A DNA stretch of 64,000 nucleotides from Apostichopus japonicus. Its lineage: Eukaryota; Echinodermata; Holothuroidea; Aspidochirotida; Stichopodidae. The notes beneath the pieces are model-generated. The model saw only the letters and a program-made list of their open reading frames with translations, was not told the DNA's origin and did not search any database. This document shows, piece after piece, positions 1 through 64,000 of this stretch. Location: positions 22,286,168-22,350,167 of the forward strand of contig NC_092569.1 in the NCBI RefSeq assembly GCF_037975245.1, in the 5' to 3' direction. Within the stretch, counting starts at the first letter, position 1. Each line of letters begins with the position of its first letter. A program made the translations under genes and the position numbers.

Positions 1-1099
1 GTACTTACGGAGACTATATGTGCAATGCATTCACTGGTGTTGCCTTTGTCCAATCGATGCAACTAAATTGTGTACTTACGGAGACTATATGTGCAATGCA
101 TTCACTGGTGTTGCCTTTGTCCAATCGATGCAAACTAAATTGTGTACTTACGGAGACTATATGTGCAATGCATTCACTGGTGTTGCCTTTGTCCAATTGA
201 TGCAACTAAATTGTGTACTTACGGGGACTATATGTGCAATGCATTCACTGGTGTTGCCTTTGTCCAATTGATGCAACTAAATTGTGTACTTACGGAGACT
301 ATATGTGCAATGCATTCACTGGTGTTGCCTTTGTCCAATCGATGCAACTAAATTGTGTACTTACGGAGACTATATGTGCAATGCATTCACTGGTGTTGCC
401 TTTGTCCAATCGATGCAACTAAATTGTGTACTTACGGAGACTATATGTGCAATGCATTCACTGGTGTTGCCTTTGTCCAATCGATGCAACTAAATTGTGT
501 ACTTACGGAGACTATATGTGCAATGCATTCACTGGTGTTGCCTTTGCCCAATCGATGCAACTAAATTGTGTACTTACGGAGACTATATGTGCAATGCATT
601 CACTGGTGTTGCCTTTGTCCAATCGATGCAACTAAATTGTGTACTTACGGAGACTATATGTGCAATGCATTCACTGGTGTTGCCTTTGCCCAATCGATGC
701 AACTAAATTGTGTACTTACGGAGACTATATGTGCAATGCATTCACTGGTGTTGCCTTTGTCCAATCGATGCAACTAAATTGTGTACTTACGGAGACTATA
801 TGTGCAATGCATTCACTGGTGTTGCCTTTGTCCAATCGATGCAAACTAAATTGTGTACTTACGGAGACTATATGTGCAATGCATTCACTGGTGTTGCCTT
901 TGTCCAATCGATGCAAACTAAATTGTGTACTTACGGAGACTATATGTGCAATGCATTCACTGGTGTTGCCTTTGTCCAATCGATGCAACTAAATTGTGTA
1001 CTTACGGAGACTATATGTGCAATGCATTCACTGGTGTTGCCTTTGTCCAATCGATGCAACTAAATTGTGTACTTACGGAGACTATATGTGCAATGCATT
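1..1099 (-). repeat. 71-bp tandem array of the VPS28 exon 5/intron junction
   Basis: Units start near 1, 72, 144, 215, 286, 357, 428, 499, 570, 641, 712, 783, 855, 927, 998 and 1069. The period is 71 bp, or 72 where the flank has one extra A. On the minus strand each unit holds 42 nt equal to the end of VPS28 coding exon 5 (encoding [14 protein letters not shown]), then GTAAGTAC and about 21 nt more of the following intron. Copies are nearly identical, differing by single substitutions. The array runs off the left edge. The last unit is cut at 1099 by an LTR and resumes at 4447. Plus-strand open frames here only reflect the repeat period. Confidence 0.95.
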
Positions 1100-1804
1100 T
1101 GTAAGTTTAGGGGTTTTCTGTACTGGCGTGCCCTCCCAAAAGTATGATGACTCAGGGGAGAGAAGTTGTAAAGATAACGCAGGAACAAAAGATTAACGGT
1201 AACTTGAAGGATGTAATAACAATTAACTGGAACAACGGTATACTTGAATAGTTTAACAACAATTAATTAGAACAACGATATACTTGAATAGTTTAACAAC
1301 CATTAACTAGGACAACGGCTTACTGGAATCATTTAATAACTTAAACAACTAACTATAAAATATAATTTACTTACAAGCTCACTTCCCACATACAGTATAA
1401 CTCAAACGTACTCACAAGTGTTGGCCGGTCAACCATGCATCCTTATTCTCTGCCTCATTCATTCGCTCTCCCAAACATTTTCAAATACAAGAAAGTTCTC
1501 TCACACCACACGCACACACTCACACAAGTTACACGCACGCAACACAATCAGCGCGCCGCGCCCGATACATTTAAAAACCTCCGTACGTAATTAAGCAGCG
1601 ATGCATCGATACAAGCGCACCATAGCCTAACGCTACACTATATACATGTACGCCCACACAAGAATACGCCTATCGTATTAATCGCTCATTTACACTCTTT
1701 CCACCTGAAACGCAGACTTCTTCTGAAGTCTAAAAAATAGTCAATCTTTATTAATCGCTCATTTACACTCTTTCCACCTGAAACACAGACTAAACATAGT
1801 CACA
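1100..1804 (-). repeat. LTR copy 1 (3' LTR relative to integrase)
   Basis: Begins tgtaagtttagg and matches the copies at 3070 and 3849 to about 1730. It extends past them through an internal duplication of about 40 bp (atcgctcatttacactcttt occurs twice). The outer end could be the CA at 1803-1804 or about 1740. Confidence 0.75.
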
Positions 1805-2152
1805 TTCCTCACTACCTAGAAGGTGGTAGGTACTTATGCCTAGACTTAGACAGCCAGTTTGACTCAAAGTCCTTCTCTCTCAAACGGAGCTCGAGTCCGT
1901 AACAATTGTAGTAATCGAGATCAGCCACTTCTTATCAAACTCCACCTAAAAGGACTACTTAAAATAAAAAAATTCAAAATTTCATAAATAACCACAACAC
2001 CGCATGCGTCGTGTATGGGCGCACACATATGAACAGCTCTTCAGGTCTATGGCAAATCTGCATCGATGCATCAGAAAATAATCCTATATATATAATTTGT
2101 AATTTGTCTTGAAAATTGTCACACATTCTGAATAAACTAATCAATGAGCTAA

Positions 2153-3037
2153 TTAAACCCACCCCAGGTCAAAGACAGTGGTGTCCGTACCGATTGCATT
2201 AGTTCCAAAACGAGGCGGTGGAACTCCTTTATTACCCCTTTCGGATCTTCTTATTTGAGTAGAATTTGTTATATTCTCAACCGCATTTTCTTGTGGCTTT
2301 TTCTCTTCGATCTTCTTGATTGGCCTCCTCCAAGTATATAGTGGATGCATGACTTCTTCTTTTTCTTTTTCTTTCAGGTCGGGGACGTTTAATTTTCTAT
2401 CATCATCCGGTTTCATGTCTTCCTGGAAGGTGCACAATTTCAGCTCGTTTCTGTGGATTACTCGTTCCTTTCCTTTTCCATTCTCAGGAAGTATCGCATA
2501 TACTGGTATGTCCGGGTTAGGTTGCTTTGCTACGATGTAGACATCCTCCTCCCACTTATCTTGGATTTTGCATCTCCCCCTGACTTTCCTGTTTCTAACC
2601 AAGACTCGTTCTCCCGGGATAAGCAGATGCGTTCTCAGTCTTTGGTTGACTGCTTTCTTCTGTCTCTGTGCCGCTCTGTCCAGATTATCCCTGACATGGT
2701 TGAAGGCACTTACGTATTTCCTGTGATGTTCTTGGACCCAACTGTCATATGCTCCAGCAGTTGGTATTGGCTGTTTTTCATCACTTCCTTTTATCATAAA
2801 ATCCACAGGTAGACGAGCATGCCTACCAAACATCAGAAAGAATGGAGTATAACCAGTTGAAGCATGGACAGTGTTATTGTAGGCATGGATGACTTCTGGA
2901 AGATGCTCCGGCCATTTCTGTTTTTGTTCTGGTGGCAGGGTTCCTAGTAAGTTGAGAAGCGTTCTGTTCATCCTTTCGCACTGGCCATTACCGGCAGGGT
3001 GATAGGGTGTAGTGTGACATTTCTTGATACCATACAT
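2153..3037 (-). pseudogene. Ty3/gypsy integrase, C-terminal fragment
   Basis: An open frame of about 294 codons. It has the integrase motif TPYHPAGNGQCERMNRTL, where the E of ERMN is the expected third catalytic acidic residue, then the TGYTPFFLMFGRHARLPVD block. A GPF/Y-like C-terminal module follows (VLVRN, then DKWEEDVYIV, then KQPNPDIPVY). The frame is open upstream of the listed ATG to the junction with the middle LTR at 3069/3070, so the first two catalytic aspartates and the zinc-binding region are absent. The frame has no internal stops, consistent with recent loss. It lies in the VPS28 intron. Confidence 0.88.
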
Positions 3038-3069
3038 AGAACAAAGTTCTTGTATAGGACAGTTGTTAA

Positions 3070-3703
3070 TGTAAGTTTAGGGGTTTTCTGTACTGGCGTG
3101 CCCTCCCAAAAGTATGATGACTCAGGGGAGAGAAGTTGTAAAGATAACGCAGGAACAAAAGATTAACGGTAACTTGAAGGATGTAATAACAATTAACTGG
3201 AACAACGGTATACTTGAATAGTTTAACAACAATTAATTAGAACAACGATATACTTGAATAGTTTAACAACCATTAACTAGGACAACGGCTTACTGGAATC
3301 ATTTAATAACTTAACCAACTAACTATAAAATATAATTTACTTACAAGCTCACTTCCCACATACAGTATAACTCAAACGTACTCACAAGTGTTGGCCGGTC
3401 AACCATGCATCCTTATTCTCTGCCTCATTCATTCGCTCTCCCAAACATTTTCAAACACAAGAAAGTTCTCTCACACCACACGCACACACTCACACAAGTT
3501 ACACGCACGCAACACAATCAGCGCGCCGCGCCCGATACATTTAAAAACCTCCGTACGCAATTAAGCAGCGATGCATCGATACAAGCGCACCATAGCCTAA
3601 CGCTACACTATATACATGTACGCCCACACAAGAATACGCCTATCGTATTAATCGCTCATTTACACTCTTTCCACCTGAAACGCAGACTTCTCCTGAAGTC
3701 TAA
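3070..3703 (-). repeat. LTR copy 2, fused directly to integrase coding sequence
   Basis: Nearly identical to copy 1. Its inner terminus (minus-strand ...CTTACA) abuts the middle of the integrase frame at 3069. On the other side it abuts the leader region. This suggests self-integration or recombination between copies. Confidence 0.8.
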
Positions 3704-3832
3704 AATAATTTAATACGATATTGAAATAAAATCTTGAATAAAATTCGCTAACAACTTTACTTGTTTACTTTTCTTTTAACTAAAATTACGTACGTGCCTC
3801 TGCGAAATCTTTAAAACTAAGCCAGTACTCCA

Positions 3833-3847
3833 ACACTTCTGACACCA
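3833..3847 (-). other. Retroelement primer-binding site (tRNA-Leu type)
   Basis: On the minus strand the sequence one base after the LTR terminus reads TGGTGTCAGAAGTG. This is complementary to a tRNA-Leu 3' end, including its CCA. It fixes the element's strand and the LTR boundary. Confidence 0.7.
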
Positions 3848-3848
3848 A

Positions 3849-4446
3849 TGTAAGTTTAGGGGTTTTCTGTACTGGCGTGCCCTCCCAAAAGTATGATGAC
3901 TCAGGGGAGAGAAGTTGTAAAGATAACGCAGGAACAAAAGATTAACGGTAACTTGAAGGATGTAATAACAATTAACTGGAACAACGGTATACTTGAATAG
4001 TTTAACAACAATTAATTAGAACAACGATATACTTGAATAGTTTAACAACCATTAACTAGGACAACGGCTTACTGGAATCATTTAATAACTTAACCAACTA
4101 ACTATAAAATATAATTTACTTACAAGCTCACTTCCCACATACAGTATAACTCAAACGTACTCACAAGTGTTGGCCGGTCAACCATGCATCCTTATTCTCT
4201 GCCTCATTCATTCGCTCTCCCAAACATTTTCAAATACAAGAAAGTTCTCTCACACCACACGCACACACTCACACAAGTTACACGCACGCAACACAATCAG
4301 CGCGCCGCGCCCGATACATTTAAAAACCTCCGTACGTAATTAAGCAGCGATGCATCGATACAAGCGCACCATAGCCTAACGCTACACTATATACATGTAC
4401 GCCCACACAAGAATACGCCTATCGTATTAATCGCTCATTTACACTT
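3849..4446 (-). repeat. LTR copy 3 (5' LTR, outer end truncated)
   Basis: Nearly identical to copies 1 and 2, and ends abruptly at 4446 against the VPS28 junction repeat. Next to its inner end is a leucine-tRNA-like primer-binding site. Confidence 0.8.
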
Positions 4447-4567
4447 TCACTGGTGTTGCCTTTGTTCAATCGACGCAAACTAAATTGTGTACTTACGGAG
4501 ACTATATGTGCAATGCATTCACTGGTGTTGCCTTTGCCCAATCGATGCAACTAAATTGTGTACTTAC
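4447..4567 (-). repeat. Proximal part of the VPS28 junction array
   Basis: This continues the 71-bp array on the other side of the LTR insertion: the rest of the interrupted unit (4447-4488), then one complete decoy unit (4489-4559), then the intronic tail of the authentic exon 5. The decoy donor (plus-strand acttacggag) has C at -1 on the minus strand. The authentic donor at 4566-4568 (acttaccgag) has G at -1. The real exon is therefore the unit nearest the 5' end of the array, which fixes the direction of the duplication. Confidence 0.92.
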
Positions 4568-7500
4568 CGAGACTATATGTGCAATGCATTCACTGGTGTT
4601 GCCTTTGTCATCCTTGATCGTAATAGGTCTGTCTTCTTTGATACGCTCAATGGCGGCAGAACAACTCATCTGAGAACATTAAATACAACCAAAGAGAAAA
4701 AGAAGATATTTAATTCTGTTGATATTTTCCTCTAAAAGTTGCAAGTCACATCTTGTGTACTGTTATATACAGGGTCACAACCATTATTTTGTACTGGGTG
4801 TGGGGTGGGAGGGGGGAGCTTAGATGTTTTGTCATCCAGGGGATGGGATGCAGACTAAGATTGGCTAATGGCCATTAAGTATGTTGTCTCACATGTTTCT
4901 TTCGAACTCTGACTTTGTTGAGTATTATTTATCTACATCTTTGTCAAGAAAGACGACTGGTGGCAAGGACCTTTGCGGCATACACAATTTAACAGCAATT
5001 GTTGTATTCGAGAACCATGGAGCCTCTTTTTACACGAACCTCTTTTGCTTTCAGACTATTTGGAGAGATGTGATGCATCTATCCCAGCAAATTAGATAAA
5101 AATGTGTCATTGTTTTCTGAGCTACTGTGGATTCCAAGGTGTCCCGAAAGATCTGTGTAAAATTCAAAACCTACCCAGTACCCAACAGCAAATATTAGCA
5201 GAACATCGATTAAAGTTGATGGGTCATGTTTACCTCAGCCAATCCTTATTGCAGAAAGACATAAATTCTGGACCGCCACAAACGGTGAGAACAAATATAG
5301 ATATACTAAACACTGTTATACTGAAAAATATTAGTGCTTATTGCACACTTGGGTCATTCTTAATTCACCATGTTATAGCTGAAATAAACACCAAAATGGC
5401 AACAAAACACACCAAAAACGAGAAAAAAACAATGCGTGTACTATCGATGGCTGACCTAACTTTTGACAAGGCTGGGAGCAAATGTCTGGTAGAGGAAATG
5501 ACATCTATTGCTACCATTGAACTAAGTTATTAGTACTAGGACATTGTACAGACTATACATAACATGAACTTTCCCTCAGGACCCATGAATGGCAGAGGCT
5601 CTAACAAATGTTTTAACATCTTCCCAAGCCTACCTACATCCTGTCAACCCTACCCCACATACTGACGACCCACTATTAAAAATCAAAGACAGGGTATTCC
5701 CATGGCTGGTAATGACCTGTTTAATTCTCCTACCCTACCCCACATCCTGACCCACTATTAAAAATCAAAGACAGGGTATTCCCATGGCTGGATAATGACC
5801 TGTTAAATTCTCCTACCAACCCTACCCCCCATCTTGACCCATTATTAAAAATCAAAGACAGGGCATTCCCGTGGCTGGATAATGACCTGTTGAATTCTCC
5901 TGCCAACCCTATCCTGCATCTTGAAGACCCACTCTTATAGCAGCTTTTTGCATTTTGTCATCCTTTTCCCACCCATTTGACATGTCCATCGAGTTTTTTC
6001 ATGTATTCATCACAAAACAGCAAACTAAGATATTGGCCAAGTATTTTCCTTGTCTGGAGCGTTAATTGGCGAGTAATTAAGGACTTCTGCAGGTAATGAG
6101 TAAAGTGTCATCCCACACATGGTTCTCCTTTAGCAAGATGGAACTTCCTTACCTTGTATTTTTTCACAAAGTCTTCCACTGTATGTATTTGTTCACTCTG
6201 TACTAGTTTGAAGGCTGCTTTGTATTGGACTAGCAACTTGGAGCAAGCTGCAGTATATCTGGAAAAACAAAATAGAAGAAACGATGGAACACATGCAAAT
6301 GTAGATAATGCCCAAATCCCCCCTCTTCTTCTCCTCCCCCCTCTCTTTCTCCTCCCCCCTCTGGTTCTCCTCCCCCTTTCATTCTCCTCCCCCTTCTGGT
6401 TCTCCCCCTTTGGTTCTCCTCCCCCCTCTGGTTCTCCTCCCACCTCTGGTTCTCCTCCCCCCCTCTGGTTCTCCTCCCCTCTTGTTCTCCTCTCCCCTCT
6501 CTTTCTCCTCCCCCCTCTCATTTTCCTCCCCCCTCTGGTTCTCCCCCTCTGGTTCTCCTCCCCCCTCTGGTTCTCCTCCCACTCTCGTTCTCCTCCCCCC
6601 TCTCATTCTCCTCCCCCCTCTTGTTCTCCTCCCCCCTCTCCTTCTCCTGGCCCTCTGCGGATGTACACTGTACTTCCACAAATTTCATAAATTACTGATA
6701 TATGCATACAGTATATAAATCTTTGCTCTTGAAATCCCTTTCAGATACAATGAAGCAATTCCCTGATCTGAGATTATTTACATTATTTACTGTGATGGTT
6801 CAGTTTACAAACTACTGTTCTACTTAAGTTAATACTAGTATACACATAATACACTCAGGAAGGACCATGCAAAAGGCATACATGTACACATAACACAGTT
6901 TAATACCATGCACATTAATTACGACCTCCTTTCATGTGTTTGAAAGTCACATCGCATCAAGCTGATTGTCAGACAAACTGCAACATTTCTCTGACGGCAT
7001 TGATTCTTCATTCTCTGAATTATTAAGTAGTTTATTTTAGTAGAAAAAAGGGATCAGGAGGGACACTCAAGTCCCCATCAGGACCTTATAGGAGAGAAAA
7101 AAAACTGAAGCTCTAGTGTCGTGATTTTCAAGAGATGTGACCGCCTATAATAAGGAACACTCTTTAAGGAACTAATCATCCTAGTAGCCCTCCACTGGAC
7201 CTTTTCAATTACTTCCTTATCCTTAGCAAAATATGGGTTACAAGCCTGCACAGCATACTCCAGCTGAGGCCTAACCAACTGATTATAAAGCCTAAGTAAG
7301 TTGTCCTCTTTCAGAAAACTGACGTTCCGCTTGATCATACCTAAAATCCTATTAACCCTTTAAGCAGCTCAAGACAAAGTTTAGAAGGTTGCAGAGATGA
7401 GTCAATGTAGATACCAATGTGGAAGAATGAGAATAAGATGAGAGAAAGGACTTGCAAATTTTGTTTGAAGGGAAAATACAGCAAATGCCGCGCTTGTTGT

Positions 7501-9671
7501 TAGAATACATACTCTTTGGGTGTTAAAGCATCTCTTATGTAAGCTTTTTCCAACCACTGCAGCGTGTTCAAGACTGCAAATAATTCAGCCATATTGTCAT
7601 ACTTCTCACGTTCTCTCACATTCCGGAAGAGTTTGACTTCCTGTAAAACAAATATAAATCAACAAAAATCTGATTAATGAAACATGAAGTATATAGGCCT
7701 ACAACCTGTCTGCTTCAAATCAAGTTTTTTATATGATTACTGATTGTCGAATATTAAACTGCATGCCAAGAGTCAGTCTTTAATGTATGCAAGACCTTCT
7801 CCATACACTGAGCACTGAAGTATTTTATGTAACCTACCCAGCAACACAACTAAAGTTTACAAGGTCTATACAGTAGCACATGGTTTGAAGTTTACTTATG
7901 GGAGAAAAGCATACTAATTTGAAACTACAGGCTCTGACCCCCCCCCCCCCCCGGCATATATTGATGTGAACATATAATACAGTATAACACCATTAAAAGC
8001 ATTCATTTGGCACGGATTTTCCTCAAAGTTTGTTTGGAAAAACAATGTTTCCTTAAAAAATTTACAATATGCTCTAAACTATTTTCAAATATAGAAACTA
8101 TAGACTGTAGTGCAATAAGGTAATGAATTCCCCTTCATGAAGTAGCAGCCCCCACCCTCCAACCCCATCAGTTGTGCCCTAAACACAAAGGAGATCAGTA
8201 TTATGTTTTTGCCCAATAGGCAATAATTTCCTATTTTCCATAAACCGCAAGGGTCCCAAAGGTTGTACACGACTACACGTATGTCAAGATGTTTTCATAG
8301 TCTTCTGAGGTAACAAGAAAGCATTAATAGGTAATTTGGAGAAGTCTGATGAATTGTGGAATATCATATTAAAGCACCAAATACTCCTTCATTTCCACTA
8401 GATGCCTATATATAAAAAAATAGGAAGGAAAGAGAAGAGTTAATGTGAGGAAGAATAACGTAATTTTCACTAACCTCAAACAGTTCTGGTCGGTTTGCAG
8501 GATCTGAAATTTAAAATGTGGAAAAAGAATTTATTCTTGGTCATTCACTACCAAAACTGTTGTCTAAACTTCTACCTTTGCACCATCCTCTAGAGATAGT
8601 TGTATGGTGGTGAATGGTAACTTTTGAGTGTACCCTCAATTCATATATTATTATGTTATAATACATATGTAGTTGTACTGATAGCCACTGTAGTTACTAT
8701 GATTGTAAGTCAATTTGTGACCACTTCATCGATCACACTTTTAATCTATACAGCCATAACAGAAATAGCCAAATTGGCACAATGAAACATCATACTTTTA
8801 TTTTGAGACACTTTCTTGAATTATTCCACTCATTTTATGGAATTATTCAGTAAACCTCAATGCACATGAAAAGTTGTGGAATTTGTTTTTCCATTAATTA
8901 GGAAGGTGAATAATAAGTTACATTGGCCAGATATACACTTCTTCATAGCTCCCAACTCTTGAGAAGGTAAATGCTGGTCCATGCCACGAATTGCTGTCCT
9001 TTTGAATTTTTATGGAATCCTGGTGATGCCTACATGTAAAATGGTGGCACTTAGAAAGGCTTTTGTCACCCAAAATTTTGTGAGAAATATGCATTTTTTT
9101 GTGTGTAACAGCAATAAATTGATTAGTAGATGATGAATCATTCTTTCCTGTGGCATGAAAATGTTCGCTGCTAGCCCCAATGAAAAGAAATATAGGCTAA
9201 TTTGAGGTTCAAATGATACTGTATAGGAGGTTTTATACTCTATTATGCTAAATGCTAAAGAAATGATGGTTGCCAAGTCAAAATTTGATGCATTTTTTTT
9301 TAAGTATACTTGCAAAATTACAATGCGGGTTTTTCGGACGCTTTCGCGGGTCAGCGTGTTAGACTGCGGGTCCAACCCGCGAATTGCGGGTCAGTTGGGA
9401 GCTCTGCTACTTTCTCTTCTATCAGTTGCACAGAAATAAAACGATAAGCTTACAAGTTAAAGTACCCACTATTTATACCGGTTCCACGACTAGGCTATAA
9501 TATGGCTACATCCGACAATTTCGTAGCAGTTACAGTAACACAGCATCATCACATTCGCATCCTCATGTAGAATTTCACATGAAATGCTTATTTGGAAATG
9601 TAAGAAAACATTATTAGCTATTGAAGTTACTTACTTGTAGGTGTTTGATTCTGGGCGACTCCGGAGAACAT
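4568..9671 (-). CDS. vps28: VPS28, ESCRT-I subunit (partial; 3' exons off the left edge)
   Basis: Five coding exons read on the minus strand: 9671-9635, 8503-8475 (29 nt), 7640-7513, 6258-6153 and 4669-4568. All have AG/GT borders and the phases join (402 nt, 134 codons). The product starts MFSGVAQNQ. It contains [42 protein letters not shown] and [18 protein letters not shown], which match the N-terminal half of metazoan VPS28 nearly word for word. VPS28 is a core ESCRT-I subunit (with TSG101 and VPS37) in endosomal sorting of ubiquitinated cargo. Family length is about 220 residues, so roughly 85 C-terminal residues (the domain that binds ESCRT-II) must lie beyond position 1. The ATG at 4669 is internal, not a start. 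The intron after exon 5 carries tandem copies of that exon's 3' end and an LTR element. The gene is divergent from the fibrinogen-domain gene at 11401. Confidence 0.93.
4740..6152. other. VPS28 intron 4, no recognised gene
   Basis: Lies between coding exons at 6153 and 4669. A plus-strand open frame of 143 codons (5102-5533) begins [12 protein letters not shown]. It resembles no family I recognise, has no clear splice partners and is antisense to VPS28, so I leave it uncalled. An 80-bp tandem repeat lies at 5648-5935. Confidence 0.6.
5648..5935. repeat. About 80-bp tandem repeat, 3 to 4 copies, VPS28 intron
   Basis: Repeated block with cctaccccacat, then attaaaaatcaaagacaggg, then ggataatgacctgtt. 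Successive copies diverge by a few substitutions and small indels. Confidence 0.85.
6314..6652. repeat. Polypyrimidine/polypurine minisatellite (ctcctccccc-type)
   Basis: About 340 bp almost purely C and T on the plus strand, built from 12 to 18-bp variants of ctcctcccccctctggtt. In VPS28 pre-mRNA it is a G/A-rich intronic stretch about 55 nt upstream of the exon at 6258. The Arg/Gly/Glu-rich open frames across it are by-products of the composition. Confidence 0.9.
7078..7370 (-). mobile_element. CR1-like LINE fragment (reverse transcriptase C-terminal part)
   Basis: A minus-strand frame reads [20 protein letters not shown], then [20 protein letters not shown], then [10 protein letters not shown]. 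This is the typical region after the RT core of CR1/Jockey-type LINEs. It is truncated at both ends and sits in the VPS28 intron, on the gene's strand. Confidence 0.85.
8944..9398. mobile_element. Possible hAT-type MITE in VPS28 intron 1
   Basis: Inverted termini: CATAGCTCCCAACT at the left and the complement of CAGAGCTCCCAACT at the right, bounding about 455 bp with GC-rich inner palindromes (tgcgggtccaacccgcga). The flanks do not show a clean target duplication, so the boundaries are tentative. Confidence 0.35.
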
Positions 9672-9888
9672 GGCGAATGTTTGTGTCTCCTAACTTGCAA
9701 AATAATATTCGAACTATCAGCGTACTGTAAATCTGTACGTACGTAGGAACAATTGAGTATGTATTGAAATGACTCGGGGTTGTATTTTAGTGCATGACGC
9801 ACTAAACTATACTGCACTGCGCACAACCCAAGATCAAAACACTCCAGTACGTATTTATATATGGAACGCCAAAAAGGTATTAGGTGGC

Positions 9889-10280
9889 GCTACTACTCTA
9901 AACAGGATAAGTTTACAAGTTTATTACAACTCTGAGTCACCTCCAATGAGGTATATGAGTACAGATTATGCGAATATATAACAATCATGAAGCAAGATGG
10001 CTACAACAGGAAAGAACTAATGAAAAATTCAAAGGCAAGAAAAGTGGAAAGGTTATAATCGTGGCGCCAGCCATAAATGAAGAAAAGAAAAAAGATTTTA
10101 AAAAGCAAGGAAAGTGTATAATGGACGGAAGATGCAGATCCTCTATTGGAGATGCTACTACCCTAAACTCGAGGTGCTACTACCCTAAGCAGAAGGTGCT
10201 ACTACTCCTAAGAGACGATGCTGTTGTAAAAGCTGCCGCTACTACTCTAAATAGGCGATGCTACTATGCTACTACTACAG
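9889..10280. repeat. Degenerate short repeat (gctactac-nctaa units)
   Basis: Irregular copies of ggtgctactaccctaa-like units at 9889, 10144, 10170, 10194, 10233 and 10255, in the intergenic space between VPS28 and the fibrinogen-domain gene. No coding feature is supported. Confidence 0.5.
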
Positions 10281-10480
10281 GCAAGCCGTAAATAAGAAAT
10301 GAATGTGTAGCAAGTGGTATGACAGATATATAGTAAATAAATAAATAAAGAATAACACACCAGAAAAATTCCACTTCACGACCGGTTTCCTCCTTTTGGT
10401 ACTCATCAGGCGAAGGTAGGAATCGAACCCCGGATCTTGCGTCACGAACCGAAGTCCATACCACTCGACCACAGTGATTC
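10280..10480 (-). mobile_element. tRNA-derived SINE, copy 1, with hammerhead-like body
   Basis: On the minus strand: A box TGGTCGAGTGG (10471-10461), B box GGTTCGATTCC (10429-10419), then a hammerhead-type motif (10415-10374). An (ATTT)n stretch and a shared tail ending GCTACACATTCATTTCTTAT follow. A second copy of the same body lies at 10624-10774. tRNA head, unrelated body and simple tail are the SINE layout. It is not a functional tRNA. Confidence 0.8.
10374..10415 (-). ncRNA. Hammerhead ribozyme motif, copy with broken stem II
   Basis: Same layout as the copy at 10709-10750. The last base of stem II is G instead of C (GGAG versus GGAC), which removes the G-C pair next to the core GAAA. 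Probably weakened or inactive. Confidence 0.5.
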
Positions 10481-10623
10481 TACTGGTGTGTGAATGCGTG
10501 TAAATTGGCTTTGTATAACTGTCATTCAGGGCGTTTTACCCAAGTGTTATGATTGTACAGAGTACACCCCTGGTGCTTTGAATCTGACAATTTTACACAG
10601 AATAACCACTCTTTATAGGTAAG

Positions 10624-10774
10624 CCAAGCCGTAAATAAGAAATGAATGTGTAGCAAGTGGTATGATACAGTAAATAAATAAGGAATAACACACCAGAAAA
10701 AAACTCCACTTCACGACCGGTTTCGTCCTTTTGGTACTCATCAGGCGAAGGTAGGAATCGAACCTCGGATCTTG
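10624..10774 (-). mobile_element. tRNA-derived SINE, copy 2 (5' truncated), with hammerhead-like body
   Basis: Matches copy 1 from the shared tail through (ATTT)n, the hammerhead-type motif and the B box. It stops just past the B box (…gatcttg), so the A box is lost. Same strand as copy 1, about 340 bp away. Confidence 0.78.
10709..10750 (-). ncRNA. Hammerhead ribozyme motif, type I with minimal stem III (intact copy)
   Basis: Minus strand: stem I 5' arm CTTCGC, core CTGATGA, stem II GTACC-AAAA-GGAC (one unpaired A), core GAAA, very short stem III around ACCGGT, cleavage triplet GTC, then stem I 3' arm GTGAAG. The two stem I arms pair over six positions (five Watson-Crick, one G-U). All conserved core nucleotides are present. 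Expected cleavage is after the C at 10715. Hammerheads with tiny stem III are known in retroelements; activity here is inference. Confidence 0.65.
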
Positions 10775-11400
10775 ATCATTTACTATAAAATTAAATTCAA
10801 TGATTTAATGAAAATAGTTTTATTAAAATGACCCCCTCCCATCGACCATGATATGATTTCTTCTTCTTGCCCCTATTCAATGAAACCTGAAACAAGGGTA
10901 TAACAGAATTGCAACTGATTAATTTCGTCTTTTTGGTCTTAAACATTCAGAATTTGTTATGCGGCTTTATCCTGTTCATTGCAATTGGATACTATTTCCC
11001 GCTCCCAAGTTACCTTGCTGGAAAAACAACCGTTTAGCGAAAGATTAAGTATGCATGCTATGAAAAACATATCACATATCCTGTGTGACGTTAGGCAGAC
11101 GTAACAAATACAAAGCATGGAGTGTCCTTCTCCGACGGAGCGATTGTTTTTTCGCTGCATAGGAAATCACCCTGATGAAATGGAGTAACATCCGTGTTGC
11201 TTTCTTATTTCGAGGCACAATATCATCTCCATGGAAACGTTGTCAATTAGTCAGTCTCCATCTGCCATTACATTATACATTTAGCTTGTTTAAGCAGTTG
11301 AACCATTTCGTGCTTCCAACATTAACGTCTTTAAAGTCAGAAGGAACGAAAGGTGGTGTCGATTAGAAGACTTCTATCTTTAGAAGGGATGAATTGAAGT

Positions 11401-25344
<13,944 letters not shown>

Positions 25345-25373
25345 AACATGAATCATATTCACATACGATGTTA

Positions 25374-25374
25374 T

Positions 25375-25420
<46 letters not shown>
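25374..25420. repeat. (TA)n microsatellite in the 3' region of the FReD gene
   Basis: About 45 bp of TA beginning 30 bp after the stop codon. An ATTAAA at 25536-25541 is a possible polyadenylation signal. Confidence 0.9.
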
Positions 25421-25424
<4 letters not shown>

Positions 25425-25559
25425 TATATTATACATATGGATCATGGCGATCACGTTTAGTTTTTCTTTTCTCTCCACCCCCCCCCCCCCATTTCTGCAA
25501 GTCGATCCTACAAGTGTTATACGGATCAATGAGTAATTAAATGGTCACGTGATGAATCA

Positions 25560-28500
25560 ATATTGATTTGTCCGGATGATGGGAGGGGGCGGGGTGGTGT
25601 ATAGAAAAGGCAGTAAAACATGTCAAAATAGTGATAATTATACATAGCCCTTAATTAATACTTAAAAGTAAATAACAGAATAGTTTATTACCATGTTTTG
25701 TCAATTTTTCATGTCAAATATAGCATATGGACAATGTCCATCATATTGTAATATATTGATATTTATTTACTTGTTTTGCATATTGTGGTTAGTACGAATT
25801 TAGTATAATTACCAAGGTACCCTGTGTGTACATTGTGTTGATAATGGTCTCGAGAGTGATCAGAGGATGTATTGTAGCTTCATCAATTTACAATCTTCGT
25901 TTTAGACTTCATTGCTTAATTGCTAAGTTTGGTAAAATTTCTAGAAACGGACTACCAAATCGGAAAAACAAAATGCCTCCATCTTCTTATATGTTATAGG
26001 ATCACAGTCCTCTATAGGTTCTAACAATTTGCTGGATTATACTATACTGTCTGGAGGTTTCCCCAATCAAATGAAATGATGTAATATCCAACAAGAAGGC
26101 GCAAAAAGCAGAATAACAACGGGAACAATATCTATATATAGCAGTTTACCAACAACATTTAAGATAACATACGGTAATCTATCAAAATTGTACTTGAAAT
26201 ATAAAGGCTGGTGGAAAAATATCATAAAAATAAAATTAGGAGGGGTAAGTCAATTATCGTTATCAGGCGAATCGGATACAAAAAATAAATGTAGTATAGA
26301 GAATAATAGAAATTAAAGACAAAACTATATATATAACGTTTTAGACTTTAAGTTCCATCTGTTAGAAAATACGGTTAATATGTATGCACATGCACTATTT
26401 TAAATCACTGCAATAATAATCTACATGTTGTATATATACGCAAATGTTTGAAACTACTTATTTGTTTTGGCAGTTTTTAATATCTTATCACGGTTTTCCC
26501 TTCAGCCCTTTACTTAAATGAGAATAAGTACGGTATGTTTATTCCCCTCATCATCCATTGACTTAACTCTGTTTAAAATTGTGCTTCTGGAACATGGGCA
26601 AGGGGGGGGGGGTGGATATAGGGTCTTTGATCGCCTTTCTACTCCTTTCTTTGGCATCACATTTTTACTAGTCCTATTCTCTTCTGAACTCCCGTAAACA
26701 TAAATTATTTCGTTTATCCTTTCTTCTGGTGCTCACATGTACAGCAATGACAGCATACTATGTTATTCCAGTTAAGTAAACCATGCTTGGGAACCGTAGG
26801 GGTGGGGGGAGGGGGTTTGTAGATACCATGAGAAGGTTCCCCCTTCTTGACAGAGATGCGACTAAAACTTCAGATTGGTGTAAAACAAATCCAATGGAAT
26901 CGTTATATTTTATTATTTTGGAGAGTCAAATAGCCAAGAAATGGACGTGTTATCTATTGGCTTTTCTGTATGATTATATTTTGTTTTCGTTTTGCTTTGA
27001 GCCATGACATTTTGACCGTGTGTGAATAAGATTTTGTCCACTATTTACTTCACTAAACTCATTCGCGGTTGCAAAGTTCGTAACATACTGGTTGACTATA
27101 GCTCTTTGAAGCCGTCAATGTCGTATAGTAACATTAAAGTCTGCATATAAACATCAGAGGTAGCAAGCACAATTCTGTTCTTCGTTAACCGGTAAATTAC
27201 AAAGTTAACAAAAAGAACTAAGCGGTTATCCTTCAAAATTGAACCACTTTTGCAAGGTGTCTGGGGATGGGTTAGGTGGTGTAGCAAGGCGTGGTGTAGT
27301 AATGTAAATGGGCCCCTGAGGAGCATGGTTTGGGCTTGGGTGAGCATCTTTAGCTCAGCTAAAAGCATTCAGCTGAGCTACAGCGATCGAATTTCTGTCA
27401 CTTTTTGCCACTGTGTTTGAATGACTGCCAATCAGTCACTTCCATTCCCTTTGGCTTAAATTATATATGAAGGTCACTTGAAGGTCACGAGGGGTCATTT
27501 TTTGAAAACTTAGATATGCTCCTCCTCCACAGCGTTTGTCCAAATATGCTGAAATGTTGTGGATATATCGTTTGATTGGTGGTGAACCAAATTTGTTTTT
27601 GGCACAATAGTTTTGTCGTCATGTGAGGGCCTAAAACAGGGTATTCTGTAGAGTTTCAGTTATGATGAAATGTAGGCCACACATGGTATGCAATGATCAT
27701 GAAATTGGCATTTCAACTTTTTAGTATACTCATGACCAGTATGCGTTTGATGTTAGTAGCGAAAATTTTTCCATCATAATTTTCCCGTCATTTGTTGGGG
27801 AATAATTCCACCTGTGGAAATATTTACTTGTTTTTCAGGCTTGCTATGTAGTTCTATGTCATTCTCTGTAAAAGGACTTCTTGCATCTTTTGTGTGGAAT
27901 AAACTATATTGTCGGAGCTGAATCTTTAACGTTTCTCTGTGGTACGTCGTTTTAAACAAGTTGCATGTCCTTCTATTATTGTATGGGTAAAATTTTAGTG
28001 AGCAATTTTTGGGTCAACCAATTCAAATGTAGTATCAACAACATTTTAGCAGATATAGCAGAGGAATACTTTTTATAATTTGGTTCTATTATTGTATGAA
28101 TGTTAACTTCGAAGTGCAGATACTTTTGGTCTTTTTTTGACAATGGGGCATAACTTATCCCTAGTAATAAGTGCAACGATCTATAACATAAAACAAGTTC
28201 GTGACAGTTTTCCACTTTGAAGGATGCAGCGTTCTAACGTCGTAACAAACTATGTCTGTTAAGAAGGAGCATAATGCAAGGAACTGAAAGGAGATGGGAG
28301 GATATGAAATGACACCGTTATCCCACCTATGTGCTATATTCTTCCCACAAAACAATGGATGAACTGCTCAGAAATATATTTCCAATGAAAAAAAAAATCA
28401 AATAGAAAATAAGCTGAGCTTCTGCAGCGTTGTTGATCGTGTTTGTTAGTCCGGCACCTCTAGTCTCTCGGATATATATGGCACGCTTCTCGGCCTTATG

Positions 28501-29190
28501 GCTAAGATCATGTGTAGTAACTGTTCCCTTTCGAGGAGAATGGTGATGCACACCTGACGATGATCACACGGTCCCGATGCAAGGAGACTGGGATTGAGGG
28601 ATGTTTAGGGATGTTTCATTTTGTATTATTGATGTTGCCTGGATTTAGATCAGCAGATTACCATTTTTGGTCATTTGGTCAATTAACAATATTGCTATCC
28701 GAGTTGGCCAGTAATTTCCCGCACATGTGACTGATAAAGCCACTTGCAACCTGTGGAAGATCGAAGGTGGTGTGCAGTAGATCGATCTTGAGACCGATTA
28801 ACCTTTTTTTGAGACTGACTGCATTGACTGGCCGAACAATGTATTAAAACTTAACCTCCTCTCACCCCCACCCCCCAAAAAGAGAAGAAAGGTTTTTGGA
28901 ATATCATGTCTGAGAGTCCAAGGGCCGCGATGCCCCCCGGCAGCTGCCGCGATTCGGCGACTCTTTATTCTCTCGTAGCGAGTTGGGGAGGTCAGCTGTG
29001 AAATATTTCAAAGTTGTTTCTATGCTTTATTTACTATATATGTATGAGATTCCTGTTTCACGGCAACGTTTAACATTAAAAGGTTAAAAAATGATACATT
29101 TACCAAAATTCTTCTTTAGATTTGTTATCTACAGAAGGAGGCAATCTACCTTAAAGAATAATGATAAACTTCACTTGGGGAAATTCCCCT
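25560..29190. other. Intergenic stretch, no recognised gene
   Basis: AT-rich with only short open frames on both strands, none with a recognisable motif. G and C homopolymer runs occur. A short inverted pair (agctcag...ctgagct) lies at 27353-27378. Confidence 0.5.
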
Positions 29191-29200
29191 AACTTATATT

Positions 29201-29210
29201 GCGCATGCGC
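29201..29210. promoter_or_regulatory. NRF-1-like palindrome, candidate RAE1 promoter
   Basis: gcgcatgcgc is a perfect NRF-1 consensus palindrome in otherwise AT-rich DNA. It lies about 130 bp upstream of a good splice donor (gtaagt at 29338) that could end a non-coding first exon of RAE1. Housekeeping promoters often carry this site. The link to RAE1 is inference. Confidence 0.4.
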
Positions 29211-29229
29211 CTACTTGATACTCCCGCGC

Positions 29230-29337
29230 CGTGTACAATACTTGATGTCTATTCATCCCTGCACTGCGCTCAGAACTTGACTGGGATAGTGGTCATAACT
29301 GATGATATTTATGCCACAAATTATCAGTTGCTGAAAT
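29230..29337 (+). other. Candidate non-coding first exon of RAE1
   Basis: A GC-richer stretch after the NRF-1-like site, ending at a strong donor (GAAAT|gtaagt). The start is arbitrary. The RAE1 ATG at 33384 needs a transcription start upstream, but nothing here proves this exon. Confidence 0.3.
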
Positions 29338-30940
29338 GTAAGTTCGGGGCTAGCTCTTACTAAATGCAACTAAAGTATTTTAGGCATACTCATAGCTGAT
29401 TAGACTTCTGTCTGTAAGTGTGTAACATCAACAGTTAGGCCTACTGACATTGTTGCCTTTCATTTGCTGTGTAACGTTTTCGTTAAAATGTAATTTAGCA
29501 TGCATTAGGCCTATGCCATATGTATGGATCCACTAGTACTAGTAGTAGTTAAGCGAATTTTCCATTGCCTTCTCTGTCAAAACCGTAACGCAGTGGAAAT
29601 AAATAAATTTATCCTTCATTAAGCATCACGAGTGCATATAAAAAGAGAAAATGATAATAACATTACATGGCAGCTCGAAAAAATTAAAAAGGGAAACGAA
29701 AAATATGACTCGATTGGGAATTTGGAGTTACAGTAGGCTTGCAAGTCGCAGCAGCAGATACCTCAGCAGAAATTGAATATAGGCCTAGATAAAACAAATC
29801 AAAATTGAAACTGCGAAATTTGCCACGAGTCAATGCTATTCTGAATCTGAATGGGTTAAGTCGGAAAAAATCCTACTAGAGGACATAAATGCCAACGGAG
29901 CGCTACAAAGTATGAGTAAGAGTTATAAGTTATTAGATAACAAAACATGAGTTAGTTAGCTTGTCTTATTCATAATATTTGTTGTGTTTATTTAGATATT
30001 TAATATATATTTGTATATTTTCGTGGTGGTGTTCTATTCTTACAGTTATAACAAGAGATAGGCTAGGCCTATGCTATGTAGGCCTAAGTAAATACTGTAC
30101 TTAGCTGAACCTCATCGGTATTTGCGAACTAGGCTATATCGCGACCATTTTGTGACAAAATTATTGCTGTATTAGCCAAAAATATCGTATGTTCACATTC
30201 CTGTCAAATCACATTAAGTATTTTGTAAATTCCTTAAGCTCAGATGGTATTTTTTTTTCATTTACAGAGACCATGTATGTGGTGTCATCTCTCAGAGAAA
30301 ATTTAACAACCCTAGTAAATAATGAGCTACATTCCGTTATCTTCAGCCCATTACTATGTTAGCGCCCCTTTAACTTAGTGTTCTGTCTTAGCACAGGCTA
30401 AGAAGATGCCTATCATGCAAATTTAACGTGTAACTTATTCAATACTTTTGGGGGAGAAAATTAAGTAGCCTGCGGTTGGATTTGAAGTTTCATACATCAT
30501 TTTAATTTCAAGTAAAGCTTACTAGAGTTGGACTTGGTTTACACTTGGACTCTGACTTTCAGCAATGTTTTTGCTTTTCTTTGTACAGAGTTTGATTGAA
30601 ATTTCAGGAATTGTTATGTCAATTATTTTGTGTGTTGTTACAGAGAAGTATTTCTTCCTGATTGACTGAGATTTTGGTCAAGAGAAATTGTCGATTCGCA
30701 TCGTCTACTGTATGCACTTGCAATATCTGCTGTGCTATGGTAGACTAACTAGAACTACTAATTGGTTGTAGTAGAGGCATAGGCCACCTGTAGTCCCTAG
30801 GCCTAACTACGAAAAGCCTACTGTAGGCCTGCATTGTTAAGTACTGTAAGTTGTGTAAAGCCTAGGCTAGAATACCATCAGGGTGATGCAAATTTACAGT
30901 AATGATAGTGCCCAACCTTAGGTTAATCTAGGCTAAATAT

Positions 30941-32080
30941 CAGGCTTGGGGCGATTACATCTGAACGTAATCGATTACGATTACGATTACTTGAGAATGT
31001 ATGATTACGATTATGATTACAGCCTAAAGTTGAAGTAATCGATTACGATTACATTGTAATGTAATCGTGATTACAATCACGATTACATTGTGGTTACTTG
31101 CACAATCCTCTGCATATCTGTTTAATATAACTCTCTGCCGGGAAATAGGGCAATGAAATAGGGCAAAGTGAAGGGCATTTACAGTATATACGGACAAAAT
31201 TGTGGAAGTATATCTACAATTCCTACCAGGCATTACACATTTATGCCTTAACACGTTTAAGATGTGTAACCCATAAGTCCAGTAAAAAATACAATTTAAA
31301 TAAGTGGTTAATCAACGGTCTAGTGTGCGTTACTCACAGGATTAATGCACGATCGGGGGATAATGCAAGCGATGCACAAGGGTGGAGCGTAGCGGAGCCC
31401 GAGTGCATCCAGCGATAGCATTAACACCCGGAGTGCATTAATCATGTGAGTACCGCACGCTAGACTGTTGATTAACCCCGTTCATTCATACACTACCATT
31501 TGTGTGGGGGAAAAATCATACAACAAAACATTTTTGGTTACATATAACCAAAGATTTAGTAAAGTGATGCCCCGTAAGTTTACCAAGCGTTACTCACAGG
31601 ATTAACCACGGTCAGTTGACCTGAATGGACCAATAGGATTTAGGAATCTTTACTAAGTATGAATGAACAGACAATTAAACAGACAACCAGTTGTGTATGC
31701 AAAAGGATTGTGAACGCTGAGAGGCAGCATTGAACAGAATAATTCAGGTGATAAAAAATCCTTGAATATGGCGATCAAATCCACAGTACTTCTTAGTATA
31801 AGTTTATTGTGCTAGAGAATTCTAGAAGCAGGAACACTTCTTTGGTCACACTAAAAGCCAATAGTGAGAATTAGTTTTAATCTTTTCTACTAATTTTGCC
31901 CTTCTCATTCAAATTTCACTGTAATCATAAATGTAATACGATTACGATTACTTTGCCTTTGTAATCGATTACGATTACTTTGTAATTTTCACAAAAGTAA
32001 TCGATTACGATTACGATTACTTCAAAAATGTAATCGATTGTAATCGATTACGATTACTGATTACGATTACCCCAAGCCTG
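30941..32080. mobile_element. Non-autonomous hAT-type element with GTAATCGATTACG subterminal repeats
   Basis: Terminal repeats CAGGCTTGGGG and complement. Exact 8-bp target duplication CTAAATAT at 30933-30940 and 32081-32088. Both ends carry clusters of gtaatcgattacgattac-type units, likely transposase-binding repeats. 1,140 bp without a transposase frame. The interior holds a separate hairpin-like inverted repeat (31305-31475). Confidence 0.9.
31305..31475. repeat. Inverted repeat (hairpin) inside the hAT element
   Basis: gttaatcaacggtctagtgt with gcgttactcacaggattaat at the left is mirrored by attaatcatgtgagtac and gcacgctagactgttgatta at the right. Arms of about 45 bp surround a GC-rich loop. 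A third copy of one arm (gcgttactcacaggattaac) occurs at 31587. Confidence 0.75.
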
Positions 32081-33383
32081 CTAAATATTACATTGAAGAA
32101 AATGGTCGCCTATTTTAAATGTTTTAACTGGTTATCAAATGCCTTTAGCCTAGCGTATTCATTTTCTAAAAGTCCAGTATTATGAGTAGGGGCCTACCTT
32201 TAGGCCTAGCTAGTCTAACTGCCTAACATTTTTTTGTTTGCATGGATGCATTACACTTTAGATTCAACCACATGTGATCTATTTGCTCCCAAAAATATTT
32301 TAGTCTAACCTTAAACGTAAATAAGTTAAACGAGTTAAACTCTGTTTATAAGACTAAGATGCTTATTTTGGACTCGCAAAGTGATCCATTTAATGTACTG
32401 TAGGTTCACAGTATACACGAGATCCAACAGTAGTTTTATGGTTACAGTTAATTAATGGTAGAAGTTAGAATATATCCAGCAGGCAAAACATTGAGTGTTG
32501 CCATGAAGACTTACTGTAAAAGGCAAACACATATGACACACTGTTGTATTGTATGCTATGCAATAGGTCCAAGCTACTGTATATAGTAGACCCCACACTA
32601 CTACAGTACTATTCATACATGTGTACAAATCTGTAGCCTGGGCCATATTCTATGCAAATAGAATGTTTTTACACTTTAAGCATGAATACCCTGAACAAAT
32701 GTATACTAAAATAGCATTTAGGCAGTTTCAAAATGTACAATTTACAGATTTAAGACTTTCTTAGTTAGCAGTTTTTCCATATTTTGGTATAAAATTAAAG
32801 ATTATCAGTAATTGCCTTAGAAAGTTAGTCCACTCAAAAAATGTTCAAAAGTATCTTTTATTGTATTTTGGTGGTGTTTTTACTGCTTAACTTTGTTCTT
32901 GTGTTTGTTTTACAGTAAAGCCGTGCGTGACGCAGTGAGCGTCGCTATGTACATAAAAGTATAAATATTATTATTATTAATAATATTAAAAGTACTTGCC
33001 TTGCAACTCTGATTCTTGTTATTATTCCCAGCCATTAAGGATTATTAACATAGACAATTACCCTCTCTCAGCTGCGATATAACTACTGTACATAATTTTA
33101 TAATAAAGTGGTTGTCAAAATTAGCATGGATGACTATTATCTGCCTCTTTGCTTATAAATAAGGGCAATACTGATGACATTTAACAACATGGAAAAAGGA
33201 AAACAACCTTATAAGACTGTCATAGGAAGGTTTTTTACTGTTCCTTCTGCAGAATATGTAGACTTTTGTTAGGTCTAATTCCTACGGTATTGTGCATGTT
33301 GTATTATATAACATTTCACCTTGATATCCATTAAAGAATCGCAGACATCAGGAAGTCATCTCAGAAGCTTACCATTTAGAATC

Positions 33384-36300
33384 ATGGCTTTCCAGTTTGG
33401 TGGCAGTCAACAACCCACTAGTCTGTTTGGTCAAAATCAGTCTAAGTCTAAAGATTTTGAAGTGACCTCACCCCCAGATGACAGCATTAGTGCACTAGCA
33501 TTCAGTCCAGCTACAGTTCCCCTTACATTCCTTGTGGCTGGCTCTTGGGATAACAAGGTATAGTAACATCATTTTAGAACATTTTAAAGAATTTTTAGAC
33601 TTGGTTTATGAACTCTTTTGGTTTTCGATGTATGAATAAATGATTTATATATAACAGTGGATTAAAAACAGGAAATGTAAATGAATCTAAAAACTTGTAT
33701 AAAGCATTGCAAAAGTTGGATGTAATAAGACTCTAGCATTGATTGTTTTACTACTTTAATTTGAACTGTATGATTGGATTAAAGGCACCGTGTCAAAAAG
33801 GAAAACCATGGCAGCTGCCAAATCTTTCTAAGTTACAGTAGGATGAACCAATAGCAAACGAATTAGGGGTTATCTCTGCAGTCAAGCAGCTCTTGCCTAA
33901 ATATTGCGTGACACTTTGAAGCCGAATAGACTGTAACCTACGCAGCCCAGAGCATGGTTTTCTAGCCCAGCCAGCGTGCTACATTTGATCACCTGTAGTG
34001 CCTTAATATGACAACAGATTACAGTATATATATGAAGCATGGTTTGATACAGTATATGATGCATCGCGATTATAGTAAATAACTTCATATACTGAAGCAG
34101 TTATGTATTTCATTGGTTAGGATTATTAAAACCAAATCATCTGTAGAAGGGATGAGCTTTGATTCAATATGATGCTAATAGGTACATGGGTCATTCCATG
34201 TCAAATCACCAAATCTTCATACCGGCAAACTCCACTGCCTATATAGCCATTACTGCCATATAGTCAGTACTGCCATATAGCCAGTACTGCCATATAGCCA
34301 GTACTGCCATATAGCCAGTACTGCCATGTAGCCAGTACTGCCATATAGCCAGTACTGTCATATAGCCATTACTGCCATATAGCCAGTACTGCCATATAGC
34401 CAGAACTGTCATATAGCCAGTACTGCCATATAGCCAGTACTGCCATATATAGTCAGAACTGCCATATAGCCATTACTGCCTTATAGTCAGTACTGCCATA
34501 TAGCCAGAGCTGCCATATAGCCAGAACTGTCATATAGCCAATACTGCCATATAGCCAATACTGTCATATAGCCAGTACTGCCATATAGCCAGTACTGCCA
34601 TATAGCCAGTACTGCCATATAGCCAGAACTGCCATATAGCCAGTACTGCCATATAGCCAGTACTGCCATATAGCCAGTACTGCCATATAGCCAGTACTGC
34701 CATATAGCCAGCACTGCCATATAACCAGCACTGCCATATATAGTCAGTACTGCCATATAGCCAGTACTGCCATATAGCCAGTACTGCCATATAGCCAGTA
34801 CTGCCATATAGCCAGAACTGCCATATAGCCAGTACTGCCATATAGCCAGCACTGCAATATAACCAGCACTGTCATATATAGTCAGTACTGCCATATAGCC
34901 AGTACTGCCATGTAGCCAGTACTGCCATATAGCCAGTACTGTCATACTGTATAGCCAGTACTGCCATATAGCCAGTACTGCCATATAGCCAATACTGTAA
35001 ATAGCCTGCAATTCAAACCTGTACAGTACTCAGATACTGTAGATATTAAGAATATTGCATAAATGTTGTAATGTCATTTACATTGTCAGTCAAATCAACT
35101 AAATTGCCACCAACCATTTGAACATCGATTGCAAAAGTAACCGTCTTCCCTGAATAGAGTCAGCAACATTGTAACCTGTGCTCAATTATCGATTCTGTCC
35201 TACTGTAGGTACGATGTTGGGAAGTTCAGAACAATGGGCAAACAATTCCAAAAGCAGAGCAGATGCACACCGGGCCAGTCCTGGACGTTGCCTGGCATGA
35301 TGTAAGTGTTCACCACCAAGGTGGAAATTAGTTATTTATTATATGTAGTTGGTTGACAAACTTGTAATTTGTATTATTAATCAACACTTAAATACTTAAT
35401 GTAGCTAACTTTTTAACCTTTCATAAATGATTCTGCAATTTTCAGTTTCCACCAGACTCACATAGATTACTTGAGTAGTGTTCTAGCTAGTTTTGGCAGG
35501 TTTACTGCATGATGTGATTTTCACCAAAACATTATTATACATAGATTTTTCAGTTTTGCATGTTGTCAAAGGAAGCAATACAACAGTACATTGAATTTAC
35601 AAGACACTTTTTTGGCTAATATTGTATTAATTTGCATCTCATATTTTGTCAATTACCGCATTAGCAATCAAGCGTTTCTATACGCTTGGTGATGTCTTAT
35701 ATTATATGGTGAATATTACATGTCTAGGTCATTATGATCGAACCCAAAGCATTTAGCTTCAATATTGGACGATATGCACTGATAAATGAATTATTAACTG
35801 GTTTTAATTTTCTTTGATTAAAATTAATGTGTGATCTAATGCAATTCCATAAAGTGAGTTCAGTTTTATTATTATTATATTTTATATTTTATTTTATTTC
35901 TGTTCGTTGTCAGGATGGGACCAAAGTCTTCACAGCGTCTGCAGACAAGCAAGCCAAAATGTGGGATTTAAACAGTAACCAAGCTATCCAAGTAGCCCAG
36001 GTACTACTGTGTTATAATAATACTGTACAACTGAGTAGAAGGCAGTCATTTTTAGACCAATATAATCGTTCACTACATACAGTAACAATGGTGAATTCAG
36101 GTATGGCATCCCAGAATGCTATATGCAAAAATGGTCAGATTGCTAGATACAAGTGCAAAGATATATAGCAGTGTTTGTACACAAGAACCATATGTAGTAT
36201 TTTATAAAAGAAAGATTCAGAGCTTTCGAAACTGCTTCACACAATTTGAACATTAAATTATTCCCTGGAAAGACAGCATTACAGTAGAAATGCACAGTTA

Positions 36301-39300
36301 AATCGATCTGGTAGCTTTCACTGAGTTTCCAATGGTTTTATATGTAAAGTCCATCAATATGAATACATTCCAAGTTTGATGACAAATCAGTTTACTTTCG
36401 GAATGTTACCACTTACAGTATTATGATACATGATTGGATTCCCTGGTCATCTGGTAGAGGGAACATTTAGGGGATATTGCCCTGGTCATCTGGTAGAGGG
36501 TAGAGTTAGGGGATATTGCCCTGGTCATCTGGTAGAGGGTAGAGTTAGGGGATATTGCCTTGGTCATCTGGTAAAGGGTAGAGTTAGGGGATATTGCCCT
36601 GGTCATCGGGTAGAGGGTAGAGTTAGGGGATATTGCCCTGGTCATCTGGTAAAGGGTAGAGTTAGGGGATATTGCCCTGGTCATCTGGTAGAGTTAGGGG
36701 ATATTGCCCTGGTCATCTGGTAGAGGGTAGAGTTAGGGGGTATTGCCCTGGTCATCTGGTAGAGGGTACAGTTAGGGATATTGGCCCGGTCATCTGGTAG
36801 AGGGTACAGTTAATCAATTGCAGCTTAAATCTCATTGTGCTAGAGTTCCTTCATGTGTGGTCAAATAAAATGCAATTTGTTACCTCTCTCGTTCCAGGGT
36901 TGTATTAACCAAACTCTTGAGACTATCTGCAGAGTAGCGATTTTAAAGAACTTGCAGAAAAAAATGTTAATTAAAATATGACATGATATGACATTATATG
37001 ACATAATATGACATGACAATGATTTTTGGCATTTGTTCCCTACATTTACAAGCTCTCAACTCTACAGGCTTAATTTCTAGAATGTAAACCGAAATATACA
37101 TGTCAGCAACTTAATGTAGTCTTCTGTTGTACAGGAATTCCCCAATATTATAACATTTTTGAAGATGTATGTAATCCTTGCAGCGTAAAGTTGTTATTAT
37201 TATTAAAATCTATTTTACATAACATTCTGTCTTGTTTTTTCTCTATGGTTACAGCATGACAGTCCAATCAAAGTCATCAAATGGATTAAAGCGCCCAATT
37301 ACTCCTGCGTTATGACTGGAAGCTGGGATAAAACTCTCAAGGTACAGTATAATTGTCAATCTAAACTTTAAATGAAAAATTAAACATTTACAGATTTTAT
37401 ACAGTCTTGTGAGAAGGCAAGGCCCTCTCTCTGAATTTAGAGCAATTAAACGCCGGTCAATGGTAAATTGTAACACCCACACACTCAAGTGTGCCATGTT
37501 TCCAACAGTCTCCTAAAGAATTTTGGTCCGACAACTCACACAATCTGCAATCCTTAGATTCCCCTGTCCATCGCCTGCCCATTTGACCACAATGTCGTAT
37601 CCTAACCATCTTAAAAAACTTACTGTGAGAACTAATACTGAGCTGCAGTTTGTGTGGGGAGGTGGAGATCAGGGTGGGGGTGGGAAAGTTTCAGTCATTC
37701 TTGATAACATGTGTAGGACTACAGGGGATGATTTCTCTGGCCTTTTAATAGCAAAGTTAAAAATGTGCTAGACAAGTGCAAAGATCTATATTTATCATTT
37801 TTTATACATATGGGGTGTTTCCATACATATGGCGGCCAAAGTGTGACATAGGGGTCAAATTTTCCAAACTTAATTTCTTATAATTCTATTTACCTTTTTC
37901 AGGTAAAGGCATATGTTCTCTGTTAATGAAACACCAAGCTTTTACTGAGGTATTCTTTCCATAGCAGAGCATAGTACATGAAGACCCAGCTTGCAAATTT
38001 CATGCGTAACAGAGAAACCAAATCCAAGTATCACATATAGACAAATTTGTTATAAGAGACAAAATTCAAAGCCATCAAACTTGCTACACAAAACTTGAAC
38101 ACTAAATCATTCCCTGGAATATTATTCACAATTATTGAATCACTGTCTCGATGTTACTAAGAGCACCGTGTGGGTGGAAGCAGGGCAAACTTTTTAAGAC
38201 AACCAGGTCTTACTTTTTGGTTGTCCCAACAGCAAATTTGGTTGTCCAACAACATGAAGATAAGTAGTAAAGAACCAGCAATATGTATTGTATAGGAAAG
38301 GTGGATTAGTTTGGTGAACAGAACACTGGTGGACATAGGGGTAGGAGCCCAATTTGATTTAGGGGGGCTGTAACGAATTGCCGAAAAATATAACCAACAT
38401 TTATTGCGTGCTCAGCGCATGTTCAACATGTTAATGTACATATCATATAGGTATGCATCGGTTATTACATCGCATGCAAATAGCATATATCATTTTCCGT
38501 GTTATAACCCTTCCATATTGGTTAGAATTATCCGGGAAGTCGTTACAATAATAATGATAATAATAATATAAGTTTAACCATTGCAATACACATTGCAATT
38601 TATTTTCTTTCAGTAGGTGCCCGAAAAATTCTCAGCATATTGCCCGAATTTTCACAAAAATATTTGATCGGGGGGCTGCAGCCCCCCCCCCCCGCCCTCC
38701 CGCCTCCTATGCCTATGCTGTTGGATCATAGCCCTACCACAAAGTTTTGTTTTATTTTAGTATCTCCAGTAAGCAATGGATGGTGACACCAATCTATCAT
38801 TTTACCTATTAGAGAGTTTTTACATCGTACCAAGGTTTGATGTAAAAAAATGGTCATCTGATGGACGACCTCTAAAGCTGATTTGAACAGAAATTTGGTT
38901 GTGTGGGACGACCTGACCACCTTAAAAAAATTTACCCTGTAGATAGCCTTGGAGTATTCCTAATATGCAAGTTAAAAATATACCGTTTAATTACAATCAT
39001 TTAGAAAATTCTTTGCTCCACAAAGGGATTAACTATTAATTTTGTTCACAAACCTATTAATATCTGACCATAATTTTAGATTATTACCCTGTAAATAAGA
39101 GAGCTAAATATATCATCAAATATTTCTTGATTTTAAAGAAAAATCATATTCTGAAGATGTCATTCAAATCTGTTTTTGGTATTTGTTGCATCCATCGAGT
39201 CAGTTGTATGTTGAATTCAGGACCGATATATTTTCTGTTGTGATGTGCTATTTAATTCTATAATTTTGAAAAGTACAAGAAGAGATCAAATATTTATTTT

Positions 39301-42300
39301 TTATCTACCTCATTCATCGAATATATTAACTTCCGATAAGATCCCTAGGATGTAATATTTTGCACAGTTACATGAAAGATAGTGATATGAAAGAAGTAAG
39401 TTTGGTCTGTGCCTCTGTTTAATGTCTCTCTTTTGTTTTCATATTTTATTTTGTCTCTTCTGTATTTAGTTTTGGGATACAAGACAACCCCAGCCTATGC
39501 TCTCCTTACAGCTCCCAGAGAGATGTTACTGTGCTGATGTGGTAAGGAAATATCAAATCATTACTGTACATTCAAAGGGTTATTCAGAGAGTGTATTGGT
39601 CCAAGTGGTTAAGGCACTTGGACTTTTCACCTAAGGTTTGCAGGTTCGAGTTCTGGTCAGATCATATTACAAAGTGTCCTTGGACAAGGCACTTTATCTC
39701 CATTGCCTCTCTTCACCCAGGTGTATAAGTGGGGACCTGTGAGATAAATTGTCATTTGGGTGCTGTCTAGATGCTGCTGATGTGGAGGGATTGTCTCTAT
39801 GTTTGACAGGTTAGGGTTGACTGAGGTAATATTGTGATAGAGCAACGTTACTAGTGGTGATGTCTGTGCTTTATAAATCCTCAAAAAATTTTAATCCTCA
39901 ATATGAAGATGATGGGGTGTCAGACTTATGTATGAGTACAACAGCATGAGCATGAGTACAAGTCTGTGCTTTATCAATCCTCAATATTAAGATGCGGGGG
40001 CCCTACTAAAAGTATGAGTATAACAGCATGATTACAAGTAGTGACCCCTCTTGTTTGAATATGATTAAGAGTGCAATACTCTCAGCAGAGTATGAGTACT
40101 CAGTTTATTAATCTACTGTGTTGAAGAAATTGAAAATGTTTAAATAAGATTGATAGAGGTTTTTTTGTTGGTCATTTCTTGTGTTTAACCTTTAAGCAGA
40201 CATGATGCTTGAATCCATGGATTTCCTTGCTAACTTGAAGGTCGTTCTTTTCTCTTGTTTATAGATGTACCCAATGGCAGTTGTTGGAACTGCAGACAGG
40301 AATGTAATCATCTATCAACTGGATAATCAACCATCCGAATTTAAGAGAATGGAGTCCCCATTAAAGTACCAGGTATGCTATTACTAGTAGGACAGGTGCT
40401 TCACACAGCATTCACCCAGACAGTCCACCAAAATGTCGTTCATACTGGGTTTCGTCAGGGCTATTCCATTTTGATGTAGAAGTGTTTTTGAATAATTCAA
40501 TTACCCCAAAGTACCCTGTTGGGGTGTACGTTGGGTTTCCCCAAAATATACGGTTGATAAGTGTAAGAGTAATTGAGTCCCCCCCCCCCCATTGAAGTAC
40601 CAGGTATGTTTAGTGTGATAATTAAATAGCTAGAATTACTGATCGTAGATTGGAACATCATCACTGCATGAATGCTGAATATTAATTTGTTAAGTTAAAT
40701 GTCTTCAATCCAAAGGAGAGAGATGAAATTCTGATTGATTGCTATCATCAGTGTTCAAACAGTCAGATTATATTGGCAAAGCAACGTTAAGAGAAATGAT
40801 CATATCTCAAGGACAGACTAACAAAGAGATTATGGAAAGCAATAGTTTTTGTACAAGGGTCAACTGGCCAATGAACTTCCAGCGGCTGAGTGATGGAACC
40901 AGCATTGTTAGGGCCTTCAAACAAGTGGTGCATTGGCACATTGGGAAAAACCAGCTCCTTTTGCAACTTCAAGGAAGTTAATGCCTTTGTACCGGGGCCT
41001 TTGATGCCTCGGTCCCGGTGCTGAGCTTCCTTTGATGCCTTGGTCGTCGGTTCTAAGCTGCCTTTGATGCCTCGGTCCCTGGTTCTGAGCTGTATTTGAT
41101 GCCTTGGTCCCTGGTTCTGAGCTGCATTTGATGCCTTGGTCCCTGGTTCTGAGCTGGTAGTCCCATCTGCTCCAGCTTTAGTAGGACATTTGCTTCGACA
41201 GAAGTTTCTTTTCCATAGCATAGCCAAGTGCGTTTCTGGCAAACTTTAGTAGAGAGAACATCTATCAACAAAGTAATAGTGTTAGAGAATTGGGATGTGG
41301 TGTTAGCATTTATCTGTTTACTTGTACTGATCTGTCAAGAATTCCCTTTAGTTCTAAGACTGACTCATCAATACTGTTGTTCACAGCTGAGATGTGTCTC
41401 GATATTCAAAGACATGAAGAAGAACATGCCAACTGGGTTTGCCTTAGGAAGCATCGAAGGGAGGTGTGCCATCCAGTTTGTTCAAGCGCAGAACCCGTAA
41501 GTTGCTTTGTGCTTTCAAAAACTATTGTAACCATTGCAACATGATTGATAATTACATTTTACAAATGCTACAGTATATTAACTTTTAGTACAACAATAAA
41601 AAGCGTATTAGCCACAGGGTAGCTACAATGAACTATCAGGTGTGGAATAAACCTTTGTTTACTGGTTATCAACCGGGCTACTTATCCCAAGAGATCCACG
41701 GGCCAAAGTGAGAATGGAAAAGAACAGAAAGCAAATATCAGGTTACACAATTTAATATACACGGAATTTACAATGTAAAAGCTAGTAGTGCCAGGAGTAC
41801 AGTAGGTGTCTAAGGTTACTGATTGGATTCGAGAATGAAATGCAAGTGCCCTGAACTCAGTCCCTGAATGAGGTCTGTCTAGGTGTACTATGATGATCAT
41901 GAAGGTGAAGTACTTTTTATAGTAAAGTTGATCCCCATAGAGGAGGGAATATCGTTAAAACTAGTAGTTGTGCCAGGAGTACAGTAGGTGTCTAAGGTTA
42001 CTGATTGGATTAGAGAATGAAATACAGACCTGTGCTCTAACTCAGTCGTTGAATGAAGTGTGTCTAGGTGTAGTTAGACATCCTTCGAGACCGACATGAT
42101 GGACAGAAAGACAGACATAAAAGACAAACAGACAGATAGACAGATGCACTCTAGGAGGAATATAAATTTACATAGGTAAGCAGAAATGTTTATTATAAAG
42201 TTTAAGAGAGTCTTGCATCTTACAAGTATACAAAGATTTCATAAAAATAGTATAGTTTAAAGCCTCACCATTTTAATGGTTTCTCATTGCAGTAAGGACA

Positions 42301-44475
42301 ATTTTACTTTTAAATGTCACCGCTCTAATGAGGCTTCTACTTACTACCAAGATATTTATGCGGTAAGTATTATAGGATGCGCTTTAGGCAAAAAATGAAT
42401 ATATTTTAGACTGCTAAAAAACCCACTGCTGTCATTCCAGGTTGTATTTCTATAACACTTTTCATATTTGAAATATATACTTTTAAAGTATCTGTTGAGG
42501 TTCTTTTATTAAAAGTGACTGGACTGTGTAGTCTGATACACAGGATAAATGAGAAGGAAATATAGTCTTTTATGTGCAGATATGTATACACATCAAAAAT
42601 CAACATTTACTCCAAAAGAAAATATTAATAGAGAAAACCAGAGAAATAAGATATGAATCATAATTGACAAATAAGGAGTACTGTTTTAGAAAATATATTG
42701 GAATTTTCGATAATATGAGACCCATTAACAACTATCAGTTCTACAAACATATGTAATCCGTTCTTTGCTCCTTAATCGGCTTCCTGTATAGTCATGGTTT
42801 GTTTGGTTTTAATTCCATCAATGCAACTTACACTTATCTATTGTCATACTTTCACTGTGTTACATTTTGTACTTTTCATTCGACTGCCAGGTATTGCTGA
42901 TGAAAGTCCCAGGGGGACCGAAAATTCCAATTTATTTTCTAAAACATTATGAGTCATACCTTATTTCTCTGGTTTTCTCTAATAATATATATATGTATAT
43001 AAATATATAGTGAAATTGTAGTGAGTTGGAAAATCCAGAACAGTGAAAAAAAATTCCAGCCTCCACCAGGATTCAAACCAGGGCCTCCAGCTTTATATAA
43101 ACAAATAAATATGAGCATTTTAGTGGATAGAATTTAGTATATGAATAATCAGGACTCTCATTCAAGTCCATCCATATATCCATTTGTTTGCATTTTATGT
43201 TCCCTTCTGGTTATCCTTTCTGCACTAGACCTAAAAAACACATATAGAAATATGCATCTTAGTGGATAGCAGCTAATCCTCTTGTGACAGTATTTCTCAA
43301 GAGAACCGTTTTGTACACAGATTAATATGATGGTGTGGATAGAATCAATTTTATGAATATTAAAGATCCTCACTCAAGACATCACATATATTCAAGATGA
43401 ATAATGTTTCCATTTTACATTCCTTTTTGGTTACCCTTTCGGTTTACCACCTACAAGGTGGATACGGGCTATATATAAATAAAGAATATATGTTATGTAT
43501 AATCAAACCCCTTACCCTAGTCAAGAAACCTATGGTTTCTGTTCAAGATAATAAATGTTTCCATTTTATTCTTCCCGTCAGGTGAACTCCATCGCGTTCC
43601 ACCCCGAACACGGTACCCTGGCAACGGCAGGCTCGGACGGCAAGTTCAGCTTCTGGGATAAAGATTCCAGGACTAAACTGAAAACCTCTGAACAGATGGA
43701 ACAGCCTATAACTTGTTGTAACTTTGATGCTAAAGGTCAAATATTTGCATATGCAGTTAGCTATGACTGGTCAAAGGTCAGTATCTTGTGTGTATTTTAC
43801 CTTTGGTGAAATAGCCTCCTCATCATTTTATAAGTCAGTGATGTGTCGATCAGCAACAAACATGTCAGTATAAATTACTGGATATAACATTGCACTTGTT
43901 CAGAATATGTCAACCTACTAGATGTTTACAAAAACTATTGCCCAAAAAAATTGAATGGTATGCTAATAATAATCTGCAAATTGCAAATTGGGAATATTGG
44001 AGGGAAAATAATTAAATAAGAAACTATAAACATAAAAGCTGCTGTATTCTTGCATCCTTGAATTACAACCAACCTTTTGTGATATAATGTGATCAGTCAA
44101 GAAATAACTCTGAAGTAATCTTTTTGGAGTCTGTTCTAGCACAATATGTTTCATTACATTTTATAACAAAAAGTGGTTTTTGTTTTATAAATAGTTTTTC
44201 ATCAATATTGGTAGTAGTTTTCTTTTGATTTTATGTCAATGCCTACATACCATCGAATCAATCTTGTAAATTTTAGCAAGCTGATATACTTTTGTATTTC
44301 TTTTATTTAATTTGTCTCATATTTATCACTTCAAGGATGTTTTTTAAAATTTTTTATGAATGTCTTTTCTCTTGGCTTTCAGGGACATGAATTCTTCTCT
44401 ACTCAAAAGAAAAATCAGATCTTCCTCCGAGGAAATGCTTCGGAGGATTTGAAACCGAGGAATCGAAAGAGATGA
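33384..44475 (+). CDS. rae1: RAE1/Gle2, mRNA export and mitotic checkpoint WD40 protein
   Basis: Ten coding exons, all GT-AG and in phase: 33384-33557, 35209-35301, 35914-36000, 37255-37341, 39470-39541, 40265-40372, 41387-41496, 42293-42362, 43582-43776 and 44383-44475 (1089 nt, 362 residues; the human protein is 368). It begins [10 protein letters not shown] and carries the beta-propeller blocks [91 protein letters not shown] and [16 protein letters not shown]1 is a seven-bladed propeller that binds NUP98 at the nuclear pore, acts in mRNA export and helps spindle assembly. Start chosen by homology and an adequate context (atcATGG). Introns hold three minisatellites, a hAT MITE and a SINE, none disturbing the exons. 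Confidence 0.97.
34237..34996. repeat. 17-bp minisatellite in RAE1 intron 1
   Basis: About 43 tandem copies of tactgccatatagccag with occasional 20 to 22-bp units (atatatagtcag). Long open frames across it ([11 protein letters not shown] repeats on the minus strand) come from the unit and are not genes. Confidence 0.95.
36430..36812. repeat. About 39-bp minisatellite in RAE1 intron 3
   Basis: About ten copies of ccctggtcatctggtagagg followed by gtagagttaggggatattg, with some shortened units. Confidence 0.93.
38334..38717. mobile_element. hAT-type MITE (CATAGG family) in RAE1 intron 4
   Basis: Inverted ends CATAGGGGTAGGAG and the complement of CATAGGCATAGGAG. The flanking 8-mers ctggtgga (38326-38333) and ctgttgga (38718-38725) form a target duplication with one mismatch. 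384 bp, non-coding. A fragment of the same family is at 21339. Confidence 0.8.
39590..39890 (+). mobile_element. tRNA-derived SINE in RAE1 intron 5
   Basis: tRNA-like head with A-box-like tggtccaagtggttaag and B-box-like ggttcgagttc. A body follows with the widespread SINE core tgtccttggacaaggcactt and ccaggtgtataagtgggga. Ends in an A-rich stretch. Not a functional tRNA. Confidence 0.82.
40998..41157. repeat. About 35-bp tandem repeat in RAE1 intron 6
   Basis: About five copies of tttgatgccttggtccctgg with ttctgagctg. Confidence 0.9.
41780..42075. repeat. Direct duplication in RAE1 intron 7
   Basis: gtgccaggagtacagtaggt, gtctaaggttactgattgga and following sequence occur twice, at about 41788-41893 and 41970-42075, with modest divergence. 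Confidence 0.85.
42630..42980. mobile_element. Long-TIR MITE in RAE1 intron 8
   Basis: agagaaaaccagagaaataa at the left is mirrored at the right end (ttatttctctggttttctct), and similarity continues inward (gttttagaaaat, ttggaattttcg). 351 bp. Its centre is inverted relative to the core of the foldback element at 19833-20679, and its right end matches 16493-16558. A TA-rich tract follows. Confidence 0.78.
43018..43112 (-). mobile_element. Degenerate SINE fragment with B-box
   Basis: The minus strand reads CCTGGTTTGAATCCTGGTGG, with a near-consensus B box (GGTTTGAATCC), then a body resembling a tRNA-derived SINE. No A box is visible. Confidence 0.45.
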
Positions 44476-45685
44476 GACGTTTATAATGGATCGTAATGAA
44501 ATATGAAAGATACTGAGCGATGGAATGGAGATGTTTCCATGGAGATGGAGTTGTAATGAGCATTCACACTAAAGCAACCAACAGGATCAAAGCATGTGAA
44601 AGTAACATGCAGTAAGATCTCAGCCATTTCGACTAACGGAGTCGATGTCACTCAAAAAAACATGAGCTTTTGTATTGCTATGTGACAAGAACAAATTAAA
44701 AGTAATCTGTGCTGATAGAAAGTTAGAAACTGTAACCAAGGGCAAAGAATGAGTTGTTGTTGTTGTTTTTTTTTTAGGAATGAGATTGCTATGGTTCTTT
44801 TCAGCTGCAAAATATGTGCTTCTGTTCAGTTTAGAAGGTTAATGAAATCCATCCTCACAAAGAAGTTTGTTAGATTGCATTCTAATTTTGCATATTGTCA
44901 TTTTGGCTCATCCAATTTAGAATGAGATGAATGCGAAAGTAATTATCATAATATCAAACAGGGATGTACGAGACAGCGGTGTTCAATTTCATTCAGATTC
45001 TGTTGGAATGGAGGTACTTATGATTTACATGTAAATTCAACCAAGGAAGACACTCTGTAAATGTAACATACTTGAACTTCTAAGAAGAAATGAAAACTGA
45101 ATGAATGTGTAGGCTGACATTCATAATCTACTTTTATTTGTATGATCAAGGAAAAATATTAAAACAAACTTAGTATTATGTCACCTCAATATTCTAGCAA
45201 ATATTAGCAGCCATTAGTAAAAATTGAAGACATCAAATTTGCTATAAACCAGAAGATAATGTTAAAATGCAGAAACATTTATGTGAGTTGAGAAAACAAG
45301 TTTGAAACAAACAATATGTTTGGTTTTAATATCTATTTGTAGGTGATTGCATAATATGTTTTTTGTGTTAGTTAAGGGAATATTTCTCAACCTCCTTGTT
45401 TGTTTTCTCTCTCTTCTTGGAAAGATTGATTAAATCACGGTGTTACTGCAGGAGTAATTGCCTGCTCTTTCCCGTTACAGAGGTTAATAAGATTTACAGG
45501 TGGCTTATATCAAGTTCTGGTGCGTTTCTAAAATATATTCTTTCTAAAATGTGGTCGTCATGTGAAGGCCAGCTATTGCAGAATTATATATTTGAGGAAA
45601 GTTGAACTTGTGATGTTCTGTTCTTTATTCACAACTTTTCTCTGACTCAAATTATTATGTACAATATAAACTTGAATGCAACTTC

Positions 45686-45691
45686 AATAAA
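45686..45691 (+). other. Candidate RAE1 polyadenylation signal
   Basis: First clear AATAAA after the RAE1 stop, giving a 3' UTR of about 1.2 kb that ends just before the 60-bp minisatellite. Confidence 0.5.
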
Positions 45692-45744
45692 TCGTCAGGC
45701 TCAAAGTCAAATTCCACCGCATCAAGTGTATCAAGGATCTTATG

Positions 45745-48700
45745 ATTCAGTCAGTGGACATCCATCTGTCAGGGGTGTAGTCAGTATTAACCCCAGGGTC
45801 TTAGCATTGAGTCAGTGGACATCTATCTACCAGGGATGCAATCAGAATTAACCCCAGGGTCTTAGCATTGAGTCAGTTGACATCTGTCTACCAGGGATGC
45901 AATCAGAATTAACCCCAGGGTCTTAGCATTGAGTCAGTTGACATCTATCTACCAGGGATGCAATCAGAATTAACCCCAGGGTCTTAGCATTGAGTCATTT
46001 GACATCTGTCAACCAGGGATGCAATCAGAATTAACCCCAGGGTCTTAGCATTGAGTCAGTTGACATCTATCTACCAGGGATGCAATCAGAATTAACCCCA
46101 GGGTCTTAGCATTGAGTCAGTTGACATCCATCTACCAGGGATGCAATCAGAATTAACCCCAGGGTCTTAGCATTGAGTCAGTTGACATCTATCTACCAGG
46201 GATGCAATCAGAATTAACCCCAGGGTCTTAGCATTGAGTCAGTTGACATCCATCTACCAGGGATGCAATCAGAATTAACCCCAGGGTCTTAGCATTGAGT
46301 CATTTGACATCTATCTACCAGGGATGCAATCAGAATTAACCCCAGGGTCTTAGCATTGAGTCAGTTGACATCCATCTGTCAGGTGTGTAGTCAGAATTTA
46401 CCCCAGGGTCTTAGCATTGAGTCAGTTGACATCTATCTACCAGGGATGCAATCAGAATTAACCCCAGGGTCTTAGCATTGAGTCAGTGGACATCCACTGG
46501 TCAGGGGTGTAGTCAGTATTAACCCCAGGGTCTTAGCATTGAGTCAGTTGACATCCATCTTTCAGGTGTGTAGTCAGAATTTACCCCAGGGTCTTAGCAT
46601 TCAGTCAGTGGACATCCATCTTTCAGGTGTGTAGTCAGTATTAACCCCAGGGTCTTAGCATTGAGTTAGTGGACATCTACCTGTCAGGTGTGTAGTCAGA
46701 ATTTACCCCAGGGTCTTAGCATTCAGTCAGTTGACATCCATCTTTCAGGTGTGTAGTCAGAATTTACCGCAAGGTCTTAGCATTGAGTCAGTGGACATGC
46801 ACTTGTCAGGGGTTTAGTCAGAATTTACCGCAAGGTCTTAGCATTGAGTCAGTTGACATCCGTCTGTCAGGGGTGTAGTCAGAATTAACCCCAGGGTCTT
46901 AGCATTGAGTCAGTTGACATCTATCTACCAGGGATGCAATCAGAATTAACCCCAGGGTCTTAGCATTGAGTCAGTTGACATCTATCTACCAGGGATGCAA
47001 TCAGAATTAACCCCAGGGTCTTAGCATTGAGTCAGTTGACATCTATCTACCAGGGATGCAATCAGAATTAACCCCAGGGTCTTAGCATTGAGTCAGTTGA
47101 CATCCATCTTTCAGGTGTGTAGTCAGAATTAACCCCAGGGTCTTAGCATTGAGTCAGTTGACATCCATCTGTCAGGGGTGTAGTCAGTATTAACCCCAGG
47201 GTCTTAGCATTGAGTCAGTTGACATCTATCTACCAGGGATGCAATCAGAATTAACCCCAGGGTCTTAGCATTGAGTCAGTTGACATCTATCTACCAGGGA
47301 TGCAATCAGAATTAACCCCAGGGTCTTAGCATTGAGTCAGTTGACATCCATCTTTCAGGTGTGTAGTCAGAATTAACCCCAGGGTCTTAGCATTGAGTCA
47401 GTTGACATCCATCTGTCAGGGGTGTAGTCAGTATTAACCCCAGGGTCTTAGCATTGAGTCAGTTGACATCTATCTACCAGGGATGCAATCAGAATTAACC
47501 CCAGGGTCTTAGCATTGAGTCAGTTGACATCTATCTACCAGGGATGCAATCAGAATTAACCCCAGGGTCTTAGCATTGAGTCAGTTGACATCTGTCTACC
47601 AGGGATGCAATCAGAATTAACCCCAGGGTCTTAGCATTGAGTCAGTTGACATCTGTCTACCAGGGATGCAATCAGAATTAACCCCAGGGTCTTAGCATTG
47701 AGTCAGTTGACATCTGTCTACCAGGGATGCAATCAGAATTAACCCCAGGGTCTTAGCATTGAGTCATTTGACATCTGTCAACCAGGGATGCAATCAGAAT
47801 TAACCCCAGGGTCTTAGCATTGAGTCAGTTGACATCCATCTACCAGGGATGCAATCAGAATTAACCCCAGGGTCTTAGCATTGAGTCAGTTGACATCTAT
47901 CTACCAGGGATGCAATCAGAATTAACCCCAGGGTCTTAGCATTGAGTCATTTGACATCTATCTACCAGGGATGCAATCAGAATTAACCCCAGGGTCTTAG
48001 CATTGAGTCAGTTGACATCTATCTACCAGGGATGCAATCAGAATTAACCCCAGGGTCTTAGCATTGAGTCAGTGGACATCTATCTACCAGGGATGCAATC
48101 AGAATTAACCCCAGGGTCTTAGCATTGAGTCAGTGGACATCTATCTACCAGGGATGCAATCAGAATTTACCCCAGGGTCTTAGCATTGAGTCAGTTGACA
48201 TCTATCTACCAGGGATGCAATCAGAATTAACCCCAGGGTCTTAGCATTGAGTCAGTTGACATCCATCTGTCAGGTGTGTAGTCAGAATTAACCCCAGGGT
48301 CTTAGCATTGAGTCATTTGACATCTATCTACCAGGGATGCAATCAGAATTAACCCCAGGGTCTTAGCATTGAGTCAGTTGACATCTATCTACCAGGGATG
48401 CAATCAGAATTAACCCCAGGGTCTTAGAATTGAGTCAGTGGACATCTATCTACCAGGGATGCAATCAGAATTAACCCCAGGGTCTTAGCATTGAGTCAGT
48501 TGACATCTATCTACCAGGGATGCAATCAGAATTAACCCCAGGGTCTTAGCATTGAGTCAGTTGACATCCATCTACCAGGGATGCAATCAGAATTAACCCC
48601 AGGGTCTTAGCATTGAGTCAGTTGACATCTATCTACCAGGGATGCAATCAGAATTAACCCCAGGGTCTTAGCATTGAGTCAGTTGACATCTATCTACCAG

Positions 48701-48789
48701 GGATGCAATCAGAATTAACCCCAGGGTCTTAGCATTGAGTCAGTTGACATCTATCTACCAGGGATGCAATCAGAATTAACCCCAGGGTA
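45745..48789. repeat. 60-bp minisatellite, about 50 copies, downstream of RAE1
   Basis: Unit ggtcttagcattgagtcagt, tgacatctatctaccaggga, tgcaatcagaattaacccca. Two variants alternate: one with accagggatgcaatcag, the other with gtcaggggtgtagtcag. Between 46915 and 47455 the order A-A-(A)-B1-B2 repeats, giving a higher-order unit of four to five monomers. No coding frame persists through it. Confidence 0.96.
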
Positions 48790-48849
48790 GTGTTCAGTCA
48801 GCAATCCATGATTCTCTCTAAGTTGCAGTCATCTGTCAGGGGTGTAGGT

Positions 48850-49655
48850 AAATGACTTTAATATCAGCATATCTTTCTTCACACAGATGTTTTTCAGAAC
48901 TATATATCTGCTCGAATGCTCCGACCGTCCAAATTATTCCGAAACATTGAAGAGAGTTAAATGATGACAGGAATTGATGAGAGTGTTAGCGCGCGCGTGC
49001 GTGTGGGCAGGACGGGGGGGGGGGGTGGGGTGGGGGTTATACTGGCATTAGGGTACAAGCATCGTTACCATCACAGTAAACAGGTCGTCAGTATTGCAAC
49101 CAAATATGCTATAAAGTCAAAATAATGGTCACCCATGGTCAAACTTCAAATCATATTGCTGCCCACACTATTTATTGTCTAATATAGCGGTAAGACCATT
49201 AAATAATGAGAATGCCTTGTGGGGAAATAGCTTCCTGAAATATACTCTTAATTATCAAAGTATCCTAAACCGTGGTTCTACATATACTAATTATTCTTAT
49301 AGGTATAAATAAGCCTACTAACCTTGAAGTTCTTACATCTGTAAGTTCTTAGCAAACCCATTGCACATTTTTATGTGACCATGAATGCCTATCAAAGTTC
49401 ACCTTTGTTTCTCTTTTTCTTACTTTGTTGTTGTTGTTACTTTTACTTTTTTTTCCACACTAAACTTGGATGCATATGTACAAGTAACTCATCTTTATAA
49501 GAATTATGGGTCGGTAAGCTTTACAACTCCTTGTGCTGACAGTTGAAACCGTACCGGACACAATTCAAGCTCAAAGACAAGCAACCTTGTTTGCCACATA
49601 TCCTTGCTGCTTACAAGCCAAAAGATTTTTTCTAAACTAATTGAATTCACCGAGC
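48850..49655. other. Intergenic stretch, no recognised feature
   Basis: Contains a short (GC/GT) run near 48990 and a G-rich run near 49013. No supported gene. Confidence 0.5.
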
Positions 49656-49659
49656 ACCC

Positions 49660-50919
49660 GTATGGCAAGCCATTTTATTTTTTATTCAGTATTTATTGAT
49701 ATCAACAATTATTTCATGATATCAACAATTATTTCATGATATCACGAATTATTTCATGATATCAACAATTATTTCATGATATCAACAATTATTTCATGAT
49801 ATCACGAATTATTTCATGATATCTGAAATTGTTTTAATGATATGTACGTCATATTTGATGATATCATTAATTGGTGCAAGGAAATTATTGATATCATTAT
49901 TTTATTTGATGATATCATAATTAAACTTTCTGATATCAAGAATTGAATTTGTGATATCTTAAAATAGATGAACTATTATAGATATCAATAATTCAGTTCA
50001 AGATATCATAAATTCAATTTCAGATATCTGTATTTAAATTAATGATATCAAAAAGTATGACGTACATATCACGAATTCGGCCATATTTAATGATATCATA
50101 AATTCGAATTTTTGATATCATAAATTCCAATTAATGATATCATCAAATATGACGTACATATCACGAATTCGGCCATATTTAATGATATCATCAATTGCGC
50201 CCTCAGTTTGAGCGCCTGGGATTATGTGGCGGGAAGTACAGTGCAGTGCAGTGCGGTTAGTGCATTATATTCTGTTTAGAACTGATTGAGCTTCAATCCC
50301 CGAGCAGTTTTACGTATTGAGCCTACCGTATAACTAATGTAATGTATACTGCACTGCAGTAGACCCATACCAACTACCACCAGCTTAGTTCCATAAGGCC
50401 TATGTACGGATGAGTTACTGAGACTACGCCATATAACCAGACATATCGCAGCCATATTTAATGATATCATTTAATATGGCCGAATTCTTGATATGTACGT
50501 CATAATTGTTGATATCATTAAATCGAATTAGTGAAATGTACATATCATTAATTCGAATTAGTGATATCAGTAAATATGACGTCATATTTGATGATATCAC
50601 TAATTCGAATTAATGATATGTACATATCACTAATTCGAATTAATGATATGTACATATCACCAATTCGAATTAGTGATATGTACATATCACAAATACATTT
50701 AAAGATATCTTTAAATCATTTCTTGATATCACTAATTCATTTAATGATATCATTAAATAAATTATTGATATCAAGAAATGAACTGAATTAATGATATCAT
50801 TAATTGATTTAATGATATCGACAATTCGAATTCTTGATATCAACAATTGATTTAATGATATCATCAAATAATTAAAGATATCATTAAATATTGAATAAAA
50901 AGTAAAACGGCTTGCCATA
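49660..50919. mobile_element. GATATC-rich palindromic foldback element
   Basis: Termini tatggcaagccattttattt at the left and the near-complement at the right (gtaaaacggcttgccata). A likely 6-bp target duplication CACCCG flanks it. The arms are dozens of gatatc motifs spaced about 20 to 25 bp (atttcatgatatcaacaatt, then aattcgaattagtgatatca variants). A unique core of about 270 bp (50190-50460) starts gcgccctcagtttgagcgcc. No transposase frame. Confidence 0.85.
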
Positions 50920-50948
50920 CACCCGCACGCTATTTACATAGGAGTGTT

Positions 50949-52398
50949 CAGGGGCGTATCCAGGATTTTCCACTAGGGGGGGGGGGCGTCAGGCATGAAT
51001 GATCGCCGTCCTGGGGGATGGGTCTAAGGGGAGGGGTGGACAATTTTTGCTTTCGAAGAAGGGCTGAAATGCAAAATGGTGCCATATGTGATCCATTTTT
51101 CGACCTTAATAATAAGCAACATTTCCAGTAAAAATGGACACAAAATGCACAATTTAGTATGGCTGCCATGTCACTTAGTGATTGCCAAGTTTCACCATCA
51201 AAGCCTTTAAGAAATTTATGAATTTTACTTTGGTTTATGAATGATTTACAACATGAAGTTTGGCAACAATAGCAAAATGGTCTGACTGTACAGTGGTTGC
51301 ATTACTGCTAAATTTGACTGAAATTGATGCAGAGATAATTACTTCTCTTCCATTGGGTTAAGAAATGTCATCCTTCGTGGATGCTTGCGACTGTAGATGT
51401 TGACAATTTCATCATAGTCCAAGGCAATGTCCTTATGGAAATACAACAGGATCGAGGCATTGAGGCGGTCTTCTAACATGGTACTGCGAAGCTTCGTCTT
51501 GACTTCTGCTTGCTCATTTTTTCAAATGTTCACCATCATCTTTGTTGAACGTTAAATTAAACAGTCGAATAAACGTGGCTTGATAAACGGTTGAAACTTC
51601 GAACCGGAACGGAACCACTCACCAGCGCATCGTGCATAAAGGTGACTGACTGATTTCTTTCCCTACAAAGATGGGGGCATTGAGTAATAAACCGCTGCAG
51701 TTTAGGTTTAGCCACATTCTGAAAAAAAAAATCTGTGACATTATAGGTATTCTTTTAATGTCAATTATCAAAAAATAATTTAACGTATTTAACTATTATA
51801 TGGAAAAAATGTACAAAAATTGTTTAAGTATGACTTAAATATTTATAACATAGGCATAATGAATGCTTTTATCTGCAAGATATTTAAAATCTTGTGTTCA
51901 GTGTTGTTTGCAAAAAGAGAGGTTTTGACGCGAGCGGTCGTTGCCTAAAAATTAAATACTATAATACTATAATAACGATTAGTAATTTGAAAATCGAGGT
52001 CAAGAAAAATTGTACACAAAAAATTTGAGGCATAAAAGGTCAGCAGAAATAAATTTCGTGAATGGACAAGTCAAAATTTTTGCCTCGATAGAGTAACCTC
52101 ACGTGTTATGCACGGAGCTATTATGGGCTTCCCTGAGGCAGCCCAGAGGCCTTATACACGCCCTGTGCTACGCGATAATACAAACACAATTACCATCTAT
52201 GTTTCTAAAACTATTATGCCGCCGAACTTCGCCAGAACCTTTTTTTGGCAAACAAAAAATAAAGCATACGGGAGGGGGGGGGGGTTGAGCGATCACCGAC
52301 ATCTCACACAAAGGTCGTCATTTTTTGCTAAACTTTTTTTTTTTGGTGACGGCCAATAGGGGGGGCGCGCCTGTTGCGCCCCCCTGGATACGCCCCTG
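50949..52398 (-). mobile_element. Degenerate hAT transposon with transposase C-terminal remnant
   Basis: Inverted termini CAGGGGCGTATCCAGG at both ends, with the direct repeat gtgtt on each side (50944-50948 and 52399-52403), a 5-bp candidate target duplication. Inside, the minus strand at about 51507-51342 reads a hAT C-terminal dimerisation-type segment (STMLEDRLNASILLYFHKDI, then DYDEIVNIYSRKHPRRM) before a stop. The rest of the transposase is not recognisable. Confidence 0.8.
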
Positions 52399-52650
52399 GT
52401 GTTAGCTCAGTGGTTAACGCCGGTGCCTTTCAATCATAAGGTCCCCGTGTTCGAGTCACTCCAAGATTAATGTATGTCGTCCAGTTACAGAGTTGTTGAA
52501 AATTGACAATTCATAATCATGGACGATAAATAAGATTTAAGAGACTGACTTCGGTCAGCTTGCGGCTTTGATAAGCCAATGAGGCTTCTTCGCGAGTTCC
52601 TGCTTTCAGGAGGATCTAAAATACATACATACATACATACATACATTATA
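52399..52650 (+). mobile_element. tRNA-derived SINE
   Basis: Head gtgttagctcagtggttaac (A box TAGCTCAGTGG) and B-box-like gtgttcgagtcactcc, a non-tRNA body, then a (catacata)n tail at 52620-52645. The hAT element sits exactly at its 5' end. Confidence 0.8.
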
Positions 52651-52986
52651 AATGCGATACTATGAAACAGCATTTGTTTTATAATGTGATAGGATGAAAC
52701 CATACTGTAGGCCTATGTCTTCTTTTATAAGCCAAGCCATTCGTTTCACAATTTATGTAAACGTGTTACGAAGAAGAATTAGGGTAGCCTATGTTCTCTT
52801 TCACATCAGCATGTCACCAGGTTTTTAAATATATTTTACACTTCAGATATAGCCTATCAACATGAAACTGACGATTTGGATCCATTTGAAATGGCAAATA
52901 AATTTTTGGCTAGTATTGGATTCGAGAGCAGTGACATCAGGATTGCAATTCGTGTAAACCTGTAAACCATTGTATTAATCGAGGAG

Positions 52987-53238
52987 CCTCACGCTGTAAC
53001 AAAATAATAACTTTAATAATTTATTCAGTACTAAGTAGACTAGCTATAATAGCCTGCTGATGTATTCACGCCTCACGCTGTAACAAAATAATAACTTTAA
53101 TAATTTATTCAGTACTAAGTAGACTAGCTATAATAGCCTGCTGATGTATTGACGCCTCACGCTGTAACAAAATAATATCTTTAATAATTTATTCAGTACT
53201 AAGTAGACTAGCTATAATTGCCTGCTGATGTATTCACC
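52987..53238. repeat. 84-bp tandem repeat, three copies
   Basis: Copies start at 52987, 53071 and 53155 with cctcacgctgtaacaaaata and run to cctgctgatgtatt. They are more than 95% identical by eye, so duplication is recent. Confidence 0.95.
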
Positions 53239-53239
53239 C

Positions 53240-54352
53240 TCGACAGCATGATCCAGCTATGCCCTTTAAACAGCTGAACGCAGCAAACAAGGACGTCACG
53301 TGACTTCCTTCTTATAGACGCTCGTGAATACCGCTTTATATTGGCAATGCACAACTAAAATAAATATCCCTGCGTCTTATAGCATAATGATGTTGATAAG
53401 AAATATTACCCGATGTTACACAAATGCCACGCATAAGCTGCAAAATGGCAAACGGTGCGTTTACGGACGAATGTGGATTATGATATAGGCCTAGTTAACT
53501 TTTGAACGCATTCAATTTAATCTGTTATGAATATTGTGATTGCATCACGGTTTATCTAACATGTAATTTGTGATTGATTATAAAAATGTACGGAAATATC
53601 CTGCACTGTTTCTGCTACAATTTGCGAAGCGACGATGCGTAATAAAAGTATTCTCTCGCTCCTTCCCATCGTTGAATATTCATATAAAATTTCGACAATT
53701 AAGAAATTTGTATTGTCTGACATGCATTATATTAAAATATAAAAGGTAAGCCTATACCTGAACAAAATATAGCAGTTATCGAACAGACTATATTGTCATG
53801 GGAACGAGTGTCTGCCGTGTTGCAAGTAATTCAAGTTTGTGATTCATAAGTACGTGCCTTGTGAAGATAGAACGTTCAGGTACTAATTAGATTGGATGAT
53901 TACGAATCGTATGCATCTTATAAGATAGAGAAAGGCCTTTTACGCGTATCTTATCACAAATCTAATTTGATAACAGCCTGATATGATCATCATTTGCAAT
54001 AAGTATATAACATTGCTTAAAATCACTCTACTAATTTTTTTTTTTGAATTGGAAATACGACACTGAAATGTTATCTTGGTACCAGCAAATTAACGGACAC
54101 TCTTGGCAAAGCCTGTCTACAAATCGGCCTTTCACTACTCTTTTTTTGTTTGTCTCTTAATTATTTCAATCTCATTTGCTGCTACTAACTTTGCGCCAAT
54201 CTATGGATCGCTTTCACATGGATAACACAAATGTTAAATTGTAACATTCCTCTCAACCCAGACAACGCAGAGTAGTTGCGATTTTCCAACAAAGACTGGG
54301 TGTGGCCATTTTTTCTTCACTTTCCGCTGGATTTTAAACATTCAATCCTGAC
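53240..54352. other. Upstream region of GPCR A, no recognised gene
   Basis: AT-rich sequence without a supported frame. It should contain the promoter and 5' UTR of the receptor starting at 54353, but I see no decisive motif. Confidence 0.4.
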
Positions 54353-55333
54353 ATGGATGAACTTCATCAGAGCTTTATCAACGACGAGTACAACACGGTC
54401 GGGACATCAACCCCAAATCCTCCTCCTATAAACGGATCGCAATTTGCTTTTTATTTGAGCCAGTTACTTCTTCTTTTGATAAGTCTTGTGGCACATTTTC
54501 TGGCAATTATTACAATGCGAAGAGTAAAACGAGAGCGAGAAATGCTCGATGCTGCCGATGAATACATGGATGTACATACATTATTATTCAAAGCGCTTCT
54601 CAGAGTTGATTTGAGCGCCACCTTGTTTTTCTTATGCCGCGCTTTACTTGCTCCTACACCTCTCTTCTCTGATAACAGTTTCAGGTGTACGGTCGACAGC
54701 AGTAGTGGGATATTTTTCTCTCAGATGTCAGGTTTAATCAACATTCTTCTCTTTCTGGAGAGGGTCTTGTCATTAAGGACGCCATATCTTTATAGAAGAC
54801 ACGCAACGGCATTCAAAGCCAAAATAGCTGTGACTTGCATGGTTTTCTTTGGATTGTTCGTCTGTCTTCTACCCGTGTTTGGGTTCGGATCTTATCACGT
54901 TGAAATAGATGGCGGTATCCTGTGTCTCTCCCCTGGTGATGTGCACCTCTCGCAGTCCAAACATCACATTCACTTTACCATTGTATTCTTGACGGTGGGA
55001 TTTTGTATCATTCTAAGCATTGTACTGGGAAACATTGTAGTCATTTATTACGTCATCCGTCTCCGACAAGTAGCACCATTAGATTATGCAAATCAGGTCT
55101 CGATACAACCAATTGACACCGCAAATGATCACCCAGGTGTCGATGCAAACAACGACTTGAGGGATGTACCTGTCCCTAGCTTGCAGCTAAATGATGACAA
55201 GATGTCGAACGGGGGAAACCAACGTCAAAATCCGACATTGAAGCTAGCAGTTAAGTTCAGCAGAGAAGTCGGCACTGCGTTAGCTCTCATATGTGTTTCA
55301 ATCGCGTATATGATTTCTTGGATCCCGCTTTAT
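54353..55333 (+). CDS. Class A GPCR A, first coding exon (TM1-TM6), prostanoid-receptor-like
   Basis: 327 codons from an ATG, ending at a consensus donor (CTT TAT|gtaagt) in phase 0. Hydrophobic segments TM1-TM6 are clear. Motifs: LLRVDLSA in TM2 (Asp2.50), ERV in place of DRY, the TM3 cysteine (SFRC) and the loop cysteine (GGILCLSPGD) for the conserved disulphide, and SWIPLY in TM6. TM1 has AHFLAI where most receptors have GN. Blocks such as PYLYRRHATAFKAK and LLPVFGFGSY resemble prostanoid receptors; this family call is tentative. No TM7 exon is visible before the next receptor exon at 58563. TM7 may come from the exon at 61433, which has matching phase. Confidence 0.85.
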
Positions 55334-55359
55334 GTAAGTTTGTTTATTAACTAAGAATG

Positions 55360-57709
55360 TTTGTCTTTCCCTGTCATCCTTTTCAATGTATTTCATCTTT
55401 AGTTGTAAAAGATTTTCCAAAAAAAGAAGAAATGCTAGGGCCTCCACCAGCCACCCTAACCCCCACCCCACCCCAACAGCTATGATACAGAGTTTCATTG
55501 CAAGGGACTGACCGTTTTAATTCAAAATTAGGCGATTTTGTGATTCCCTCAACTCATTAGCTTTTAACTTCTCGGACATAAATGATCTAAATAGTATGCC
55601 ATATGGATATTCTCCTCATTTTCTTTCATTACCTTAAACGAGTTGGTTATATAAGCCTGCGGTACGCTATCCTAATGGATCGTGGATCGTCGGGTTGCAT
55701 GTGTTTGGCTTAAGACTATACGACTGGCCAACACTTTGCTAGTTTATAGTCGCGTCTGGTGCAGTCTGGAAAATTGAAAAATGGAGCGTTTTTTTTGACT
55801 GGCGGTCGACAACATGCGGCGGCTTACGAAAAAAAAACAAAATGCACAATGTTAATGAATGAAGCCAATCACGGGAATATAATACGTTTACATATATGAC
55901 ATGAAATGAGCAACGGCCGATGACGGAATAAATTCGTTGTGTGTCGTCAACAATTCGTCCATTGTACACTGGTCAGTTGTAAGAACATTGGGTTATCGTA
56001 AACGTGACCACTACGGTCGAGTTGAGTCAAGTCGCGTTCACTCTCGGCTGAAAACTGGCAAACTCTATATCAGCTGGCGTAGTGAGAGTACAGGTTTTTA
56101 CGCCTCAATAGAAATCTAGCCAACAACGGTGCTGTCGTGATCACTTGGGGCAGTATGAGGCCGATGTATAGCGGTATGGTTCGTCACCTGTAGAAAGTGT
56201 CCGGCCGGATCTTATTTGCTAAGGAAATAATTTTCGGCCGGACTAAATATCCTCGTTTATGCGCTCCGCAAAAGATACCATTAGATAAATGGCTCCGATT
56301 TTATTTCGCTGATCTAACATAATAAAGTCTTGTTCAGTCGGGGAGTCTACTCTTTTGTAAGTTTATATTCGAAAACCATTACACAAATAGGAAATAATTT
56401 CCCGTTGGAAATACGCGAACGTTCACCGAAGTTATTAATCGCTGAATCCCTAACAAACCCTGTATCTAATAACGTATATACCTCGTGATAGTTATCAATT
56501 AAGTCCGACCTGACCAGCCTTACAACATTTTCCGGGCGGACAATTTTGCGGGGGGACAAAATTTACTATGACGTGAGAAATCAAGTTGGTTTATTTTGTC
56601 TGGCCGGACATATTTCCCTGGTTAAAACTGTCCAGCCGGATATTATCTACAGAGGGAACTATTTATACTTACATCGGTGTAACGCACTCGACGTCTTGCA
56701 ACCACTGTCTTTTCTGATAGCCAATGACAGAGCGTATAATTGAAGGTATGTGTGATATATATTACCAACAGACAAAACAGTTTTACCTAGTTCAATGAAA
56801 AAGAAATTCAAGAAAGATAACGGAGAAAAAAGGGAAAGACACGTCACGTGACAAGTATCACGGTACGTTTTTGCAATGCATAACATCGATGCGAGCACGT
56901 CTGTAGGTATGTGTTATGCATATAGTCTGTAAAGCGATAACTAGTGTATTCACCGATAGAATAGATAAAAATAGGTAAGAGGTGAAATTGCTTTGGTCGA
57001 CGCTCAGAGATAACACTCACGACCCGTGGACACCTACGCAGAATAATACATTGATTCATGGTTATACCGTTTCTTTCAAGAAAAACAAAACTCGCGCAAA
57101 CAAAACATAACGCAAAACAAAGTATATTTGACCAAATCTGTAAAAAAGACAAAATCAATCAAAGGCAAATGGAAACTTCATGACAGTGGAAAATGTTAAA
57201 ATGAGTTTGCAAGTAGCAAAACCACATCGGTAGCGACACATTGCATTGAACATAAATTTAAATCATGGAATCAAACTGAATTTCAACATATTTATACTTG
57301 AATAATTTTTCTCCTCATTCTCTTTCTCATTCACTGATCTCTATTAAGTATTTACTAGTTGCTTATTGCCTGTCACAGTGCATACATTTATTGTTTGTCA
57401 AAGACTTAAACTCAATGAAAGATATTAACCCGCCGCGAGATTAGGTATGGTTTTACGATTATATAATTTACTTTCATGTAATTATATATGTATATGAAAT
57501 GACATAAACCTTCATCAACTTTCGATAAACATATGACGAACGTATGACGTGTATGTAAACTCACTTTCTTTTGCATTCCGTCTCTCGCACCATAAGTTTT
57601 CGTTGCCATAGCAACATGCTATATTTTACAATATGTTAATTTTTCATCTTGCAGTATATGCATCATTTTATTGAATCAACCTTCTTTTACAGCATTTCAG
57701 CTAACACAT

Positions 57710-57784
<75 letters not shown>

Positions 57785-58562
57785 TTATATATTAATTTGA
57801 TTACAATCCATTTCAGTCCGGAACCGAAGAACATGGAAGTAAGTAAATATGTCGTTCGAATGAACAAAAGACATATACATTGTTATTACATTTCACTGAC
57901 TTGTTGTTGGCGTTTCTTTTTGCTCCCGTGACATATTTTCAATCATTTCCCTTTGTTTAGGGCATATTGAGTTCTACTTTTTTCTCATTTCGTAACTTTT
58001 GCTAGGTTCAGCTATATTTCCAACTATAAAAATTTGCTAGCTTTCAGAAAGAAAGTCTTCGTCGATCTCTGCATACGTAAATAACAGAAAAGAAGGCGGC
58101 GCTTTGGTTATATTTTCATTGCATACACAACTTCTTGATAATAGAAGTGTTCAGAGGTTCCTGAATTTTATTTTTCAACCAGTCCGTTATTTATCGGTAG
58201 GCCTATTATTATGTTGGTGTACTGGAAACGCTTTAACAGGAACCGTACGTGGTGAATTCATAATTCTGAGAGAGAGATCCTACACATCCGCATCGGTGAA
58301 TGAAGTATTGTGACGTTCAGCATTCTCATGACAATATCAACACTCCTTTCTAACATTTTGTTGTTGACTTTCTGTTAATTTCTTTTGGGTATCGAAAGGC
58401 TCGGAGACGCTTTAACAGGGACTGTGCTTGCTGTACTAAAGTCTCATATTTCTGAAGTAGCCTACATGCCTCGTTTATTCATACATATATACTCCAGAAG
58501 CATCCAAAGGTATATGTAAAGAGTTTCTTTGTATCTCAACAAACGCGAAGGAAACCACGATC
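55360..58562. other. Between the two GPCR first exons, no TM7 exon found
   Basis: Scanned for an N/D-P-x-x-Y/F type TM7 segment after an acceptor; none seen. A 22-nt segment bounded by cag and gtaagt (about 57820-57841) could be a small non-coding exon. A (TA)n tract is at 57715-57778. Confidence 0.5.
57715..57778. repeat. (TA)n microsatellite
   Basis: About 64 bp of TA between the two GPCR exons. Confidence 0.97.
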
Positions 58563-61500
58563 ATGTCTTTTTTCGATGTCTTGGTTCTAATTGTAGTATA
58601 CTTATGGTTGTATGGTACTATTATCCTTGGTTTGGTGATTCATATACTTGCACTGATTGCGTCCCATTACAGTAAAAAATATTCTACCGTTGATGGCCAG
58701 TCTCCTCGTCAAACACTCCCAATATTTCTTTTCAAGTCCCTGTTAACGATTGATTTCTCTGCTCTTATTGTCTCCTTAATGCAAGGTATACTTCGTCCAA
58801 TTTTTAGGAGGTGGGAATTCTTTTGCGACGTTTCAATAGCTGCCAGCATTTATTTTTTGTGGATTTCTGGTTTCTTGAATATTTTAATGTTTCTAGATAG
58901 ATGTTTAGTTCTAATGGCTCCGTATACATACACCAACGTCGCAACCCTGGCGAAAGCTAAAATGGTAGTAACTACCTTAGTGATAGGGACATTCGGCCTG
59001 TGCTGCCTTCCGATGGTGGGCTTTGGATCTTACAAGATAAAACTGAATGGAACATATAAGTGTGTTGCCCCTGGTGATTTGCACCTGGTCGACTCGAAAA
59101 CTCAAGTCTATTTTACATGGATATTTCTGTTATTAGGGTTAGTGATAATGTGCAGTATTCTGTTAGGAAATTCAATTCTGATCTACAAAGTCCTACAATG
59201 GAGTAAATCTAAACCTGTCCTTGGTGAAGTCAATAGTTTTACCCGGTCCACGACGGATGGTCCATCAGCAGCAAGTACTAGCATCGTAAATGCCCCCGAA
59301 AGAGGGACCAAACTTCCAGAAAGTTTTCCGAAAAGTGGGGAAGACCTTGCAGTTCGTGATGACTCGAAACGAAATCCAAGGATTGTCATTGGGAGTGCTA
59401 AGAAGACTAATGAGGACCGGAGGCATATTTTCGTTCTCATTGTTGTATCTGTTGCCTACATGGTTTCATTGATTCCGTTCTATGTAAGTTATACTCATCA
59501 GCTGTTTGTCATGTAGTGGACATTTATTGTAGCAGTGAGATTTGACATCTATCATGTGTGGTATAATATCAAGAGAATGTTTTGTGACTGTCGAAATTCA
59601 TATAAATATGCTTCACATCATACACGATCGGTGAAAGCTTTAATTTATTTTAATTTCAGTTTACTTAACTCTACATTATCCTTTCTTGTGGAAGGACAAA
59701 GTGTCCTCTATGAGTCAAAAAAAAAACAAAAAAACTCAAGTATAAGCACTAGCCACGACACTTCTTATAAAAGTAAACATTCCGAAGGGTACAAGAAATT
59801 TAAAAACAATTTTGTGAATATATAAAATAACAGAAATGTCTTTGTGTTTTAAGAGTTGGCTCCATTTCAAGATATTTGAATGTCTGGTATAATAATTTTT
59901 AAAATAAATTCTATAGTTCTGTACCAAAGAGCTCACATCGGAATCGCTTCTTCGCCAGTCTTTCCGCTGTGACTTAACTTAAAAGCCTCTCAAATTAAAT
60001 ACATCTCCGGACAAACATGGGCAGCTTAGAGTTCACACAGTGTATCTTCGGAGCTTCAATAATTGATCATGAATTCATGTAGGGTCAAAAAGAGTTTTCC
60101 TATACGTATACACGCACATTTATATTTTTCTTATAAAATGCACAAATACAAACAAACACACCCATATACCATGAAAATACATCGAGATGATGGATGGAGT
60201 TTCATTTTAAGCCGATTAACCACTTTAACCATGAATTGACAACGCTTCAAACTACAATTATTTAAATTAGTCTGGATTTCCTTTCTATATTTGATCGCAT
60301 GAATGAACCGTCAAATTGATCAAATTACTCATGTCTGTTTAAGTGATAATTCCTGATGTTGAAATAGTCTTCCGCCCATTTACCTTTTGCAGGATTTTAG
60401 ATCGCGGCACTGTGGTGACCGTATTTATTAAGTAATAGGCAATAAATCAAAAGAGAGAGAGATACAGAAAGGTTAAGAGAGAGATATAGAGGAGGAGGGA
60501 GGGGGGGGGGGGGGGGAGATCGTGACTTGCTCTTGATGGATGGCTTACTCCCTTGAAGAATGCTTTAAAAGGTATTTTTGAGGATGAGGTCACCCGAAAG
60601 TATGAAAGCATTGTACAAGGTACTGCCTATCACATGAATTAGTAGAATTATGTCACAGATTTTAAGAAGTTTAAGAAGTAAAAAGATATTCACAAATTAA
60701 TCCATCCGTTGATAGATCTATGCTATATTATCTCTGTTTTGTCAGTTGTTCGGAATGTTAATTCAGCATATGATGTAATGTATATCGGATTACGTAAAAC
60801 GGATAACGCTTTATTTAATCTGTATTTTTGCGATATGCATGAAGAATAAGGGAAATGTCACGGAAAGTGAGGTGGGGTGTATTACAACGTCAATGCAAAA
60901 TACAGCTTATGTTAATTGTTTAGTAAGTTCATATTTTATCTAAACTGCCTATTCAGTTTATCATTTCCTCCTATTGAATATACTCCACATAAAGTTAGGA
61001 AATAAAGATTCTTTCATTTGCCTATAATGTTCGTTTTTATGATTCGTTTGTATTGATTGTGTAAACGTTTGTTCAAAATAATGGTTAAAACGATGTATTT
61101 GCGATCTATGGATCGCAAGTTGAGTTTCTTTGGCAAACACTCATTTTTCTTTTGGCTCACATCCCCTAGTGTATAAATGAGGACAAGTTGTGGACGCCCG
61201 ACCAGATTATGGGTTGCATCCTATATAGGGTATGTCCTCCAAGGTATACATACGTGTGGCTCACTGCAGTGCCGGGGGAATGGTTCTTTGAATTGTGCGC
61301 ACTTCGGTGTATGGGTGTAACAAGTTGTACCAATGAGCAGGGTAAATTCATACGAGAGGACTTATATGCCTTGATCCAAAACTGCTAACCTGCATTTTCA
61401 ACTATTTCTATTGTTTGTTTTCATCTTCGTAGACGGAGCGACTCCTGGCCACCTTTCAAGTTCAAGTCCCATCTGGCATATTTTATCTCACCATCTGGTT

Positions 61501-61633
61501 ACTGGCCTTCAATCACGTGATTGATCCAATCATCTTTGTTTGGTTCAAAAGGAAGAACAGGAACGCACTGAAGACATTTTTCAAGGAACACTGCGCTTGT
61601 CGTTCCCAGGTAACCCCTGACATAGTAGAATGA
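58563..61633 (+). CDS. Class A GPCR B, two-exon receptor, prostanoid-receptor-like
   Basis: Exon 1, 58563-59483 (307 codons, donor TTC TAT|gtaagt, phase 0); exon 2, 61433-61633 (66 codons then TGA); total 373 residues. Exon 1 gives TM1-TM6 with LLTIDFSAL (Asp2.50), DRC for DRY, TM3 cysteine (FFCDV), loop cysteine (GTYKCVAPGD) and SLIPFY in TM6. Exon 2 supplies TM7 (FYLTIWLLAFNHVIDPIIFV, a DPxxF variant of NPxxY) and a short basic tail KRKNRNALKTFF. The extracellular N-terminus is nearly absent. Clearly paralogous to the exon at 54353 (PGD-LHL and GFGSY blocks). The exon 2 reading ends 15 nt past a possible donor (CCCAG|gtaacc), so an alternative tail is possible. Confidence 0.88.
59517..61432. 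other. Intron of GPCR B, no recognised gene
   Basis: AT-rich, with a G run at 60500-60515. Only short frames. Confidence 0.5.
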
Positions 61634-61963
61634 TAGATTGTCTGTACCTTTACAGTCTGTTATTGGTAGGGTGAGGGGATTGTGTTGACCCAAGGTGTGC
61701 TTTTGAGCACCCGAATCAGGCAGCCCTATACCTACTTGTTTCCAACGCATTTGACCTTAGATAGGTAAACTTAGCCGTTTTTGCACGACGACTACTGTCT
61801 CATCAATCTAACCCTGGTCACTCCCCTGCATGATCATGATGAAGAAGCGTCAGCCAAAGAAACACGGCTACCAAAAACGACAAAACATCCAAACAAATGA
61901 TAACCGCAGGATGAACAAAAACACACGCGTGTCTAAATTTTACACACAACTGTGATAACGAGG

Positions 61964-62022
61964 GGTGGGATGGGATGGGATATGGATGGGGTGAGATGGG
62001 ATGGGATGGGATGGGGTGTAGG
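61964..62022. repeat. (GGGAT)n short tandem repeat
   Basis: About 60 bp of gggat-type units on the plus strand, with several G tracts in close spacing. Confidence 0.85.
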
Positions 62023-62481
62023 AGTTGGCTCCTCATACGTATGATTAGACTTGTTTGCATCGTTGACCGTTAACAGTTGGCGTTATTAGTTAAAATATTC
62101 AAATTGCCACATATTTATGCGCATTCGAGTGTCGCAGCAGTCTGACCTAGCGCATTAGGGGAGATATTTTCCTTCTTATATAGGGAAAGGAGGAAGAGAT
62201 TAAATTGATTGGGTTCGAGTAGTATAGCCGATGAGTTGCAAAGAAGATAGACGGTGTAATGAACAAATTGACCGAAGTATAATAATATACCTTACTCATC
62301 CATCATTACAGTTTCTGAAGGGATTGGCTGATTCGTTTGCCGGTGGCTTCACATGTGCGGTATTTATGAGAACGCAAACGTACTCTGTAAATTCCACGAT
62401 TCAATGATTCGTTTTTTGGTTAAATGTTGCTTTCTTCTATGAGCCCCTTGATGTACAAACAACAGCCTGTGAACACCAGCT

Positions 62482-62487
62482 AATAAA
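62482..62487 (+). other. Candidate GPCR polyadenylation signal
   Basis: AATAAA about 850 bp after the receptor stop. Confidence 0.3.
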
Positions 62488-62856
62488 ATTGTATAATAAT
62501 ATATATATATACAGTATCGATGTTATTAATATATTTTGGTATTGGTGCCATTGCAATAGCATTAAGTAGTTGGTTTGTTTATCCTTCCTAGATCTACTTT
62601 ACGTTCTTGTTTATATTCCTTCTTGTTTTATATGCATGTCAGTGAAATGGGATACGAACGGAAGTTTTCTTTAAGCTGTCAATATAATCATAATTCATGA
62701 ACATGTTTTTGTCAGAAAGATTTTAAGAATCTTATTAATTTCCGTGTATATATGGAGTGTTTACACTATATAGATAAACATCTCAACTCTTTGTCCATGG
62801 TGACATCTCACAATCTCTTGCTGTCATATTCGTTTATTCTACTCTAGTGGAATAAA

Positions 62857-63640
62857 GGTAATAATAATATAAATAATATGTGCTATTTATAAAGCGCTTT
62901 CCAATAAAATATCAAAGCGCTGTACAGAAATAAATACCTAAAAGATATCTAACAATACAACAAATTGCACCAGGTATCTAAAAATAGCAATACAAATAAT
63001 AAAAAAAGGAATAATTAAAACATAGTAGCAAATATTTACATTACATTACAAGTATAAAGTGTTCATATTAAACATTTAAATATATGTGTTTTCAAATCCC
63101 TCTTAAAATGATTAAGATTAGTTAAAGAACAGATATTTTCCGGAAGACTTTTCCAAATCTTGGGGCAGCTGCTGTGAAAGATCTCTCTCCGTAGAAGTTG
63201 GTCTTGGATTTAGAAGGATGGAAAAGAAAGAGTTGCGATGAGGAGCGTAAACTACGACTCGGTTCATATTTGGTGATGAGTTCCGAAATGTAGACAGAAG
63301 CCATATTATTTAGAGATTTGAAAGTGAGCAGTGTTATCTCATAATTGATACGTTGTTGTATTGGTAGCCAATGCAGTTCACGGAGGATGGGGGGTTATAT
63401 GCTCATTCCTCTTGGAACGCGTTACTAATCTGGCGGCAGAATTTTGTACTCGCTGCAACTTCGATATTTCACTTGACGGAATGCCATAAAGGAGACTGTT
63501 ACAGTAGTAAGCATTTTGTTTTTGTAACAGTGATCTGTGAACCTTCGGATTACTCTTTAACAGAGGCAACAAGACAAATATGCCAGCTACGTTCGACTTT
63601 CATAATCTCTGTTATTGCTGGTGATTAACCTCTCTCTGTA
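62857..63640 (-). mobile_element. CR1/L2-type LINE 3' end, frameshifted
   Basis: Minus strand: QNAYYCNSLLYGIPSSEISK, LQRVQNSAARLVTRSKRNEH and ITP in one frame. After a frameshift come MASVYISELITKYEPSRSLR, FTAAAPRFGKVFRK and the terminal HFKRDLKTHIFKCLI before a stop near 63089. These are the typical last blocks of CR1/L2-type reverse transcriptase proteins. The 3' tail has the usual AGCGCTTTATAAATA end followed by (TAATAA) repeats at about 62857-62880. 5' truncated and inactive. Confidence 0.9.
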
Positions 63641-64000
63641 TATATGAATTAATTAAATTTATACCAGTATACGATCTCGCATCCTGTCGCTTCAATGATA
63701 TTATATGAAGTTTGTCTTTACATTTAAACATAAATTACGGAGGGTGGTTGGCCACTATCTCATTACATTTTCAGTTTTAACTATACCAATTACGAACGAG
63801 CAAGCATAAATCATATTCTGCATCTCGTGTGAGATATAAGTTAAAGGATTTTTTTGCAAATTGATATTTTCACCTAGTTTTTCCTATTAAACAACAAATC
63901 AAGGTTAAATATAATTCTTATTTACTTTCGATACACATTAAAGTGATTTATATGATAACGTTCAAAGAAATTAAAACAAAAAGAAGATGGAAAGATGCCC

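What the first reader, a model, noticed from the sequence alone, without database searches (positions are those of the whole stretch)
1..4609. Tandem array of a VPS28 exon-intron junction: at least 17 decoy 5' splice sites
The 71-bp unit at the left edge equals, on the minus strand, the last 42 nt of VPS28 coding exon 5 plus 29 nt of the next intron, including GTAAGTAC. The authentic exon (4568-4669) is the 5'-most unit, and the copies lie directly downstream in the intron. A minisatellite made from a splice donor and its exon flank could affect donor choice, U1 binding or intron retention of an essential ESCRT gene. Use of the next donor would run into an in-frame stop inside the second unit. 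I know of no described example of this form.
Basis: partly seen in the sequence, partly recalled or inferred. Interest (0 to 1): 0.88.

Follow-up and report, generated by a model that had tools for sequence, protein, structure and literature searches.

The report
Splice-site minisatellite in sea-cucumber VPS28
In a sea cucumber, the edge of one exon of the essential gene VPS28 has been copied in tandem into the next intron with its splice site, a kind of repeat already described in lancelets as a "mirage" and most likely a harmless by-product of a repeat-rich genome.

Summary
On the minus strand, the VPS28 exon 5/intron 5 junction is repeated as a 71/72-bp unit: 1 authentic and 17 copied GTAAGTAC donors in the window, 2 more copies beyond its left edge. 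All 19 copies differ from the exon at donor position -1 (G to C). A 3.3-kb LTR-element block splits the array. First-decoy use would meet an in-frame TAG.

The host is a sea cucumber by protein match. "No described example" is wrong: lancelet genes carry such repeats, called mirages (PMC3087553, PMC3902484), and the human ABCA7 intron-18 VNTR repeats a donor (PMC5954066).

It is not unique here: 4 of 60 sampled exon loci show like architecture, three at donors, one at an acceptor. That is not clearly above what array density predicts, and tandem GTAAGT is not enriched genome-wide. Most decoys scored there are not weaker than the presumed authentic donor.

Best reading: a mirage minisatellite born by local duplication, mostly silent because the exon-proximal site is used. 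No transcript data from this species were available.

The parts
9635..9671 (-). VPS28 exon 1 (from ATG)
   Evidence: protein match to full-length VPS28
8475..8503 (-). VPS28 exon 2
7513..7640 (-). VPS28 exon 3
6153..6258 (-). VPS28 exon 4
4568..4669 (-). VPS28 exon 5, source of the repeated exon end
   Evidence: phase 0 at its 3' end
4560..4567 (-). authentic donor of exon 5, TCG|GTAAGTAC
   Evidence: U1 duplex -10.7 kcal/mol
4446..4607 (-). exon-proximal part of the array: authentic unit, one full copy (donor at 4496) and the start of a unit cut by the element
1100..4445 (-). LTR-retroelement block inside a repeat unit: LTR copies 1100-1738, 3070-3709 and 3849-4445 (the last truncated at the array side)
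   Evidence: self-alignment 99.2-99.8% identity
2153..3076 (-). integrase-like open frame of the element
   Evidence: Pfam rve_3 E 4.7e-05, 23.5 bits, below its 26.5 cut-off
1..1099 (-). main part of the array in the window, 71/72-bp units; copied donors start at 1076, 1005, 934, 862, 790, 719, 648, 577, 506, 435, 364, 293, 222, 151, 79 and 8; continues 2 units beyond the left edge

Best explanation
This is a mirage-type minisatellite. Shown by sequence: the VPS28 exon 5/intron 5 junction (2-nt GA shared at the breakpoints) is repeated head to tail inside the intron, with the authentic copy at the exon side, and an LTR element lies inside one unit, so it came after the array. Inferred: a local duplication was expanded by unequal exchange or slippage; one early G-to-C change at -1 spread to every copy by amplification; splicing keeps using the exon-proximal donor, because exon definition pairs it with the nearby acceptor and, here, because it is the stronger U1 site; any leak to a decoy gives a premature stop and is discarded by nonsense-mediated decay. 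The array has no needed role and reflects a minisatellite-rich genome in which some arrays begin at splice junctions.
For: Copy anatomy and order. Stop after the first decoy. Decoy U1 duplex -7.1 against -10.7 kcal/mol for the authentic donor. Like architecture at 4 of 60 other exon loci in the genome: L041, L046 and L074 at donors, L047 at an acceptor (loci; analysis). Number compatible with random array placement: expected 1.67, Poisson P(>=4) 0.089 if every locus has two junctions. Described kind in lancelets, where authors report no interference with splicing. Full-length VPS28 with a clean exon 5-6 join in a related sea cucumber, from contigs of at most 1,976 bp, shorter than the gene here.
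Against: No RNA from this species was examined. Decoys are not hidden by structure: mean unpaired probability 0.44-0.74 for decoys against 0.33 for the authentic site. At -7.1 kcal/mol the decoys are stronger than the donor of exon 3 (-4.6) and within 0.5 of those of exons 1 and 2 (-7.2, -7.6), so leakage is plausible. In human ABCA7 the next copied donor is used (PMC5954066). With only half of the assumed junctions the 4 cases exceed chance (expected 0.84, P 0.011). Edge divergence, a described trait of mirages, is seen only at the exon-proximal copy (3 differences); the far-end copy has 1, and three inner copies have 2. P0001 is a different species (5 differences in exon 6 by eye).
Confidence: 0.78

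Rival explanations
1. Functional poison splicing: decoy donors divert part of VPS28 pre-mRNA to a stop-containing product, and copy number sets VPS28 dosage, in the manner of the splicing changes reported for the ABCA7 VNTR.
For: Every decoy route contains the stop. Decoys are U1-competent, -7.1 kcal/mol, and accessible. The ABCA7 precedent includes retention of a single unit.
Against: All 19 decoys carry the weaker -1 C. Lancelet mirages did not disturb splicing according to the authors. No transcript evidence here.
Confidence: 0.1
2. U1 decoy or helper array: many U1 sites in the intron recruit U1, strengthen the authentic donor or suppress early polyadenylation, for instance from the inserted element.
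For: 20 U1-competent sites in a 5.5-kb intron. Two AATAAA and five ATTAAA on the sense strand within 1337-4086, inside the element block.
Against: The array predates the insertion, so it did not arise as a shield. Tandem GTAAGT is not enriched genome-wide over the reversed control, 9184 against 11426 matches (a weak test). One of the four other arrays is at an acceptor.
Confidence: 0.06
3. Assembly artefact: the repeat number, or the join of element and array, is a mis-assembly.
For: One LTR is truncated at 4445 and the block has three LTRs, so the join is unusual. A search with an antisense frame of the array found no protein elsewhere (0 of 650 candidates), which is weak evidence because such frames are rarely predicted as proteins.
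Against: Units differ by a set of scattered variants, there are no N bases in the window or left flank, the assembly has 35 contigs for 671.6 Mb, and like architecture recurs at other loci.
Confidence: 0.06

Closest known systems
Lancelet (amphioxus) mirages: Adh3, globins BflGb6 and BflGb9, troponin C, PGBD5
   Same: [quoted passage not shown] PMC3902484 one passage). The Adh3 paper itself is not held.
   Different: Host is a sea cucumber; 19 copies against 6 and 3 units in the two BflGb6 haplotypes; all copies share a weakened -1 base; split by an LTR element; edge divergence seen at one end only; length and somatic instability untested here.
Human ABCA7 intron-18 VNTR
   Same: Unit begins with the exon's own donor, so the donor is repeated; use of the next donor shifts the frame to a premature stop (PMC5954066 passages).
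   Different: 25-bp unit, located in the intron with its first two bases being the donor; here about 40 nt of the exon is repeated too. Splicing effect measured there, not here.
Human internal tandem repeats at exon-intron boundaries, and intron gain by tandem duplication
   Same: Tandem copies carrying splice signals inside genes (PMC2812944 passages; PMC4974935 listing and start of abstract only).
   Different: Those concern new introns or changed exons; here the old intron is kept and only enlarged.

Membership tests
mirage minisatellite | tandem repeat whose unit spans an exon-intron boundary | tested here: met
mirage minisatellite | authentic boundary at one end, copies in the intron | tested here: met
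mirage minisatellite | homogenised inner units, diverged edge units | tested here: inconclusive
   7 of 18 tabulated copies equal the consensus and the exon-proximal copy has the most differences (3), but the far-end copy has only 1 and three inner copies have 2
mirage minisatellite | does not disturb normal splicing | tested here: inconclusive
   only a related species' protein, P0001
mirage minisatellite | length or somatic instability | not testable with these tools
   one assembly only
mirage minisatellite | known host range: lancelets | tested here: not met
   sea cucumber by VPS28 identity. This is where mirages were described, not a defining property
ABCA7-type splice-altering VNTR | measured use of copied donors | not testable with these tools
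   no RNA data
intron gain by tandem duplication | a new intron arises | tested here: not met
   intron 5 runs from the authentic donor to exon 6 with the copies inside it; no new exon seen

The most novel reading that the evidence does not exclude
Mirages are a recurrent feature of at least one sea-cucumber genome, at both donors and acceptors and with tens of copies, so that many genes splice correctly past long runs of equal or stronger copies of their own splice site. This would make them natural experiments showing that position relative to the exon, not site strength, decides splice-site choice, and a standing supply for intron growth.
Probability: 0.35. Interest if true: 0.65.

Novelty: new member of a known kind. 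Interest (0 to 1): 0.42.

Why it matters
It extends a little-known kind of repeat from lancelets to an echinoderm and shows it is not a single oddity in that genome (4 of 60 sampled exon loci). Such arrays offer a clean test of how the spliceosome chooses among many near-identical sites differing mainly in position.

Tried and rejected
Masking of decoys by RNA structure: rejected, decoys are no less accessible than the authentic donor. Attenuation at -1 as a general rule: rejected for this genome. Of the sites that keep the searched motif: at L046 9 decoys have -9.7 to -10.2 kcal/mol against -9.7; at L041 35 decoys have -7.0 to -8.0 against -5.6; at L074 the main form (12 sites, the authentic one included) has -7.3, but the decoy next to the exon (AAT|GTAAGTTT) is weaker at -5.4. 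Copies that lost the motif were not scored (TRF counts 14.6, 40.9 and 15.9 copies), and the authentic site was taken to be the exon-proximal one. Genome-wide donor enrichment in tandem arrays: not found; GTAAGT triples 5229 + 3955, reversed control 5776 + 5650. These counts are dominated by long arrays, so the test is weak. In the 60 sampled loci GTAAGT triples were found in 3 loci on the coding strand, rank 1 of 90 letter permutations (mean 0.33), none on the other strand; one of the 3 (L028) is an array about 1 kb beyond the matched exon, not examined for a further exon. Array edges are not plainly piled up at exon ends: 5 in the first 100 nt 3' of the match against 0-5 in the later 100-nt bins, plus one starting inside it. 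Independent proof of the array from other assemblies by protein search: none. L028, L045, L051, L057, L075 and L087 also had arrays within 150 nt of the match and were not counted: L028, L045 and L057 because no copied junction was seen in the stretch read, L051, L075 and L087 without base-by-base reading. L044's short array was read and not counted. Literature on splice-junction arrays in echinoderms: none seen in the listings (2 of 2 listed; 15 of 153; 12 of 32; 10 of 259); nor a further precedent with copied splice junctions, beyond those named, (20 of 45; 15 of 15; 20 of 31; 15 of 45; 6 of 6; 15 of 36). Listings show titles and abstract starts only.
Full report
What was checked. The first 4.6 kb of the window hold a 71/72-bp tandem repeat. 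On the minus strand it is the 3' end of VPS28 exon 5 plus the start of intron 5. Exons 1-5 were placed by matching human VPS28 and reading splice sites, and the 134-residue product matches Pfam VPS28 at 3.6e-30. A search of 5.8 billion proteins returned 1086 proteins among 1097 candidates (120 listed). The best are an unnamed 98% match (P0001) and Holothuria leucospilota VPS28 at 93%, so the host is taken to be a sea cucumber. The species was not determined.

Size and order. The window's own genome is held (671.6 Mb, 35 contigs). With 10 kb of left flank, exon 6 starts at C9:22285196 and intron 5 is 5,538 nt. It holds 20 GTAAGTAC sites: the authentic TCG|GTAAGTAC and 19 copies, 18 TCC and one CCC at -3 to -1. 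Seventeen copies are in the window. The unit search found this locus only (21 matches; counts there are lower bounds). The element block 1100-4445 lies inside a unit, so the array came first. Its LTR copies are 99.2-99.8% identical, so the insertion or its rearrangement is probably recent. The exon part of the 18 tabulated copies differs from the exon only at -1, with one further change in one copy, so the array too is probably young.

Consequences for splicing. Exon 5 ends in phase 0. Use of the first decoy adds 71 nt and meets TAG, and every later decoy includes that stop. A simple U1 duplex energy gives -10.7 kcal/mol for the authentic donor and -7.1 for decoys; exons 1-4 give -7.2, -7.6, -4.6 and -10.0 (U1 end recalled). 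So decoys are weaker than their rival but stronger than one working donor of the same gene and close to two others. Folding 200 nt around each site does not hide decoys. P0001 reads IAHIVS|LFITAMD without insert and comes from contigs of at most 1,976 bp, which fits spliced RNA, but it differs from this genome in exon 6 at five places by eye and is another species.

Is it unique? I sampled exon loci by conserved domain: the best 30 of 150 listed WD40 places and the best 30 of 134 kinase places, 3.1-3.9 kb each, 202 kb in all. TRF and reading of the sequence show like architecture at 4 of 60: 3 of 30 WD40 and 1 of 30 kinase loci. L041: 35-bp unit, 40.9 copies, array edge about 22 nt inside the exon, 36 GTAAGT in the locus. 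L046: 53 bp, 14.6 copies, edge only about 4 nt inside the exon, GAG|GTGAG in 10 exact places, so it resembles the ABCA7 form. L074: 31 bp, 15.9 copies, edge about 12 nt inside the exon, with an imperfect exon part. L047: 73 bp, 21.1 copies at an acceptor, with a CTCTCTCTAG tract before the copied exon start in the copies displayed. Gene labels from memory, not from a call: L041 a Daw1-like, L046 a Prp19-like, L074 a myosin-light-chain-kinase-like and L047 a Wdr61/Ski8-like gene. Many kinase loci look like long single exons, so fewer than 120 junctions were really sampled.

Is that more than chance? With 69 merged arrays, random placement would put 1.67 exon-facing array edges into a 40-nt zone at two junctions per locus, Poisson P(>=4) 0.089; with half as many junctions, 0.84 and 0.011. 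Array edges are not plainly piled up just 3' of the matches. Genome-wide, triples of GTAAGT spaced 20-50 nt are not more common than the reversed word. So junction arrays may simply be minisatellites that happened to start at a junction and were tolerated because the authentic copy remains at the exon edge. In the other donor arrays, most scored decoys are as strong as or stronger than the presumed authentic donor; the decoy next to the exon at L074 is weaker. This argues that position (exon definition) rather than strength decides, and that the -1 C of VPS28 is more likely a founder change than a requirement. It stays an inference without RNA.

Known kind. [quoted passage not shown] PMC3902484 (one passage) adds PGBD5 and troponin C. 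PMC5954066 (passages) describes the ABCA7 VNTR whose unit starts with the exon-18 donor; its next donor is used and gives a premature stop. The finding is therefore a new member of a known kind in a new phylum. I saw no paper on mirages in echinoderms in the listings, which are partly capped and cover open-licence papers only.

Verdict. Observation confirmed and extended. Function most likely none, with possible low leak to decoys. The most interesting part is the recurrence in this genome, which rests on 60 loci and needs an annotated genome-wide count.

Noticed in passing
L041, L046, L047, L074 (G000 loci): Four further splice-junction arrays in other genes of the same genome, three at donors and one at an acceptor.
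   Followed up: partly
window 1100-4445: LTR-element block with three nearly identical LTRs, one truncated at the array side; one LTR copy lies directly against the integrase-like frame, so it is nested or rearranged.
   Followed up: partly
window 19853-20003 and 20478-20593: Two 26-bp minisatellites whose units are reverse complements (24 of 26 bases), perhaps inverted arms of a mobile element.
   Followed up: no
window 45734-48788: 61-bp repeat, about 50 copies, 94% matches; relation to any exon not tested.
   Followed up: no
window 49690-50896: Long stretch of interlaced repeats around GATATC words.
   Followed up: no
window 54338-55351 and 58461-59513: Two neighbouring open frames matching the rhodopsin-type receptor family 7tm_1.
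   Followed up: no
window 6317-6657: 18-bp pyrimidine-rich (+ strand) repeat ending about 60 nt upstream of the VPS28 exon 4 acceptor.
   Followed up: no
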